Of a stretch of DNA of 64,000 nucleotides, positions 1 to 64,000 are shown piece after piece (position 1 is the first letter of the stretch; every line of letters begins with the position of its first letter). The notes beneath the pieces were generated by a model. It was not told the origin of the DNA and made no database searches. It saw only the letters and a program-made list of their open reading frames with translations. The stretch lies in assembly GCA_023954475.1 (NCBI GenBank), contig JAMLHW010000002.1, forward strand, positions 186,001 to 250,000, read 5' to 3'. Made by a program: the position numbers and the translations under genes. Origin of the DNA: Anaerolineae bacterium. GTDB taxonomy: Bacteria > Chloroflexota > Anaerolineae > Promineifilales > Promineifilaceae.

Positions 1-297
1 TGACTCGTCGTTGGGCAAAGTACTCAGCGGTCTTGCCACCAGATCTGAAAAATAGGCCAGGACGCCAAAACCTATGAAACCAAAAAACACAAAAAGATAA
101 ATGAGATAAAACCATGAATCCCAGGTTTTCTCGTCCGGATCGTAGCCGACAATGGCGAGAAAAAACGCGAATTGGTCAGCCAGACGGCGACCGCGAATCT
201 GCCATGCCAGCCCCAACTCGGTACGGGATGGACGCGGGTGCAGCGGCGGTTGCGGCTTTGCCCGGTGTGGGTCAGTCAGCGGTTGCGAGTATGCCAT
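1..297 (-). CDS. Membrane protein, probable ABC exporter subunit (partial, runs off window start)
   Basis: The reading frame starts at an ATG at 297-295 and is open to the first base of the window, giving 99 residues. The N-terminus is hydrophilic and Pro/Arg-rich. It is followed by a short amphipathic part and then a strongly hydrophobic segment (around residues 64-85, FYLIYLFVFFGFIGFGVL), the first membrane helix. The start lies inside the end of the ATP-binding gene on the same strand (26-base overlap), so the two are probably translated together. By position this should be the membrane component of an ABC-2 type exporter, but too little is visible to name a family. Confidence 0.55.
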   Translation of the reverse strand, partial: MAYSQPLTDPHRAKPQPPLHPRPSRTELGLAWQIRGRRLADQFAFFLAIVGYDPDEKTWDSWFYLIYLFVFFGFIGFGVLAYFSDLVARPLSTLPNDES

Positions 298-922
298 CTT
301 GCATTTGCCAGGTTGTGGCGTCGAGTGCGGCAGCTAAATCGGGTGAGTGGCTGGTGAACAGCACCGCTGCACCATTGGCACGCAGGTCGATCAACTTATC
401 GAGCAACAAGTCAACGCTATCGGGATCGAGAGCTGAGGAAGGTTCATCGAGCAGAAGTACGCTAATCGGCCGAATCAATGCCGTAATCAGCCCCAACTTG
501 AGCCGCATCCCGCGCGAAAATTTGTGTGGAAACTGGTAGCGCGACGCCCACAACCCGAATTCATCCAGTAAAAGCCCCGCATCTTCTTCGAAAACATCCT
601 CATCAATGCCATGTGCCAGCGCGATGAAGCGCAAATGTTCCCATGCGTTGAGTTCGAGGTAAAAATGGGGCACATCGCTGACGAGCGCCAGGCGTCTTTT
701 GGCTTCGCGTTCGTCGGCGTAGAGGTCATAGCCGTCAATGGCGACATTGCCGGTAGTCGGGCGCAGCAGCCCACCGAGACAGCGCAGCAATGTTGTTTTG
801 CCGGAGCCGTTTTGGCCGACCAGCATGGTGATCGACCCGGCATTGAGCGTTATGTCGGTACGTTGCAACACTTCATTTCGGCCGAAGCGGTGGCTGAGAT
901 TGCGTGCTTCCAGAACAGACAT
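272..922 (-). CDS. ABC transporter ATP-binding protein (CcmA/ABC-2 exporter type)
   Basis: A 216-residue nucleotide-binding domain of the size usual for ABC-2 exporters. Walker A is GQNGSGKT at residues 36-43, the signature region reads FSRGMRLKLGL, and Walker B is SVLLLDEPSSALD; a late switch His follows (FTSHSPDL). The signature departs from LSGGQ but such variants are common in this family. The gene starts one base inside the stop of the upstream hypothetical gene (TAATG) and overlaps the downstream membrane gene, so the three form an operon. It would energise export through that membrane subunit; the substrate cannot be read from the sequence. Confidence 0.88.
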   Translation of the reverse strand: MSVLEARNLSHRFGRNEVLQRTDITLNAGSITMLVGQNGSGKTTLLRCLGGLLRPTTGNVAIDGYDLYADEREAKRRLALVSDVPHFYLELNAWEHLRFIALAHGIDEDVFEEDAGLLLDEFGLWASRYQFPHKFSRGMRLKLGLITALIRPISVLLLDEPSSALDPDSVDLLLDKLIDLRANGAAVLFTSHSPDLAAALDATTWQMQDGILATAD

Positions 923-1287
923 TAAACAGGCTCCTCCAGTTCGAGCAGCGTTTCATCGAGGAAGTCGGCAATCGAAAGGAGTTGTTCGTCGTTTAGTGAT
1001 TTGGTGATGCGTATGGCGACGACCATAATGGTGCGTTTGGCTGACCGGATAGCAACTTTAACGGCGTTGCGGCTAATGGCACTGACGCCAGCCAGTTCCA
1101 GCGGGTAGAGCAAAAAATGGGTCAAACCAGCGTCAATCGCGTCTCCCATCATATCGATCAAGGGTGGGATTGCTTTGCTTTTATCCTCTTCTGCGCGTAT
1201 CGCACGCACCACTTGGACAGTCTTGTTGTGCAGATCATCGCTGATCTCAAAAGCGAAGTAATTACGTGATGGTCGGGCTGCGCTCAT
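922..1287 (-). CDS. Hypothetical protein, first gene of the ABC exporter operon
   Basis: A 121-residue soluble-looking protein that I do not recognise. It is rich in charged and aliphatic residues with a helical pattern: no signal peptide, no membrane helix, no obvious metal motif. The C-terminal third (SLNDEQLLSIADFLDETLLELEEPV) is acidic and could form a coiled helix. Its stop overlaps the ATG of the ABC ATPase by one base, which argues for a shared transcript and a role linked to the exporter. The region 1288-1421 upstream separates it from the divergent flavoenzyme gene and probably carries both promoters. Confidence 0.6.
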   Translation of the reverse strand: MSAARPSRNYFAFEISDDLHNKTVQVVRAIRAEEDKSKAIPPLIDMMGDAIDAGLTHFLLYPLELAGVSAISRNAVKVAIRSAKRTIMVVAIRITKSLNDEQLLSIADFLDETLLELEEPV

Positions 1288-1421
1288 GGCACAGTTGTAA
1301 CCAAAGGCGGGCAGCGCGTCAACAGATCGCCATGACTGGCATGTGACGTAATGCCCGTTAACAGTTAAACTGGAGAGAGAAAGGCAGACGACTGCAAATC
1401 AGGGACAGATAGTGAGACGCT

Positions 1422-2567
1422 ATGAAAACTGAGCACTATGAGACCATTGTGATTGGCAGTGGCGTGATCGGTGCGGCAGCGGCAGCGACTTTGGCGCAGC
1501 GCGGACGGCGCGTGGGTTTACTCGATCAATTTGCACCACCACACATACGCGGTAGCTCACATGGCGATGGCCGCATCATCCGCTATGCTTACCCCGATGC
1601 ACTTTATGTCGATTTGGCACGGCATGCCTATCCCTTGTGGCAGGCATGGAGTGAGAGGGCGGGCGAGCCGCTTTACGAGATAACCGGCGGCTGGGATTGT
1701 GTGCCGGTCGGTAGTTCGGTGATGGCAGATATCGAACGCGCTTTGACGACCTATGCGATTCCATATGAGCGCCTGAATTCGGCCGAATCAAACCGCCGCT
1801 TCCCACAATTTCATGTTGACGATGATCTGGCCGTCATTTACCAGCCGGACGGCGGCGTAGCATTCGCAGATAAAACAGTGCGGGCTTTTCGTAGGTTGGC
1901 ACAGCGTGATGGGGCGACCTTGATCGACAACCTGCGTGTTGTGTCGATTGAGCCGGACGGGGTCGGTGTGCGTGTGGCCAGTGCGACCGGGGATGTGATT
2001 TCGGCCGAAACTGCCATCATCGCCGGTGGCTCCTGGACAGGTCATCTTTTGGTACACCTGGCTCCAGGTCTTTTGCCCTTGGTATCTTTGCAAGTTCAGG
2101 TTGCCCATTTCCCGGTTCAGGGTAATGTCGACCACACGAAGAACGCGATGCCGTATTTCATCGATTACAGTACACCCCTGCCACATTATGGTTTGCCGCA
2201 AATCGATGTGCCTGGTATCAAAGTAGGGTGGCACATGCACGGCGTCGTGCTAGACGATCCCGATATCGAGACGATAGTCGATGACACGACTTTGCCGGAC
2301 TTACAAGCGTATGTACGCCGGCGGTTGCCACATGTCAGTCCTGAACCGTCTAAAATTATCACCTGTCGCTATATGATGACTCCCGATGAACATTTCGTGC
2401 TTGATACGCTGCCCGGGTTGCCGCAAATTACGGTGGCGACGGGATTTTCCGGTCACGGTTTCAAGTTTGCGCCGGTGATAGGCGCGATTTTGGCTGATTT
2501 AGCTTCTGGCTTACGACCGGAAATAGATATAAGTGAATTTGGCATCGGCCGATTCACTACCACGTAA
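1422..2567 (+). CDS. FAD-dependent oxidoreductase, sarcosine oxidase / N-methyltryptophan oxidase family
   Basis: A 381-residue single-domain flavoenzyme of the usual length for monomeric sarcosine oxidase and SolA. The Rossmann FAD motif is at the N-terminus (IGSGVIGAAAAATLAQRG), followed by the family-typical SSHGDGRIIRYAY. The region TCRYMMTPDEHFVLD places a cysteine at residue 315, the position where monomeric sarcosine oxidase attaches FAD covalently. The C-terminal ATGFSGHGFKFAP block is also typical. It would oxidise N-methyl amino acids or related secondary amines and release H2O2. Which N-methyl substrate is used cannot be told. A TPR-like gene follows five bases after the stop. Confidence 0.85.
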   Translation: MKTEHYETIVIGSGVIGAAAAATLAQRGRRVGLLDQFAPPHIRGSSHGDGRIIRYAYPDALYVDLARHAYPLWQAWSERAGEPLYEITGGWDCVPVGSSVMADIERALTTYAIPYERLNSAESNRRFPQFHVDDDLAVIYQPDGGVAFADKTVRAFRRLAQRDGATLIDNLRVVSIEPDGVGVRVASATGDVISAETAIIAGGSWTGHLLVHLAPGLLPLVSLQVQVAHFPVQGNVDHTKNAMPYFIDYSTPLPHYGLPQIDVPGIKVGWHMHGVVLDDPDIETIVDDTTLPDLQAYVRRRLPHVSPEPSKIITCRYMMTPDEHFVLDTLPGLPQITVATGFSGHGFKFAPVIGAILADLASGLRPEIDISEFGIGRFTTT

Positions 2568-2572
2568 CTGCC

Positions 2573-3048
2573 ATGCCCAAACGAATGAAACGACCGCGTA
2601 TGAGCGGTAAGAAAGCGTCCCGAAAAATGGATGTTGCCTATGATAATTTACTCGATCTTATCTCATTACAGCTAAACGAAGGGGACTATGCCGGGGCGCA
2701 GCGCACTTGTGAGCGTTTGTTGGCTTCTGAATCGCTGGCACGGCGCAAACGAGGCGCGGCCTATCGCTATTTGGGTCATGCCTTGGCACTTGCCGGTGAC
2801 TTTGCGGGGCGTATGCGGCATACTCCGACAGCTTGCTCTACGTGCCCGAACGGGCCGACGTGTGGATCAATCGCAGTCAAGTCAGCAGTCAACTCGGTAA
2901 TATGGAATCCGCTGCCGAAGATCTTGTTGAGGCACGCCGCCTGGCAGATGATACTGATCTGGCTGATCTGGTTCAGGCGTGGTTGCAACGTTATGATGGC
3001 GAATCGGCCGAAGAGAAATCCGCACAACTCGATCTTTTGCTTCTGTGA
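2573..3048 (+). CDS. TPR-like protein with an apparent single-base frameshift
   Basis: The first frame starts at 2573 (basic N-terminus, then a helical repeat-like part containing LISLQLNEGDYAGAQRTC and YRYLGHALALAGDFAG). It loses sense after about 2807, while the +1 frame then reads GAYAAYSDSLLYVPERAD and continues helically to a stop at 3048. The join lies in a run of four G at about 2805-2808; one more G would restore a single product of about 158 residues with tetratricopeptide-like repeats. I infer either a sequencing or assembly error in the G run or a real recent frameshift. Such repeats usually mediate protein contacts; the partner is unknown. Confidence 0.6.
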
Positions 3049-3079
3049 ACGGTGATACACACTGGTGTTGTGGATTTAA

Positions 3080-3108
3080 TTTACACGTGTGCCGTGATGT
3101 GCTAATAT
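3080..3108 (+). promoter_or_regulatory. Sigma-70-like promoter upstream of the propeller protein gene
   Basis: TTTACA at 3080-3085 and TAATAT at 3103-3108 are separated by 17 bases. The predicted start would leave a leader of about 165 bases before the ATG at 3280. Confidence 0.5.
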
Positions 3109-3198
3109 GAGGACACGGGGTTCGGTTTAGGCCATAAGGCGACACAAAACAGCATGCAGCATAAATTGCAATAGAAATCTTTAACCAAGGAGGCGTAT

Positions 3199-3258
3199 TT
3201 GATCAGATTTGCTGCCACATTTGCTTCCGTAAATTCTGTTTGTCAATTCAGATTTTAA
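3199..3258 (+). CDS. Possible 19-residue leader peptide
   Basis: A perfect AAGGAGG at 3187-3193 stands five bases before a TTG codon at 3199 that opens a 19-codon frame ending in TAA at 3256-3258. The next gene has its own ribosome site (GAGGAGG) before its ATG at 3280. The peptide is unremarkable, so this may simply be a fortuitous Shine-Dalgarno-like sequence in the leader. Confidence 0.2.
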   Translation: MIRFAATFASVNSVCQFRF

Positions 3259-3279
3259 ACCCATGAGGAGGGTTAGATT

Positions 3280-4788
3280 ATGCTTCTACAAAAACGTGTA
3301 CTGTTGCTGTTGGTGACTCTCACCAGCTTATTGATTGTTACAGTTGCCATGACGACTGCTGATGGTGGCCCTGATCTGGCCCGGATTAGTGAAGAGACCG
3401 GTTTAGTCGCTTCGCTGACAGCCGTTTCGGCCGATTGCGTGTTCGATGGGGATTATGGCGTCTACTTATGTCCTGAAGCCGAATCTGATGCCTTGCCCGT
3501 GCAGGATCCTGTTGCCCACGCACAAGCGGTAGCACGGCTGGTAGACGGCGGCTTGCTGCTGATTCCAGACTCTACCGATGATCGCGTCATGGCTTTTGAT
3601 CCCATGACCGGCGACCTGATTGACCCCGACTATATTCCTGCAGATCCGGACAATTTGTCAACGCCCATTGAAGCGATCCTCAGTGCAAGTGGCATGTCCA
3701 TCCTGGTGTCTGACCAGATCGATGATGTCGTTCAGGAATATGATTTGGATGGCAACTACATCGGCGTTTTTGCGCCCGCAGGTGGAGCTGACACATCTAT
3801 TCTGGACAACATTCGCGGTATTGCGTTGCGTGACAACGGCAATCTCTTAGTATCAGTTGCCAGTGGTTCGAACAGTAACGCTATCGCCGAGTTTGATACG
3901 GCCGGAAACTACCTCGGCAATTTTGTTGCCAACGGTGACGGTGGTCTCAACTCACCATTTGATGTCGCACCGCGGCCAACCGATTGGATGGTTCCCGGTA
4001 TTAACAGCGATGCGGTCCATCTCTATGATTTGGTCGGAAACTATGTTTCAGATTTGACTGCCGTCAACACGTTCCCGGAGCAAGCTGCTGAGATTCCCAA
4101 TACCAATGTGTTGGTTGCGAACTTCTCCGGTGATTCAGGCGTGTTGGAATATCTGGCAGATGGGACATTTGTCGGCCTTTATGATGTTGTCACGGGTAAT
4201 CGTGGTGTCTATGAGTTGCCCAATGGCAATATTCTGACGACAAATGGCAGTGGTGTCTATGAAATAGATCGGGCAGGTGCGTTGGTCGATACCAAGATAT
4301 CCGATGTCAGCGCGCGGTTTATCACCCACATTGTTATGGATGAGCCTCCGACCGCTATTGAGTTGGTAGCATTTGACGCTGCCGTTAATGCCGATGGCAG
4401 TGTGACGCTGACATGGGAAACGGCGGCTGAGGTAGCCAATGCCGGTTTCCACATCTACCGTTCGGCCGATGCGGCAGCGACGGTTGATACAGCGACACGT
4501 GTTTCGGCCGAAATGATTGCCGCCAACGGCTCCGCGGGTGCTGGTGCAAGCTATCGCTTCACAGATACGCCTGCAGCCGGTGTGTGGTACTATTTCCTGG
4601 CTGACATCGCCACCGACGGTGCAACGGGCTGGCATGGTCCGGCACAAGCAGTAACGCAGGCACCGACATCTGCTGCATTGACTGCCTTTGACGGTGGTAA
4701 CAGCACCTTGTTGACAACAGTGTTGCTGTTATTCTTGATTCTTGCTGCGATGGGTAGCACTGCGGTTACGATACGGCGTCGCAATTAG
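3280..4788 (+). CDS. Exported, C-terminally anchored protein with NHL-like propeller repeats
   Basis: A 502-residue protein with a signal peptide at residues 1-25 or so. Residues about 70-350 carry repeated strand-rich units of the type DDVVQEYDLDGNYIG, AEFDTAGNYLGNF and VHLYDLVGNYVSDL, as in NHL/six-bladed propeller proteins. A fibronectin-III-like or linking segment follows (GSVTLTWETAAEVANAGFHI). The C-terminus is a single hydrophobic helix ending in an Arg-rich tail (TVLLLFLILAAMG, then RRR). It is probably displayed on the outside of the membrane. Propellers of this kind serve as binding scaffolds; no catalytic residue is visible. A strong ribosome site GAGGAGG precedes the ATG, and a terminator follows at 4823. 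Confidence 0.7.
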   Translation: MLLQKRVLLLLVTLTSLLIVTVAMTTADGGPDLARISEETGLVASLTAVSADCVFDGDYGVYLCPEAESDALPVQDPVAHAQAVARLVDGGLLLIPDSTDDRVMAFDPMTGDLIDPDYIPADPDNLSTPIEAILSASGMSILVSDQIDDVVQEYDLDGNYIGVFAPAGGADTSILDNIRGIALRDNGNLLVSVASGSNSNAIAEFDTAGNYLGNFVANGDGGLNSPFDVAPRPTDWMVPGINSDAVHLYDLVGNYVSDLTAVNTFPEQAAEIPNTNVLVANFSGDSGVLEYLADGTFVGLYDVVTGNRGVYELPNGNILTTNGSGVYEIDRAGALVDTKISDVSARFITHIVMDEPPTAIELVAFDAAVNADGSVTLTWETAAEVANAGFHIYRSADAAATVDTATRVSAEMIAANGSAGAGASYRFTDTPAAGVWYYFLADIATDGATGWHGPAQAVTQAPTSAALTAFDGGNSTLLTTVLLLFLILAAMGSTAVTIRRRN

Positions 4789-4822
4789 CTCGTCAAACCC
4801 AGAAGTTCATTCGATTGTAGAC

Positions 4823-4855
4823 ATGGCAGTCCTCTGCGGAGGGCTGCCATTTTTG
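4823..4855 (+). terminator. Rho-independent terminator
   Basis: ATGGCAGTCCTC pairs with GAGGGCTGCCAT (one T-G wobble, four-base loop TGCG), followed by TTTTTG. It ends the transcript of the propeller protein. Confidence 0.85.
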
Positions 4856-5051
4856 TTTCCGCACTGGTCAAGCTGGGCCACGCAAGCCTCTTGTGCGTGA
4901 AAAACAAGTGCAGACTTGTGAAAAATGTGTGCATACTCTTGATCAAACATCCTGAAGCGCGTCTGTTTTGCTATACTCGCCAGATAGCAACTGCTGTCAT
5001 GCCGCGCAGGAACGCGTGTTGCGTTGTTGATGGTGAAGTTGTTGAACAACT

Positions 5052-6017
5052 ATGCAGCACCTACATCTGGATGATCCACACATTACGCCACATTCCGGTT
5101 GCCCATTCCGAGGCATTGGCGATGACACGTCAACTCAGACTTTGTTTGCCACTGAGCAAGCGTGTTGCTTCAAAGATGACGTTAAGAGACAGATCGATCT
5201 CGATCATCAGACCTATTTTTGTCTGACCAGTGCCCATGTTATGTGTCCAATTTATCAGGGCATTGTGGAAGAACCTGCTGCCGATCCGCATGATGGCTCG
5301 CAAGTCAAAGGACACGTGTTGATTGCAGCAATGATTGGGATTGTCGCTTTGCTTTGTTTAGTAACATGGCTAGCCCTATATCCGCCAATCAGTGTGGCTG
5401 CTGACAAAACGAAGAGTGAACCGGAGTTCGCTTTAACGACAGAAACGCAAGTAGGATCTGTCGCCACAGAACAGAAACCAACTGCCGTTCCGAATACGCC
5501 TGTTCCGACACCCACATCGATCATCGCTGCCGTGTTGTCCACTGCTACACCACCTGAAAGTGAGGCATTCGTGCCGGCGAAGCCACTGCCTGAGATGAAA
5601 ACGGCAGTACCTACACTGACTCTTGTTCCTCCGACGGCGCCACCTTCGCCTGTTCCCACGCTGACCAGCACACCAACTACTGCACCGACCAGCACGCCCA
5701 CTCCTGTACCCACAGCTACAAATCTGCCGGTTACACCTTTCGCACCAGTCGCCGTTGAAGCGGAACCGGAAGGCCCTGTTGATGATGTGGCCTTGACGTT
5801 GCAAGCGGCGGGCAATTTGCGCATTGGTCCGGGCAGGAGTTATGCTATCCGCACTGTCATCCCAGAAGGAACTCCGGTTTTGGCCAAGTGGCGGAGTGAT
5901 GATTACTGGTTCCTCGTTTATCTCGAAGATGGCTCTGAAGGGTGGTTGGCGTTGAGTGTGGTTGCTGATTCACTTTCGGCCGAATTGCGTGATTTGCCTA
6001 TCTTCCCCGGCTACTAA
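5052..6017 (+). CDS. Membrane-anchored SH3b protein with an N-terminal Cys-rich module
   Basis: 321 residues in four parts. Residues 1-70 are a cytoplasmic Cys/His-rich module (CPFRGIGDDTSTQTLF, then CC, HQTYFCLT and MCPIYQG) whose spacing suggests metal binding. A single membrane helix follows around residues 88-112 (GHVLIAAMIGIVALLCLV). A long Pro/Thr-rich linker of TPTPVPT type covers roughly residues 135-235. The C-terminal domain (NLRIGPGRSYAIRTVIPEGT to GSEGWLALS) is a bacterial SH3 domain, which usually binds peptidoglycan or wall peptides. From memory the same N-terminal module plus linker recurs in Chloroflexota wall proteins. The topology suggests a protein linking a cytoplasmic metal-binding module to the cell wall. 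Confidence 0.7.
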   Translation: MQHLHLDDPHITPHSGCPFRGIGDDTSTQTLFATEQACCFKDDVKRQIDLDHQTYFCLTSAHVMCPIYQGIVEEPAADPHDGSQVKGHVLIAAMIGIVALLCLVTWLALYPPISVAADKTKSEPEFALTTETQVGSVATEQKPTAVPNTPVPTPTSIIAAVLSTATPPESEAFVPAKPLPEMKTAVPTLTLVPPTAPPSPVPTLTSTPTTAPTSTPTPVPTATNLPVTPFAPVAVEAEPEGPVDDVALTLQAAGNLRIGPGRSYAIRTVIPEGTPVLAKWRSDDYWFLVYLEDGSEGWLALSVVADSLSAELRDLPIFPGY

Positions 6018-6200
6018 AACGGGTTCAATTCTTTCCTCATCAATCCCTGAAAAGCATTATATTTTTGCTTTAGTCTGATGCCAAACCGGGCGGTTATGGT
6101 ATGATTAAAGCTTGTGATGAAAGTGCATGCGTGCCTTCATCAATAAACTACTGAATCACTTGCACACTGTTGGTGTGAAACGAACTGCGGGAGAACTGTC

Positions 6201-7892
6201 GTGGCAAAACGTGAGAAAATGGCAAATGTCGATGTAGCCTGGCTGCGCATGGAACATCCTACCAACTTGATGATGATCACCGGCGTCATGGTTCTCGAGA
6301 AACCATTGGAACTCGCCAGGCTGAAAGCAACGATTCAAGAGCGTGTTCTTGACCGCTTTCCACGTTTCAGCCAACGCGTTGTGGATGTAGGATTCCCGCT
6401 AAAATCCTATCACTGGGAAACGGATCCCAATTTTGATATAGACTCACATATCCATCGGATCGCGTTACCTGCGCCGGCCGATCACCATGCGTTGCAGGAT
6501 TTTGTTAGCAGCATGATGAGCGTGCCACTCGATTTCAACAAGCCGCCCTGGCATTTCTACTTGATAGAAGATTATGAAGGTGGCTCGGCGCTGTTTTCAC
6601 GACTGCACCATTGCATTGCCGATGGTATTGCGTTAATGCAGGTATTGTTGTCGATGACAGACAATGAGCCCGATATTGAAGTACCTGAGCCGGAGGAAAT
6701 TGATGAGGATACCGGGCCGCTTGATGCGCTGGCCGAGTCGGCGCGTGCCGCAATCAAGTCGACACAGCGGGTTGGCGATACGATTTTTGGCATGGGCAGG
6801 GAATTGATGGCTGATCCATCAAAGCATGTTGGTGCGGCGACCCGTTTGGGCCTCAGTGGCTCAGCTTCATTGGCCAAGCTGACCTTGCTGCCGCCGGACA
6901 CGAAAAGCGTGATTAAGGGCAAACTTGGCGTTCAGAAGCGGGCTGTCTGGTCGCAGCCGATTCCATTGCAAGATGTCAAGGCGGTCGGTAAGGTAACTGG
7001 CGGCACGGTGAATGATGTGTTGTTGACGGCCATGGCAGGTGCATTCGGCCGATATTTGCGTCAGCACGATAGTCCGGCAGCCAATATTCGGGCTTTTGTC
7101 CCCGTAAACCTGCGCCCGTTCGACAAACCGCTTGAAATGGGCAACAAATTTGGCCTCATCATTTTGTCCTTGCCGGTCGGGATTGAAGATTCCCTGGATC
7201 GCCTGGCTGAGCTCAAAAAGCGCATGGATCGCATCAAAGGCACACCGGAAGCGGTCGTAGCATACGGCATGATCGCTGCCCTGGGTATGATGTCAAAGGA
7301 AGTGGAGGATTTTGGACTGACGTTCTTTGGCACCAAAGGATCGGTTGTCATGACCAATGTGCCTGGGCCGCGTAAACAAATCTACATGGCCGGTGCCCCG
7401 GTAAAAAGCTTGATGTTTTGGGTGCCACAGTCAGGTCGCATGGGTGTCGGTGTAAGCATTTTCAGCTACAACGATACAGTCACGCTCGGCGTGGCCACAG
7501 ATGTTGGGCTGGTAGATGATCCGGAGCAGCTCATTGAGGCATTTCATACCGAATTCGATAGCATGCTCGAACTGGTCGACTTGTTGGACATCGACATGGG
7601 TGATGGGCCGGTTATGGCATCGACGAGTGCGACGGCGGCGGCGAATGGTTCGGCCGAACGCGAAGCACAGCCAGCTTCCACGCTACAGGTGGATGATTTG
7701 CAGCAAATCAAAGGCATCGGCCCCAGGATTGAAGAGTTGTTGAACGCAAACGGCATTTACACGTATGGTCAGTTGGCGGCGACAGATGCAGCGACAATTG
7801 AGGACATATTGAGAACGGCTGAGGTGCGTCTGCCGGCACGAACGGCAACCTGGCTCGAACAGGCTGCCTTGTATGCCGGTTCGGCCGATTAA
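6201..7892 (+). CDS. Wax ester synthase/diacylglycerol acyltransferase (WS/DGAT) with C-terminal helix-hairpin-helix domain
   Basis: 563 residues. Residues 1-460 match the bacterial WS/DGAT family: the active-site motif HHxxxDG is HHCIADG at residues 136-142, and the late conserved segments NVPGPRKQIYMAGA and GVSIFSYNDTVTLGV are present. Such enzymes esterify fatty alcohols or diacylglycerol with acyl-CoA to make storage lipids. After a Ser/Ala-rich linker, residues about 495-563 form a second domain (LQQIKGIGPRIEELLNANGI) of the helix-hairpin-helix type better known from DNA-binding or scaffold proteins; this fusion is unusual. The GTG at 6201 is preferred because GGGAG lies seven bases upstream; an ATG at 6219 is the alternative. 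Confidence 0.87.
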   Translation: MAKREKMANVDVAWLRMEHPTNLMMITGVMVLEKPLELARLKATIQERVLDRFPRFSQRVVDVGFPLKSYHWETDPNFDIDSHIHRIALPAPADHHALQDFVSSMMSVPLDFNKPPWHFYLIEDYEGGSALFSRLHHCIADGIALMQVLLSMTDNEPDIEVPEPEEIDEDTGPLDALAESARAAIKSTQRVGDTIFGMGRELMADPSKHVGAATRLGLSGSASLAKLTLLPPDTKSVIKGKLGVQKRAVWSQPIPLQDVKAVGKVTGGTVNDVLLTAMAGAFGRYLRQHDSPAANIRAFVPVNLRPFDKPLEMGNKFGLIILSLPVGIEDSLDRLAELKKRMDRIKGTPEAVVAYGMIAALGMMSKEVEDFGLTFFGTKGSVVMTNVPGPRKQIYMAGAPVKSLMFWVPQSGRMGVGVSIFSYNDTVTLGVATDVGLVDDPEQLIEAFHTEFDSMLELVDLLDIDMGDGPVMASTSATAAANGSAEREAQPASTLQVDDLQQIKGIGPRIEELLNANGIYTYGQLAATDAATIEDILRTAEVRLPARTATWLEQAALYAGSAD

Positions 7893-7941
7893 TGAGCCGC
7901 AGTGACACGATACCGATAATTACACGGGGAATGCGCACATA

Positions 7942-7963
7942 AACGGATTCTCCGTTATTTTTT
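7942..7963 (+). terminator. Terminator between the acyltransferase and the purine operon
   Basis: AACGGA-ttc-TCCGTT followed by ATTTTTT. The stem is only six pairs, so termination may be partial. It overlaps the leader of purC. Confidence 0.55.
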
Positions 7964-7979
7964 CAGGGGGTTTGTATTG

Positions 7980-8933
7980 ATGCTGACGCATAATGAGTTG
8001 TTGACAGCATTACCGGATTGTCTCGATTCGGCCGAACTGCCGGCTCACTTTGGACAAAAAATCAGCGGTAAGGTCCGCGACATCTATCTGTATGACGACC
8101 ACCGCATTTTGATCACGACAGACCGCATCTCCGCATTTGACCGTGTACTTGGTCTTGTTCCGTACAAAGGCCAGGTACTCAACCAACTCAGTGCCTGGTG
8201 GTTTGAGCAAACCAGCGACATCGCTCGCAACCACGTCATCGCCGTTCCCGATCCCAATGTTACCATTGCCGCCGAAGCACAGCCGCTGCCGCTCGAAATC
8301 GTAGTGCGCGGCTACATTACCGGTGTGACGACGACGTCGCTCTGGTATTTGTATAAAAATGGGGATCGCCAACCCTATGGCATTGCGCTGCCCGAGGGGC
8401 TACAGAAGAATGATCCATTGCCGCAGCCGATCATTACACCGACGACTAAGGCGTTGTCCGGGCATGATGAAATCATTACAGTTGACGCGATTGTGGCAAG
8501 CGGGTTGGTTTCGGCCGAAATGTGGTCTGAAATCAGCGCAACAGCGTTAGCCGTCTTCAAACGCGGTCAAGAAGTGGCAGCACGCGGTGGCTTGATTTTA
8601 GTCGATACCAAATACGAGATGGGCCTCATCGACGGGCAGTTGACGCTGATAGATGAAGTTCACACGCCTGATTCAAGTCGTTACTGGCTGGCAGACAGCT
8701 ATGATGAACGTCGTCAGCCCGTCAATTTCAGTAAAGAGTTCATGCGCAAATGGTATGCTGATCAGGGCTATCGCGGAGAAGGCGAGCCACCGGTTATGCC
8801 AGACGATTTACGCGCTCAAATTGCTGCGCGCTACATTGCCACCTACGAGAAGCTGACCGGGAGCGACTTTGTACCAGGAATCCAGCCTGCACAAACACGC
8901 ATAGCGCAAGCATTGCAGCAAGCTGCATTTTGA
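7980..8933 (+). CDS. purC: Phosphoribosylaminoimidazole-succinocarboxamide synthase
   Basis: Joins aspartate to CAIR with ATP to give SAICAR, the eighth step of de novo purine synthesis in the cytosol. About 317 residues, the longer class of PurC. Visible hallmarks are GKVRDIY near residue 30, TDRISAFDRVLG, the KGQVLNQLSAWWF block, ITPTTKA and DTKYEMG. The ATG at 7980 is preferred over the TTG one codon earlier; AGGGGG stands nine bases upstream. It opens a plus-strand run purC-purE-purK-purF-purD-x-purM-purN with short spacings. Neighbouring PurE and PurK make its substrate CAIR. Confidence 0.96.
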   Translation: MLTHNELLTALPDCLDSAELPAHFGQKISGKVRDIYLYDDHRILITTDRISAFDRVLGLVPYKGQVLNQLSAWWFEQTSDIARNHVIAVPDPNVTIAAEAQPLPLEIVVRGYITGVTTTSLWYLYKNGDRQPYGIALPEGLQKNDPLPQPIITPTTKALSGHDEIITVDAIVASGLVSAEMWSEISATALAVFKRGQEVAARGGLILVDTKYEMGLIDGQLTLIDEVHTPDSSRYWLADSYDERRQPVNFSKEFMRKWYADQGYRGEGEPPVMPDDLRAQIAARYIATYEKLTGSDFVPGIQPAQTRIAQALQQAAF

Positions 8934-8985
8934 TCTGCGTTGATCCGCATTTGTTGGCGGCATCGGTGCGTTATTTTGGTGCGAA

Positions 8986-9498
8986 ATGACAGATGAAAGA
9001 GTTTTAGTCGGCGTAATTATGGGCAGCACCTCCGATTGGGAGACGATGCGCCATGCTCACGAAACGCTTGATGAATTTGGCGTGCCGCATGAATGCAAGG
9101 TCGTTTCGGCACATCGCACGCCGGAATGGATGATGGCCTATGCGGATTCGGCCGAATCGCGCGGCATCGAAGTGATCATTGCAGGCGCAGGCGGTGCAGC
9201 CCATTTACCCGGCATGACAGCCGGCCACACATTGCTGCCTGTTCTCGGTGTGCCGGTGCAGAGCCGTGCGCTCAATGGCCTCGATTCGTTATTGTCCATC
9301 GTGCAGATGCCCGGTGGCGTCCCCGTCGGTACCCTGTCCATCGGCCGATCCGGAGCGAAAAACGCAGCGTTGCTCACCGTTTCCATTCTCGGCAATAAAT
9401 ACCCCGAATACCGCGAAAAGCTGCGCACCTTCCGCGCCACACAGACACAGAAAGTGCTCAATGATCGCTTGCCGCCTGACGATGCGGTGACGGACTGA
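8986..9498 (+). CDS. purE: N5-carboxyaminoimidazole ribonucleotide mutase
   Basis: Moves the carboxyl group of N5-CAIR to carbon 4 to form CAIR. 170 residues, the normal size of the class I enzyme. The N-terminal [13 protein letters not shown] and the [10 protein letters not shown] motif with the catalytic His are intact, as are [13 protein letters not shown] and GVPVQS. The presence of purK directly downstream shows that this is the PurE/PurK two-step route rather than the direct class II carboxylase. No good ribosome site is seen before the ATG; 53 bases separate it from purC. Confidence 0.96.
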
Positions 9499-9510
9499 AG
9501 AGGTAACGCG

Positions 9511-10701
9511 GTGACAAACACACATCCAATCTCCCAGTCTTCCCATCTCACCGCCTTGCCATCCCCGATTCTGCCTGGTGCTATCATTGGCATTCTCGGC
9601 AGCGGGCAACTTGGCCGCATGTTAGCCATCGCTGCACGCACTATGGGCTATCGCGTGGCTGTCTTTTCGCCCGGCAGCAGCACGCCAACCGGTCAGATTG
9701 CGAATCTGGAGGTGACAGCCGACTACAATGATTTGGATGCGGTGCGCGATTTTGCGCAACAAGTTGATGTCGTGACCTACGAATTTGAGAATGTGCCGGC
9801 AGCGACAGCGGCGGCGGTCGCTGAATTTGTGCCATTGCGGCCTGGCACACATGTGTTGCATGTCGCTCAAAATCGCTTGCGTGAGAAAGATGCATTGGCA
9901 GCCGCCGGTTTACCGGTCACGCCGTATCGTCCGGTTAGATCATCGGCCGATCTGGAGCGAGGCGTAGCTGAACTAGGCTTGCCGTGCATTTTGAAAACGG
10001 CCGAATCGGGTTATGACGGCAAAGGGCAGGTGAGGCTTGATTCGGCCGAAAATCTGTCCGTTGCATGGCACGCAATGCAGGGACGCGAAGCAATTCTGGA
10101 GTCATTCGTGCCGTTTGAGCGGGAACTTTCCGTCGTGGCAGCACGTGGGAGTGACGGCGCATTTGCGCATTACGGAGTAATCGAAAACGATCACGTCAAC
10201 CATATTCTCGATGTGTCGACTGCGCCGTCAGTGGTGGGTGTCGCCATTTCGGCCGAAGCAGAGCGATTGACACGTGCCGTGTTGAAAACACTCGATGTGG
10301 TTGGCGTGCTCTGCGTCGAATATTTCTTGACCGGCGACGGTAGCCTGCTGATCAACGAGATTGCGCCGCGCCCACACAACTCCGGTCATTTGACCATCGA
10401 TGCGTGTGTCACGAGTCAATTTGAACAGCAGTTGCGGGCTGTGTGTGGATTGCCGCTCGGTTCGGCCGATTTCCATGCACCCGCTGCCATGGTCAATTTG
10501 CTCGGTGATCTGTGGCAAAACGGCGAACCCGATTGGCAAGCGTTGTGTACGTTTCCACGTGTTAAGTTACACTTGTACGGCAAACAGGAAGCACGTATCG
10601 GCCGAAAAATGGGACACATCACCGCCACTGCCGACACGACAACACATGCCAAAACCATTGCCCTGCGTGCGCGGCACGCATTGACGGTTGCGAGCTATTA
10701 G
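9511..10701 (+). CDS. purK: 5-(carboxyamino)imidazole ribonucleotide synthase
   Basis: ATP-grasp enzyme that carboxylates AIR with bicarbonate to N5-CAIR. 396 residues from a GTG start, with AGAGG nine bases upstream and the stop of purE just before. The first 20 residues look like an extension; the fold begins with GAIIGILGSGQLGRMLAIAA. The ATP-grasp body (ILKTAESGYDGKGQVR, the FVPFERELSVVAARG strand, NEIAPRPHNSGH) is complete. Its product is the PurE substrate, and the two genes are 12 bases apart. Confidence 0.95.
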   Translation: MTNTHPISQSSHLTALPSPILPGAIIGILGSGQLGRMLAIAARTMGYRVAVFSPGSSTPTGQIANLEVTADYNDLDAVRDFAQQVDVVTYEFENVPAATAAAVAEFVPLRPGTHVLHVAQNRLREKDALAAAGLPVTPYRPVRSSADLERGVAELGLPCILKTAESGYDGKGQVRLDSAENLSVAWHAMQGREAILESFVPFERELSVVAARGSDGAFAHYGVIENDHVNHILDVSTAPSVVGVAISAEAERLTRAVLKTLDVVGVLCVEYFLTGDGSLLINEIAPRPHNSGHLTIDACVTSQFEQQLRAVCGLPLGSADFHAPAAMVNLLGDLWQNGEPDWQALCTFPRVKLHLYGKQEARIGRKMGHITATADTTTHAKTIALRARHALTVASY

Positions 10702-10724
10702 CTGGCAGCTATGCGGAGAATGAA

Positions 10725-12206
10725 ATGATCGAAGATTGGCAATATGGCGGTCCACAGGAAGAATGTGGCGTGTTCGGCATTTTTGCACCTGGACGTGATG
10801 TGGCTCGCCTGACTTTTTTTGGTTTATACGCCTTGCAGCATCGCGGCCAGGAAAGTGCAGGAATAGCGACCAGTGACGGCAACGTCACCTATCTGCACAA
10901 GGGTATGGGCCTCGTTTCACAGGTTTTTAATGAGACGAATCTCAAGCCACTCGAAGGGTACCTCGCCATCGGCCACAATCGCTACTCGACTACCGGCGCT
11001 TCCCATTTGCGCAATGCATCGCCGTACCTAATCGAAACGGTACATGGCCCGCTGGGTGTTGCGCACAACGGCAATTTGACCAATGCACTTGAGCTGCGTC
11101 AGGAACTGCTCGAACGCGGTGTCGGTCTGGCGTCGACAACCGACAGCGAGGTCATCACACAGATGTTGGCATCCAAAGCCGATTCATGGGCGGAAGGTCA
11201 TCCGGCGCATCTTGACAATTGGGAGCGGCGGTTGTGGAGCATGATGCATGTCGCTGAAGGTGCCTATTCACTCATCGTCTTGACGCGCAATGCCATTTAC
11301 GCCATGCGCGACTCGCTGGGATTGCGCCCTTTGTGCATCGGGGAATTGAACGGTGGCGGTTACGTCGTCGCGTCAGAATCGTGCGCATTGATGACAATTG
11401 GGGCTGAATTTGTGCGCGAGGTTGAGCCGGGCGAAATCGTGCGCATCAACGCGTCCGGGTTGCGCTCGACGCAGGCGGCGACCGCAAACAAACGCGCCTT
11501 GTGCATTTTTGAGTATGTCTATTTTGCGCGACCCGACTCGATGTTTGAAGGACAGACCATTCACGATGTGCGTCAGCGCATGGGGCGTCAGCTTGGCCTG
11601 GAAGCGCCGGCAGACGCTGATATTGTTATTCCGGTGCCCGATTCGGCTTTTCCGGCAGCAATTGGCTACAGTGACATGACCGGCATTCCGTTTTCGGAAG
11701 GGTTGACCAAGAATCGCTATATCGGCCGAACCTTTATCCAGCCCGACGACGAGTTGCGCCGTTCCAGTGTACGTCTCAAATACAATCCGCTAACCGCCAA
11801 TCTGGAAGGTAAGCGAGTGGTCCTCGTAGATGACTCCATAGTACGCGGTAATACAGCGGGCCCGATTGTCCAGTTGCTGCGCGACGGTGGTGCTGCTGAA
11901 GTGCATGTGCGTGTCTCATCGCCACCGGTGCGCCATCCGTGTTTTATGGGCATCGACATGGCAACCTACAGTCAGCTCGTCGCCGCCAAATACGATATAG
12001 AAGGCATTCGCAGCCGCATCGGCGCAGACAGCCTGGCGTATTTGTCGTTGCCGGGCATGGAATCGGCGGTTCGGGAAACACTCAACGGTACGCGGCCACA
12101 CGGCCATTGCACCGCTTGTTTTTCCGGTGAGTATCCGCTCAACGTGCCGAATTGGCTTTTTGAAGAAGACCGCGCCCGGTTGTTTATTTCAGTGGCTCAG
12201 GCGTGA
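10725..12206 (+). CDS. purF: Amidophosphoribosyltransferase
   Basis: Commits PRPP to purine synthesis by transferring ammonia from glutamine. 493 residues. The N-terminal nucleophile is Cys14 after a 13-residue propeptide (EECGVFGIFAP), which would be removed during maturation as in the Bacillus enzyme. Cys residues in CIFEYVYFARPDS, HPCFMGIDM and the late CTACF correspond to the four ligands of the structural 4Fe-4S cluster in the Bacillus type. The PRPP loop is VVLVDDSIVRG. GGAG lies six bases before the ATG. The order after purK and before purD is metabolic rather than strictly pathway-ordered. Confidence 0.97.
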   Translation: MIEDWQYGGPQEECGVFGIFAPGRDVARLTFFGLYALQHRGQESAGIATSDGNVTYLHKGMGLVSQVFNETNLKPLEGYLAIGHNRYSTTGASHLRNASPYLIETVHGPLGVAHNGNLTNALELRQELLERGVGLASTTDSEVITQMLASKADSWAEGHPAHLDNWERRLWSMMHVAEGAYSLIVLTRNAIYAMRDSLGLRPLCIGELNGGGYVVASESCALMTIGAEFVREVEPGEIVRINASGLRSTQAATANKRALCIFEYVYFARPDSMFEGQTIHDVRQRMGRQLGLEAPADADIVIPVPDSAFPAAIGYSDMTGIPFSEGLTKNRYIGRTFIQPDDELRRSSVRLKYNPLTANLEGKRVVLVDDSIVRGNTAGPIVQLLRDGGAAEVHVRVSSPPVRHPCFMGIDMATYSQLVAAKYDIEGIRSRIGADSLAYLSLPGMESAVRETLNGTRPHGHCTACFSGEYPLNVPNWLFEEDRARLFISVAQA

Positions 12207-12263
12207 CAATCGTATTGAATCAGTCGGTAACTGAGACCGTCAATTGTCAATCACTTAAACACT

Positions 12264-13535
12264 ATGAAGCTACTTAACATTCTCGTAATCGGTTCCGGAG
12301 GGCGCGAACATGCGCTCGTGTGGAAATTGGCGCAATCGCTCCGTGCAGGCAGGTTGTATGCTGCGCCCGGCAATGAAGGGACAGCACAATCGGCCGAAAA
12401 TATTCCGATTTCGGCCGATGATCACGATGCGCTGATCGCCTTTGCACGCAGTAACGACATCGGATTGACTGTTGTCGGGCCGGAAGTCCCGCTGGCAGCC
12501 GGCATTGTCGACGCATTCCAGGCAGCAGAGCTGTTGATTTTTGGCCCGACACGCGATGCCGCTCAATTGGAAGCGTCAAAGGCGTTTTCCAAACAGTTCA
12601 TGAAAGTGATGCGTATTCCTTCGGCCGATTACGCCATTTTCACCACATGCGAAGCGGCGATGGCTTATTTGCGATCGATGCCGGAGCGCAGCGTAGTCGT
12701 CAAGGCCAGTGGTCTGGCGGCAGGCAAAGGCGTCATCGTTTGCGATGCGATTGCCGACGCCGAAGCTGCCGTGCGGGACATCATGGTGCGCCGCCATTTT
12801 GGCGAGGCCGGCGATGTTGTCGTGATTGAAGAGCGGCTGCGCGGCCCTGAACTATCGCTGCTGGCGTTCACTGATGGCAAAACAATTCGGCCGATGGTGC
12901 CGGCTCGCGATCACAAACGTGCTTTTGAAGGCGACGCGGGTCCCAATACAGGCGGCATGGGTGTTTACGCACCACCACCTGATATAGATGCCGGTCTGGT
13001 CGAGCAAATAACCCGCACGATTTTGCAGCCGACTGTAGATGGTATGGCGGCGCGTGGTACACCATATGTCGGCGTGCTGTATGCGGGCGTCATGTTTACC
13101 GACAAGGGTCCGCAGGTTTTGGAATTCAATTGTCGCTTTGGTGATCCGGAGGCGCAGGTCATTTTGCCGTTGCTGGATGGCGATCTGGTCGAAATCATGC
13201 TCGCGTGTATCGAAGGGCGTCTCGACGAGATTGCGGTCAGCGTTCACAGCGGCGCGTGCGTCACTGTCGTTCTGGCGTCACCCGGATATCCGTCGAAGTA
13301 TCGGAAGGGTTTGGCAATTAGAGGCATTGAGCTTGCAGAAGAATTGGATCAAGTAAAAGTATTTCACGCGGGGACTGCACGCTCTGCTCAAGGTAAGCTC
13401 GTGACTAATGGAGGGCGTGTACTCGCTGTCAGTGCATATGGTGAATCGCTGAAGGAAGCTGTATCGCAGGCTTATGCCGGCGTATCGCGTATCGAGTTTG
13501 ATGGCATGCAGTTCAGGAATGATATCGGCCGATAA
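12264..13535 (+). CDS. purD: Phosphoribosylamine-glycine ligase
   Basis: ATP-grasp ligase forming GAR from phosphoribosylamine and glycine. 423 residues, standard length. It begins ILVIGSGGREHALVWKLAQS, contains VVKASGLAAGKGVIVCD and EERLRGPELSLLAFTDGK, and ends with the conserved EFNCRFGDPEAQVILPLL domain and C-terminal cap. Two copies of the octamer TCGGCCGA are found 21 bases apart in its 5' part (12390 and 12411). It follows purF by 57 bases. Confidence 0.97.
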   Translation: MKLLNILVIGSGGREHALVWKLAQSLRAGRLYAAPGNEGTAQSAENIPISADDHDALIAFARSNDIGLTVVGPEVPLAAGIVDAFQAAELLIFGPTRDAAQLEASKAFSKQFMKVMRIPSADYAIFTTCEAAMAYLRSMPERSVVVKASGLAAGKGVIVCDAIADAEAAVRDIMVRRHFGEAGDVVVIEERLRGPELSLLAFTDGKTIRPMVPARDHKRAFEGDAGPNTGGMGVYAPPPDIDAGLVEQITRTILQPTVDGMAARGTPYVGVLYAGVMFTDKGPQVLEFNCRFGDPEAQVILPLLDGDLVEIMLACIEGRLDEIAVSVHSGACVTVVLASPGYPSKYRKGLAIRGIELAEELDQVKVFHAGTARSAQGKLVTNGGRVLAVSAYGESLKEAVSQAYAGVSRIEFDGMQFRNDIGR

Positions 13536-13553
13536 GAGCGCTGCGGTGACAAG

Positions 13554-14102
13554 ATGGCGGACAGTTTCAGGCGCATCAACGTCATCGGTACGACCGGATC
13601 AGGCAAGACGACACTGGCGCGACATTTAGCCGATTGTCTGGGTTATCGTCATATCGAGCTGGATGCAATCAATTGGCAGCCCAACTGGACCGAACTGCCC
13701 TATACTGCGTTTCGCGAGGCTGTTGCTGAGGCGGTTTCGGCCGAAGAATGGGTGCTTGACGGCAATTACAGCCGCGTCCGTGACCTTGTTTGGGCACGCA
13801 CCGATACCGTCGTCTGGCTCAACTACTCGTTACCGGTCATGATGTGGCGACTGTGGACGCGCACATGGCGGCGTACTGTTGGCGGCGAACTGTTGTGGAA
13901 CGGCAATCGCGAATCTGCATACAACCATCTTTTTACACGTGATTCGCTGTTGCTGTGGCAATTGCAGACGTACAAACGCCGTCGTCGCGAGTATCCGCAC
14001 ATGTTCGCGCAACCAGAAAATGCCCATTTGCGTATAGTAGAACACAATTCGCCGCGTGCAACGCGCCGTTGGCTCACCAATATCAACTGTCCACAACCAT
14101 GA
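13554..14102 (+). CDS. P-loop nucleotide kinase-like protein (topology modulation / FlaR-like family)
   Basis: 182 residues. Walker A GTTGSGKTT sits near the N-terminus, followed by HIELDAINWQPNW and WVLDGNYSRVRDLVW, hallmarks of small AAA/adenylate-kinase-like proteins annotated as topology modulation proteins. The second half is rich in Arg and Trp with a lid-like RRRREYPHMF stretch. The biochemical substrate of this family is not established to my knowledge; a nucleoside or nucleotide kinase role is suggested by fold and by its place between purD and purM, 18 bases after purD. It may equally be a passenger gene in the operon. Confidence 0.75.
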   Translation: MADSFRRINVIGTTGSGKTTLARHLADCLGYRHIELDAINWQPNWTELPYTAFREAVAEAVSAEEWVLDGNYSRVRDLVWARTDTVVWLNYSLPVMMWRLWTRTWRRTVGGELLWNGNRESAYNHLFTRDSLLLWQLQTYKRRRREYPHMFAQPENAHLRIVEHNSPRATRRWLTNINCPQP

Positions 14103-14159
14103 CGACGTTTGTAGTGTTCGTTGCGTCGGAAATGTTCAAAAGGCAACGGTCAATTCTCA

Positions 14160-15191
14160 ATGAGTAATGATTCTGAAGCGAGTGCTTATGCAAAAGCCGG
14201 CGTCGATATTGCCGCCGGACAACACGCCACTGAATTGATGAAGCGTGCTGTTCAGTCGACCTACACGCCCCAAGTTCTCGCTGGACTGGGCAATTTTGGC
14301 GGTTTGTTCGACGTGTCGGCACTCAAGGCAATGGAAGTGCCTGTTCTCGTCGCCTCGACCGATGGTGTCGGCACGAAGATGAAGGTCGCTGCACGTCTGG
14401 AGCGGTGGGACACGATTGGATACGACATTGTCAATCACTGTATCAACGATATATTGGTGCAGGGTGCGCGTCCCCTGTTTTTCCTCGATTATGTCGCGTC
14501 TTCAAAACTGCATCCTGAGCAAATTGCGACAATTGTCGGTGGCATTGCTGCGGCTTGCAGGACGGCAGGATGTGCTTTGCTGGGCGGCGAAACGGCCGAA
14601 ATGCCCGGTGTTTATGAACCTGACGAAATCGATTTGGTTGGAACGGTGATTGGTGTTGTGGATCGACCGCAACTGATCGATGGATCGCGAATTCGGGCGG
14701 GTGACGCAATCGTTGCGCTGCCGTCCAGTGGTCCGCATACAAACGGTTACACCCTGATTCGTAGCGTATTGGACAATCTCGATTGGAATGAGCTGAATCC
14801 CGAATTGGGAACGACGATTGGTGCTGCGTTGCTTGCGCCACATCGGTCTTATCTGGCAGATGTGCAGCATTTGTTGTCACTGGGGGTAGACATACGCGGC
14901 CTGGCGCACATTACCGGCGGTGGTATCGTCGATAACTTGCCGCGCATTTTGCCTGACGGTGTCGGTGCAGTTATCCAGCGCGGCACATGGCCCGAACTGC
15001 CTGTTTTCGATCTGATTCAGCGCATAGGCGCAATTTCCGCTGCGGATATGTTTCACGCGTTTAACATGGGTGTAGGGATGTTGGTGATTGTGCCGGAATC
15101 AGATGTGCCTGTGGTGCAGGGGACAATTGAAACGAGTTATGTTATCGGCCGAATCACTGTCGGCGCAAAAAAGGTGTATATCGATGGATAA
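14160..15191 (+). CDS. purM: Phosphoribosylformylglycinamidine cyclo-ligase
   Basis: Closes the imidazole ring of AIR from FGAM with ATP. The ATG at 14160 (MSNDSEASAYAKAGVDI) gives 343 residues, the usual size; the upstream in-frame TTG at 14121 would add 13 residues that do not fit the family. Motifs DGVGTKMKVA, GGETAEMPG, LPSSGPHTNGYTLIR and HITGGGIVDNLPRILP are intact. The stop overlaps the start of purN by eight bases, implying translational coupling. Confidence 0.95.
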   Translation: MSNDSEASAYAKAGVDIAAGQHATELMKRAVQSTYTPQVLAGLGNFGGLFDVSALKAMEVPVLVASTDGVGTKMKVAARLERWDTIGYDIVNHCINDILVQGARPLFFLDYVASSKLHPEQIATIVGGIAAACRTAGCALLGGETAEMPGVYEPDEIDLVGTVIGVVDRPQLIDGSRIRAGDAIVALPSSGPHTNGYTLIRSVLDNLDWNELNPELGTTIGAALLAPHRSYLADVQHLLSLGVDIRGLAHITGGGIVDNLPRILPDGVGAVIQRGTWPELPVFDLIQRIGAISAADMFHAFNMGVGMLVIVPESDVPVVQGTIETSYVIGRITVGAKKVYIDG

Positions 15192-15798
15192 GGCACGTAT
15201 CGTTGTCTTGATTTCAGGTTCCGGGAGTAATTTGCAGGCATTAATCGACGCAGTGGGGAATGGCACCCTGCACGGCAATATCATGCTGGTCGTGTCCAAC
15301 CGGCGCAAAGCGTTTGGCTTGACGCGTGCCGAGCAAGCATCAATTGAAACGCTCTACTTCCCGCTAAAACCGTATCGCGATTCAGCCGCTCCTGATTTTC
15401 GAGCGCAGTATGATACTGATTTGGCTCGTGCCATTGAGCCGTATGCGCCTGATGTAATCGTGCTTGCCGGCTGGATGCACATCCTCAGCCCGGCATTTCT
15501 CGATCGCTTTCCAGGCCGGGTGATCAACTTGCATCCGGCGCTGCCGGGCCAATTTGCCGGAACGCACGCCATTGAACGCACGTTTACAGCATTTCAACGG
15601 GGTGAAACGGCCGAAGGCGGCTGTATGGTACATTATGCTATTCCCGAAATTGACGCCGGGGCTGTGATTATGCAGGAGATTGTTCCCATTCGGCCGAATG
15701 ACACACTCGAATCATTTGCGAAACGCGTTCACGAGGCAGAACATCGCATCATTATTGTGGCAACACAAAACGTCATCGCAAAAACAGGCAAAACATGA
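15184..15798 (+). CDS. purN: Phosphoribosylglycinamide formyltransferase
   Basis: Transfers the formyl group of 10-formyl-THF to GAR. 204 residues from the ATG at 15184, which lies inside the end of purM. Substrate and folate motifs are visible: ISGSGSNLQALIDA at the N-terminus, HPALPGQFAGTHAIE with the catalytic His, and the VHYAIPEIDAGAVIMQE segment with the active-site Asp. The folate genes folB and folK lie about 20 kb away in this window. It overlaps the following acetyltransferase by four bases. Confidence 0.96.
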   Translation: MDKARIVVLISGSGSNLQALIDAVGNGTLHGNIMLVVSNRRKAFGLTRAEQASIETLYFPLKPYRDSAAPDFRAQYDTDLARAIEPYAPDVIVLAGWMHILSPAFLDRFPGRVINLHPALPGQFAGTHAIERTFTAFQRGETAEGGCMVHYAIPEIDAGAVIMQEIVPIRPNDTLESFAKRVHEAEHRIIIVATQNVIAKTGKT

Positions 15799-16238
15799 AA
15801 ACGCGACATTGTTTACTCGATGATAGCCTGGCGTGGCTGCGACTGCGTAACGCATTGTGGCCGGATGATCCGGCGGACAATGAGAGCGGCATTGCGGCAT
15901 ACTTTGCCGGAAACGCGCTCGCCTGCGATCAGGTCATAGTCGCTGAGACAGACGACGGCGTTGTTGTCGGTTTTATCGAATTGAGTATTCGCAATTACGC
16001 CGAAGGCAGCGACAATCCTCGCGTGCCGTATGTCGAGGGTTGGCTTGTTGACGAGCCGTTGCGCGGGCAGGGTGTGGGTAGATTGCTGATGCAATCGGCC
16101 GAAGCGTGGGCGCGTGAACAAGGCTTTTCCGAACTCGCCAGCGATACCGAAATTGACAACGAGAACAGCATCGCCGCCCACAATACACTTGGTTTTGACG
16201 AAGTTGGGCGAACTGTCAATTTTCTCAAGTCACTCTGA
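15795..16238 (+). CDS. GNAT acetyltransferase resembling aminoglycoside 6'-N-acetyltransferases
   Basis: 147 residues. The pattern LRNALWPDD near the N-terminus, GFIELSIRNYAEGS, the acetyl-CoA loop RGQGVGRLLMQSAEAWA and the C-terminal ASDTEIDNENSIAAHNTLGF are those of the short AAC(6') group of GNAT enzymes. It overlaps purN by four bases (ATGA) and is therefore co-translated with purine genes. Whether it modifies an aminoglycoside or a native amine cannot be decided; chromosomal relatives often have unknown natural substrates. It is the last gene of the purine run. Confidence 0.8.
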   Translation: MKTRHCLLDDSLAWLRLRNALWPDDPADNESGIAAYFAGNALACDQVIVAETDDGVVVGFIELSIRNYAEGSDNPRVPYVEGWLVDEPLRGQGVGRLLMQSAEAWAREQGFSELASDTEIDNENSIAAHNTLGFDEVGRTVNFLKSL

Positions 16239-16283
16239 AAACCTGTCACAACTTTATTATGAGCTGTACAACGTTTCGGCCGA

Positions 16284-16313
16284 TTGTTCGTACTGGCTGT
16301 TGCGTGGTATAAC
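16284..16313 (+). promoter_or_regulatory. Promoter of the CPBP protease gene
   Basis: TTGTTC at 16284-16289 and TATAAC at 16308-16313, 18 bases apart. A TCGGCCGA octamer (16276-16283) abuts the -35 element, one of the few copies lying in a promoter. Confidence 0.5.
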
Positions 16314-16339
16314 CCTGCCACGAAATTGAGGAGCTTTTC

Positions 16340-17413
16340 ATGATAGATATCATCAGCATGCTCATTGTCTTTGTCCCGTTTATTGTCATCATGTTGTTGG
16401 CAAACGTGGCCGAAAAAGATCGGGTAGCCGAAAAACGCGATTCATTTGTGGTTTTTCTCGCGTACGGTTTTCCGGCGGCTCTCTATTTGTTGTTGTTTGG
16501 CCTGGGTATTGTCATTCAGCTGATCGGTGTGCTGCAGACGACATCAGGCACCGACATGGGCGCGATTTATGCCGAAATGGGCATGGATGCGGATACAGTA
16601 AACTCACTGCTGGAAACGTTGCCCGTGATTGGGTTTGGTTTGTGGTTTCCGGCTCTTGTGGGTTTGGTTTTGTTGCTGGCTCCGGTGCGGCGCCTGGCGG
16701 CGCGGGTATTGCCTATTGATCCGCAGAGCCATGTCCACGCCATAGCGCTGTCGTTCATCTCCGTTGTGCTGATGAACATGTTGGTGACGCTGGCAATTGG
16801 TATTGACGTGTTGGCCGAAGCATCGCAGGAAGGCTCGGCGGGGGCAGAAGCACGCATTTATATTCAGCTCTGGTCGCAACAGATATTGACAGCTGTGTTG
16901 GCGATGGTGGGCGTTGGCTGGGGCACTCGCCGCAACTTTCCAGCCGTTTTGCAGCGTTTGAAAATCACCCGGCCGACGGGTCGAGAAGTGGCAATTGGCC
17001 TGGGCTTTGCCTTCGTGCTGGTACCGATTGTCGCCGGTTTTGAAGCCATAGGCTCATTACTCGGCCTGGGCAATCCGGATGTGGATGCATTGACGGAGGC
17101 GTTGCTCGGTCCGCTCTTTACGTCGATTCCGGGAATCCTGACTTTGGGATTGGCGGCGGCGATTGGCGAGGAAACGTTGTTTCGCGGCGCTGTGCAACCC
17201 CGTTTCGGCCGAATCTTGACCGCCATTCTCTTTGCCCTGCTGCATAGCACTTACGGCGTCTCCCTGGCATTTATCGCTGTTTTTGTTCTTGGATACGTGC
17301 TTGGTTGGATACGCGACCGCTACAGCACGACTGTCAGCATGGTTACCCATGCCGCGTATAACATGACGCTCGGATTTATCGCGTACTTTGCGATTAGCAG
17401 TGGATTGTTTTAA
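16340..17413 (+). CDS. CPBP family intramembrane metalloprotease
   Basis: 357 residues, about eight hydrophobic segments. The family signature is in the C-terminal half: GEETLFRGAVQPRFG supplies the paired Glu and the Arg of motif 1, and the later FALLHSTYG supplies the motif with the catalytic His. CPBP/CAAX-type proteases cleave within or beside the membrane; bacterial roles range from bacteriocin immunity to processing of prenylated or small membrane peptides. A plausible promoter lies at 16284. A gene for a 25-residue membrane peptide is found on the opposite strand just downstream. Confidence 0.85.
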   Translation: MIDIISMLIVFVPFIVIMLLANVAEKDRVAEKRDSFVVFLAYGFPAALYLLLFGLGIVIQLIGVLQTTSGTDMGAIYAEMGMDADTVNSLLETLPVIGFGLWFPALVGLVLLLAPVRRLAARVLPIDPQSHVHAIALSFISVVLMNMLVTLAIGIDVLAEASQEGSAGAEARIYIQLWSQQILTAVLAMVGVGWGTRRNFPAVLQRLKITRPTGREVAIGLGFAFVLVPIVAGFEAIGSLLGLGNPDVDALTEALLGPLFTSIPGILTLGLAAAIGEETLFRGAVQPRFGRILTAILFALLHSTYGVSLAFIAVFVLGYVLGWIRDRYSTTVSMVTHAAYNMTLGFIAYFAISSGLF

Positions 17414-17476
17414 TGGGAGATTGGTTGATTGGGTGGCAGACAATTCAGTTGTCAGACGACCCATTCAGATGGCGGT

Positions 17477-17554
17477 TTATTCCGGAAATTTACGCGGTAA
17501 GATCATCGCAGCTACCAGTAGCAAAACAATTAGCAGTATAAAGAAATATTCCAT
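17477..17554 (-). CDS. Small single-helix membrane peptide (25 residues)
   Basis: Reads MEYFFILLIVLLLVAAMILP followed by RKFPE and TAA. One hydrophobic helix with a basic C-terminal tail fits the inside-positive rule with the N-terminus outside. CGAGGATC gives a ribosome site eight bases before the ATG. It starts 16 bases after the stop of the IMP cyclohydrolase gene on the same strand, so it is probably co-transcribed. No family is recognised. Small peptides of this shape often sit as accessory subunits or regulators of membrane proteins. Confidence 0.5.
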   Translation of the reverse strand: MEYFFILLIVLLLVAAMILPRKFPE

Positions 17555-17569
17555 CGTATTGATCCTCGA

Positions 17570-18148
17570 TTATTGTTGACTCAGGTAAGCTGTGATGGCG
17601 GTGTCGTAATCGCGTGTGTGCGCAAACGCCTTGACAGCGAGTTGTTGGCGGGTTTGCGTATCGATCTGGTTGTTTTGTTGCAGTTGGCTGAGGAGTGTGG
17701 CGTAATCGGCCGAATCACACACCACCGTCACACGTGCAAAGTTCTTTGCCGCCGCACGTAGCAGCGTCACACCGCCAATGTCGATTTGCTCAATGGCGTC
17801 AGCCAGTGACACATTCGGCTGCGCAACCGTCTCCTCAAACGGGTATAAATTGCAGACCACCATATCGATGAATTCGATGTTGTTGGCAGTCAAATCGGCG
17901 CGATCGCTGTCATTGTCACGCGCCAGAATGCCGCCGTGTATCGTCGGATGCAATGTTTTGACGCGTCCGCCAAGCATTTCCGGTGCGCCTGTCAATTCCG
18001 CTACATCGGTCACCGGCAATCCGACTGCCCGCAATGCTTTTGCCGTGCCCCCACTGGCGATCAATTGCCAATCCATCGCAACCAATTCGGTGCCCAATTC
18101 AGTTACACCGTGCTTGTCGAAAACAGATAGAATCGCTCGTTTTGTCAT
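17570..18148 (-). CDS. purH: IMP cyclohydrolase, stand-alone (N-terminal half of PurH only)
   Basis: Closes the second purine ring, FAICAR to IMP. 192 residues from the ATG at 18148. Only the MGS-like cyclohydrolase domain is present: GGTAKALRAVGLPVTDV, GGRVKTLHPTIHGGILA, VVCNLYPFEETV, EQIDIGGVTLLRAAAKN and the domain-ending AFAHTRDYDTAITAYL. The AICAR transformylase domain (about 300 residues in bifunctional PurH) is absent; the frame ends cleanly and nothing like it lies downstream. The transformylase must be encoded elsewhere or be replaced, for example by a PurP-type enzyme. It is on the strand opposite to the main purine run. Confidence 0.9.
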   Translation of the reverse strand: MTKRAILSVFDKHGVTELGTELVAMDWQLIASGGTAKALRAVGLPVTDVAELTGAPEMLGGRVKTLHPTIHGGILARDNDSDRADLTANNIEFIDMVVCNLYPFEETVAQPNVSLADAIEQIDIGGVTLLRAAAKNFARVTVVCDSADYATLLSQLQQNNQIDTQTRQQLAVKAFAHTRDYDTAITAYLSQQ

Positions 18149-18209
18149 GCTGTGAAATTTACCACAAGGCATAGGATGCGTCGAGAGCGCGTAGGCGGGC
18201 GGAAGAAAA

Positions 18210-18239
18210 AAGCCCCCTGACTGTTACAGCAGAGGGCTT
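18210..18239 (-). terminator. Terminator of the PadR/His-rich operon
   Basis: On the minus strand AAGCCCTCT pairs with AGGGGGCTT across a 12-base loop and is followed by TTTTTTC. Confidence 0.75.
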
Positions 18240-18249
18240 GTTTGGGGTG

Positions 18250-18549
18250 TTAAACGTCTTTCGGCGGTTTCTCAGTGCCGAACCCTTCCTGGCCAAAACC
18301 TTGGGGGTGTTCATGGTGCCATTGATTGTGCATGTGCCACATTCTCCGGCGCATACGTGGGCCAGGGCGATGATGGCGATGTGCGCCGTGGCGTTTTTTG
18401 CGGCCGAATCTTCGGCCGAAGCCAAACATCCCCGGGCCGAAGCCCATCGCTTTCAACTGCTCCTTGTCACCTTTGGCTTCAATGCGAAAGCCGTCATCTG
18501 TTTCAATAAAACGAATCTCTTGTAATACTTTTTCACTCATCTTAAACAT
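18250..18549 (-). CDS. His/Arg-rich small protein downstream of the PadR regulator
   Basis: About 99 residues. The first 40 form a strand-helix piece (KVLQEIRFIETDDGFRIEAK). The middle and C-terminal parts are dominated by Gly/Phe, Arg and many His residues (HGAHRHHRPGPRMRRR, then HMHNQWHHEH), which suggests metal binding or nucleic-acid contact. The start is uncertain: AGGAG lies three bases before ATG 18549 and 12 before ATG 18540. It follows the PadR gene by about 35 bases on the same strand and shares its Arg/His-rich composition, so the two may work together. Confidence 0.6.
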   Translation of the reverse strand: MFKMSEKVLQEIRFIETDDGFRIEAKGDKEQLKAMGFGPGMFGFGRRFGRKKRHGAHRHHRPGPRMRRRMWHMHNQWHHEHPQGFGQEGFGTEKPPKDV

Positions 18550-18584
18550 CAACTCCTGTGATGTGTCCGTCCGCTTGCAGCGAA

Positions 18585-19238
18585 CTAGACGTAATTTGTT
18601 GGTTTGTCATCAGCCGGATCACCGTTGAGATCGATTGCCAACTGATCCAGTACATCAATTGCTTCCTCAATTTTGGGCCGCATAATCGCTTTTATGCGAA
18701 TCAGTTCTGCCACGCCTTCATCAGTCAGTTCGTAGATACGCACCGTCCGCTTGACAGGATCTTCCCACTCTCCGGCAACAAGGCCACGTTCTTCGAGTAC
18801 ACTGATCAGCGGGTAAATAGCGCCAGGATTGGCGATCCATTGCCCGTTGGTGCGCTCCGTGATCAATTCCATGATCTCGTTGCCGTAGTGTGGCTGCTCG
18901 TGCAGTAAGTTGAGCACGATTAGCGGTAGTAAGCCGCCACCTTTGCTCATCATACTTGCAACCAGCGGATTGAAAGAATCCATGCCCTGCCGCCACGGGC
19001 TGAAACGGCGTCCGCCGAATGCCCAGTGGTCTTCAGGGTCTGCACCCATAAAATTGTGAAAGTACGCACGCCAGTGTCGAGCATTTTCGCGATGCCCTGG
19101 TGGCCTGCCGTGTCCTCGTTTACCTTCTTCCCAGTCGCGGCGGCGTTCTTCGCGCCAGTCGTGCCAGAAGTCAGGACGTCGGCCACGGCGCCGTCTGTGT
19201 CTATGTTGTTTGCTATCGTCGTTCAACGGTAACCTCAT
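18585..19238 (-). CDS. PadR family transcriptional regulator with an extended Arg/His-rich N-terminus
   Basis: About 217 residues. The C-terminal 110 form the PadR winged helix (PLIVLNLLHEQPHYGNEIME, GAIYPLISVLEERGLVAGEW, RIYELTDEGVAEL). The first 95 residues are a basic extension full of Arg, His and Trp (RHRRRRGRRPDFWHDWREER), not found in a minimal PadR protein. The start is unsettled: ATG 19238 has no ribosome site, whereas TTG 19226 has GAGG six bases upstream; in-frame codons further upstream are unlikely because they would cross the inverted repeats. Two inverted repeats just upstream suggest autoregulation. Confidence 0.82.
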   Translation of the reverse strand: MRLPLNDDSKQHRHRRRRGRRPDFWHDWREERRRDWEEGKRGHGRPPGHRENARHWRAYFHNFMGADPEDHWAFGGRRFSPWRQGMDSFNPLVASMMSKGGGLLPLIVLNLLHEQPHYGNEIMELITERTNGQWIANPGAIYPLISVLEERGLVAGEWEDPVKRTVRIYELTDEGVAELIRIKAIMRPKIEEAIDVLDQLAIDLNGDPADDKPTNYV

Positions 19239-19244
19239 TGTGCA

Positions 19245-19279
19245 TTCAATACTTGAACGCAACCTTATTGAATTCAATA
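19245..19279. promoter_or_regulatory. Two inverted repeats upstream of padR, probable operators
   Basis: TTCAA-tac-TTGAA at 19245-19257 and the perfect 14-base palindrome TATTGAATTCAATA at 19266-19279 share a TTGAA half-site and lie about two helical turns apart (centre to centre), immediately upstream of the regulator start. Confidence 0.5.
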
Positions 19280-19500
19280 TAGTTGACATTATTGCAGAAT
19301 CGGTGGCAGGTGTCAAACGTTTTTCAGGATCAAACGACATATTTATATTCTCGTGTTGGTTCGGCCGATTACAGCAGATGGTACGAAAAAGGCGCATTCT
19401 GCCGCGCTCCGCATTTTGAACGTCTTGTCGCTGCCTTAATGTTTCCCTGATCACCGCGACATCAGATGACAACAACGACCAAACTCGTTACCATCAGCGG

Positions 19501-20520
19501 ATGCAAATCGAACCAACATTTCGACGACGCACTGCTCGCTGGCTGCCGTGGCTTGTTGTTGGCGCTGTCTTGCTGCTGCTGTACCGTTCAGTCTCGCTGG
19601 ATGATGTGCTTGCTGTGCTCAGGCGTTTGACGGCGGTTGAGATTGTCGTTTTGATTGCAGCCAACGCACTGGTGTTGTTGGCGTTAAATGGGCGCTGGTG
19701 GGTAATTCTGAAGGCGCAGGGTCATCGTTTGCCTTATCTAGAGTTGGCCGGTTATCGGTTAGCCGCATTTGGACTAAGCTATTTCACGCCGGGACCACAT
19801 TTTGGTGGTGAGCCACTGCAAGTGCTGCTCGTTGAACGCAATCAGGCTGTGCCGCGCACAGCCGCTGTCGCTGCGGTGACAATCGACAAGTCACTGGAAC
19901 TGCTGGTCAATTTCCTGTTTCTGGTTGCTGGGGTTCTAGTGGTCGTCGAGGTGGGCTTGTTGGCGGGCAATGCACGGCTCGCGGCGGTGGCGTTTTCTGT
20001 GTTGATGTTGTTGCTGCCGTTGGCGCTGTTAGGTGCGATTTGGAGTGGAAAGCACCCGCTGTCGGCATGGGCAGGATGGGGGGAGCGCCTTTATTTTGTG
20101 CGTTCGCGACCTAAGTGGTCGTCGTGCTATGCGCGGGTAGTTGCCGGATTGCGTCAGAGTGAGCAGGAAGCGACTGATTTTTGCCGGGATTCGGCCGATG
20201 CGTTTTTACTGGCTTTCACAGTTTCCATCATCAGTTGGATCACGATGCTCGCCGAATATTGGTTGATGGTTGCTTTTTTAGGCGTCGAACTCAGCGCGAT
20301 ACAACTCCTCGTCACTTACACAGCAGCCCGCATTGCCTTTTTGCTGCCGCTACCCGGTGGTCTGGGCACGCTGGATGCCAGTCTGGTTTTCTCATTTGGC
20401 GCGCTGGGCTTGGATCCAGCTGTGGGGTTGTCGGCCGGCCTGCTGATCCATCTTCGCAACATCGCTTTAGGTGGTTTGGGACTTTGGTGGGGCAGTCGCC
20501 GTTTACATTTGCGGGCGTGA
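19501..20520 (+). CDS. Lysylphosphatidylglycerol synthase TM-region family membrane protein
   Basis: 339 residues with about eight membrane helices. Conserved features of the family are seen: GRWWVILKAQG after helix 2, LSYFTPGPHFGGEPLQVLLV, a VTIDKSLELLVN segment, and the C-terminal RIAFLLPLPGGLGTLDASLV. It is the flippase-like membrane domain only; the aminoacyl-transferase domain of MprF is missing. Proteins of this type act in lipid or glycolipid transport or modification, but the substrate is not predictable here. It starts divergently from the padR gene. Confidence 0.8.
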   Translation: MQIEPTFRRRTARWLPWLVVGAVLLLLYRSVSLDDVLAVLRRLTAVEIVVLIAANALVLLALNGRWWVILKAQGHRLPYLELAGYRLAAFGLSYFTPGPHFGGEPLQVLLVERNQAVPRTAAVAAVTIDKSLELLVNFLFLVAGVLVVVEVGLLAGNARLAAVAFSVLMLLLPLALLGAIWSGKHPLSAWAGWGERLYFVRSRPKWSSCYARVVAGLRQSEQEATDFCRDSADAFLLAFTVSIISWITMLAEYWLMVAFLGVELSAIQLLVTYTAARIAFLLPLPGGLGTLDASLVFSFGALGLDPAVGLSAGLLIHLRNIALGGLGLWWGSRRLHLRA

Positions 20521-20556
20521 CTGCTAAACTAAATGGGACACGAAAAACGTGTTTGT

Positions 20557-20598
20557 GATCTGTCCGGATTGAAGTGGACAGATCGGGTACAGTACAAT
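20557..20598 (+). promoter_or_regulatory. Promoter with a perfect 9-bp inverted repeat over the -35
   Basis: GATCTGTCC (20557-20565) and GGACAGATC (20576-20584) flank the -35 TTGAAG (20569-20574); TACAAT at 20593-20598 is the -10, 18 bases downstream. The geometry fits repression of the gene at 20621. A T-run is lacking, so it is not a simple terminator. Confidence 0.55.
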
Positions 20599-20620
20599 CT
20601 AAACACCTAAGGAGAAGAGC

Positions 20621-20992
20621 ATGTCCAATGCAAACAGCAGACCGTCCACTTTAGCCATCATCGTCGGCATACTGACTATTGTTACAGGGCTGGTTCACTT
20701 CGCATCCGGGATTAACACCGATGACACCATGTTACGCTGGCTTTTCATCCTCAACGGATTGGGATATGTTGCGTTAGCCATCGCTTATCTTTTCCCCAAC
20801 ATGACCGGCGGTAATCACACCGCAGTTAAGTGGACATTATTGGTGTATACAGCGATTACGTTTGTACTTTACTTCGTTTTTAACGGCAGCGATGCATTTG
20901 CAAATGCGTTGGGCCTGGGCGATAAAGGAGTGGAGTTGGTCATCATCATCCTGCTGCTCGTCGATATCATGCGCTCACGAAGAGCTGCGTAG
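20621..20992 (+). CDS. Small four-helix membrane protein
   Basis: 123 residues with four hydrophobic segments (around 11-33, 43-63, 72-92 and 98-118) and a basic tail (RSRRAA). No family recognised with certainty; the layout resembles small DoxX-like or unknown-function membrane proteins. The ribosome site AAGGAGAAG precedes the ATG. Its end meets the end of the minus-strand methyltransferase gene nine bases on, so the two transcripts converge. A conspicuous inverted repeat covers its promoter. Confidence 0.65.
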   Translation: MSNANSRPSTLAIIVGILTIVTGLVHFASGINTDDTMLRWLFILNGLGYVALAIAYLFPNMTGGNHTAVKWTLLVYTAITFVLYFVFNGSDAFANALGLGDKGVELVIIILLLVDIMRSRRAA

Positions 20993-21001
20993 TTCTGTCT
21001 G

Positions 21002-21859
21002 TTATTTTCGGCCGACAACATCCAGTTGGTGCGCGATGTAAACGAGTTCGCCGTTGTCAATTTGGCGACGGCGCGTTTCAATCCATTGTGCAAATTGCAC
21101 GGCATCCAGTTTTGCGCACCCTTTAAGCTCCGCATAGATCATGTCAATAATGGTGTGCAGAAAGAACGCTTCATCGGCCGAATAGCCATCTTTGCCTGCA
21201 AAAACAACCCAATCTGAACTGCCCGCGGCCAGTACAGTCGTGCCTGCTGCGCTTAGCTGATGGATCAAGTGCCGTCCGGCCTGACTGTCGCCCGATGGTT
21301 TGCCGTTGGTCATGCGCGCATCCATCGAGCGATGATAGAGTTGTTCGATTTGCGCATCCAGAGCCGGATCGATTACCGGTTCAAAAATAGTTGCGCCGTC
21401 GAAATTGATCGTGAAGTAAAAAACGCCGCCATCAGTGAGGCATGCCAGCAGTTGGGGTAGGGCTGTGGGTACGTCGAGCAGATCGAGAACGGCATGGGCT
21501 ACCAGTAGATTCCAGTTTTTGTAGCCTGCGGCACGTGCACAATAGGCAAACAAGTCGTCAGTTACCAATTCAAGCGCAATATTAGTTCGGCCGAATTCGG
21601 CCAGCCGTCGTTGTGCTGCTGCAATATTGGCTGCTTCGGCATCGACGAGTGTGTAGGCGGCATGCGTCACTGCACCCCATGCTGCCATGCGTTCAACCAT
21701 CGTGCCAATGCCGCCGCCGATTTCGAGTACGCGCAATGGCGTTTCGGCCGATTGCGGTGGTAATGTTGCCAGCATCGTCTGCCAGACGGTGCGATTGAGC
21801 GCCCGGTCGTCGACCGTTTTCTTAGCCTCCAGATAGCGAATGAATTGTCTGCTGTCCAT
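21002..21859 (-). CDS. SAM-dependent methyltransferase, last gene of the pterin/flavin-like operon
   Basis: 285 residues, class I methyltransferase. The SAM-binding glycine loop is LRVLEIGGGIGTMVERMAAW near residue 45, followed by the acidic loop at LVDAEAANIAAAQRRL. VAHAVLDLLDVPTALPQLL and GGVFYFTINFDGATIFEP mark the rest of the fold. The acceptor cannot be read from sequence. It lies nine bases after the glycosyltransferase gene in a five-gene unit with a GTP cyclohydrolase II-reductase, a dehydrogenase and a PTPS homologue. A small-molecule acceptor such as a pteridine, pyrimidine or sugar is therefore likely. Confidence 0.8.
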   Translation of the reverse strand: MDSRQFIRYLEAKKTVDDRALNRTVWQTMLATLPPQSAETPLRVLEIGGGIGTMVERMAAWGAVTHAAYTLVDAEAANIAAAQRRLAEFGRTNIALELVTDDLFAYCARAAGYKNWNLLVAHAVLDLLDVPTALPQLLACLTDGGVFYFTINFDGATIFEPVIDPALDAQIEQLYHRSMDARMTNGKPSGDSQAGRHLIHQLSAAGTTVLAAGSSDWVVFAGKDGYSADEAFFLHTIIDMIYAELKGCAKLDAVQFAQWIETRRRQIDNGELVYIAHQLDVVGRK

Positions 21860-21868
21860 AGCGATGCA

Positions 21869-22924
21869 TTATCCTCGTACACTTTGTAGAAACCGACGAA
21901 TCGTGGCCCCGGTTTCTTCCCAAGTTGGATGACGGTTAAATTGTTGCAATGCTTTTTTGCGCATAGTCAATAGGCGTTGTTCATCAAACAAACCCAACAA
22001 ACAGTCTGCAACCTGCACTGCGTCGCCGAACGGCACGAGAAAACCGTCGATCCCGTCGGTGATGATTTCATGTGCTGCACCGCTGGTGCTTCCGATTGGC
22101 ACACAACCAAAACTCATTGCTTCCAGGTAGACGATGCCAAACCCTTCGTATTGCGACGGCATGGCAAGCACATCGGCCGATTGCAGCAACTGCGCCAACT
22201 GCTCGTCAGAAACGACACCGTGTACGGTGATTGCCGGGTGCTGGAGTTTCGGCCGAATTCGTTGAACGTAACGCCTGTCTGCATCAAGTGAACCGACGAC
22301 ATCTAGCTGCCACTTGTTGTCAGGTAACAACCGCACCGCATCCAGTACCGTATGCAGTCCTTTGCGTGCAATGATGTTGCCGACAAAGATAATCCGCAGT
22401 TTCCTGTTAGGCCGCCTGGGCAGGGGGGAAAGGCCCGGAAAACGGTTTCCGGCCGGCACAGCCACAACAGACCGTTTGAGCGCGGTAACGGGTTGGAGAT
22501 CGGCGACTGCAGTGCGCGTCGTTTCGCTGTTGAATACAAAGGCATCCGGCGTTGCCAGATACCGTTTTTCGACAATGCGATACAGTGCCCGTGCCACGAC
22601 CGGGTGCTGTTCTGATGCACGGAGGTGATGGACAATGGCTACGATTGGATAGTCCACGGCACGGCGAATGCGCTGATTGAGCCATGCTAAAGACGGATGA
22701 TTGAGCTCGTCTTGCAGTAAAATGTCAAACTTCGCTGCCGTTAACTGTGCATAGAGTTGGCGCGACCAGTTGTCTGCCATATGTCGTCCGTAATTGCGCC
22801 AGGGCAAAGAAACTATTTCGACTGAGTCGCCGTTTGCGTGCAGGAAATTGACCAGTTTGCGGTCGTACAGATAGCCACCTGACACCGTCTCCAGCGTGCC
22901 GTAAACGACAAGGCCAATGTGCAT
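21869..22924 (-). CDS. Glycosyltransferase family 4 (GT-B) protein
   Basis: 351 residues from the ATG at 22924 (MHIGLVVYGTLETVSGGYLY). It has the two-domain layout of GT4 retaining enzymes: the GGYLYDRKLVNFLHANG acceptor-domain loop, the IIFVGNIIARKGLHTVLDA hinge, and the C-terminal MPSQYEGFGIVYLEAMSFGC with the donor-binding Glu pair. The sugar donor and acceptor are unknown. The gene begins only five bases after the PTPS homologue, so the acceptor may be the product of that pathway. Glycosylated pterins are known in cyanobacteria and green sulfur bacteria; this is only an analogy. Confidence 0.85.
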   Translation of the reverse strand: MHIGLVVYGTLETVSGGYLYDRKLVNFLHANGDSVEIVSLPWRNYGRHMADNWSRQLYAQLTAAKFDILLQDELNHPSLAWLNQRIRRAVDYPIVAIVHHLRASEQHPVVARALYRIVEKRYLATPDAFVFNSETTRTAVADLQPVTALKRSVVAVPAGNRFPGLSPLPRRPNRKLRIIFVGNIIARKGLHTVLDAVRLLPDNKWQLDVVGSLDADRRYVQRIRPKLQHPAITVHGVVSDEQLAQLLQSADVLAMPSQYEGFGIVYLEAMSFGCVPIGSTSGAAHEIITDGIDGFLVPFGDAVQVADCLLGLFDEQRLLTMRKKALQQFNRHPTWEETGATIRRFLQSVRG

Positions 22925-22929
22925 ACCGG

Positions 22930-23310
22930 CTAAAGTACTATGATGCGGAAACGAGTCCAGGCGATGTCGTTTTCCCAAATTGTCACGGCAATGGCTGACA
23001 GAGTGGGCGCTTGAATTCGTTCGCTCAACTGCCGGCAAACGATGCGTGAAAAATGTTCAATGCTGGGATTGAGTCCGGCGAATTCGGGCAGATCGTTCAG
23101 TGTTTTATCGCGGAAGGCGGCGACGACAGTGTCGAGATGGGATTCGACGTCGACAATATCGACCAGGTAACCGTGTCGATCAAGCTGTGTGCCTTCTAAC
23201 TGCAATTCGAGTACATAATGATGGGAATGCCATTTGTTTTCCGGCCCCCAATCGCCGCCGACCAGATAATGTTGCGCTACAAAATCGCGTTTGACTGCCA
23301 GTGTGTACAT
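22930..23310 (-). CDS. 6-pyruvoyl-tetrahydropterin synthase/QueD homologue with Glu at the catalytic Cys position
   Basis: 126 residues, the normal length. His14, His28 and His30 form the expected zinc site (FVAQHYLV and KWHSHHYVLE), and NPSIEHFSRIV supplies the substrate-binding Glu region. The residue usually Cys in the CxxxHxH motif is Glu24 (ENKWHSH). Glu at this place recalls the PTPS-III group, which cleaves the side chain of dihydroneopterin phosphate, but the spacing here is ExxxHxH. A genuine folB is present in the window, so a folate bypass role is not needed. I infer a specialised aldolase or lyase step on a GTP-derived pteridine. Confidence 0.85.
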   Translation of the reverse strand: MYTLAVKRDFVAQHYLVGGDWGPENKWHSHHYVLELQLEGTQLDRHGYLVDIVDVESHLDTVVAAFRDKTLNDLPEFAGLNPSIEHFSRIVCRQLSERIQAPTLSAIAVTIWENDIAWTRFRIIVL

Positions 23311-23328
23311 AATGTGTTTGGTGATAAA

Positions 23329-24357
23329 TTAGTTGGTTTCATAGGTAAGAATGACCTGGACTGTTTCGGCCGAATGTTGGTCTAGCAGTGCATACGCTTC
23401 CGGCGCTCGCTCAATTGGAAAGCGGTGGCTGATCAAACGCGCGGGATTATGCCGTGCCAACAACTGCCACGCGAGTGCAAACCGTCGGTCTTTTGTCCAG
23501 CGTCCACGCCATTGTGGCCCCAGTGTGCTCACCTGACTGCTGATCAGCTGGATATGGTTGCGGTGAAATGCGCCGCCCAGATTGAGCGTAACCGGCTTTG
23601 TCCCGTACCACGAACCGATCACGACGCGTCCCCCGTAGCCGACAGCATCAACGGCCAAATCGAGGGCATCGGGATTGCCGGAAAGCTCCACAGCGAGATC
23701 GGCACCGTCGGGAAGGGAATCGTGGAGCTGTGCGGGGTATTCGGCCGAAAACGGATCCAGCGCCACGTGTGCCCCGAGCGTGAGCGACCACTTACGACGC
23801 AACGGCGAGGCATCCACCGTCACCAGCTTGCCGGGTGACATATCGGCCAACAGCATGGTGGTCAAAAGCCCGACGATGCCCTGGCCGAATACGATGGTTT
23901 GTTCACCGATGACTGGCCGGGCGTCCATTACGAACGAAACGGCTGTTTCCATATTGGGGAGGAAGGCAGCAGATTCGGCCGAAACACCATCCGGTACAGC
24001 CATGAGATCGTCAGGTTGGACCAAAAAATGGGATGCATGCGGCTGAAAAGCAAATACCAACTGCCCGCTGCGCCATTTTGTCACCTTGTCCCCGCACGCG
24101 ATGATGCGACCAACCGCCGCGTAACCGTACGACAGCGGATACGAAAACGTGCCTGCCAAAGCGCCAATGGTGCTGTCCACAGCCATTTGTGCCGGCATCT
24201 GACCGCGATACACTAGCATTTCGGTACCCGCGCTGATTGCTGAAACGCACGAAGCGACCAGCACAGCATCATCAGCAACAGGTGGCAGTGGCCCGGTTCG
24301 TACAACAACGACGCCTGGATCGGCAAACCGCACACGCTGCGTCAGCTGTCTTCCCAC
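23329..24357 (-). CDS. Medium-chain dehydrogenase, BchC-like, without the usual zinc motifs
   Basis: 342 residues from a GTG start that lies inside the end of the upstream gene (16-base overlap). The N-terminal region SAISAGTEMLVYRGQMP resembles the group that includes bacteriochlorophyllide dehydrogenase BchC and sugar or polyol dehydrogenases. The nucleotide fold shows VFGQGIVGLLTTMLLA. The catalytic CGxCGTD and GHE motifs and the four-Cys structural zinc loop of classical alcohol dehydrogenases are not seen. It probably oxidises or reduces an alcohol on a pathway intermediate with NAD(P). The gene order suggests it acts just after the reductase fusion. Confidence 0.82.
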   Translation of the reverse strand: MGRQLTQRVRFADPGVVVVRTGPLPPVADDAVLVASCVSAISAGTEMLVYRGQMPAQMAVDSTIGALAGTFSYPLSYGYAAVGRIIACGDKVTKWRSGQLVFAFQPHASHFLVQPDDLMAVPDGVSAESAAFLPNMETAVSFVMDARPVIGEQTIVFGQGIVGLLTTMLLADMSPGKLVTVDASPLRRKWSLTLGAHVALDPFSAEYPAQLHDSLPDGADLAVELSGNPDALDLAVDAVGYGGRVVIGSWYGTKPVTLNLGGAFHRNHIQLISSQVSTLGPQWRGRWTKDRRFALAWQLLARHNPARLISHRFPIERAPEAYALLDQHSAETVQVILTYETN

Positions 24358-25670
24358 ACAACCTCACCGGATAGAATCATGTCGTCGCCCAGTCGGCGCT
24401 GCTGAATTTTGCGCAGGCGGGGCACCGCAAAACCATTCTGGTATTCCATCGCGCCAACTGCGTTCAGTCCGCTGATGAAAATCGGTGCGATGGTGATGAT
24501 GGCGCGGTTGACCAACTGCTCATTCAAGAAACTTGTAATAATTTCCGCACCACCTTCGACCAATACACTTTCGATCTGTTTCTGGTACAGCAAAGCCAGC
24601 ACAGCCCGCAAATCAACGCGACCGTGTGCGTCACTGGGCAAGAAGAAAATCTGCGCACCGGCTCGTTCAAGCTCAACATGCCGCACCGGATCAGCTTGAT
24701 CGGTCGTCATGATCCATGGCTTACGGCCCGTAGATGCCAACAACCTCGCCGACAGAGGAAAGCGCAGATGACTGTCGAGTACAACCGGCTGCGGATCACG
24801 GCCACGTACGAGACGTACATTGAGCTGCGGATCGTCCGCAAGCAGCGTGCCGATACCGACTAGAATTGCATCATGCGTATCACGCAATTTATGTGTCAGC
24901 ATCATCGATTCGGTGCTACTGATTTGCAACTGCTCACCCCGGCTATGTGTGATTGAGCCGTTAACCGCCTGCGCATAGCTCAACGTCACCATGGGAAAAA
25001 CGGCTTTGTCTGGTGTGTATCCACCATTGGACACTTTTATAGTCGTCGGCTCCAGAAACGGGACGATTTTGTCCAGGTTAAGCATGTGCCGCATGCGTTT
25101 CATTTTTGTCATCAGATAGCCGGCATTCTCTCTGTTGACCAAGGCGTAAAGCGGCACGCGATCAGATACCACAATGCCCATGCGTTGCAAACTCTCAATT
25201 TTGTCGGGATTGTTTGTCAGCATGCGGATAGACCGGACGCCGAGGTCTTCCAAAATACGCGCGGCGATGGTGTAATCGCGTTCGTCGGCCTGGTGCCCAA
25301 GAATATGATTGGCCTCAACAGTGTCATAACCCTGATCCTGCAGTTCGTATGCACGCAATTTGTTGGCCAGTCCGATCCCGCGTCCTTCCTGCCGCAAGTA
25401 GATAATAATGCCGGCACCTTCAGTGGCAATGTAACGCATTGCCAGGTGTAACTGCTGACCGCAGTCGCAGCGCATGGAACCGAGTACGTCGCCGGTGAAG
25501 CATTCCGAATGGATACGCACCAACACGTTCTCCTGGTGGCCGATATTGCCAATCACCAGCGCAAGATGGTCTTTTTGATCGTAGTTATTAGCGTACAGGC
25601 AAAGCTGAAACTCGCCTTCATCTGTTGGCAGGCGGACGCAATTGAGTTGTTCAACCTGGATGTTATTCAT
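24342..25670 (-). CDS. GTP cyclohydrolase II - RibD-type reductase fusion
   Basis: 442 residues from the ATG at 25670 (TATAAT 35 bases upstream). Residues about 1-205 are GTP cyclohydrolase II: CFTGDVLGSMRCDCG with the three zinc Cys, YLRQEGRGIGLANK and the RMLTNNPDKI block. Residues about 225-440 are the C-terminal reductase domain of RibD/dihydrofolate-reductase fold (NGSITHSRGEQLQISSTES, DAILVGIGTLLADDPQLNV, VLVEGGAEIITSFL). Neither a dihydroxybutanone-phosphate synthase domain nor the RibD deaminase is attached. The expected product is the reduced, ribityl form of the GTP ring-opening product, as in archaeal or fungal order, or a dedicated derivative. It heads a five-gene operon. Confidence 0.9.
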   Translation of the reverse strand: MNNIQVEQLNCVRLPTDEGEFQLCLYANNYDQKDHLALVIGNIGHQENVLVRIHSECFTGDVLGSMRCDCGQQLHLAMRYIATEGAGIIIYLRQEGRGIGLANKLRAYELQDQGYDTVEANHILGHQADERDYTIAARILEDLGVRSIRMLTNNPDKIESLQRMGIVVSDRVPLYALVNRENAGYLMTKMKRMRHMLNLDKIVPFLEPTTIKVSNGGYTPDKAVFPMVTLSYAQAVNGSITHSRGEQLQISSTESMMLTHKLRDTHDAILVGIGTLLADDPQLNVRLVRGRDPQPVVLDSHLRFPLSARLLASTGRKPWIMTTDQADPVRHVELERAGAQIFFLPSDAHGRVDLRAVLALLYQKQIESVLVEGGAEIITSFLNEQLVNRAIITIAPIFISGLNAVGAMEYQNGFAVPRLRKIQQRRLGDDMILSGEVVWEDS

Positions 25671-25705
25671 AAAATCCTGTTTCAGGTGCAAATTTAATGT
25701 GTCGT

Positions 25706-25711
25706 ATTATA
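25706..25711 (-). promoter_or_regulatory. -10 box of the pterin/flavin-like operon
   Basis: A perfect TATAAT on the minus strand, 35 bases before the ATG at 25670. No convincing -35 is seen, which would fit activator dependence. Confidence 0.45.
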
Positions 25712-25748
25712 GCGAAGTGCCATCAGTCCGGCATGACGGTCGAGCAAC

Positions 25749-25769
25749 CTGTCATATTTATATGGACAG
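25749..25769. promoter_or_regulatory. CTGTC/GACAG inverted repeat upstream of the operon
   Basis: CTGTC, 11 bases, GACAG, with GGACAGATC on the right arm identical to the right arm of the repeat at 20576-20584. It lies about 40-60 bases upstream of the -10 at 25706. Confidence 0.35.
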
Positions 25770-25808
25770 ATCGCAGTTGAGCTTGAGCAACAGAAAAGAT
25801 TTGCCACA

Positions 25809-26243
25809 CTATCGGATGGCAACCAGCACAGCCCCTGTGGCTATCAAGGCTATACCTAACCAGGCCCCGGGTGAAAGTCTCTCGCCCAGAAAAGCTACCC
25901 CAAATACTGCAACCAAAACAACGCTCAGTTTGTCAACGGGTGCAACTTGCGACGCGTTGCCCAATTTTAGGGCACGAAAGTAACAGACCCATGATGCACC
26001 CGTTGCCAGACCGGAAAGCACGAGAAAAAGGAGGCTTTTGGGTGTAATGCTGCGTAGCGGCTGGAATTGTCGGGTAAAAAACAGAATGCCGGTCAGAATT
26101 ATGAGTACAACAATCGTTCTGATCCAGGTTGCGTAATCGGAATTGATCTGTTCTACACCGACTTTGGCAAATATCGCGGTCAGCGCTGCAAACAGTGCTG
26201 CCAGGCCGGCCCAAAGTTGCCAGGTTGTCAAGTAACTAGTCAT
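25809..26243 (-). CDS. EamA-family small membrane transporter
   Basis: 144 residues, about five membrane helices, the single-repeat form of the drug/metabolite transporter family. LWAGLAALFAALTAIFAKVG at the start, GLATGASWVCYFRALKLGNA in the middle and VAPVDKLSVVLVAVFGVAFL with GAWLGIALIATGAVLVAI at the end are characteristic. GGAG lies six bases before ATG 26243. Half-size members usually pair with themselves or a partner in antiparallel fashion. The substrate is unknown. A terminator separates it from the ABC operon upstream, so it has its own promoter, and it could export a product of the neighbouring biosynthetic operon. Confidence 0.82.
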   Translation of the reverse strand: MTSYLTTWQLWAGLAALFAALTAIFAKVGVEQINSDYATWIRTIVVLIILTGILFFTRQFQPLRSITPKSLLFLVLSGLATGASWVCYFRALKLGNASQVAPVDKLSVVLVAVFGVAFLGERLSPGAWLGIALIATGAVLVAIR

Positions 26244-26263
26244 TTTTGTCTCCTCATAAAAAA

Positions 26264-26295
26264 TACCGAATGCGGTGAAAAAACCACATTCGGTA
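26264..26295 (-). terminator. Terminator of the nucleoside ABC operon
   Basis: On the minus strand TACCGAATGTGG pairs with CCGCATTCGGTA (one mismatch) followed by TTTTTT. Confidence 0.85.
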
Positions 26296-26332
26296 CTTCT
26301 GTTGAATTTCGGCCGAAACCCTTCTTCCTTGC

Positions 26333-27298
26333 TTAAGCCCCGCGCTCCCCACGAATATACGGAACACCCAGCGCTGCCGGAGCACCCAGACGCTTCTTCA
26401 TCGCCTGCCGCGAGCCAATAACCAGCGCCAGAATCGTCAGCAAGTACGGCGTCATCTGCAGGAAAAAGCTGAAGTTGGAATTGACATACAGCGGATTTGT
26501 CATGCCCAAAATCAGCGCCGGCCCTTGTAAATCCAGAATCAAGCGGCGCAGCGCACCGAACAAATACGCGCCAACTGCGGCACGAATAGGATTCCACTGG
26601 GCAAAGATCACGAGTCCAACCGCAATCCAGCCCTGGCCCGATGTCGTTTGCACGCTGTACCAACCCGGCGAGACGGAAAGGCTGATCGTCGCACCGGCCA
26701 GACCTGCCAGACAACCGCCGACAAACACGTAGAAGTACCGTTGTGCGTAGACATTGATACCAACCGTATCGGCCGCTGCCGGTTTTTCACCAACTGCACG
26801 CAAATGCATACCGGGTCGGGTCTTGACAATGTAGTATGCTGCTGCCGGAGCCAGCAAATAGCCGATGTAGACGAGAATGCTGTGCCTCTCGAAAGCAGCC
26901 GGACCAATGAACGGTATTTGCGACAGGACAGGAATGTCAAACAGTGTCATTTGCGCCGCTGTCTGACCGGTCAATCCTTCTCCCAGAACAAGGGCCAACC
27001 CGGTTCCGAGAAATGTCAGCGACAATCCGCTGACGACTTGATCGGCTTGCAGATGAATTGTGACCAGTCCATGCGCCATACTCAGGATGCCACCGGCAAG
27101 AATGGCTGCGCCTAAACCAAGCCAGACGTTGCCGGATGAGAGCGACATGCTGAAGCCGGCCATCGCGCCCAGCAGCATCATGCCTTCGACGCCTAAATTA
27201 AGTATGCCGGAGCGTTCGGCAAAGATTTCACCAATGGCGGCAAATAACAGAACCGTACCAGTTGCCAAACCGGCGTGAAAAATAACTTCCCAGTTCAT
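26333..27298 (-). CDS. ABC transporter permease, BMP/nucleoside type (second permease)
   Basis: 321 residues with eight to nine hydrophobic segments. The stretch FAERSGILNLGVEGMMLLGA is the hallmark of the NupQ/YufQ-like permease of purine-nucleoside ABC importers, followed by GTGLALVLGEGLTG and VGEKPAAADTVGINV. It overlaps the preceding permease gene by four bases (ATGA). With the other permease, the double ATPase and the lipoprotein it makes a complete importer. A terminator lies 38 bases beyond the stop. Confidence 0.9.
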   Translation of the reverse strand: MNWEVIFHAGLATGTVLLFAAIGEIFAERSGILNLGVEGMMLLGAMAGFSMSLSSGNVWLGLGAAILAGGILSMAHGLVTIHLQADQVVSGLSLTFLGTGLALVLGEGLTGQTAAQMTLFDIPVLSQIPFIGPAAFERHSILVYIGYLLAPAAAYYIVKTRPGMHLRAVGEKPAAADTVGINVYAQRYFYVFVGGCLAGLAGATISLSVSPGWYSVQTTSGQGWIAVGLVIFAQWNPIRAAVGAYLFGALRRLILDLQGPALILGMTNPLYVNSNFSFFLQMTPYLLTILALVIGSRQAMKKRLGAPAALGVPYIRGERGA

Positions 27299-28428
27299 GC
27301 GGTTTCAGCCTCCGGTGTGGATGGTGTTGCGGGTGTTTCGGCTTCATTTCGGCCGAAAAAGCTGACGCGATAACGCAGCAAAAATTCACTGCTGATCACC
27401 ATGAAAAGAATAATACCCTGAATTAGCTGCGCCAATCCCGATGGCTGAATCTCGCGCCCGGCAACGATTAAGCCGCCGAATAAAATGGAAACCAGCACAA
27501 CGGCAAACGGATTGAGCTTGGCCAACCAGGCGATGATGATGCCCGTAAAGCCGTATCCGGGTGAAATGCGCTCCTGCAATCGATGGACGACACCGGTGAT
27601 TTCAGACATGCCCGCCAGACCCGCCAACGCGCCGGAAAACATCATGACCAAAACAATGTTGCGGGCGATGTTGATGCCGGAATAACGCGCCGCTTCCGGG
27701 TTGTCGCCAATGAGTTTGATTTCAAATCCCCACTTACTGCGGCTCAATATCCACCAAACGATAACGGTTACAATCAAGGCGATGACAAAGCCGAAATGCA
27801 GCGTCATGCCGGAAAAGAAAGCAAATTCGCGTGCATAATCGGCCAGACGAGGCAGCCACGCTGCCTTGTCAAAAACCGGCGTCATTTGAAAACCGGCGTC
27901 GCTCCATTTGCTAAAAATCCAGTAGTTGTTCCACAGAATGGCGATATAGTTGAGCATCAACGTCGTGATGATTTCGTTGACACGGTAACGCGCCTTGAGA
28001 AAGCCGGGAATGAATCCCCAGAGCGCACCACCGATCATGCCAAACACGATCATCGTGCCAATCGTCACCCAGCGGCTGGAGCCGGCTGGTACAATCGGCA
28101 GCAATACGACCAGACTGGCGAAGAATGCACCGATATAAAATTGACCTTCTGCCCCAATGTTCCATAATTTCATGCGGAAGGCGACGGTACAGGCAAGACC
28201 GACCAGAATCAGCGGTGTCGCTTTGACTAGCGTGTCTGACAGGGCAGCCCAACTACCAAATGCAGCTTCGTAAAAGAACGAAAAGACGCGAATTGGATCG
28301 CCGCCAATAATCGTCAGGATGATGCCGCTGATGATGAAGGCGATGACAACAGCACCAATCGATGTTGCAGCCGGCAGCCAGCGCGGCGGGTCAGCTGATC
28401 GTTTTTCCACCTGGAGTTTGAATGCCAT
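27295..28428 (-). CDS. ABC transporter permease, BMP/nucleoside type (first permease)
   Basis: 377 residues with a hydrophilic N-terminus and nine or so helices. KATPLILVGLACTVAFRMKL, NIGAEGQFYIGAFFASLVVL and RVNEIITTLMLNYIAILWNN are typical of the NupP/YufP permease; the EAA-like cytoplasmic loop is at GDNPEAARYSGINIAR. The C-terminal tail is Pro/Thr/Glu-rich. It starts four bases after the stop of the ATPase gene. It works as the heterodimer partner of the 321-residue permease. Confidence 0.9.
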   Translation of the reverse strand: MAFKLQVEKRSADPPRWLPAATSIGAVVIAFIISGIILTIIGGDPIRVFSFFYEAAFGSWAALSDTLVKATPLILVGLACTVAFRMKLWNIGAEGQFYIGAFFASLVVLLPIVPAGSSRWVTIGTMIVFGMIGGALWGFIPGFLKARYRVNEIITTLMLNYIAILWNNYWIFSKWSDAGFQMTPVFDKAAWLPRLADYAREFAFFSGMTLHFGFVIALIVTVIVWWILSRSKWGFEIKLIGDNPEAARYSGINIARNIVLVMMFSGALAGLAGMSEITGVVHRLQERISPGYGFTGIIIAWLAKLNPFAVVLVSILFGGLIVAGREIQPSGLAQLIQGIILFMVISSEFLLRYRVSFFGRNEAETPATPSTPEAETA

Positions 28429-28431
28429 TAG

Positions 28432-29985
28432 TTACCCGCCCTCCTTACTTACTTGGCCGGTCATCAGTAGTCCAATTTCGCTAACGCCGGTGTGCTCAGG
28501 ATCGACAATGCCTTGAATAACGCCATCATAGATAACGGCAATGCGGTCACTGAGTGCCATCAGTTCTTCCAACTCTTCAGAGACGAGCAGAATGGCGGTG
28601 CCTGCATCGCGTTGCGCCAAAAGCAGTGTCTGGATTGCCTCAATGGCGCCTACATCAAGTCCGCGTGTGGGCTGAACGGCCACCATCAGTCTGGGTTCGG
28701 CCGAAATTTCCCTCGCCAAAATCACCTTTTGCAAATTCCCGCCTGACAGCTTCCTCGCCATCGTATCGACGCTCGGCGCCAGAACATCGTATTGTTCTTT
28801 CAATTCCTCGGCATTGTCATGTGCCAGAGGATAATTCACACTCCAGCGATTGCCGATGGGCTCCTCGCGATACGCCTTCATGATCACATTTTCTGTGATT
28901 GTCATATTAGGCGCACTGCCGACATGTGTGCGATCCTCAGGGACATGCGACACACCATGTCCAATCGAGATGCGTGGCGGTTTGTTCGCGACTTCGACAC
29001 CGTTGACTGTGATGCTGCCGGTACATTCGCGCATTCCGGTGATCACTTCGGCGAGTTCACTTTGACCGTTGCCGGCAACGCCGGCGACGCCGACGATTTC
29101 ACCGGCACGCACATCCAGCGAGACGCCGCGCAAGGCGGCGACACCTTTGTTATTTGTAGCACTCACATTCTTGATCGACAGCACTACCGGCCCTGGTTCG
29201 CGTACCTCTTTCTTGACCGCAAAGACAACATCTCGGCCGACCATGAGCTGCGCCAAATCCTTCTTGGTCATGTTGCCCATCGGAATACCTTCCGCCGTCA
29301 CCACACCTTTGCGTAATACAGTCACGCGGTCAGCCACCTGTTCGACTTCATGCAATTTGTGGCTGATGAATATGATCGATTTACCTTGCGCTACCAGCGC
29401 CCGCATTGTATTCATCAACTCGTCAATTTCCTGTGGCGCCAGAACGGCGGTCGGTTCGTCCAGAATGAGGATGTTGGCACCACGATACAGCGTCTTCAGG
29501 ATTTCAACGCGCTGTTGTTCACCAACCGACAACTGCCACACTTTTGATGCCGTATCGACATAAAGCCCGAACTGCTCCTGCAACTCGCGAATAGCTTTAT
29601 CGTAGCGTGACAAATTGAGGAAGAAACGCGGTTCTTTCAGGCCAAGCAAAATATTTTCAGTGGCAGTTTGGGTCGGTACCAACATAAAATGCTGGTGAAC
29701 CATACCGATACCCTTGGCAATGGCGTCACGTGGCGAATTGAAGTCAACTTTCTCACCGTATACTTTGATCGTACCCGATGTCTGCTTGTATAAGCCGGAC
29801 AGCACATTCATCAGTGTACTTTTGCCAGCCCCATTTTCGCCAAGCAGCGCGTGGATTTCACCCTGTTTAAGCGTCAGGTTGACGTGGTCATTAGCCAACA
29901 CACCTGGAAAGCGAATGACGATATTGGACATGTCGACCGCCAGCACACGGTAATCGGGAGGCGGGGCGTTCGTGGATGTACTCAT
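28432..29985 (-). CDS. ABC transporter ATPase with two nucleotide-binding domains, nucleoside type
   Basis: 517 residues from the ATG at 29985 (a TTG two codons earlier is possible). Domain one has LLGENGAGKSTLMNVLSGLY, the signature LSVGEQQRVEILK and ILILDEPTAVLAP. Domain two has a degenerate Walker A (GVAGNGQSELAEV) and the signature LSGGNLQKVILAREI followed by QPTRGLDVGAIEAI, as in the sugar/nucleoside class of double ATPases. It powers import through the two permeases encoded downstream. Two hairpins lie between it and the substrate-binding gene, probably lowering its expression relative to the lipoprotein. Confidence 0.93.
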   Translation of the reverse strand: MSTSTNAPPPDYRVLAVDMSNIVIRFPGVLANDHVNLTLKQGEIHALLGENGAGKSTLMNVLSGLYKQTSGTIKVYGEKVDFNSPRDAIAKGIGMVHQHFMLVPTQTATENILLGLKEPRFFLNLSRYDKAIRELQEQFGLYVDTASKVWQLSVGEQQRVEILKTLYRGANILILDEPTAVLAPQEIDELMNTMRALVAQGKSIIFISHKLHEVEQVADRVTVLRKGVVTAEGIPMGNMTKKDLAQLMVGRDVVFAVKKEVREPGPVVLSIKNVSATNNKGVAALRGVSLDVRAGEIVGVAGVAGNGQSELAEVITGMRECTGSITVNGVEVANKPPRISIGHGVSHVPEDRTHVGSAPNMTITENVIMKAYREEPIGNRWSVNYPLAHDNAEELKEQYDVLAPSVDTMARKLSGGNLQKVILAREISAEPRLMVAVQPTRGLDVGAIEAIQTLLLAQRDAGTAILLVSEELEELMALSDRIAVIYDGVIQGIVDPEHTGVSEIGLLMTGQVSKEGG

Positions 29986-30011
29986 AGGCAAAACTCACTG
30001 TCAAAGTTGAA

Positions 30012-30076
30012 AGGTCTCCAAAGACCTATGAACTCTTTTGCAAATACAAAACGAGGCTCCCAAATTGAGAGCCTCG
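30012..30076 (-). terminator. Two hairpins between binding-protein and ATPase genes (attenuator)
   Basis: CGAGGCTC (30052-30059) pairs with GAGCCTCG (30069-30076), followed on the minus strand by GTTTTG. A second hairpin, AGGTCT-ccaa-AGACCT, lies at 30012-30027. A leaky terminator here would let the lipoprotein be made in excess over the ATPase and permeases, as is common for ABC importers. Confidence 0.6.
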
Positions 30077-30092
30077 CTGATAGTAAACTAGG

Positions 30093-31397
30093 TTAGCTGT
30101 CGAGGTCGGGCAGTTCGGCGGTGATGTTCTCATTCCACCAGTACATACACGTTTCGCACTGTGCGCCAAACTGGGCAAAACCGTCCAGGTCTTCCTGCTG
30201 CAAACTCACGCCGTCAGCCAAAACCAGGTTACCCTGATTGTCGGTGATTGGTCCTTTGAACACGTCAAAGCGGCCTAGCTCGCCGGAAAGGAATTTACCA
30301 TACGTGTCGCGAATCAGAGCCAGATCTTCTTCGGGGAGTGACGCGACGCCCGGCATTAAATCTTCACCTTCACCGAAGCCGAAGAGGCCCATGCCACCGG
30401 TGTCGCTTTCAAAGTATTCCCAGCCGCCAACATATTCGTCATTTATCGAACGTTCGACAATGTCAGCATAGACCGGTCCCCAATTCCAGTACATTGAGGT
30501 CAAGCAGGCCGGATTGGTACAGTTGTATTGATAGTCGTAGGTGATACCCCACTTTCCTTCAGGCGCAGCTTCGGCCGGAGCCGGTGTGTCAGCGCCTGTC
30601 ATGACGACCTGCGCACCGCCGTCAAAAAGTGACTTCGCTGCTTCCTGCTCAATAATGGGATCGTGCCATGTGAAGATCCAGCGCACATCTACCTGACAAT
30701 CCGGGCAGGTTTCCTGAGCGCCGAGCGCAAACGCGTTGCCCAGGCGCAGTTCTTCAGGAATGGGGAAGGTGGCAATATAGCCTAACTTAGGATTGCCATC
30801 AGCTTTGGCGCGTGCGCCGGCGACCATGCCGGCCACGTATTTCATGTTTTCCATGGCACCCATCAAATTGCCGAAGTTCTCGCCATTGGCCTTGTAACCG
30901 GTGAGGTGAATGATATCGACATTCGGGAATTCGCTGGCCACGAGTTCGGAGCCATCCATGTAGCCGAAGGAGGTCGTGAAAATGGTGTCGAATCCTTTGC
31001 GGGCTAATGATCGGATGACTTGCTCGGCGTCGGCACCTTCGGCCACATTTTCGACATAAGCGGTGTGCACATTTTCCATGTTTTCTTCGACATACATGCG
31101 GGCCACGTCGTGGGCCTGTGTCCAGCCGCCGTCGTCATGCGGTCCAACATAGACAAAGGCTACATTGTGTTTGCCTTCTTCGACGGTGGGAATCTGGTAG
31201 CCACCTTCTGAAGAAGCTGTGTCTGCGGTGTCTGCCGCTGCCTCTGTATCGGCCGAATCGGTGCTCTCGGTGTCAGCCGTCTCGGCCGTTGTATCGTCTG
31301 ATGCCGCAGGCTCACTTGTTTCACTTTCGCACGCAGCCAGCGCAAACGTCAAGAGCAGCATAAACGCAATGATGAACCATATCTGTTTCTTAAACAT
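30093..31397 (-). CDS. BMP-family substrate-binding lipoprotein (nucleoside uptake)
   Basis: 434 residues. Signal peptide with lipobox ending at Cys23 (LTFALAAC), then a low-complexity acidic Asp/Glu/Ser/Thr/Ala linker of about 45 residues. The mature domain contains KHNVAFVYVGPHDDGGWTQA and RSLARKGFDTIFTTSFGYMD, the N-lobe of the BMP/Med family, and QVVMTGADTPAPAEAA in the other lobe. The family binds purine nucleosides in several bacteria (PnrA/BmpA). GGAGAAG precedes the ATG at 31397. The predicted promoter leaves a leader of about 200 bases. The last residues contain CETCMYWW, a pair of Cys not usual in the family. Confidence 0.9.
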   Translation of the reverse strand: MFKKQIWFIIAFMLLLTFALAACESETSEPAASDDTTAETADTESTDSADTEAAADTADTASSEGGYQIPTVEEGKHNVAFVYVGPHDDGGWTQAHDVARMYVEENMENVHTAYVENVAEGADAEQVIRSLARKGFDTIFTTSFGYMDGSELVASEFPNVDIIHLTGYKANGENFGNLMGAMENMKYVAGMVAGARAKADGNPKLGYIATFPIPEELRLGNAFALGAQETCPDCQVDVRWIFTWHDPIIEQEAAKSLFDGGAQVVMTGADTPAPAEAAPEGKWGITYDYQYNCTNPACLTSMYWNWGPVYADIVERSINDEYVGGWEYFESDTGGMGLFGFGEGEDLMPGVASLPEEDLALIRDTYGKFLSGELGRFDVFKGPITDNQGNLVLADGVSLQQEDLDGFAQFGAQCETCMYWWNENITAELPDLDS

Positions 31398-31776
31398 CGA
31401 ATTCTTCTCCTGATTGTGATGATGATCAACTATGCTGTGGCGTGTCAGTTGGTAAATGCCATGAACACACAAAACGTACGGGTACGTGGTGCCAGCCGAC
31501 TATGCAGTTGTGCTGGGGTATAGGGAGCGTAAGCGTGATGGCAACAACCATATTTCTCAATGCCACATTGTCGATGTGGGAGTAATGTTGAATGACAGCC
31601 ACTAACACGATTATAATGCGCGACCTTTGGTATTGGCAATGCAAAATGTCACAACATCTGGCCGCCTGTAACTGTTATAATCATGACGAATTGCACATAA
31701 ATGCTACTAATAGCCTGTAATTGCACGGTATGATGCCGAATATCGGCTATGCAGGTTGCAGTACGATCATGATAGT
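31398..31776. other. Divergent intergenic region with a long leader for the ABC operon
   Basis: 379 bases. The minus-strand promoter TTGCCA-18-TATAAT (31639-31610) would start the ABC operon mRNA near 31603, leaving a leader of about 205 bases. The leader contains the inverted repeat ACGTAC-gg-GTACGT (31474-31487) and a CCACAT/ATGTGG hairpin. On the plus strand TATAAT at 31676-31681 may serve the photolyase-like gene. No known purine riboswitch consensus was recognised. Confidence 0.4.
31610..31639 (-). promoter_or_regulatory. Promoter of the nucleoside ABC operon
   Basis: Minus-strand TTGCCA (31639-31634) and TATAAT (31615-31610), 18 bases apart. Confidence 0.5.
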
Positions 31777-33303
31777 ATGAAACACATCACTGTATGGATA
31801 ATTGGTGATCAGTTATTGAAGCAGCATCCGGCTCTGAAACTGGCCGAAGCACGCGTCGGACGCGACAACGTACGCGTCATGCTTGTCGAAAGCAAGCGTC
31901 GTTTACATCATAGACCGTATCAGCGAAAGAAACTGGTTCTGTTGCTCAGCGCCATGCGCCATTATGCAGATGCGCTGCGCCAGCGCGGATACACCGTCGA
32001 TTACCGGCAGTCCGCAACATTTGTCGATGCCATTCGCGATCATATCGAAGCGTATACTCCAGACACACTGTACACGATGGCGTCGGCATCCTACGGTGGT
32101 CGGCAGGGGCAGCTTCAATTGCGCGAATCTCTGGACATACAAGTTGAAATAATCCCGAATACACAATTCCTGGTCGGCCGATTCAATCCCATTCCCGATC
32201 CGCTACCGGACAAACGCTACGTGATGGAGTCATTCTATCGCGAAATGCGGCGCAATTTTAATGTATTGATGGACGACGGCGAACCGGTCGGCGGTGTCTG
32301 GAATTACGACAAAGAGAATCGCAAAAAACTGCCTACCACAGACACGCCGCCTCCTGACAGCGCGTTTGAGCCGGATTGGATTACACGTGCCGTGATGGAG
32401 GAAGTCGCGACGCTGCCCGACGGTGTCGGCAGTGTCACCGGCTTTGCGTATGCAGTGACGCACGAGCAGGCACAGATGGCATTTGAACGGTTTGTACAAG
32501 AGCGGTTTGTCAAGTTTGGGCCGTACGAGGATGCGTTGTCCGGCCGAAGCCACTCGGTATATCATTCTGTTTTGTCGCCTTATCTGAATATTGGCTTGCT
32601 GGAACCGATGGCTTTGATTCACCGTGCGGAGCAAGAGGCACGCAGCGGTAATGTGCCACTCAATTCGGCCGAAGGATTTATCCGGCAGATCTTAGGTTGG
32701 CGCGAGTTCATGTACTGGCAATATTGGCGACAAATGCCGGGTATGACCGCCAAAAACGCGTGGGATGCACACGGTGAACTACCGGAGTTCGTTTGGACAG
32801 GTAAAACACCTATGCGCTGTGTTGGGCACGCTATCAAGCGCGCGCTTGATACCGGCTACAACCATCACATCGAGCGCCTGATGGTGTTGAGCAACCTGTT
32901 CATGCTGGCCGGAGTCGATCCAAGCGCGGTTAACGCTTGGTTTTTGAGCGTATACATCGACGCGTATGAATGGGTGATGCCGCCCAATGTGATTGGCATG
33001 AGCCTCAATGCAGATGGTGGTTTGACAGCGACAAAACCTTACATAGCCAGCGCCAACTATATTAACAAGATGGGCGATTTGTGCGCTGGCTGTCGCTACA
33101 ATCCAAAGCAGCGCCATGGCAACGATGCCTGTCCGTTCAACTACTTGTACTGGAATTTTGTGTTGCAGCATGAAGAACGGCTGCGCGGTAACCCACGCAC
33201 AAGCCGCTTGACGTGGGGATTGCGTCATCTTGATGCCGCAGACCGTGACGCTGTGCAACGCGACGCAACCGCATTGCTGGCAAGCTGGCAAGCTGATACC
33301 TGA
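31777..33303 (+). CDS. Cryptochrome/photolyase family protein, Fe-S (FeS-BCP/CryPro) type
   Basis: 508 residues from ATG 31777 (MKHITVWIIGDQLL). The N-terminal domain is the photolyase-related fold with VMLVESKRRLHHRPYQRKKL; the middle holds FAD-binding helices (YHSVLSPYLNIGLLEP, IRQILGWREFMYWQYW). Near the C-terminus GDLCAGCRYNPKQRHGNDAC supplies the Cys cluster that binds a 4Fe-4S centre in the FeS bacterial group, followed by FNYLYWNF. Characterised members repair (6-4) photoproducts or sense light. This indicates exposure to light and links to the neighbouring oxidative repair gene msrA. Confidence 0.88.
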   Translation: MKHITVWIIGDQLLKQHPALKLAEARVGRDNVRVMLVESKRRLHHRPYQRKKLVLLLSAMRHYADALRQRGYTVDYRQSATFVDAIRDHIEAYTPDTLYTMASASYGGRQGQLQLRESLDIQVEIIPNTQFLVGRFNPIPDPLPDKRYVMESFYREMRRNFNVLMDDGEPVGGVWNYDKENRKKLPTTDTPPPDSAFEPDWITRAVMEEVATLPDGVGSVTGFAYAVTHEQAQMAFERFVQERFVKFGPYEDALSGRSHSVYHSVLSPYLNIGLLEPMALIHRAEQEARSGNVPLNSAEGFIRQILGWREFMYWQYWRQMPGMTAKNAWDAHGELPEFVWTGKTPMRCVGHAIKRALDTGYNHHIERLMVLSNLFMLAGVDPSAVNAWFLSVYIDAYEWVMPPNVIGMSLNADGGLTATKPYIASANYINKMGDLCAGCRYNPKQRHGNDACPFNYLYWNFVLQHEERLRGNPRTSRLTWGLRHLDAADRDAVQRDATALLASWQADT

Positions 33304-33597
33304 AAGCACCATCGGCTGCACAATCGGTTATCGGTGGTGGTTTCGGCCGATGCTGGCAATCGACGACGTGTTTGCATATACATTGAGTAAGTTCCGCACC
33401 GTTCCAATCGCTATTTGTTACCCTTTTGCCTATAATTTGTCCATTATTTTGTAACGTATCGCTGCATGTTGGTAAGGAAATGACCAACAATGTTGTCTAA
33501 TTCAAGAAGTGCACAATTCCGAAGCAATTTGTCAGACCTGTGCAAAACCTGTAATTAATAGAGAAACGCAAGCGTTTGAATCAAAGAGGTAAATCTC

Positions 33598-34158
33598 ATG
33601 GTAACAGACATGAATGGGCAGCAGTCTCATGAAGTGGCTACATTGGGTGGAGGTTGCTTTTGGTGCCTCGAAGCAGTTTATGAGCTATTGAACGGCGTAG
33701 AATCGGTCGTGTCCGGTTATGCGGGTGGGCATGTTGCTAATCCTTCATATCGTGCCGTTTGCAATGGATCGACCGGCCACGCTGAAGTAGTGCAAATTAC
33801 GTACGACTCCACTGTGATTACATTTGACGATTTGCTAGACGTGTTTTTTACCATTCATGACCCCACAACATTGAACCGACAAGGCAATGATGTCGGCACA
33901 CAATACCGTTCGGCCATTTTCACACATAATCCAGCGCAGCAGGCGACTGCTGCGCGCAAGATTGCCGAGTTGGAAGCTGCCGGATTGTGGCCGAATGCCA
34001 TTGTTACACAGGTCGAGCCGCTGGATGTTTTTTACCCTGCAGAAGATTATCATCAGGAATACTACCAAAACAACAAATGGCAGCCGTATTGCCAGGTTGT
34101 CGTTCGGCCGAAAGTAGCCAAAGCACGCAAGCATTTTGTCGAGAAGCTGAAGGCGTAA
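33598..34158 (+). CDS. msrA: Peptide-methionine (S)-S-oxide reductase
   Basis: Reduces methionine S-sulfoxide in proteins. 186 residues. The catalytic motif GGGCFWCLEAVYE carries the nucleophile Cys; GYAGGHVANPSYRAVCNGST, HAEVVQITYDS, FFTIHDPTTLNRQGNDVGTQ and YPAEDYHQEYYQNN are all present. The resolving Cys position after VV is not obvious beyond QPYCQVVV, which offers one Cys. AGAGG precedes the ATG by eight bases or so. The 294 bases upstream hold one octamer copy and no gene. The next gene starts directly at its stop. Confidence 0.96.
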   Translation: MVTDMNGQQSHEVATLGGGCFWCLEAVYELLNGVESVVSGYAGGHVANPSYRAVCNGSTGHAEVVQITYDSTVITFDDLLDVFFTIHDPTTLNRQGNDVGTQYRSAIFTHNPAQQATAARKIAELEAAGLWPNAIVTQVEPLDVFYPAEDYHQEYYQNNKWQPYCQVVVRPKVAKARKHFVEKLKA

Positions 34159-34905
34159 ATGACCCACTCGTTTGATCTCCAGGGAAAAGTTGCGGTTGTA
34201 ACCGGCGGTGCGGTGCGTGTTGGGCGCGCCCTGACACTCGCGCTGGCAGAAGCAGGCTGCGATGTGTTGATTCACTATGGCCGTTCGGCCGATGCCGCAG
34301 CAGAAACCCGGGCTGATGCCGCAGCATTCGGTGTAACCGCACACACTTTCAGCGCAGATCTGGCTGATGCGGCTGCCGTTGAGCGCATTATCCCTGCTGC
34401 CGTCACGCATTTCGGCCGAGTAGATATTCTCATCAATAGTGCCGCTATTTTTCCTGAGGAAGATACGTTTAACGGCACCGATGTGGCGTTGTGGGACGCC
34501 TTGTTCAATATCAATTTGCGCGCACCGTTTATGCTGAGCCGTGCATTTGCCGCCCAGATTTCGGCCGAAGGGCAGGGTAGAGTTGTCGCCATCAACGATT
34601 CGCGCGTGCAGCAGGCAGCAACCGACCACTTTGTTTACCGTTTTACCAAACGCAGTTTGTGGCAAATGACTGAAATGCTGGCGCTGGAACTGGCACCGCG
34701 CATTACCGTCAACGGTGTCGCCCTCGGCGCGATTTTGCCGCCGCCGGGTGAAGACGTGAGTTATTTGCAACGCATCGCCGAGACACGCATCCCGCTGCAA
34801 CGTCACGGCAACCCAACCTCTGTGACTGACACCGTTCTGTATTTGCTGCGTCAAGATTTCGTGACCGGCGTAACAATTCCGATTGATGGCGGTGAATTTT
34901 TGTAA
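34159..34905 (+). CDS. Short-chain dehydrogenase, pteridine-reductase-like
   Basis: 248 residues. TGGAVRVGRALTLALAEAG holds the NADP-binding motif with a basic residue that favours NADPH, and HYGRSADAAAET follows as in pteridine reductases (PTR1/FolM). The catalytic Tyr and Lys are in VYRFTKRSLW; the usual Ser position is occupied by Asp/Ser in INDSRVQQA. The C-terminal GVTIPIDGGEFL is canonical. It is followed by folB and folK, which supports a role in pterin reduction, for example of dihydropterin or dihydrofolate. FolA was not seen in the window. It begins at the base after the msrA stop. Confidence 0.8.
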   Translation: MTHSFDLQGKVAVVTGGAVRVGRALTLALAEAGCDVLIHYGRSADAAAETRADAAAFGVTAHTFSADLADAAAVERIIPAAVTHFGRVDILINSAAIFPEEDTFNGTDVALWDALFNINLRAPFMLSRAFAAQISAEGQGRVVAINDSRVQQAATDHFVYRFTKRSLWQMTEMLALELAPRITVNGVALGAILPPPGEDVSYLQRIAETRIPLQRHGNPTSVTDTVLYLLRQDFVTGVTIPIDGGEFL

Positions 34906-34962
34906 ACAATGGTTCTGGCGCGGCACTGGGACCGCTACGTTACCATTAAACTAGAAACGAGA

Positions 34963-35331
34963 ATGAGCATGGACAAAATTGTTATCAAAGACCTGCTGTT
35001 GCGCGGCATCATCGGCCTTAATCCCGAAGAGCGCATCAAAAAACAAGATATTCTGATCAATTTAGTGCTTTATACTGATGTGCGCCATGCAGCCATGACG
35101 GACGACATTGCCGACTCAGTCAACTACAAAGCCATTACCAAGCGCATTATCGAACATGTAGAGAATTCGGCCGATTATCTGGTCGAAAAACTGGTCAGTG
35201 ACATTGCGCGAATTATTATCGTTGAATTCGGTGTGGCGCGGGCTCAAGTACGCGTGGAAAAACCAGGCGCATTACGTTTTGCGCAGTCAGTCGGCATCGA
35301 AATCGAGCGCACGGCAGAGGATTACGAATAA
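34963..35331 (+). CDS. folB: Dihydroneopterin aldolase
   Basis: Cleaves dihydroneopterin to 6-hydroxymethyl-dihydropterin and glycolaldehyde in folate synthesis. 122 residues from ATG 34963 (a second ATG at 34969 is possible). The family marks are LLLRGIIGLNPEERIKKQDI, DSVNYKAITKRIIEHVE and LVEKLVSDIARIII, ending in ARAQVRVEKPGALRFA with the catalytic Lys. folK follows seven bases later. The presence of a normal FolB means that the PTPS homologue in the other operon is free for a different role. Confidence 0.94.
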   Translation: MSMDKIVIKDLLLRGIIGLNPEERIKKQDILINLVLYTDVRHAAMTDDIADSVNYKAITKRIIEHVENSADYLVEKLVSDIARIIIVEFGVARAQVRVEKPGALRFAQSVGIEIERTAEDYE

Positions 35332-35337
35332 AAAGCC

Positions 35338-35880
35338 ATGCATCGCGTCGTCTTGTTACTCGGTTCAAATATTGATAAGGAGCACAACTTGCCGTGCGCA
35401 TTGGCGCTCCTCGACGAACTGACCACGGTGATCGCAGTATCATCCATCTACGAGTCGGCTCCGCAAGGACTCAAGGAGCAGCCTTCCTTTTTCAATGCTG
35501 CCGTCACGATAGAAACCGAATTGACGGCCTTCCAGATCAAACAGTCACTCATCGATACAATTGAACGCGAGTTGCGGCGCGTGCGCACCGCCGACAAGAA
35601 TGCGCCGCGTACCATTGATTTAGACATTGTGCTCTATGATGATGCTGTGTTTACGTACAGTGGTGCCGATGGCCGGTTGCGCTTCGTGCCTGATCCTGAT
35701 CTGGAGCGATTTGTGCATGTGGCTGTGCCGGTTGCGGAACTGCTGCCGGATTCAGTACATCCGGTGACCGGGCAGTCTCTCGCTGAATTGGCGGAGACGC
35801 TGCTGGCTGCCGCAGCGCAGGCAGGGGAACCCCCTTTGCACAAGCGCGTGGAATTTGATTTGGCGGAGCGACAACGGTAA
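35338..35880 (+). CDS. folK: 6-hydroxymethyl-7,8-dihydropterin pyrophosphokinase
   Basis: Transfers pyrophosphate from ATP to hydroxymethyl-dihydropterin. 180 residues. The opening HRVVLLLGSNIDKEHNL, the middle SIYESAPQGLKEQPSFFNAA and the PRTIDLDIVLYDD block with the metal-binding Asp pair are unmistakable. A C-terminal extension of about 20 residues after ETLLAAAAQAGEPP is longer than in the minimal enzyme. It forms a cluster with folB and the pteridine-reductase-like SDR. No folP was seen. Confidence 0.94.
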   Translation: MHRVVLLLGSNIDKEHNLPCALALLDELTTVIAVSSIYESAPQGLKEQPSFFNAAVTIETELTAFQIKQSLIDTIERELRRVRTADKNAPRTIDLDIVLYDDAVFTYSGADGRLRFVPDPDLERFVHVAVPVAELLPDSVHPVTGQSLAELAETLLAAAAQAGEPPLHKRVEFDLAERQR

Positions 35881-35928
35881 CACTATCTCGGCTGGTGCAC
35901 ATTTCGGCCGATTGAGAGAAGGATCAAC

Positions 35929-36477
35929 ATGGCACCAATTCGAATTCTGGCAATTCCCGGTAGTTTGCGCGAGGGATCGGTGATCAAACAATTGTTGCGG
36001 TCGTTGCAACCGCTTGCGCCGTCTGACGTGGAGATCACCCTCTTCGATTTGAAAGATATTCCGCTTTACAATCAGGACGTGGAAGATTCTGTTGGGTTTC
36101 CGCCGGCAGTTCAGGCATTCCGCGATGCAATCGAATCGGCCGATGGCTTGATCATCGCCACACCTGAATACAATGGCGCGGAGTCCGGCGTTGTCAAGAA
36201 TGCCATCGATTGGGCTTCACGCAAAGGGTTGATGGCCCAACGACCCGTAACGCCGATTACCGGATCACCCGGCGCACTCGGTGCGACAAAAGCGCAGGAA
36301 AGCCTGCGATCCGTCCTCAATCACCTCGGCATGTACGTCATGCCGCGCCCGGCCCTGGCGATCCCCAAGCTGCCGAGCAAGCTCGATGGCGACAACATCG
36401 CCGATGAGACAACGGCGCGCTTTGTGCGGCAGTGGTTAGCTACTTTTCGCGACTGGATTGTTCAGTTGAATAAATGA
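35929..36477 (+). CDS. NADPH-dependent FMN reductase family protein
   Basis: 182 residues with the flavodoxin-like fold. ILAIPGSLREGSVIKQLL at the N-terminus is the FMN phosphate loop; TPEYNGAESGVVKNAIDWAS is the family fingerprint. Such enzymes reduce quinones, azo compounds, chromate or free FMN with NAD(P)H. It has its own AGAAGGA ribosome site and is followed by a strong terminator at 36536. Confidence 0.9.
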   Translation: MAPIRILAIPGSLREGSVIKQLLRSLQPLAPSDVEITLFDLKDIPLYNQDVEDSVGFPPAVQAFRDAIESADGLIIATPEYNGAESGVVKNAIDWASRKGLMAQRPVTPITGSPGALGATKAQESLRSVLNHLGMYVMPRPALAIPKLPSKLDGDNIADETTARFVRQWLATFRDWIVQLNK

Positions 36478-36535
36478 TGTGATGGTTTAGAGAAGGCTTG
36501 CGGCTATTACCACCATCAAACGTTGGAACTGGATA

Positions 36536-36568
36536 AAGGTGTCCCAAATGACCTAGGACACCTTTTTT
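36536..36568 (+). terminator. Rho-independent terminator
   Basis: AAGGTGTCC pairs with GGACACCTT across an 11-base loop and is followed by TTTT. It ends the folate/FMN reductase transcript. Confidence 0.88.
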
Positions 36569-36585
36569 ATGTTAATCGACGGTCA

Positions 36586-39500
36586 TTATGAGTTTCTTCC
36601 CAATAGCAACCAGCCAAAAAGTAAACCCGTTACAGTTGCTAAAAACAGAGAAATGATAAGTAAAACAGGGGGCACACTAACAGTGTTTGCCGGAGTATTT
36701 GAACACGGACTATTCGTGGCCAGGAGACCTTGCCTCAGTGCGCTTTCAACACTGACGATGTTATTGACCGAAACCGTCCCTTCAAATGGCTCGCCCGAGC
36801 AATTCTTGACTGTAACCAGGCCATCCACTTCATTCGCCGCCACTTCGAAGTACTGGAAGGTACCTGGAACCGTATCATTCACGACGGCGTATTCCTGACC
36901 AACCATTAGCGACTGCGAAGGAACAGCGACAGCGGTTTCTCTGGAGATTGAAGGAGGGAGAGCTTTGATCGCCGTTTCAAGACTCGTTGCACTCTCGATG
37001 TATGCCTCGTCTTGCGTTACCGCATAATCGAACGTGCAGTTATCGAGCGCAAACGGGTCTGTAACGCCCGCTTCCTGACACGCTTGTCTGGCCGCTGCGC
37101 GTACGTCCGGGGCAATTTCGAGCAGGGTGGTCGGGCCTTCTGTTTCGCTCGCTTCTGCGATACGCACGCCGAAGAGCTGTGCGACCAGGGAAAGCGTATT
37201 GGAGGTAACTGCATCGCTAGCGGGGATCGCTTCGCTGAACAGCGACTCGCCTTCCGGGATGCGCCAACTGTCACCGAATGTTTTCAATTGTTCGGGGGTA
37301 GCTGGCGGAGTGATCAGTGCGCCATTACGAATCTGCAAGTCGTTCTGTTGATCGCCGTTGAGGTCGCCACAGAGACCTTCATAGGTCATGTCGCTGTTCA
37401 ACCGCGCCACACCGATGTTGGCGTGAAACTTACCTTTCGACTTGTATCTGACGGCGGTGCTTCCGTCAGGCCAAACGAACGTGAAGTCGCGCCAGCGGCT
37501 GTCTTCAGTTGGGTCAGCGGGATTGACAATAAGACGGCCACCGTTGGGAAGTGTCATTTCGCTGGTAGGCAGTGGTGTCTCCACGCCATTTATGAGAAGG
37601 TGCCGCTCCGGTCGCTGGTAGAATTCGACTGTTAAGTCATCGCCCATCTGCAGCGCCATCGCGGTATTGATCGAGACGGAGGGGTTCGCTCTGATCGGTT
37701 GCAGGCGCGTCTGAACCATGACGTCACCGAGAGGCGTAGACTGCAACAGAATGTACTCGCCGAATTCCTGGAAGTTGTAGCCTAGCCCGTCCGGCGTTCT
37801 GACGTGTACATCGCCGTAGCTGCAGAACGGTATCTTGTCGAGGAGTGGTGGTTCGAAAGGCGGTTCCGTCGGCGGCTCTGTCGGCGGTTCCTCTTCGCAA
37901 CTGCTTTGCTCGACTTCGTAGCACGCCTGTATCTGCGGGTCCGCATTGAATGTCAAGGTGATTTGTGGCGGTACACCGTCTTCCCAGGCAACGAATCCGT
38001 TGTCGCCTGGGACAGCGCTGAACGTAACCATGGCCGATAGCTCTTGATGCGTCGCGTACGGTATGCTCGACAAGTCGATGCGCCCGTCGGTGCCGATCAT
38101 CTCCTGTTCGGCAAGCACTTCATTGCCGTCCGCATCCACAACAGTGATCTTGAACGAGTTGAACTCAACCCCTGTGGTGAGATCCGCATCGATGACACGG
38201 ACATCGTTCCACGTGATGTTGCGGTTTTCTTGTCCGTCGCAGTAAAAGCCGGCTGGCTCGATTGTTTCAGTGGCAATTTCTCTGGAAATCGTACACACAT
38301 CGCCCGTATTGGGATCCCACGAATGCATGACGCCATTGTGACCCAGGCTGATGATGCAGCCGTTGTCGTTGACTGCGCCGTATTCGAAGGTTTCTCGCAT
38401 TAAACGTTCTTTGTGATTCACCACGCCGTCAACGTATCTGTCAACACCGCCAACACCTTCAATATTGCCAACGCACGGTGCACTGGTGCTCCAATCCCAG
38501 CACTGAGATTGACTTGAGAATCCGCCCGAGAAAATCGTCCTCTCATCAACTTCAGTCTCGCCCATAATCCAAGAGAATGCGATATGCCAACCACCACCGG
38601 GTCCAATCAGTTCCCGATTAGGCCCTTCAGCTAGACCACAATCACCACAAGTAAACTTGTCACCCATCGTGCTGAGCATGGTAGTGTTCTCGGTTCCATC
38701 GAAATCATAGCACTTAGTCTTTTCTCCGCCTCTTAGCCCGGGCATGAGGCAGACGCCATTGCGCTCGCCACTCGTGTCTTTGTGGAAAAACACTCCCCAG
38801 TATCCGCCTTCCTGACCATCCGGAGATCTCACCTCGACGACGTTGGCCCACTCTGCACAAGGCATACCGGTGGCCGTGTCGAAGCAATGCAGGTAGGTGG
38901 TAGGCCCCCCAGGAAGACCTCTTTGACTATCACTTTCGCTTAAGTATGGGTCGGCAATGGTGGCATAGATACGTGTGCCGTTCACTTCCATATCCATGAA
39001 GCCACCGTCTATACGCTTTCCACCTTGACCCATTCCACCTTGAAATGGCGGAATCCCTTGGCCCACCAAGGCACTGTCTTTAGGATAACCCGGACATTTT
39101 GATATTGGGTCAGTGGTTGTATCATAACAGTGTACTCGATGGTCGTCAGTAACCAGATAGAGCTTTTCACCGACGGCGCGTGGCCCTGTTCCCCGGTCAT
39201 TGTGGATACCTCGGCCGTGGCGATCCAGGAAACCTTGTTCCAAATCTGCTAAAGGCGTAAATCCACAGCTCGCATCCATTGAAGTGTCCCAGCACATCAG
39301 ACCAAACTCGGTTGCGCTCTGCAGGCGGAAATAGAGACGGTTTTGGTTTTCGAAGAATTCACCGCCTCCCGGCGTGAGTGACGTGGCGTATTCCCCGACT
39401 GACTTAGGGTAGCCTTCACAAACTGAACTTGTCGCACGTTCGACGCACCAGAGCTGCTTCGCGTCTGCTGGTTGATCATGGAAAACTGTAAATATTCGGT

Positions 39501-41220
39501 CACCGGCCAATATGGGAATGAATCCATCCTGACCAGAGGTTTGTTCTATTTCTTTCAGTGGCGGAACAAGCTCGGTGGGCAAGCCACCGGTGGCGTTGCC
39601 CGGCACGGCGCCGGCTGTTAAGCGAATGTCGGTAACGCCGGAGGCAGGCTCCTCGGTGCTCCAGGTGTTGCCGTTGTTGGTGGAATATTCAGCCTTGCCA
39701 CCGGGCGGCACTCTCAACGAGCCGTTGACGAACTCCTGACCTTCCTCTATTGTTTCGATGACGGTCACATCCGATGTGATGCCATTGGCCGGCGATTCAA
39801 AATCAACGGTGACGCTGGAGCGCGTTAGCTCACATGACGCCGAACAGGGGCTGGTTCCGTCCCATGAACTGCTGCTCGTGACGCGGGCAAATGGGGTTGA
39901 AACAAACTCGTCTGTGTAACCGGGTTCCGACATAAAGAAATGGACTTCGGTATCGGCCGGCAGGTCGGATATCACCGTGGTCTCTTCCGTAATATCCAGG
40001 ACAAGGTCGCTGTTGCCGGTGGCCTGGATCTCTGCCTTGATCTTGAGCGGGTTGTCCGGGTCCGAACTGAGGAGTGCCGGATCGACGTTCAGCTCGATGC
40101 AGGCGTCTCCTGTGCCGAAAGCGGGCACGTCGGGAGCAGGCGTGTTTGTGGGAGGAACGGGCGTGTTCGTCGGAGGGGCCGGCGTGTCAATCGCAGGGAT
40201 TGGTGTGTCGGTCGGGGGAACCGGTGTTGCGGTGGGAGGGATCACTGCCTCTACCGTTGCGCCAAAGCTCCAGTAGTCGCTGATGACGGTGGTCTCGCCT
40301 GGGTCGAGGCAGCGATCCCACTGTAGGGCGATGCCATTGTCATGCAATTGAGTACTTTCCGGTTCAGTTTCTTCCAGTTGAACTTCTTCTGATTCTGCAT
40401 CTTCTTCTTCCAATGCAGCTTCTTCTAAAGCTTCCCCAACCTCTTTAATTCTGTCCTGGAGGTCTGAGCCGTTTCTTACAGCGTTCCAGATTTCGTCATT
40501 ATATACACCTTCTTGATAGTGGTCGGCCGGGGTGATTGGCTGGAACACCATGAACCAGTCACTGCCATCCTGTTTCTGTCCTTGGCCACCGACGGCGCCG
40601 GTGTCGGCATTGTAGTAACCTCTACCGCGATCGCTGCCATTGAAGAAGATGTCCGCCGCGTGATAAGCTGAAAAACAGATTCGCTCATTGCCGTTGTTGG
40701 TGATTTCCCGGTCTTGTTGAAAGAAGGCGTTGCCGTCCACATACGAAACCGTCTGTACAACGCTGAGGTTGGCGGTATCGTCGTTTATCGTCTGTGTGGT
40801 CACGATCTGGTAGGGATCAGATTGTGTGCCGGTTCCTGCAGGCCCTGTTTGTTCGACCAAATTCAGACGCTTAGTATTCGCATTGTAGGCAGACACTTGG
40901 TTGGTATTTTCCAAATCGGGGCTGTAAGGAGCCGTATCACCGTCTACGAAGATAAAGAAACCACTGTCGGCAGTGCCATAGACAGCGCCTACTTTAACGC
41001 CGTCTGAATTCCTAATATCATCATGGTAAACTTGGACACTGGCATTATCTCCGACATGAATCTCGAGCGGAGTGCCTGCAATCGTCTTGTGATTGGGGGG
41101 TGTAGAAGGGGTGGAAAGGGCAATCCCCTGTTGCAGGGGCGCTGCTAGCGCAATCCCTGCGGACACCATCAGTAGTGCGACCAATAATCCTGCGATGAGC
41201 TTCATCTTGCTGTGGACCAT
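36586..41220 (-). CDS. Very large secreted, C-terminally anchored protein with a VWD domain
   Basis: 1544 residues. A signal peptide (residues 1-27) is followed by a beta-rich region. Then comes an acidic EEAALEEEDAESEEVQ stretch and a Pro/Thr repeat linker of the type PPTNTPVPPTNTP at roughly residues 330-370. A long central part has strand and loop repeats with many paired Cys residues and short phrases such as LHCFDTATGMPC, consistent with a propeller. Near the end, SYGDVHVRTPDGLGYNFQEF and YEGLCGDLNGDQQNDLQIRN mark a von Willebrand type D domain. The C-terminus is one membrane helix. It is likely displayed on the surface or anchored outside, in adhesion or binding. The gene has no TCGGCCGA octamer at all. 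Confidence 0.75.
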   Translation of the reverse strand: MVHSKMKLIAGLLVALLMVSAGIALAAPLQQGIALSTPSTPPNHKTIAGTPLEIHVGDNASVQVYHDDIRNSDGVKVGAVYGTADSGFFIFVDGDTAPYSPDLENTNQVSAYNANTKRLNLVEQTGPAGTGTQSDPYQIVTTQTINDDTANLSVVQTVSYVDGNAFFQQDREITNNGNERICFSAYHAADIFFNGSDRGRGYYNADTGAVGGQGQKQDGSDWFMVFQPITPADHYQEGVYNDEIWNAVRNGSDLQDRIKEVGEALEEAALEEEDAESEEVQLEETEPESTQLHDNGIALQWDRCLDPGETTVISDYWSFGATVEAVIPPTATPVPPTDTPIPAIDTPAPPTNTPVPPTNTPAPDVPAFGTGDACIELNVDPALLSSDPDNPLKIKAEIQATGNSDLVLDITEETTVISDLPADTEVHFFMSEPGYTDEFVSTPFARVTSSSSWDGTSPCSASCELTRSSVTVDFESPANGITSDVTVIETIEEGQEFVNGSLRVPPGGKAEYSTNNGNTWSTEEPASGVTDIRLTAGAVPGNATGGLPTELVPPLKEIEQTSGQDGFIPILAGDRIFTVFHDQPADAKQLWCVERATSSVCEGYPKSVGEYATSLTPGGGEFFENQNRLYFRLQSATEFGLMCWDTSMDASCGFTPLADLEQGFLDRHGRGIHNDRGTGPRAVGEKLYLVTDDHRVHCYDTTTDPISKCPGYPKDSALVGQGIPPFQGGMGQGGKRIDGGFMDMEVNGTRIYATIADPYLSESDSQRGLPGGPTTYLHCFDTATGMPCAEWANVVEVRSPDGQEGGYWGVFFHKDTSGERNGVCLMPGLRGGEKTKCYDFDGTENTTMLSTMGDKFTCGDCGLAEGPNRELIGPGGGWHIAFSWIMGETEVDERTIFSGGFSSQSQCWDWSTSAPCVGNIEGVGGVDRYVDGVVNHKERLMRETFEYGAVNDNGCIISLGHNGVMHSWDPNTGDVCTISREIATETIEPAGFYCDGQENRNITWNDVRVIDADLTTGVEFNSFKITVVDADGNEVLAEQEMIGTDGRIDLSSIPYATHQELSAMVTFSAVPGDNGFVAWEDGVPPQITLTFNADPQIQACYEVEQSSCEEEPPTEPPTEPPFEPPLLDKIPFCSYGDVHVRTPDGLGYNFQEFGEYILLQSTPLGDVMVQTRLQPIRANPSVSINTAMALQMGDDLTVEFYQRPERHLLINGVETPLPTSEMTLPNGGRLIVNPADPTEDSRWRDFTFVWPDGSTAVRYKSKGKFHANIGVARLNSDMTYEGLCGDLNGDQQNDLQIRNGALITPPATPEQLKTFGDSWRIPEGESLFSEAIPASDAVTSNTLSLVAQLFGVRIAEASETEGPTTLLEIAPDVRAAARQACQEAGVTDPFALDNCTFDYAVTQDEAYIESATSLETAIKALPPSISRETAVAVPSQSLMVGQEYAVVNDTVPGTFQYFEVAANEVDGLVTVKNCSGEPFEGTVSVNNIVSVESALRQGLLATNSPCSNTPANTVSVPPVLLIISLFLATVTGLLFGWLLLGRNS

Positions 41221-41479
41221 TTTCTTCTCCTGGTTACTTCATGCAATTTTTACGTTAAAACGGTACTTTTAGGCATTCTAAAGCAAATCACCGTTTAGTC
41301 AACAATAACTTTCTGCCAAGATGGGTTGCATAAGGGCAAAACTACGGCTGGTTTCGTTGCGATCGAAGGCAAACTGCACCATGCAGACACCGTTGACCAA
41401 GCAACCTCTCGCTGAATTGGCGTAGGCGCAGTGGGATTGCGGCGCCAAAAGCGGGTTTCGGCCGATGTCGATCTTTTCT

Positions 41480-41507
41480 TTGCCCGACAATGTATTTTTG
41501 CTAAAAT
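41480..41507 (+). promoter_or_regulatory. Promoter of the crystallin-VWA gene
   Basis: TTGCCC (41480-41485) and TAAAAT (41502-41507), 16 bases apart, in the 338-base divergent region 41221-41558. That region otherwise holds a single octamer at 41458 and no gene that I can see. Confidence 0.45.
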
Positions 41508-41558
41508 ACGTACTCAAGTTTCACTCATTTCGAAGTCAAAAAACAAAGGAGAATACGA

Positions 41559-42923
41559 ATGCCAAAGATCACACTGTACCAGCATGCTGATTTCAACACG
41601 CGCCCAGGTGACGAAAGCGGCTGGTCCCAAACATACAACCAGGCAACGCCTGATCTTGGAACCAGTGCTGATGCCGCTTCTTCCTGCGTGGTAGAAGAAG
41701 GTGTCTGGGTTCTATATGCGGGGAAAGACTATAACGACGAACAACAATTTCGCTTCGACCCAAAAGCTGTGGCGGTTTTAGGAAGGGGTCGCTATAAAAT
41801 GCCGAAGGACATGGGTCTGGAGAATGACACCCTCCATTCGTTCCGCCCGTTGCCGGAAGAGGGCATTTGCCTTTTTGAACACCCCAACTACAGAGGCATG
41901 ATGATTCACGTAGTCGATGAGCATGTCGACTTCAGAGAAATAGATGCGAACGACAAGGTGTCGTCTGCAATCGTCTTGTCTGGTGTGTGGGACCTCTATA
42001 AACACACTCATTTCAAAGGAGATGTCTGGACGCTCAGTCACGGCCAATACCGGAATCCGACGGCCGGTGGATTCCCAGCTGATACAATTTCTTCGGTGCG
42101 CCGCAATGCTGCAGCCCATGGCAGTTTGAGTGTGGTCAGTAGCACCGCTGGTTCGGGTTCACCGAGTCAGGCAAAAGTACAAAATGATACGGTTGTCGAG
42201 TTGGTGCTCGATGCTTCAGATTCCATGAACACGGGCAAAATCGGAAATGAGAGCCGTCTCAAAGTGGCCAAAGATGCTATGCGGGAAGTTGTGGAAACGG
42301 TACTGCCAGACGGCTTGCAGATCGCGTTGCGCGCCTTTGGCTTAGACGATGGATGTAGCAAGAAGCTGGTTATGGAACTCGCACCGCTTGATAAGAGCGC
42401 AATGCTAGGTAAAATTCAGGATATCAAGGCTAAAGGTGGTACTGATATCGCTGGTTCGCTTTTGGCTGTGAAGGACGATTTAGCCGGAGTTACGGCACCG
42501 AAACTTGTCATCCTTGTGACTGATGGTGACCACAACTGCACGGAATCTGGCACGGTTGAGGATGCAATTGACAACCTGCGAGGAGCGGGCTTCGATGTCC
42601 GCATCAACTTCGTAGGTTTTGCCATCGGCGATGCGGCGCTCAAAGCAAAATTTGAGTCTTGGGCTAGTAAAGGTGGTGGAGCCTATATAGATGCTCCGGA
42701 TCGGGATAAGCTGATAGATGCAATTCGCCGCGCGCTGAGCATACCGTTCCAAGTCAAAAATGCGTCCGGGACCAAGGTAGCTGATGGCTTTGTAGACGAC
42801 GCAGCAATTGAGCTTCTGGCTGGTGAATACAAAGTGGTATTAAATCCAGGTTCAGGCAACAGTTCTGAACATGATGTAACGGTCAATGCCGGTACAACCG
42901 CAACCTTCACTGCAGTCCGATAG
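41559..42923 (+). CDS. Beta/gamma-crystallin - von Willebrand A domain fusion protein
   Basis: 454 residues, no signal peptide seen. Residues about 1-180 contain two beta/gamma-crystallin-like modules with the Greek-key pattern (VWVLYAGKDYNDEQQF, ICLFEHPNYRGMMIHVVDEH, VWDLYKHTHFKGDVWTLSHG). Residues about 205-400 are a VWA domain: the MIDAS motif is LVLDASDSMNTG, with GGTDIAGSL and VTDGDHNCT. The tail (KNASGTKVADGFV, then GEYKVVLNPGSG and DVTVNAGTTATF) is a small beta domain. Crystallin modules often bind calcium and VWA binds divalent metal and protein ligands. The combination suggests a scaffold or sensor; a catalytic centre is not seen. Confidence 0.8.
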   Translation: MPKITLYQHADFNTRPGDESGWSQTYNQATPDLGTSADAASSCVVEEGVWVLYAGKDYNDEQQFRFDPKAVAVLGRGRYKMPKDMGLENDTLHSFRPLPEEGICLFEHPNYRGMMIHVVDEHVDFREIDANDKVSSAIVLSGVWDLYKHTHFKGDVWTLSHGQYRNPTAGGFPADTISSVRRNAAAHGSLSVVSSTAGSGSPSQAKVQNDTVVELVLDASDSMNTGKIGNESRLKVAKDAMREVVETVLPDGLQIALRAFGLDDGCSKKLVMELAPLDKSAMLGKIQDIKAKGGTDIAGSLLAVKDDLAGVTAPKLVILVTDGDHNCTESGTVEDAIDNLRGAGFDVRINFVGFAIGDAALKAKFESWASKGGGAYIDAPDRDKLIDAIRRALSIPFQVKNASGTKVADGFVDDAAIELLAGEYKVVLNPGSGNSSEHDVTVNAGTTATFTAVR

Positions 42924-43071
42924 TCACCAGGGTTCAGCTTGTATTCACCGACACATAGCAAACATCGGGTTTGAATTATTGGAACAACTCTTCATCCAGC
43001 TAAGGTAACAATTGCCGAACACTTGCAGCAAAGTGCAAAGAACGGTATTTGACTAACCTAAAAAAGTGAAT

Positions 43072-43142
43072 GAAAAGCAGGCCATTCCGATAACATGGGA
43101 TTATTTACCAATATCCCCATTTTCGGAATTGGCCTGCTTTTT
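43072..43142. terminator. Bidirectional terminator between convergent genes
   Basis: AAAAGCAGGCCATTCCGA (from 43073) pairs with TCGGAATTGGCCTGCTTTT (from 43123), one bulged base. A- and T-runs on both sides allow it to stop transcripts from either direction. Confidence 0.8.
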
Positions 43143-43161
43143 GCATTTTTCCCTATGGACA

Positions 43162-44076
43162 TTACTCTATGCTGCACCTCAAAACCCACGTCGCAATTGC
43201 ATCAAAACGAGCCTGCGTCAGTGGATGATTGCCAGTGAAATGCAGGTGATCGAGTTGGTCGCCGGCACCAGCAGCGCGTACCTGCGCTACAATTTGCTCC
43301 GCATCGGCCGATGCCCAATCATCCTTTGCCGAAACGATCAAGGCGGGGCGTGGCGCAAAGCAGGTGACGAGATCGACAATGTCAAAACGCGTGGCAAAAT
43401 CGGGGATCACTTCGGCCATTTCGATGCCGTATCCGTGTGCTATCTTGTGCGCATAGCTGCACGCCGCGCCGCTGGAACAGGCGAAGTGAATGCGTTCGTC
43501 GAGTGCGGCGTGAAAAAGTACGGTATTGCCGCCGTAAGAATGGCCGATCATGCCGATGCGACTCGCATCGATGGCTGGATGTTGCTGTAACAATGAAACG
43601 GCACGCGCTGAATCATCCAACACCTTGCGCATCAGGGTGTCACCGCGCAGCAAACGGTAACACAGTTCATTGAAGTGCTGCATCGTATCGGCCGAATTCA
43701 CCTCAACCCCTCGCACATTCTTGCGCCGATCCTCAAAGCAAATCGAATCCGGAGCCAGAACGGCGATGCCGCGCTGTGCCAATTTTGGGCCGAACGCCTG
43801 GAGCGGATCGCCGACTAGCCCGCAGACCTCGCTCTTGCCCAGATGCCGCTCTCCGTTATGCTGATGGTGCGCGACAACAGCCGAAAATGGTCCTGATCCC
43901 TCCGGCAAAAGCAGATAAGCCGCTATCGCATCCCCTTCGTCGCCGGTATATGTAATGAAAGACCGACTATAGCCCTGTTCCATTTCGGCCGAATGGACGA
44001 CAAACGGTACAGACTGCTGCGGTACAGTGAAACCGAGAAAGTCAGCGATTTGCCGGCGCAATGCAGCGTTGTTCAC
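43162..44076 (-). CDS. Alpha/beta hydrolase of the dienelactone hydrolase / acetyl-esterase-like group
   Basis: 304 residues. The nucleophile elbow is GHSYGGNTVLF; ALIVSAKDDWAS supplies the acidic residue and HLHFTGNHPLT the probable catalytic His. The N-terminal half (AYLLLPEGSGPFSAVVAHHQ, EVCGLVGDPLQAFGPKLAQ) matches the large hydrolases related to dienelactone hydrolase and acyl esterases. The substrate is unknown. It overlaps the SpoIIM-like gene by four bases (ATGA) and would be co-translated with it. Confidence 0.85.
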   Translation of the reverse strand: MNNAALRRQIADFLGFTVPQQSVPFVVHSAEMEQGYSRSFITYTGDEGDAIAAYLLLPEGSGPFSAVVAHHQHNGERHLGKSEVCGLVGDPLQAFGPKLAQRGIAVLAPDSICFEDRRKNVRGVEVNSADTMQHFNELCYRLLRGDTLMRKVLDDSARAVSLLQQHPAIDASRIGMIGHSYGGNTVLFHAALDERIHFACSSGAACSYAHKIAHGYGIEMAEVIPDFATRFDIVDLVTCFAPRPALIVSAKDDWASADAEQIVAQVRAAGAGDQLDHLHFTGNHPLTQARFDAIATWVLRCSIE

Positions 44077-45056
44077 GATGCATCATGCGTGTGCGACTTT
44101 TCACCGCGACCCGCCAGAAACAAATAGCCATACAACAGGACACCGCTGCCAATGCCAACCAGCCATTTAACCGCGACCGGAATTGACTCGTTGGGCGAAA
44201 TGAAGCCTTCGATAATGCCTGCCAGGACGAGAAAAACGCCGCATCCGAGTACCAGTGTCAACGCATCACGCGCTGCCAGCCGCACGGCATCACTGCGTTT
44301 TAAATAACCAGGATGGATGATCGCCCAGCCGATCATCAGGCCGGCCCCACCGGCAAAAAAGATCATGCTCAGTTCAATGACGCCATGCCCAATGACGAAG
44401 GCCCACAATTCACCGGCGACACCGTAGTGTACGGTCAATCCCGTAATGCTGCCCAGCAGCAATCCATTGAGGATCAGCACATAGACGGTGGGAATTCCGG
44501 CTAACATCCCACCGGCAAATGCGAGAATGCTGACGCGTATGTTGTTGGTCATGATGGCTGAGGAAGCATACGGTCGTTCATCAAGGGGAATATCGATCCA
44601 CAAATCCTGCTCCTCGATCATGGGGATCATGTCGTGGGCTTCAGTTGGCAGCAACGCCAACGCCGTGGTCGGTGCCAGTGCCGTGGCGATACCGGCAGCC
44701 ATAGCGGGAATGAGGAAGAGCAGGGCGGCGATACCGACAAAACGGGCATTAGCGCGAAAGAGATTGGGTAGCCGTGTCGTAAAAAACAGGACAATACCCC
44801 GCGTTGCCAGCGGCTCGCCACGGTAGATGACGGCATGGGCGTGGGCTACAAGCCGGTTGAGCTGTTCTGTGACGCGATGTGTGGGGAAGTCGCGCTGTGC
44901 CAATGCCAGATCAGAGGATGTGGCGCGGTACAATCGGCCGATTTCAGCCACCTCTTTTTGCGTTAAACGCTTCAGGCTCGACTGGCTGCGCGTCACCAAT
45001 TGCGACAGGCGCTCCCAATCCTTGCTGCGGTTTCGTGTCAACTGCTCTGGCGTCAT
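44073..45056 (-). CDS. Stage II sporulation protein M-like membrane protein
   Basis: 327 residues. A soluble helical N-terminus (WERLSQLVTRSQSSLKRL) precedes about five membrane helices; NNIRVSILAFAGGMLAGIPT and FVIGHGVIELSMIFFAGGAG correspond to the SpoIIM/UPF0702-like core. In many non-sporulating bacteria such proteins occur beside RDD or hydrolase genes and are of unknown role. SpoIIM itself works in peptidoglycan remodelling during engulfment. There is no other sporulation gene in the window, so the name should be taken only as a family label. Confidence 0.82.
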   Translation of the reverse strand: MTPEQLTRNRSKDWERLSQLVTRSQSSLKRLTQKEVAEIGRLYRATSSDLALAQRDFPTHRVTEQLNRLVAHAHAVIYRGEPLATRGIVLFFTTRLPNLFRANARFVGIAALLFLIPAMAAGIATALAPTTALALLPTEAHDMIPMIEEQDLWIDIPLDERPYASSAIMTNNIRVSILAFAGGMLAGIPTVYVLILNGLLLGSITGLTVHYGVAGELWAFVIGHGVIELSMIFFAGGAGLMIGWAIIHPGYLKRSDAVRLAARDALTLVLGCGVFLVLAGIIEGFISPNESIPVAVKWLVGIGSGVLLYGYLFLAGRGEKSHTHDAS

Positions 45057-45171
45057 GACATATCTACCTCACCCCAACACCTTTTTCCATGCCCAGTTTC
45101 ACCAATTGTAGCAGATTCTGTTCGCGGTCTCATTGCCCTTGCGCTGCGTCCCTTTGCGGTATAATCACGCT

Positions 45172-45759
45172 ATGAATCGCAGGCTAGCCCGTTTTGGTTT
45201 GTTACCGTCGCTTTTCGTCGGCATTTTACTGGCCGCCATTGGCCTGTGGGCACTCAATTGGCTGGTCAACGAAGTGTGGCCGATCAGCCCCAATCTGACC
45301 AATAGTCAATATCTGGAAGTGCAGCGCGGTATTGCAGAAGATCGCTTTTCGGCCGATACGCTGCTGCGGGTCAGTAACGGCGAAGCGATTGCGTTGTTTC
45401 TCGTAGCAGTCGGCATAACGGCAATGGGGTTGATCATGCCACTAGCTTATTTCATCAACCGGCGCGTCCAACTATGGCTGCTGACACGCGAGGACAAACA
45501 AATCCAGGCTACAACCGGCCGCACGGCACCACGGCGCAAACCGGCGCCTGCATCCCTGCTGGTCACCATGCGACAGAGTTTGTGGTTCGGTATCTGGGTC
45601 GCATTTTGCATGTGGTTGCAAATCAACCGCACCTTTGGCCTGGCAGTGGCCGGACTGGTTGCCATCGTGCTAGTATTGCTCGAATTATTGCTGATGATGC
45701 GCAGTTTGTCAGTGCAGCGAACGGTCAGCAGCCGGCGAACACGGCAAACTCAGGCATGA
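45172..45759 (+). CDS. Two- to three-helix membrane protein, possibly leaderless
   Basis: 195 residues from ATG 45172 (MNRRLARFGLLPSLF). Hydrophobic segments at about 8-33, 67-90 and 130-170, with a basic middle region RKPAPASLLVTMRQSLW. No family recognised. TATAAT at 45160-45165 stands only six bases before the ATG, so transcription would begin at or next to the start codon and no ribosome site can be present. selA follows 30 bases after. Confidence 0.6.
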   Translation: MNRRLARFGLLPSLFVGILLAAIGLWALNWLVNEVWPISPNLTNSQYLEVQRGIAEDRFSADTLLRVSNGEAIALFLVAVGITAMGLIMPLAYFINRRVQLWLLTREDKQIQATTGRTAPRRKPAPASLLVTMRQSLWFGIWVAFCMWLQINRTFGLAVAGLVAIVLVLLELLLMMRSLSVQRTVSSRRTRQTQA

Positions 45760-45789
45760 GCAGTCTGCGCTCAATTTTGAGATAAAACA

Positions 45790-47187
45790 GTGATTTCTTT
45801 ACCGGATAACGAGCTACAAATGCGCTTGCGCCATTTGCCCGGCGTTGACACCGTGTTAGCGTGGCCGGAGATAGCGCCACTGGTAATGGAATATGGCCAC
45901 GATACGGTCGTTACGGCAATTCGCAAGGTCATATCGGCCGAACGGGACGCCATTCGCGCACAACCCGGCTACGTTACGGATCAGAGCTACATTGCAGCGC
46001 AAATTGTGATCGCAGTTGCTGCGCTGAACGCACCGACACTCGTCCCGGTTATCAACGCCACCGGCATCATCATCCACACCAATCTGGGCCGTGCGCCGCT
46101 CAGCGATGCCGCCACGAGTGCTGTCGCCGGGGTGGGGCAGGATTATGCGACGCTGGAGTATGACAGCGCAACCGGTCAGCGCGGATCGCGATCTGTTCAC
46201 GCTGCCGGACTGCTCCGGCAGTTGACCGGCGCAGAAAGCGCGACGGTCGTCAACAACAACGCAGCGGCGGTGCTGCTCATGCTCACAGCACTATGCCGGG
46301 GACGCGAAGTGATCATCAGTCGCGGTCAGCTTGTCGAAATTGGCGGCGGCTTTCGCGTGCCGGATGTGATGGCGCAGTCGGGGGCACAGCTTGTCGAAGT
46401 CGGCACGACCAATCGCACCCATCTCCGCGACTATGAACAAGCGATCTCGGCCGATACGGCGGCTATCATGGTTGCCCATCATTCCAATTTCCGTATTGTC
46501 GGCTTCACCGCCGAGCCGTCACTGGCTGAATTGGCGCATCTGGCACACAGACACGACATTTTGCTGCTCTACGATCAAGGCAGCGGCGCGTTACTCGATT
46601 CGGCCGAATACGGATTGGAGCGTGAACCATTGGTGCAGTCCGGCATAGCCGCCGGGTGCGACATCGTCGCTTTTAGCGGCGACAAATTGCTCGGTGGGCC
46701 GCAAGCCGGCATCCTGTGTGGCCGTGAGGCGCTAATTGAAACGATTAAACGCCATCCTCTGGCACGTGCGGTGCGTCCGGACAAATTATGTCTGGCGGCG
46801 CTACAGGCGACACTTGAGAGCTACGCGCGTGGGCGTGTGGTAGACGAAATACCTGTGTGGCGTATGATCAGTATATCGGCCGAAGCGCTGGCGGCGACGG
46901 TACAAACCTGGTGTGACGAGTTGAAGGCCAATGGCGTAAATGCGGAGCCGCAAGCCGGTTCTTCGGTGGTGGGAGGCGGCAGTTTGCCTGGCCAATCGCT
47001 GCCGACGACTTTGGTGGCGCTGCCAGCTTATTCGGCCGAACGGCTAGCTGCATTGTTGCGCAAACGGGGAATAATCGGCCGAATTGTGGCTGACACCGTC
47101 GTTCTCGACCCGCGAACTGTGCTATCGACTCAGATCGACCCGTTGCTTGCCACCGTCATCGACATTATTCAGAACGAATTCACGTAA
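45790..47187 (+). CDS. selA: L-seryl-tRNA(Sec) selenium transferase
   Basis: PLP enzyme that converts Ser-tRNA(Sec) to Sec-tRNA(Sec). 465 residues, full length. INATGIIIHTNLGRAPLSDA, the EYDSATGQRGSR segment, VNNNAAAVLLMLTALCRGRE, LLYDQGSGALLDS and the PLP lysine region FSGDKLLGGPQAGIL are all present. The gene is densely populated with the octamer (six copies). No selB, selD or tRNA-Sec gene is within the window, so its use for selenoprotein synthesis depends on genes elsewhere. It lies in a plus-strand run with tsaD and trpA. The start used may be the GTG at 45790. Confidence 0.93.
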   Translation: MISLPDNELQMRLRHLPGVDTVLAWPEIAPLVMEYGHDTVVTAIRKVISAERDAIRAQPGYVTDQSYIAAQIVIAVAALNAPTLVPVINATGIIIHTNLGRAPLSDAATSAVAGVGQDYATLEYDSATGQRGSRSVHAAGLLRQLTGAESATVVNNNAAAVLLMLTALCRGREVIISRGQLVEIGGGFRVPDVMAQSGAQLVEVGTTNRTHLRDYEQAISADTAAIMVAHHSNFRIVGFTAEPSLAELAHLAHRHDILLLYDQGSGALLDSAEYGLEREPLVQSGIAAGCDIVAFSGDKLLGGPQAGILCGREALIETIKRHPLARAVRPDKLCLAALQATLESYARGRVVDEIPVWRMISISAEALAATVQTWCDELKANGVNAEPQAGSSVVGGGSLPGQSLPTTLVALPAYSAERLAALLRKRGIIGRIVADTVVLDPRTVLSTQIDPLLATVIDIIQNEFT

Positions 47188-47221
47188 CAACCAGTCATCA
47201 AACCTGGTAAGGTAAAACCTT

Positions 47222-48232
47222 ATGGACGAACGCTCTTCACGCATTTTGGCAATTGAGACATCCTGCGACGAAACGGCCGCTGCTGTTATCGAAGACGGTC
47301 GGCGTATTATGAGCAATGTCATTGCCAGCCAGACCAATTTACACGCGCAATACGGTGGCGTTTTTCCTGAGGTAGCCTCGCGTAAACACGTGGAGGTCAT
47401 TTATGCCGTCGTCGACAAGGCGATGCGTTCAGCCTATCTCGGTTACGATGACCTCGATGCTGTGGCAGTCACGCGAGGTCCGGGACTGGTCGGCTCGCTG
47501 CTCGTCGGTGTCAATGCGGCCAAAGGCATTGCCGTAGCCCGCAACGCACCCATTCTGGCAATGAATCACATCGAAGGGCATATTTACTCTCTATGGCTCA
47601 CCGAAGCTGCTCCAGAAATTGAATTTCCAGTGATGACACTGGTCGTCAGTGGCGGTCACACCGATCTCTACTTGATGACGGATCACCTGACTTATCAATA
47701 TCTGGGCGGCACGTTGGATGACGCTGCCGGTGAAGCGTTCGACAAAGTAGGACGACTGCTTGGTCTGCCGTATCCAGGCGGCCCAGCCATCGATGCCGCC
47801 GCACGCAACGGCAATCCGCACCGCTTCAAATTTCCCCGTGCCATCATGGATGACGAGTACGATTTCAGCTTCAGCGGCCTGAAGACGGCTGTGATGCGTG
47901 CAGTGAAAGGGTATCATCCCGACTTGCTTCCGGTAAACGACATGGCAGCCGCGTTCCAGGAGGCCGTCGTCGATGCCCTTGTCACCAAATCGTACCGTGC
48001 CGCCGAGGCGCACAATGTCCGCGCCATGCACGTTGTCGGCGGCGTTTCTGCCAATTCTGCGCTGCGTGCGGAAATGACGAAGCGTTTCGGTGTGGTTCCG
48101 GTGCGTTTCCCGCCACTGGCACTCTGTACCGACAATGCAGCTATGATTGGCGCCGTTGCCCACCAATATTTCATACGCGATTACCGTGATCCGATTAATT
48201 TTGACGTCATTCCCAATTTGCAGATTGCGTAG
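47222..48232 (+). CDS. tsaD: tRNA N6-adenosine threonylcarbamoyltransferase subunit TsaD
   Basis: Forms the t6A37 modification of ANN-decoding tRNAs together with TsaB, TsaE and TsaC. 336 residues. ILAIETSCDETAAAVIEDGR is the universal start, MNHIEGHIYSLW the metal-binding His motif, and VVSGGHTDLYLM and VGRLLGLPYPGGPAIDAAAR the nucleotide-binding blocks; the C-terminal LCTDNAAMIGAVAH is also conserved. Partner genes are not visible. It is 34 bases after selA and 10 before trpA. Confidence 0.97.
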   Translation: MDERSSRILAIETSCDETAAAVIEDGRRIMSNVIASQTNLHAQYGGVFPEVASRKHVEVIYAVVDKAMRSAYLGYDDLDAVAVTRGPGLVGSLLVGVNAAKGIAVARNAPILAMNHIEGHIYSLWLTEAAPEIEFPVMTLVVSGGHTDLYLMTDHLTYQYLGGTLDDAAGEAFDKVGRLLGLPYPGGPAIDAAARNGNPHRFKFPRAIMDDEYDFSFSGLKTAVMRAVKGYHPDLLPVNDMAAAFQEAVVDALVTKSYRAAEAHNVRAMHVVGGVSANSALRAEMTKRFGVVPVRFPPLALCTDNAAMIGAVAHQYFIRDYRDPINFDVIPNLQIA

Positions 48233-48242
48233 CATCTGAACT

Positions 48243-49055
48243 ATGACTGGAAAAGAACGCATCGCGACTGCTTTTGAACACGCTTTACGGCGCCAATCTG
48301 CAGCATTGATGCCGTATTTTACACTGGGTTATCCCGACACCGTGCAGTCATTGGCAGTCATTGAAGCGATTGCGCCATACTGTGACATGCTGGAACTGGG
48401 CGTGCCTTTTAGCGATCCAATTGCCGACGGCCCGACAATTCAACGCAGCACTCAGCGGGCACTGGAAGCGGGTACAACCGCGGCAGGGTGTCTGGCAATG
48501 GTGCGGCAGTTGCGTACTAACGGCATCACGACGCCAATCATGTTGATGGGCTACATGAATCCGATTCTCGCCTTTGGCATGGCAGAATTTGTCCGGGCTG
48601 CTGCGACTGCGGGTGTCGATGGCCTGATTGTGCCGGATTTGCCGCCGGAAGAATCGGCCGAATTGAAAGCACACGCTGCGGCCACCGGATTGGCATACAT
48701 CTATTTCCTGGCACCCACGAGCAATGCCCATCGTATCGCGTTGGTTACTGAGCAGGCCGACGATTTCATCTATATGGTCAGTGTTGCAGGGGTGACCGGC
48801 GCACGCAGCCGTGTTACTGCCGGATTGGACCGCTTTGTGACTGAGGTGCGGACACTGGCGCAAATTCCCGTCGCCGTGGGCTTTGGCATCAGCAGCGCTG
48901 AACAGGCGGCTACCGTTGGCGCTTTTGCCGATGGCGTGATTGTCGGCAGTGCGTTGATCAATGCGTATGATTCGGCCGAATCCGATCCGGTCGCTGCGGT
49001 CGGCCGATTTGTGCAAACATTACACCATGCACTGCGCAAAGCTAATGCAGACTAA
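48243..49055 (+). CDS. trpA: Tryptophan synthase alpha chain
   Basis: Releases indole from indole-3-glycerol phosphate for the beta subunit. 270 residues. LMPYFTLGYPDTVQSLAV, LELGVPFSDPIADGPTIQ with the catalytic Glu and Asp, LMGYMNPILAFGMAEF, GLIVPDLPPEESAEL and VGFGISSAEQ give the complete TIM barrel. The trpB gene is not beside it, so trpA has been separated from the trp operon. Two octamers lie 28 bases apart near its 3' end. Confidence 0.96.
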   Translation: MTGKERIATAFEHALRRQSAALMPYFTLGYPDTVQSLAVIEAIAPYCDMLELGVPFSDPIADGPTIQRSTQRALEAGTTAAGCLAMVRQLRTNGITTPIMLMGYMNPILAFGMAEFVRAAATAGVDGLIVPDLPPEESAELKAHAAATGLAYIYFLAPTSNAHRIALVTEQADDFIYMVSVAGVTGARSRVTAGLDRFVTEVRTLAQIPVAVGFGISSAEQAATVGAFADGVIVGSALINAYDSAESDPVAAVGRFVQTLHHALRKANAD

Positions 49056-49127
49056 CATCATCTGTCAAGCCTCCTTCTCGCTCCATATCGTTATATCCAC
49101 GCCGGTAGTGCTTTAATTTAGCCATAA

Positions 49128-49163
49128 AATAGCTTATGATAATGGTTCTTATCAAAAGCTATT
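49128..49163. promoter_or_regulatory. 36-bp nested inverted repeat before the tyrosine recombinase gene
   Basis: AATAGCTT-a-TGATAA-tggttc-TTATCA-a-AAGCTATT: two pairs of arms, perfectly matched except for one A/A position. The right arm touches the -35 box of the recombinase promoter (49162-49167), so it may be an autoregulatory operator or a recombination core site. Confidence 0.6.
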
Positions 49164-49190
49164 GACAAATTACTCCTAACTTATTATCAT
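49162..49190 (+). promoter_or_regulatory. Strong promoter for a leaderless recombinase mRNA
   Basis: TTGACA (49162-49167), 17 bases, TATCAT (49185-49190). The first transcribed base would fall at or near the A of the ATG at 49197, leaving no room for a ribosome site. Confidence 0.6.
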
Positions 49191-49196
49191 GGTGGT

Positions 49197-50258
49197 ATGG
49201 ATTCTCGCGAGACCGCCCTGATAGCGCACGACGACTGGTATGCCATTGTCGATCTGGTCACACAAAGCGTGGACAGCCCACACAGCAAACGTGCCTACAG
49301 CCGTGCCTTGCTCGATTTCCTCGAATGGTACGACGATAACGACAGACCGGGTTTTTCCAAAGCCACGGTCAATGCGTATCGGGAGGCATTGCTGCAAGCG
49401 GGAAAAAGTCGCAGCAGCATCAATCAGGCGCTTTCTGCTATACGAAAACTGGCGGCAGAAGCAGCGGATAACGGCTTTGTGCCGCCACAACAAGCGTACG
49501 GTGTCGAACGCATCAAAGGCGTCCGGCAATCCGGTATCCGCGCTGGAAACTGGCTGTCGCAGGCGGATGCAGAGAAACTCATCCAAACTCCGTTGCGTCG
49601 ACAGCAAAACGACGAAATCCCACAGACAAAGGCCATTCGTGATCGTGCTATCTTGTCCATCATGATTGGTGCCGGGCTGCGTCGCGCCGAAGTCGCCGGT
49701 CTGGAGTGGCAGCAAATTCAACAACGCGATGGCCGCTGGGCAATCATCGATTTGGTCGGCAAGGGTAACCGCGTTCGCTCTGTTGGCCTTGCGCCCTGGG
49801 TCAAAGTCGCAATTGACCGATGGGCAACCACATGCGGCTTGAATTCTGGTCGCGTGTTCCGCGCGCTGAATAAGGACGGCAATCTGGCCGGTGAAGTCAA
49901 AACAAAAAGCGGCAGCACGGCAGACGGCAACATGACGCCCCAGGCCATTTACAATGTCGTGCGCGAACATGTCATTGCTGCCGGATTTGTCACCTATGAC
50001 GGTGAAGCCGCGCTGGCAGCCCACGATTTGCGACGCACCGCTGCCGCGCTTGCACTCAAAGGGGGTGCCGACTTGCGCCAGATTCAGCAAATGCTCGGAC
50101 ACGCCAGCATCACGACGACGGAGAAATACCTCGAGCCGTTGCGCAGTTTGCAGGTTACAGCCGGTGATTTTATTCAAATTGAGTTAGCCGTGCCGGGCGT
50201 GTCGGCCGACCTGATCGACCAACTCCCCCACCCTGCCGGCATTGTATCAGCCCCATGA
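49197..50258 (+). CDS. Tyrosine recombinase / phage-type integrase
   Basis: 353 residues. The N-terminal SAM-like core-binding domain (SPHSKRAYSRALLDFLEWYD and SSINQALSAIRKLAAEA) is followed by a catalytic domain with Arg (GAGLRRAEVAGLEW), His-x-x-Arg (AAHDLRRTAAALAL), His (MLGHASITTTEKYLEPL) and the nucleophile Tyr in the same block. XerC/D-like size but with a long insertion around KTKSGSTADG. The gene is preceded by a 36-bp inverted repeat. It is not flanked by a tRNA or other mobile-element genes. The stop overlaps the following dehydrogenase ATG (ATGA). Confidence 0.88.
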   Translation: MDSRETALIAHDDWYAIVDLVTQSVDSPHSKRAYSRALLDFLEWYDDNDRPGFSKATVNAYREALLQAGKSRSSINQALSAIRKLAAEAADNGFVPPQQAYGVERIKGVRQSGIRAGNWLSQADAEKLIQTPLRRQQNDEIPQTKAIRDRAILSIMIGAGLRRAEVAGLEWQQIQQRDGRWAIIDLVGKGNRVRSVGLAPWVKVAIDRWATTCGLNSGRVFRALNKDGNLAGEVKTKSGSTADGNMTPQAIYNVVREHVIAAGFVTYDGEAALAAHDLRRTAAALALKGGADLRQIQQMLGHASITTTEKYLEPLRSLQVTAGDFIQIELAVPGVSADLIDQLPHPAGIVSAP

Positions 50259-51250
50259 ATGAAAACAGCTTGCGCGTGCGCATTACGTATACCTATGATG
50301 AGGCCATTCAGGACCTGCTCGCCGCACAACTCGACGCCCGCATTGTTGTGACATATGGCGAGGACGTAGACGCTTCGGCCGATTATCATATTCTCATCAC
50401 CGGTCGGCCGACGGAAGACCAGCTTACGGCCAGTCCTCATTTGCGCACGCTGATCATACCGTGGGCAGGCTTGCCGGAGCGCACGCGCCAGACAATGCGA
50501 CGTTTCCCACGCATTGCGGTTCACAATTTGCACCACAATGCTGCGCCGGTGGCTGAGTACGCCATTGCGCTCCTGCTGACGGCGGCAAAGGAGATTGTGC
50601 CGCCTGATCGCGAACTGCGTCGCAATGACTGGACACCGCGCTATCGGCCGAATCGAGTAGTCATGCTTACCGGTAAAACCGCACTCGTGCTTGGATACGG
50701 CCATATCGGCCAACGCGTAGCCGCCCTGTGTCGTGGTTTGGGGATGCAGGTCGTGGCAACACGGCGTTCAGCCACAGATGAAACTGACGACGGCACGGCG
50801 GTTGTGTATCCGGCTGCGGCGCTGACCACCCTGCTCCCACGCGCTGACGCTGTGCTTGTCTGTCTGCCACATACGGAAGAAAGTGACGGGCTGCTCGGTA
50901 CCGACGAATTGGCACTGCTGCCACGGGGCGCAATTCTGGTCAATATTGGACGTGGCGCAGTTGCTGACGAAGCAGCATTGTTTGCCGCACTGAAGAATAA
51001 CGCCCTGCACGCTGCCGGGCTGGATGTCTGGTACAACTACCCGGACGACCGCGAAAGTCGCACAGACACAGCGCCATCAAGTTATCCATTTTACGAACTG
51101 GACAATGTCGTGATGAGTCCACATCGTGCCGGGTCGTTATGGCAAGGCGAAATGGACAAATTACGGATGACACACCTGGCACGTTTACTGAATGCAGCGG
51201 CCGCCAATCGGCCGATGCCCAATCGCGTTGATTTGGATCGCGGCTACTAA
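50255..51250 (+). CDS. D-isomer specific 2-hydroxyacid dehydrogenase family protein
   Basis: 331 residues. TGKTALVLGYGHIGQRVAAL is the NAD-binding motif, VNIGRGAVADEAALFAAL supplies the catalytic Arg, and SPHRAGS the catalytic His. The usual Glu of the catalytic triad is not obvious: DVWYNYPDDRES replaces the common DVFxxEP block. It reduces 2-oxoacids or oxidises 2-hydroxyacids. Translational coupling to a recombinase is odd; the pair may be an accidental junction that has been kept. A bidirectional terminator follows. Confidence 0.85.
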   Translation: MNENSLRVRITYTYDEAIQDLLAAQLDARIVVTYGEDVDASADYHILITGRPTEDQLTASPHLRTLIIPWAGLPERTRQTMRRFPRIAVHNLHHNAAPVAEYAIALLLTAAKEIVPPDRELRRNDWTPRYRPNRVVMLTGKTALVLGYGHIGQRVAALCRGLGMQVVATRRSATDETDDGTAVVYPAAALTTLLPRADAVLVCLPHTEESDGLLGTDELALLPRGAILVNIGRGAVADEAALFAALKNNALHAAGLDVWYNYPDDRESRTDTAPSSYPFYELDNVVMSPHRAGSLWQGEMDKLRMTHLARLLNAAAANRPMPNRVDLDRGY

Positions 51251-51251
51251 A

Positions 51252-51286
51252 AAAGACCGGACTTCTTTGGCAGATACCCGGTCTTT
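51252..51286. terminator. Bidirectional terminator
   Basis: AAAGACCGG (51252-51260) pairs with CCGGTCTTT (51278-51286). The minus strand has a run of six T after the stem, so it best serves the nuclease gene ending at 51302. Confidence 0.82.
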
Positions 51287-51301
51287 GTAATCAATTGACT
51301 G

Positions 51302-54300
51302 CTACTGCAGACGACGGCGGAACCAGACGCTGCCGGCTGTCAGCGCCAGCAGCAGCAACAATATTGGCTGCCACATTGCGGTCGCTTGCGTGCTTTCACT
51401 ATGACGCCATTTCACTGCCGTCGGCGAAATGCCAAGTGAATAATCTTCGACTTCGCCCGCGTTTGCGCCGTCGACCGGCTGTGCCTCTGAGAAACGTGCC
51501 GGTTGTACTTCGTAGAGGCGGCACCGGACGCCCAATGTCGTGTTTGACCCACCACCGACCGGCGATGCGGGCACCACAACCGGAATCGTGTTGAGACCTG
51601 CTGCGACTGCTTGGTCAATGCTGCGCTCGTCGACGCCGTCGCTGTTCGAGCTTTCAAATGCCTGGCTCATATCCCAGTCGAACCAACACGCCAACCAACC
51701 GTCTGCGCTTGCTTCGGCCGATACAGTGATGGTCTGGCCCGTTTGCCAGATGCCGTTAAATGTCACACCATCACTGCTCATGATGTCCGACGTATCGGCA
51801 TCGGCGTTCCATTCTGTCCCCAGGCGCAGTGCGCCACCCCCGTAATGCCACGCTGTGCCGAAACTGGCCGGTAAAGCGCTCTGGTCGGGCGCGGCAAAGC
51901 GCACGCGCACAGGATCGTGATCTGATTGGCGTTCACTGGCAGGGAAATCGGCGTGAACGTGGACAACGCCAAATGCATGTTCCCACAGGTTGTCGCCGGT
52001 CGGAGCCGGCGTCGCCAGATCAGTCGTCAGATAGATGTAGTCGAGTGTCTCGCTTTGTCCGCCGAAGATGTAACTGTAGCGAGCATCGGCCGATAAGTCG
52101 TCGTAGAGGTTGGCGCTGTCAGGCGAATTGTCCAGAATGGTTATCGGCGATGAGCCGAGTACATCATTGAAGTCGCCGATGCCGGCGGCAAACTCGCCGT
52201 TGGTCTGGTGGTGAGCCAGAATGTCGCGCAAATCGGCCGCTTCCTTTTCGCGCACGTCCGTACAGTCAGGCAGTGAACACGATGCAGAGCTGCGCTTTGA
52301 TTTCATGTGTAGCGCATAGATGGTGAGGTCGGTTTCAAACGCTGTGGCAGCATGGAAACGGAAATCGGCCGAAGCGGGTACACGGACGAAATCCAACATG
52401 CCGTCCAGCACCCAGGTCGTATATGGCGCACCGGCGACTGCCGTCGGTCCGCTGAGCAGGGTCACATCATCGCGATAAAGAAAACCCTGGCTGATGTCGC
52501 GACTATCGCCCGATTCGACATAGATCGCTGTCCAACTGTGACCGGCGGCTGCCGCTGTCGCAGCCGCTGCCAGCGCATCGTAAACCGCTTGCTTGCCTTC
52601 TACTTCCTGCAAGCCAATGACCATACAGGACTGCATGTCATTGACAATTACATCAGCCAATCCGTCCAGTTTGGCGGTGTATGCCGCCAGACCCGCCGCC
52701 GTTCCCGGCGTCGGCCAGCCAGGCGCCCAATCGCCCCAATCTCCTTGTCCGTCATCCAGATGATCAAACAGATTCTCGACGTTAAACGAACAGACATCAA
52801 ACTCCTGCGCTGCTGCGTTGAGTGCTGGCGTATTAGAGACCACATCCGGGTTGTCAACCGTAGTCAAAACAGGCGTCGTTTCCGGCAGCAACGTATATTT
52901 GTCGAAGTTGTACGCAAAAACACCAATGATGTCGGTTCCGGCAATTTCATCGCCAAAGTCAAGGTCAGGCAGATCGACGTTCAATCCACCGCTGAGGTAG
53001 CTGATACCTTGATAGCCCGGATAATCACTCTCCATGACTCGGCTGTAGTCCGGGATGGTGCTGCCAAAATCGACAAATGCAATTTCGGGATCGCCCGGTG
53101 CAAAGCGCGAAACAAACTGGCGCGTCGGCCCAACTACCCAACCGTCAAAGCTCATCGCTGCCCGCATCGACTCATACTGCTCGTACTGGGAAATGGGATC
53201 CGCATTTGGATCGGTAACTGGCGCAATGGTTACCGGTGAGGGCAGCCCTGCCCCACCGCAGTCCGTTGCTGCATTCGTCACAATGACGGTATTGGGGAAT
53301 TGGTATTCAGTGATGTTGAAAAACTCGATGATCTGCCCGGAGACGGTCACGAGATTGCCGGTTTCCAGCCCTTCCGAGTTGGTCCAACTGCCACCGCGAT
53401 AAACAAATAAGCCATCGGAAGTCGCCGTGTTGCCGTCACCGGCTACATCCTGAAAGTAGAATCCATTCGCCGCGATGCCGATGATGCAACCAGGCACGGG
53501 AGGTGTAGTCTGGTTTTCACAAGGTGACACGTCGGTTGTGCCCTGAATTTCGGGGATGGTCGTGCAGCTTACTGCGCTGCCGCAATCGTTGTCTGCACCG
53601 GGTGTGGGCGTAGATTGGGTGTATGCTATTGTGTTGCGTGCGCCACCGGAGCCGTTGGGACACCGTCCATTTGATTCCGTATCGCTGTTGTTATTGGCGT
53701 CTTCGTTGATCTGCGGCTGACCGGCATTGAGCAGTACGAGCAAGCCAGTATCATCGCCGTCATCCGTATCGTAGACGAGCGCGTCGATCAAGTCGCTCGT
53801 TGTAACGGCAGTACCATTTGGGAAATCGGCGGCGTCGGCTTGATAAAGCGCCACAGCGTCGGCACCGTTTTGCAGCAAGTTGCCAGCGAACGTGATATCA
53901 GGAGTCGGTGAGACGCCTGCGTTACCCAACAGAAAATAGCCGCTGCCGTTTGTAGCGTAGCCGTCGAGGTCAAATGCAGCGTATGAAGTGTCACCACTGC
54001 CATTGAAGAAGACGATGACCAAACCATCAAGCGCTGTATTGCCAGCGCCGCCATCGTACAGTTCCACAAATTCGGCAGCATCAGTGCCCGGCGTGTCGGC
54101 ATCGACTTCATTGATGATCATTGGGCTACTTATTGGCGCAGATTCAGTTGTGAAGCTCCAGATGTAGTCGGTGACCATGTTATCGGCCGAACCGTCCTGA
54201 TCGACAACATTGGCAGCATAGATCGTGACCGTACATGTTTCACTGAAGACAAAATCTGTGTCGGGATCGAGCGTGTATGTCTGCGGCCCACCCGATTGCG

Positions 54301-55117
54301 CAGCGGTGTGTGTGCCGCTGGCGCTGCACGAAATGTCATACCAACTACCGGTGACTGTTACGTCTTCGCTGAATGTGATCTCAATATCGGCCGAGATCGC
54401 AACATCAGTAGCACCGTTGTCCGGAGACGTGCTTGCAACCGTGGGCGGCACATCGGCCATCCCACATGCATGCGTCGGTGAAGACGTATTGCGCGGATTT
54501 GGTGCCCCGGTCGCGAAATCATTGGCATTGTCATCTGTATCTGTGCAGCCGTCATCGGCACGAAGAGCCGCTGTTGTGTTAGTCAATGTCGGGGTTGCGC
54601 CGCTGCCCTCATAGCAGTTCGCACTGCCGTATCCCACGAAGTCGACAAGTGCACCACCGCTTGGGCACGAGCCGCTTAGCGCCGTTGTGCTGCTGACCAG
54701 AGCCACCTTGCCACTAGCGCCCGACATAGCAATTGTGCCAATCACATCCGGCGTCGGCAGAGCGGTTGTGCCGCCTGATCCAGCCGCTTCCTGGATTAAA
54801 AAGTATTGACCGGGACCAATCGAGCCACTGAGCACAGTTGCTGACCAGGATGTGCCGGAAGAAGACGCGTACTGAACCGAATAGCCGGTGAGTGAAATCG
54901 ACGTGGTTCCGGCATTGAACAGTTCGATGAAGTCATGTGTGTAAGTTGCGCCTGAGTTACCGCCACCACCGTATACCTGGCTGATGCGCAGATCAGAGAC
55001 TAGAGGCGCAGCATCGACAGCGTGGCGTTCATTGCCAGCGAGGGTGATCAATGTCAGCAGAATGGCAAATACAGTTAACAGCTTGAGAACGAGGCGCGTT
55101 GTGGCAAAGTGAAGCAT
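51302..55117 (-). CDS. Large secreted nuclease-like protein (ExeM/NucH type) with lamin-tail and Ig-like domains
   Basis: 1271 residues from ATG 55117, with a signal peptide. Residues about 35-190 are a lamin-tail domain (ISQVYGGGGNSGATYTHDF, then EAAGSGGTTALPTPDV). A bacterial Ig-like domain follows (PPTVASTSPDNGATDVAISA), then a second lamin-tail domain (MIINEVDADTPGTDAAEFVE). An OB-fold-like region precedes the endonuclease/exonuclease/phosphatase domain: DVCSFNVENLFDHLDDGQGD, VIGLQEVEGKQAVYDALA, ALHMKSKRSS, GIGDFNDVLGSSPI and QSDHDPVRVRF hold the metal and catalytic residues. A C-terminal helix with RRR tail anchors it. It probably degrades extracellular DNA or nucleotides. Confidence 0.85.
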   Translation of the reverse strand: MLHFATTRLVLKLLTVFAILLTLITLAGNERHAVDAAPLVSDLRISQVYGGGGNSGATYTHDFIELFNAGTTSISLTGYSVQYASSSGTSWSATVLSGSIGPGQYFLIQEAAGSGGTTALPTPDVIGTIAMSGASGKVALVSSTTALSGSCPSGGALVDFVGYGSANCYEGSGATPTLTNTTAALRADDGCTDTDDNANDFATGAPNPRNTSSPTHACGMADVPPTVASTSPDNGATDVAISADIEITFSEDVTVTGSWYDISCSASGTHTAAQSGGPQTYTLDPDTDFVFSETCTVTIYAANVVDQDGSADNMVTDYIWSFTTESAPISSPMIINEVDADTPGTDAAEFVELYDGGAGNTALDGLVIVFFNGSGDTSYAAFDLDGYATNGSGYFLLGNAGVSPTPDITFAGNLLQNGADAVALYQADAADFPNGTAVTTSDLIDALVYDTDDGDDTGLLVLLNAGQPQINEDANNNSDTESNGRCPNGSGGARNTIAYTQSTPTPGADNDCGSAVSCTTIPEIQGTTDVSPCENQTTPPVPGCIIGIAANGFYFQDVAGDGNTATSDGLFVYRGGSWTNSEGLETGNLVTVSGQIIEFFNITEYQFPNTVIVTNAATDCGGAGLPSPVTIAPVTDPNADPISQYEQYESMRAAMSFDGWVVGPTRQFVSRFAPGDPEIAFVDFGSTIPDYSRVMESDYPGYQGISYLSGGLNVDLPDLDFGDEIAGTDIIGVFAYNFDKYTLLPETTPVLTTVDNPDVVSNTPALNAAAQEFDVCSFNVENLFDHLDDGQGDWGDWAPGWPTPGTAAGLAAYTAKLDGLADVIVNDMQSCMVIGLQEVEGKQAVYDALAAAATAAAAGHSWTAIYVESGDSRDISQGFLYRDDVTLLSGPTAVAGAPYTTWVLDGMLDFVRVPASADFRFHAATAFETDLTIYALHMKSKRSSASCSLPDCTDVREKEAADLRDILAHHQTNGEFAAGIGDFNDVLGSSPITILDNSPDSANLYDDLSADARYSYIFGGQSETLDYIYLTTDLATPAPTGDNLWEHAFGVVHVHADFPASERQSDHDPVRVRFAAPDQSALPASFGTAWHYGGGALRLGTEWNADADTSDIMSSDGVTFNGIWQTGQTITVSAEASADGWLACWFDWDMSQAFESSNSDGVDERSIDQAVAAGLNTIPVVVPASPVGGGSNTTLGVRCRLYEVQPARFSEAQPVDGANAGEVEDYSLGISPTAVKWRHSESTQATAMWQPILLLLLALTAGSVWFRRRLQ

Positions 55118-55417
55118 ATGATTTCCCCAAAATTGATGATAGTTGGATGGGTTCGGCCGAAAATAGCCCATTTATTCCCACCATCCGTAAATAAAGCGTG
55201 AACACGCCAGATCTTAACATTCAACGGATACAAATACGATTAAAAATCGGTTCGGATTCGGCCGAATTTGGCATTGCAAGTCAACTGTAAACCGCAATCT
55301 CATGACAAATGTCACTGGTTCGATCAAAAATAATCTGATAAGCTTGCGAACACAAGGTCAAAACAGCAAAGTCTGGCTGGACTCGGGGAGCCTCCAGCCC
55401 GAACATCGGAGCAAACT

Positions 55418-56692
55418 ATGCGCCATGTCAGCCGGACACTCATCATATTATTCCTTGCCGTCATCGCGTTGAGCGTTGCCGCTTGCACTGCCCAGGAAGG
55501 GCCAGTCGGCCCTGAAGGATCCGCTGGCCCCCAAGGCCCTCCCGGTGCACAAGGCACACAAGGCGAACGTGGCCCAGCCGGAGCGCCGGGCGCCGATGGC
55601 TTGAGTTTCATGCCTGCCGAATTTATCGGTAGCGAAGCGTGCGCAGAATGTCATCAGGACATTTACGACGTATTTGCGCGCAGCGGTCATCCTTGGAAAC
55701 TCAACAAAGTCGTTGACGGCAATCCACCTGATTACCCTTTCTCCAACGTGCCGCGTCCGCCTGACGGCTATACATGGGACGACATTGCCTACGTCATTGG
55801 TGGCTACAATTGGAAAGCGCGTTTCATCGATCACGAAGGCTTTATCATCACCGGCGATGAAGATGGAACGACACAATACAATCTGCGCAATGACGAAATA
55901 GACCTCGGCAACGATTGGGTCGCCTATCACGCCGGCGAAGAAAAACCGTATGATTGCGGAAGTTGTCACACAACCGGCTACGTTGCTGAAGGAAATCAGG
56001 ACGGATTACCGGGATTAGTTGGCACATGGGCTCTTGACGGCATTCAATGTGAAGAATGTCATGGCCCAGGTAGCAACCACGCAAGTTATCCGCTTTCTTT
56101 CCAACCTGTGATGGATCGCGATTCTGAAGCGTGTGGCGATTGTCACGTACGCGGCGGGTCTGAAGAAGTAAACGCAAGTGACGGATTCATACAGCATCAC
56201 GAGCAGTATGAAGAATTATTCCAGAGCAAACACATCACCATTGATTGTGTTGTCTGTCACGATCCGCACACAGGCGTTGTGCAATTGCGACAAGATGGCG
56301 TACAAACGACACGTACACAATGCGAAAACTGCCACTTTGATCAAGCATCTAATGCCGGTAACGAAACGCATGAATCAGTTGCCATTGACTGTATTGATTG
56401 CCATATGCCGCGTGTCACTAAAAGCGCTGTCGGTGATGTGGAGCGTTTCACTGGCGATTTGCGCACCCATTTGATGGCTATTGATCCACAACAAATCGGA
56501 CAATTCTCGGAAGACGGCACCGTGGCCTTGTCACAACTTTCGCTCGATTTTGCTTGTCGCGGCTGTCACAATCCAGACGGTAGAGGCCGGATAAAAACGG
56601 ACGAGGAGTTGATAACAGCTGCGGCCGGCTATCACGATCCCGTCATGTCGCCGGTCGTGGAAGATCAGGAGGTATCCGAGGACGGATCGTAG
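55418..56692 (+). CDS. Octaheme cytochrome c lipoprotein with a collagen-like stalk
   Basis: 424 residues. Signal peptide with lipobox Cys23 (ALSVAAC). Residues 28-61 are a run of Gly-X-Y triplets (GPPGAQGTQGERGPAGAPG). Eight CxxCH haem motifs follow: CAECH, CGSCH, CEECH, CGDCH, CVVCH, CENCH, CIDCH and CRGCH. The collagen-like run may act as a rigid spacer from the membrane or form a trimer. GGAG stands six bases before the ATG. The haem-rich body would be periplasmic or extracellular. It starts a plus-strand set with a 14-heme protein, a cytochrome b and a 10-heme protein. Confidence 0.85.
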   Translation: MRHVSRTLIILFLAVIALSVAACTAQEGPVGPEGSAGPQGPPGAQGTQGERGPAGAPGADGLSFMPAEFIGSEACAECHQDIYDVFARSGHPWKLNKVVDGNPPDYPFSNVPRPPDGYTWDDIAYVIGGYNWKARFIDHEGFIITGDEDGTTQYNLRNDEIDLGNDWVAYHAGEEKPYDCGSCHTTGYVAEGNQDGLPGLVGTWALDGIQCEECHGPGSNHASYPLSFQPVMDRDSEACGDCHVRGGSEEVNASDGFIQHHEQYEELFQSKHITIDCVVCHDPHTGVVQLRQDGVQTTRTQCENCHFDQASNAGNETHESVAIDCIDCHMPRVTKSAVGDVERFTGDLRTHLMAIDPQQIGQFSEDGTVALSQLSLDFACRGCHNPDGRGRIKTDEELITAAAGYHDPVMSPVVEDQEVSEDGS

Positions 56693-56819
56693 CACATTGC
56701 GCAATCATTTCGCGGAACAACAGCTCATGCAACTAAGCATTACTCCTAAATCTGTCACCGCATCCTCACGAGCCATGAACTTTTCATGTGCTCTCCTATG
56801 CCACAGGTAGCCTGCGTCC

Positions 56820-58427
56820 ATGATACGTTTACAACGGGTTTTACTCTTGTTGGCTGCCGTGTTTGCTTTGGTTGGCGTCGTGCTATTGCTGTGGCACGTG
56901 CCGGTCGTCGGCGCGGGTACACCGATGCTGCAATCGGCCGAAAATCCTGGCCAAACACCGGCCGATCTCGGCTGTCGTCTCTGTCACAGTGATACAGACG
57001 CTGAACTGACTTTTCCGTCGGGTGAAACGCTGCCGGTTCAAGTAGATATGACTGTATTGGCACAATCGGCACACGGCCATTCGGCCGAAACTCCACTGCA
57101 ATGCCAGGATTGTCATCGGCCGATTAATGATTACCAGGTGCCACATGCACCGGTATCGGCCGAAAGCATTCGTGACTACACACTACAACGCTCAGTGACA
57201 TGTGAAAACTGTCACGTTGAACCACATATCACCAACCATCCCGGCCCCGATGACCCCGACACACCTGTCGGATGCACCGACTGTCATGGCTCACACGATG
57301 TCCTCACCGTCGAACAACTGCGCAACGGTGACGGCACAACCAATTGTGTGACTTGCCACGAAGCCGTTGATGTCACCAGCCATACCGAAACCGAATTGAC
57401 GCAGGTGATCCGCACCGGGCTGTTTACCAATTCACTGACCGACGGCTACTGCCTCGCCTGTCATCGCTTGCCCGATCGCGAGCTTGAATTCGCCAACGGC
57501 GATACCGTTTCAACTACGATTGACGGCCTCGCTCTGCGCCAATCCGTACACGGCGATACCAACCCTACAGGTCAAATACGCTGCGTCGAATGTCATGGCC
57601 GCTACGAGTTCCCTCATCCTGAAGTTATCGTCGAAAGTGCCCGAGAATATACCCATACGCGCAATGAAGTGTGTGCCGAATGTCACCAGGATCAATTCAA
57701 CGAAACACTCGACAGCGTGCATGCAATAGCACTCGAAGACGGCGATCTTGAAGCCGCAGTGTGCACTGATTGCCACGGCGCACACGACACGACGCATCCT
57801 GATGAACCAATCCAGCAATCATCGCTGATGTGCCGCGAATGCCACACAGAAATATTCGACCAATACGCCGAGAGTATTCACGGTGAGGCGTTATTTGAAG
57901 AAAATAACGAAGATGTTCCCACTTGCATTCGCTGCCACGGCGTACACAATATTGATGACCCGACAACCAACCTGTTCCGGATTCAGTCTCCGCTGCTGTG
58001 TGCAGATTGCCACGCGGATACAGAATTGATGTCCAAATACGACATCTCAACTGATGTGTTCGACACATATGTGGCCGATTTTCACGGCACCACGATTACC
58101 CTGTTCGAGCACCAAGACCCGAACGTCGAATCCAACAAAGCGGTTTGCTACGATTGCCATGGCGTTCACGACATCAAGGCAGTCGATGACCCGCATGCAG
58201 GGATCAAAGACAATCTGCTTGTCACCTGCCAGAAGTGTCATCCAGATGCAACAGATAATTTCCCGGACGCATGGACAAGTCATTTCAAACCATCGCTGGA
58301 GAATAATACGATGGTCTATCTCGTCGATCTGTTTTATGCGATTGTCATTCCACTAACGGTCGTTTTCCTGACCTTCATGGTTGGCACTGACATTTATCGC
58401 AAAATTCGCACAGGAGCCAGGCGATGA
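56820..58427 (+). CDS. Membrane-anchored 14-heme cytochrome c
   Basis: 535 residues. A hydrophobic helix at residues 6-30 acts as signal anchor. Fourteen CxxCH motifs are spread evenly (CRLCH, CQDCH, CENCH, CTDCH, CVTCH, CLACH, CVECH, CAECH, CTDCH, CRECH, CIRCH, CADCH, CYDCH, CQKCH), several as paired CxDCHGxH units typical of doubled nitrite reductase/NrfB-like motifs. A second membrane helix at the C-terminus (LFYAIVIPLTVVFLTFMVG) is followed by a basic cytoplasmic tail. The stop overlaps the start of the cytochrome b gene (ATGA), so both are made together. The pair should form a quinol-to-haem electron relay. Confidence 0.88.
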   Translation: MIRLQRVLLLLAAVFALVGVVLLLWHVPVVGAGTPMLQSAENPGQTPADLGCRLCHSDTDAELTFPSGETLPVQVDMTVLAQSAHGHSAETPLQCQDCHRPINDYQVPHAPVSAESIRDYTLQRSVTCENCHVEPHITNHPGPDDPDTPVGCTDCHGSHDVLTVEQLRNGDGTTNCVTCHEAVDVTSHTETELTQVIRTGLFTNSLTDGYCLACHRLPDRELEFANGDTVSTTIDGLALRQSVHGDTNPTGQIRCVECHGRYEFPHPEVIVESAREYTHTRNEVCAECHQDQFNETLDSVHAIALEDGDLEAAVCTDCHGAHDTTHPDEPIQQSSLMCRECHTEIFDQYAESIHGEALFEENNEDVPTCIRCHGVHNIDDPTTNLFRIQSPLLCADCHADTELMSKYDISTDVFDTYVADFHGTTITLFEHQDPNVESNKAVCYDCHGVHDIKAVDDPHAGIKDNLLVTCQKCHPDATDNFPDAWTSHFKPSLENNTMVYLVDLFYAIVIPLTVVFLTFMVGTDIYRKIRTGARR

Positions 58428-59257
58428 GTCGGAGAGAAATGGAAAAGTTCCCGCGCTTCCGGCTGATGGCTCGTATTGAGCACATCATCTTGCTCGTATC
58501 TTTCACCGTGTTGCTGATCACCGGTGTACCGCAGCGTTACGCTACGTTACCTATTGCACAAGGTGCAATCGACTTCATGGGCGGTATTGAAACGGTGCGC
58601 GTCATCCATCGTGCAGCAGCTTTCTTGCTGGTGCTTGGTACTGCGTATCATTTGTTTGTATCAGCGTATCGGTGGTTTGTGCGACGTGAGCGCGTACGCA
58701 TTATGCCTGAGCGCAAAGATGTCACTGATTGGTGGCAGACAGTGCTTCACAATCTGGGCATCATCAACGAGCCGCCCAAAATGAAGAAGTTCAATTGGGG
58801 CGAAAAGTTTGAATATTGGGCCGTTGTCTGGGGTACGGCTGTCATGGTCGTAACCGGTTTCATCTTGTGGAATCCAATTTCGGCCGCACACGTTTTCCCC
58901 GGCCAGATTATCCCGATTGCCAAAACGGCACACAGTGCAGAAGCCATACTAGCCGGTTTGTCGATCATTATCTGGCATTTGTACAACGTGTTAGTCAAAC
59001 ATCGCAACTGGAGTATGTTCAGCGGCAAACTATCACGCGACATCATGGAGGAAGAGCACGCACTGGAATTGGAACGCATTGATGCGGGTGGTGAATTGTG
59101 GCCGCATGAAGGTGGCCCGATTGATCCACGACGCAAGCGTGTTTTTATTATCGTCGGCGCTTTTGCAGGCATTATTGTATTGGCAGTTTTGATTTGGGCT
59201 TTTACGTTTGAGCAAACCGCTATCACAACATTGCCGCCAATTACGCCGCTTCCTTAA
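58424..59257 (+). CDS. Cytochrome b subunit (formate dehydrogenase gamma / b561-like)
   Basis: 277 residues. Four or so membrane helices: IEHIILLVSFTVLLITGVPQ, VIHRAAAFLLVLGTAYHLFV, FEYWAVVWGTAVMVVTGFIL and AILAGLSIIIWHLYNVLVKH, plus a final helix near 245-265. His residues (IEHIILLV, VIHRAAAF, AYHLFV, KTAHSAEA and IIWHLYN) are suitable ligands for two b haems. It would take electrons from or give them to menaquinol and pass them to the 14-heme partner encoded just before. Confidence 0.86.
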   Translation: MSRREMEKFPRFRLMARIEHIILLVSFTVLLITGVPQRYATLPIAQGAIDFMGGIETVRVIHRAAAFLLVLGTAYHLFVSAYRWFVRRERVRIMPERKDVTDWWQTVLHNLGIINEPPKMKKFNWGEKFEYWAVVWGTAVMVVTGFILWNPISAAHVFPGQIIPIAKTAHSAEAILAGLSIIIWHLYNVLVKHRNWSMFSGKLSRDIMEEEHALELERIDAGGELWPHEGGPIDPRRKRVFIIVGAFAGIIVLAVLIWAFTFEQTAITTLPPITPLP

Positions 59258-59370
59258 CCTATTGATACAGTGCCGATGACTGACTGTGGAGGCAAGCTAT
59301 ATGATTTTGACTTTGTTGTAAAGACCCTTATTGAGTTTGTTTGTTGTTAAACCCTAAAAAGGAGGCTTGG

Positions 59371-61599
59371 ATGGCCCGCAAATTATCGCTTACTTTGTTG
59401 CTTGTGGGACTACTAGCGATTGCGATCGGTGTAGTTCTTAGCGGGTGTCAAAGTGAGCCGACACAAGTTGAAGTGACGCGTGAAGTGATCACTGAGGTGA
59501 CGGTAGAAGTGCCGGGACCTGAGGTGGAAGTCACGCGTGTTGTTGAAGTTATGTTGGAACCGGACGTACCGGTCATTCCATTTGAAGAACGGTGGGCAAG
59601 TTCGCCACATGCCGACGCATCGGCCGAAGCGTTTGTCCATTGGGATGAAGACGATCCGGCTGAAGTACCGACAAGCTGCGCAAAATGTCACAGTACACCC
59701 GGCTACCTCGATTTTATCGGTGCCGACGGCTCGGAAGCCGGCGTTGTTGACGCAGCCGCCCCGATCGGCACTGTCGTCACCTGTGAAGCATGTCACAACG
59801 ATGTTACAGTCGACATGACCAGCGTCACCTTCCCGTCCGGCGTTGAAGTCACAGGTTTGGAAGCTGAAGCACGGTGCATTCAGTGTCACCAGGGACGTGC
59901 CTCTACTGTCAGTGTCAATCAATCGATAGCTGACGCAGGACTGACAGAAGAGCAGTTGGATGTTGTCAGTGAAGACCTCGGTTTCACCAACATCCATTAC
60001 TACGCAGCCGCCGCAACCCAATTCGGTACAGTCACGATGGGCGGTTATGAATATGACGGCAAAGCGTATGATGCCAAATACGACCATGTTCCCGGCTACA
60101 ACACCTGCACATCTTGCCATGATTCTCACACGCTGGAGATCAAGTTTGAGGAATGCACGACATGCCATACCGATCTAAACAGTGCTGAAGATTTGGTCGA
60201 TGTCCGCATGCCCGGCTCACTCGTCGACTACGATGGTGACGGTGACATGGATGAAGGTGTTTACTACGAGATCGAAGGTATGCGCGAGGCACTCTATAGT
60301 GCCATGCAAGCGTATTCGGCCGAAGTCGCCGGTACACCGCTTGTCTATGACTCACACAGTTACCCGTACTTCTTCATCGATAGCGACGGTGACGGCGAAG
60401 TGACCGAAGGTGAAGCGGCATTTCCCAATGCATACAATGCCTGGACACCGCGCCTGGCCAAAGCTGCATACAACTACCAGGTTTCCCTCAAGGATCCTGG
60501 CAGATTTGCGCATGGTGGCAAATACATCATTCAGTTGCTGTATGATTCGCTCGAGGATCTCAACATGGCAATCTCTGAGCCAATCGATATGGCGGCAATG
60601 AGTCGTATTGACCATGGCCACTTTGCCGGTTCTGAAGAAGCATTCCGTCATTGGGATGCTGAAGGCGAGGTACCTGGCAGTTGTAGCCGTTGTCACTCCG
60701 CAGCCGGATTACCGCTCTTCATAGAAGAAGGTGTCTCCATTGCGCAGCACACATCAAACGGGCTGAATTGCACGACCTGCCACAACGATCTGACTGAGTT
60801 TACAATCTACGAGTCAACCGAAGTGCCGTTCCCCAGTGGCGCAGTACTGAGTTTTGGTGAAAACGACGTCGAAGCCAATCTCTGCATCAACTGCCATCAG
60901 GGACGCGAGTCCACAATCAGCGTCGATCAGCGTCTGGCCGGCAAGGATGACGATGTAGTTGACGAAAGCATTCGTTTCACTAACATCCATTACTTTGCTG
61001 CAGGCGCTACGCTGTTTGGCGACGAGGCCAAGGGTGCATATCAGTGGGCAGGCCAGGAATACGTCGGACGCAATGAACATGTCGGCGCGTTCAATTCCTG
61101 CACCGAATGTCATGACACCCATGCGCTTGAGGTCATTGTCGAAGAATGCTCTGACTGTCATGAAGAAGTCGAGACGAAGGCTGATCTGCAATCAATCCGC
61201 TTCTCGGATGATGACGATGCGGTTGAAATCGACTATGATGGAGATGGTGACAATGCCGAAGGTATCTATGGCGAAATCGATACGATGCGCACCGCTTTGT
61301 ATGCGGCACTGCAAGAATATGCTACCAATACAGTCGGTGCCGGCATTCTGTACGATGCGAATAGCTACCCATATTTCTTCAACGACTTGAACGGAAATGG
61401 TGAAGCAGATCCCGATGAAATAAACGGCGGTAACGGCTACTCGACATGGACGCCTAATCTGCTTCGGGCAGCATACAACTATCAGTATGCAGCAAAAGAT
61501 CCGGGTGCGTACGCACACAACGGCCCCTACGTCGTTCAGATTCTGTATGATTCAATCAATGGAGTTGGTGGTGATGTGTCAGCGATGACACGCCCATAA
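59371..61599 (+). CDS. Ten-heme cytochrome c lipoprotein with internal duplication
   Basis: 742 residues from ATG 59371 with a perfect AAGGAGG upstream. The lipobox Cys is residue 26, followed by a Val/Thr/Glu-rich linker (VEVTREVITEVTVEV). Two homologous halves each hold five CxxCH motifs (first CAKCH, CEACH, CIQCH, CTSCH, CTTCH; second CSRCH, CTTCH, CINCH, CTECH, CSDCH) and matching phrases NIHYYAAAATQFG / NIHYFAAGATLFG. Both halves carry acidic DYDGDGDMDEG-like and DSDGDGEVTEGE-like loops that would bind calcium. It belongs with the preceding cytochromes; a terminator at 61644 follows. Confidence 0.85.
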   Translation: MARKLSLTLLLVGLLAIAIGVVLSGCQSEPTQVEVTREVITEVTVEVPGPEVEVTRVVEVMLEPDVPVIPFEERWASSPHADASAEAFVHWDEDDPAEVPTSCAKCHSTPGYLDFIGADGSEAGVVDAAAPIGTVVTCEACHNDVTVDMTSVTFPSGVEVTGLEAEARCIQCHQGRASTVSVNQSIADAGLTEEQLDVVSEDLGFTNIHYYAAAATQFGTVTMGGYEYDGKAYDAKYDHVPGYNTCTSCHDSHTLEIKFEECTTCHTDLNSAEDLVDVRMPGSLVDYDGDGDMDEGVYYEIEGMREALYSAMQAYSAEVAGTPLVYDSHSYPYFFIDSDGDGEVTEGEAAFPNAYNAWTPRLAKAAYNYQVSLKDPGRFAHGGKYIIQLLYDSLEDLNMAISEPIDMAAMSRIDHGHFAGSEEAFRHWDAEGEVPGSCSRCHSAAGLPLFIEEGVSIAQHTSNGLNCTTCHNDLTEFTIYESTEVPFPSGAVLSFGENDVEANLCINCHQGRESTISVDQRLAGKDDDVVDESIRFTNIHYFAAGATLFGDEAKGAYQWAGQEYVGRNEHVGAFNSCTECHDTHALEVIVEECSDCHEEVETKADLQSIRFSDDDDAVEIDYDGDGDNAEGIYGEIDTMRTALYAALQEYATNTVGAGILYDANSYPYFFNDLNGNGEADPDEINGGNGYSTWTPNLLRAAYNYQYAAKDPGAYAHNGPYVVQILYDSINGVGGDVSAMTRP

Positions 61600-61643
61600 A
61601 TTCAACTTATCGAATAACTAAAGTCATTCGATACTAGTGTGGT

Positions 61644-61680
61644 GCGACCCATTCTCGTCCGTTGAGAATGGGTCGCTTCG
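61644..61680 (+). terminator. Rho-independent terminator after the cytochrome gene
   Basis: GCGACCCATTCTC pairs perfectly with GAGAATGGGTCGC over a seven-base loop, followed by TTCGCTTTT. Confidence 0.85.
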
Positions 61681-61801
61681 CTTTTATAGTACTTACCTGG
61701 TGACAATACGCACGGCAGTACGTGAGTGATGTCACTGGTGACAGGCTTTGGTTGCCAGTATGCTGGAGTAGTATGGTGTCAATTGATGGAAACGATGACC
61801 G

Positions 61802-63883
61802 ATGAGTTGGATCACATCCTTTTTTGAACAGAATTTCATTGTCATATACTTTTTTTACGGCCTTGCTTTCTTCGGCATGGGCATTGCGATATTGCTGGAA
61901 GCACGCCGCTCGTCGGCCTTCTATTTGGCAGAAGCTGTTTTAGCGCTTGCTTTATTTGGCATCATTCACGGGCTCAATGAATGGTTTGAGATGTTCCAAC
62001 TGCTCGACCAGTCTGGTGCAACCAACATTCCAGCGTGGTTATTGTGGGAACCGATCCGCTTGCTGCACCTCGTCACATCTTTTGCACTGCTCGTCTTCTT
62101 TGGCGTGCAACTCATTTTTGCTCATCGTGACGCAGGCCAAAAATCCTGGCGCATCGCGACCATTGTAACCGCTGTTCTGACGGTATTGTGGTTCGTCACC
62201 TGGATGCTTTCGTCGGCGATGCTTGACGGCAGCTCAGCAGATCTGGCCGACGTGTTGTCGCGCTATATGTTGGCGATGCCGGGCGCGCTTCTAGTTGGCT
62301 GGGCGTTTATACTTGAACGGCGCTCTTTTCGTGCTCGTGGCATCCCGCAATTTGGCCATGCTCTGCTGATTGCAGCCATCGCTATTCTACTTTATGGTGT
62401 GGTCGGTCAGATTTTTACGCGACCCAGTGCGCTATTTCCTTCGAATGTCGTCAACAGCACCTGGTTTTTTGAAACGTTTGGTGTGCCGGTACAACTGCTT
62501 CGCACCTGTGCTGCCATACTGATGGCGTTTGCAGTCACGCGGGCATTGCGCGTGTTTGATGTGGAGAGTGCCCGCGAGCTGGCCGACGCCCGTGCGGAAA
62601 GCCTTGCAGCGCAACGGCAAACGCAGGAAGCGACTATGGCACTAAACGAAGAATTGCAGATTCTTGTCACCAGTTTGCAGTCGCTGAATGAACTGTCACG
62701 ACATTTGAGTGCGACGCTGGATCAGCAGGTCATTCTAAATGAGGTGTTTCCAGGTTTTATCGATGACGAACCGCGCATCGGTGCAGGTATGATCATGCTG
62801 AAGCAAAAGCGGGATGATTCGGCCGACATTGTTGTCAAAACCAACTGCCCCGCACCTGACCACATTCGCGTCGAGATGGAAGCCGTTGCCTTTGAACTGG
62901 GACAGCAAGTCAGCCAATCTGGACAACCAGCCTATTGGGATACGCATGCGATCCAGCCGCTGCCGGAGTCATTGCGTTCGGCCGAATTCGATCCGTGGCA
63001 ACAGCCCCAACCAGAACTGCATATCATCGGCGTGCCACTCAAAATGCACAACACCATCGCCGGTTGTCTCGTTGGTTGCACAGCACCAGGCATGGACCCG
63101 TTTTCCCGTGAAGATTATTCGCTTGTCAGTACGGCTGCACGCCAATTCAGTAGCGCTCTGCAAAACGCTCTGCTCTACGGACAAGCACAACGCCGTGACG
63201 CACTGCGCGGTGAACTGTTGCGTCAAATTGTCACCGCACAGGAAAACGAACGGCAGCGCATCGCCCGCGAACTCCACGACGGCCCCGGCCAAACATTAAC
63301 CGGCCTCGGACTTGGTCTTGCTGCTACCGAAGCACGGCTGCAAACTGATCCGGCAATTGCCGCCCAACAACTTGCCGAACTGCGTGATTTGAACGCGAGA
63401 ACCTTGCAGGAACTGCGCGACATCATCGTTGATTTACGTCCGTCTTTGCTCGACGATCTTGGACTGATCGCTGCCTTACGCAGTCAGATTCAGCAAGTTG
63501 AACAACGCACAGACACAGCAATCGCTCTTGAAATCAACGGCAATCGCCGCCGTCTTTCCCCTCAGCTTGAGACTATCGTTTTCAGAATTGTGCAGGAATC
63601 TTTGAGCAACATCGTTAAACACGCTCAGGCTGACACGGCCGGCGTAAAGCTCAGCTACTCCGATACTGCTCTGGATGTCACCATAATAGACGATGGGCAG
63701 GGCTTTGACGTTTCTGATCAGCTTGCGCCCACTGAACACAGGCGCCACGGATGGGGTTTGCTGGGTATCCAGGAACGCGTTGCATTGGCTGCAGGGTCAT
63801 GTACCATTGAATCGCATCCAGGAGATGGAACGTGTATTTTTGTCCATTTACCTCTGGACGAAACAGGTACAAATTATGTCTAA
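61802..63883 (+). CDS. Membrane histidine kinase, NarL/LuxR-type partner (HisKA_3), with GAF domain
   Basis: 693 residues. Seven or so membrane helices cover residues 12-245. A coiled linker with [15 protein letters not shown]-like composition precedes a GAF-like domain around residues 290-450. The dimerisation domain is [20 protein letters not shown] with phospho-acceptor His492. The ATP-binding domain shows [22 protein letters not shown] and [17 protein letters not shown]. Its ligand is unknown; the membrane part may sense a lipid-soluble or small signal. The stop overlaps the response regulator start by eight bases. It lies directly downstream of the cytochrome module. Confidence 0.9.
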
Positions 63884-64000
63884 GATTAGGCTGCTTCTAG
63901 CTGACGATCACGCTGTGGTACGCTCCGGCCTGCGCATGCTGCTCGATTCGCAACCTGACATGGAGATTGTCGGCGAGGCGGCGACGGGGCGCGAAGCGCT
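63876..64000 (+). CDS. Response regulator, start of gene (partial)
   Basis: The first 41 residues before the window ends. [20 protein letters not shown] with the acidic pair is the receiver domain start of NarL/FixJ-type regulators. The start overlaps the kinase gene, so the two form a cognate pair. The DNA-binding domain lies outside the window. Confidence 0.85.

Follow-up and report, generated by a model that had tools for sequence, protein, structure and literature searches.

We analysed a 64,000-nucleotide stretch of DNA, hereafter the window (G000:C12:186001-250000), from a 5.1-Mb genome that is 98% complete. The best-matching loci belong to Chloroflexota MAGs labelled Promineifilum, Ardenticatenia and Anaerolineae, and the host is placed in the class Anaerolineae, near Promineifilum. 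Four genes on the forward strand, designated A to D, encode an octahaem lipoprotein, a membrane-anchored 14-haem protein, a cytochrome b and a decahaem lipoprotein. The CXXCH counts were exact, with 8 motifs in A, 14 in B, none in C and 10 in D, confirming the sum of 32 that an earlier note on this DNA had given for a four-protein module. Shuffled proteins contained such motifs at means of at most 0.08, with a maximum of 2, and each of the other open frames of the window contained at most one. Cytochrome c maturation genes are present in the genome (PF01578, two matches).

The lipoproteins A and D

Gene A (55418-56692, + strand) was identified as an octahaem c-type lipoprotein with an OcwA/MccA-like cytochrome domain from its eight CXXCH motifs and from profile and model matches. 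The lipobox cysteine, Cys23, is followed by 12 collagen-like Gly-X-X triplets (residues ~27-62), a run that is kept in most linked A orthologues. Profile searches matched OcwA (6i5b, E 2e-24), a Carboxydothermus S-layer undecahaem protein (E 4e-14) and MccA (E 7e-12). A structural model of A ranked the same three structures, with Z scores of 14.4, 12.3 and 10.9, respectively, after which the scores dropped to 5.7. The match to OcwA extends over 282 residues of a model of medium confidence (pLDDT 67), the similarity at the sequence level being limited to the first half and covering the initial ~185 residues of the domain. For its eight haems A contains four invariant extra histidines and one invariant methionine, suggesting that some of these haems may be open. 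A His-His pair at residues 260-261 is partly conserved (19/22 and 14/22 rows).

Thermincola OcwA, whose haem core combines a c554-like and an NrfA-like part, acts as terminal reductase at the cell surface and has two open haems (PMC6703420), with His-His pockets at these sites, and OmhA of Carboxydothermus was recovered from the cell-mineral interface (PMC7829351). These best matches of A in both sequence and modelled fold are surface cytochromes of Gram-positive metal reducers that work with no porin, and a surface location is likewise expected for A. Unlike OcwA, with nine haems, and OmhA, with eleven, A has eight haems and is a lipoprotein with a collagen-like stalk. Wolinella MccA shares with A the number of eight haems and gave a fold match to its model (Z 10.9). 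The copper of MccA is bound by cysteine ligands, whereas the lipobox Cys23 is the only cysteine of A outside the haem motifs, so that MccA-like Cys-bound copper is impossible in A; all motifs of A are CXXCH, and no CXXCK was found in its sequence. An MccA-type sulfite reductase, an enzyme that carries copper at its active haem (PMC6703420), was rejected as an identity for A because the copper cysteines are lacking. Homologues 44-45% identical to A were also seen in two 1.7-Mb genomes of another class (L082 and L084, from G106 and G074), where a two-haem frame follows directly; the aligned part contains no collagen-like run, and B, C and D are absent nearby.

Gene D (59371-61599, +) encodes a decahaem lipoprotein whose lipobox cysteine is Cys26 and in which two pentahaem repeats of NrfA-like fold are arranged in tandem, as judged from its ten CXXCH motifs, the repeat, the model and the start site. 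The ATG at 59371, with AAAGGAGG just upstream, was preferred as start over the TTG at 59341. Residues ~80-395 and ~417-729 are internal duplicates of 45% identity (E 5e-96), in agreement with the duplication that the earlier note had described for its 10-haem lipoprotein. Searching by sequence alone gave no convincing PDB relative of D, NrfA included, and a Foldseek search reached E 0.01 only; the NrfA fold was revealed by VIA alignment alone. The D model (pLDDT 84) matched NrfA (1gu6) with a Z score of 12.8 and an rmsd of 4.0 over 251 residues, a range that corresponds to the first repeat, the second being taken to have the same fold from its identity to the first. The second half of OcwA, which shares this fold, was matched with Z 12.3; D differs from it as a separate tandem pentahaem duplicate.

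Although the fold of a D repeat is that of NrfA, D has CXXCH in place of CXXCK, is duplicated in tandem and is a lipoprotein. The histidines of all ten motifs are conserved in 26/26 rows, and the NrfA lysine motif is missing throughout. NrfA has a tyrosine after the haem motif that corresponds to the third motif of D, where the residues are instead QGR. Each repeat contains about six conserved extra histidines for five haems, so the haems of D may all be six-coordinate. A single-repeat form of D (~385 residues) occurs in five genomes of the class, and the example in L088 has five haem motifs.

The B-C pair

The 14-haem c-type protein B (56820-58427, +) was recognized by its 14 CXXCH motifs, its predicted helices and 14 conserved extra histidines. 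It begins with an N-terminal signal or anchor, ends with a transmembrane helix (residues 504-522) and consists of a five-haem N-terminal extension followed by a conserved nine-haem core (residues ~207-535), to which alone the nine-haem homologues of B align. A segment of the N-terminal part is duplicated within B (36% identity, E 2e-18). Exactly nine invariant non-motif histidines accompany the nine haems of the core in 20/20 orthologues, and five conserved extra histidines accompany the five haems of the extension in 10-11/11 orthologues. With a conserved extra histidine for each of the 14 haems, B reads as a bis-His wire with no obvious catalytic site. One methionine, M404, is also invariant.

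Gene C (58424-59257, +) encodes a dihaem cytochrome b of the FdnI/b561 type (PF01292, E 2e-12; FdnI 1kqf, E 2e-19) with four core helices and one C-terminal helix. It aligns lengthwise with E. coli FdnI, and H20, H62, H170 and H185 of C stand opposite H18, H57, H155 and H169 of FdnI, which we take to be the four haem-b ligands of the latter. The B and C genes overlap in an ATGA (58424-58427), which bears out the coupling of the 14-haem and b genes proposed earlier, and C lies directly after B in 72/80 loci from named genomes. On a Myxococcota contig (L130) the two homologues are fused in one frame of 1365 residues, in which 23 haem motifs precede the b domain and four follow it; this fusion supports a single complex that contains both B and C.

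Geobacter CbcL is a menaquinol oxidoreductase in which an extracytoplasmic domain with nine low-spin, bis-His c-type haems precedes a HydC/FdnI-like dihaem b domain, six helices being present in all (PMC6295460, PMC9129911). Compared with this published description, the B core and C together have the same nine c-haems with conserved partner histidines, the same number of six helices (by hydropathy, one in B and five in C) and an FdnI-like dihaem b, and CbcL is, like the module, encoded with multihaem c cytochromes. In layout, the B core and C thus look like Geobacter CbcL split in two. However, CbcL is one polypeptide whereas B and C are two overlapping genes, fused only in the Myxococcota example, and B of the module differs further by the five extra N-terminal haems found in the host family and by the invariant M404. 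No Chloroflexi homologue of CbcL appears in a published survey of quinol dehydrogenases (PMC6295460). The earlier note had recognized no standard named complex in these genes. This stands with regard to a nitrite-reductase set, the kind of known complex against which that note had weighed its reading: a genome search found no canonical NrfA, and the want of CXXCK in A likewise led us to reject this identification. It does not stand for the b and c pair, in which the CbcL layout can be recognized. An outer-membrane cytochrome of the MtrC/OmcA type was rejected for B, as the MtrC/MtrF domain match was partial and fell on a CXXCH-rich stretch, and the core fits the CbcL layout better.

A quick tree of C grouped the 14-haem forms into a single starred clade with nine rows, one of which belongs to a B truncated by its contig end, and placed the 15-haem forms (Caldilineaceae and one relative) elsewhere. 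The haem extension of B may, from these sequences, have had one or several origins. Further haem additions were observed among relatives. Many C homologues (such as L039:8695-9873) have a C-terminal extension of PSCyt1 type with one haem, homologous to the C-terminal part of a seven-haem neighbour (H7, see below), and one homologue (L108) contains ten haem motifs. In some relatives (L045:2792-8290 and L111), open frames with 22 and 32 haems precede B-C.

Gene neighbourhood and conservation

Downstream of D, the window contains a gene for a membrane histidine kinase (61802-63883, +) with about 6 helices and HisKA_3 and HATPase domains, as assigned by domain and helix predictions, and the start of a NarL-type response regulator gene (63880-64000, +) that continues past the window (L006:3880-4536). 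Homologues of the kinase recur near the module in many relatives. On the opposite strand, ~1-4 kb past the window end, lie genes for NrfD, an FeS protein with a Tat signal and an octahaem protein that has a helix at its C-terminus. The same genome holds a second octahaem-FeS-NrfD cluster (L068:8679-11770, +; G000:C1, ~304-310 kb), near which an 11-haem protein is encoded on the opposite strand (L068:5840-7057, -).

The comparison of gene order that the earlier note had proposed was carried out, and the order A-B-C-D was kept in the two other genomes of the same family, followed in both by octahaem-FeS-NrfD. The four genes were also found in this order at three further loci (L097, L098 and L100) and at L099, where a match to C was obtained without a frame of its own being called; L096 has B-C-D. 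In other members of the class, the B protein generally carries nine haems, and the genes are often arranged as D-B-C-H7 facing NrfD-FeS-octahaem. H7, a frequent neighbour of the b gene in other families, has seven haems, one helix and a NapC/NirT-type start, the build of ImcH, itself with seven haems and a NapC/NirT-like N-terminus; an ImcH homologue with one helix has been listed for Anaerolinea thermophila (PMC6295460). A search of the present genome for H7, run without a positive control, was empty. The unit is larger and more variable than the four proteins of the earlier note, as octahaem-FeS-NrfD and the two-component system recur beside it and H7 joins it elsewhere.

In a sample of 400 genomes of the phylum, C was matched in 32 and D in 28. 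The two-repeat form of D occurred in 23 genomes, 19 of which also had C; in 17 of these 19, D and C were at most 12 kb apart on one contig, and in the other 2 they were on different contigs of draft genomes. A was found near B-C in 15/80 loci, most B-C relatives having no A nearby, and in one relative (L080) an A of 62% identity lies apart from the module, which indicates that A is a separable part. Among cultured relatives, D-B-C occurs in Bellilinea caldifistulae and B-C in Anaerolinea thermolimosa. D-B-C was also seen on a contig labelled Acidimicrobiia (L153), with a D 58% identical, pointing to transfer or mis-binning.

Proposed electron path and alternatives

Omp85 was not found in a search of the genome whose controls gave a positive signal in 7/14, as expected for a monoderm host. 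This suggests that a lipoprotein faces the outside and that the wall, with no outer membrane around it, is probably all that has to be crossed. A porin-cytochrome conduit of the Mtr/Pcc type was rejected on the same result and because no porin-like gene was noticed beside the module. Within the phylum, Ardenticatena maritima respires with electrodes and Fe(III) and shows surface haem (PMC5808234). It is a monoderm with surface haem and electrode activity, but the reported ARMA_0580 has seven haems and the module is not described there.

We read the haem counts, gene coupling, homologies, conserved ligands and gene neighbourhood observed here as those of what is probably a respiratory electron-transfer chain of monoderm Chloroflexota, leading at or beyond the cell surface from menaquinol through B-C and then D and A to an outside acceptor. 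We infer the menaquinol donor, the outward direction, the sequence of transfer (B, then D, then A) and the type of acceptor from these comparisons. Menaquinol would be oxidized in the membrane by C, and its electrons would pass through the two haems b to the adjoining, anchored B. The bis-His haem chain of B would lead them away from the membrane, its extra five-haem segment making a longer wire, and D and A, lipid-anchored outside, would take them up. A, on its collagen-like stalk, would be the likely terminal reductase, acting like OcwA on minerals, humics, shuttles or partner cells, and the stalk and haem chains together could span the cell wall. By analogy with FdnI, outward flow would conserve little energy if the quinone site is cytoplasmic. 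The menaquinol-linked path to an extracytoplasmic acceptor proposed in the earlier note is thus still the best reading, given an FdnI-like C, a wire-like B and lipoproteins of the OcwA/NrfA superfamily; what had to be corrected is that the module was called a four-protein one and unrecognized. Two COX1 genes in the genome make oxygen respiration probable, in which case the module is not necessarily a main respiratory route.

The nearest competitor, which we consider unlikely, is a quinol-linked reductase for a soluble N or S oxyanion (nitrite, hydroxylamine, sulfite or tetrathionate), in which A, D or both would be the enzyme, comparable to the Mcc sulfite system of Wolinella or to an Nrf system. 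The MccA-like match of A, the NrfA-like fold of D and the FeS-NrfD pair nearby are consistent with it, as are the sites that may be open in an A with four invariant extra histidines for eight haems. OcwA itself reduces nitrite and hydroxylamine slowly (PMC6703420), which leaves a soluble substrate conceivable for A. Nevertheless, A has neither a cysteine beyond the haem motifs and lipobox nor a CXXCK, the D motifs are all CXXCH with QGR after the third, no canonical NrfA was found in the genome, and the 14-haem wire of B exceeds the need of a soluble acceptor.

We regard as improbable an inward flow, in which an extracellular donor such as Fe(II), a cathode or partner cells would feed A and D, then B, and C would reduce menaquinone with oxygen as the final acceptor. 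FdnI, the closest solved relative of C, works in the quinone-reducing direction and the genome encodes COX1; Ardenticatena, moreover, gives cathodic as well as anodic current (PMC5808234). However, the parallels CbcL, OcwA and OmhA have been studied as outward routes (PMC9129911, PMC6703420, PMC7829351), and a dedicated iron oxidase was not noticed among the genes around the module. That the cytochromes serve chiefly as an electron store or buffer or in protection against oxidants, with no dedicated acceptor, would suit many haems in an oxygen-respiring genome but is highly improbable, as the conserved coupling to a quinol-type cytochrome b and the conserved OcwA/NrfA folds point to directed transfer.

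Returning to the outward chain, we tentatively extend it to an electron-export system of Anaerolineae that would combine a split, haem-extended quinol dehydrogenase of the CbcL type with a stalked OcwA-type octahaem and a tandem NrfA-fold decahaem protein. With a quinol dehydrogenase of the NrfD type and, in other families, one of the ImcH type in its neighbourhood, one locus could perhaps cover several acceptor potentials. Anaerolineae are common in sediments, digesters and sludge and on anodes, and the outward electron route of single-membrane Chloroflexota is poorly known. The module supplies specific, named proteins for testing, parts of which are carried by cultured relatives, and it joins two separate lines, quinol oxidation of the CbcL type from Gram-negatives and surface reductases of the OcwA type from Gram-positives. 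Large multihaem proteins were noted previously in Anaerolineales (PMC7399161), so the cytochrome wealth of the class is not itself new. In the open-access literature we found no description of the A-B-C-D gene set in Chloroflexota. Its parts belong to known families or folds; we saw no account of their combination, of a split CbcL-like pair with additional haems, of an octahaem protein on a collagen-like stalk or of a decahaem protein built from tandem NrfA-fold repeats.

Upstream of A, a divergent gene (51302-55171, -) encodes a surface protein of 1289 residues with lamin-tail, Big_5, endonuclease/phosphatase and GEVED domains and a hydrophobic C-terminus. Beyond it, at 49197-51250, a tyrosine recombinase gene overlaps by a few bases with that of a D-2-hydroxyacid dehydrogenase, an odd coupling.
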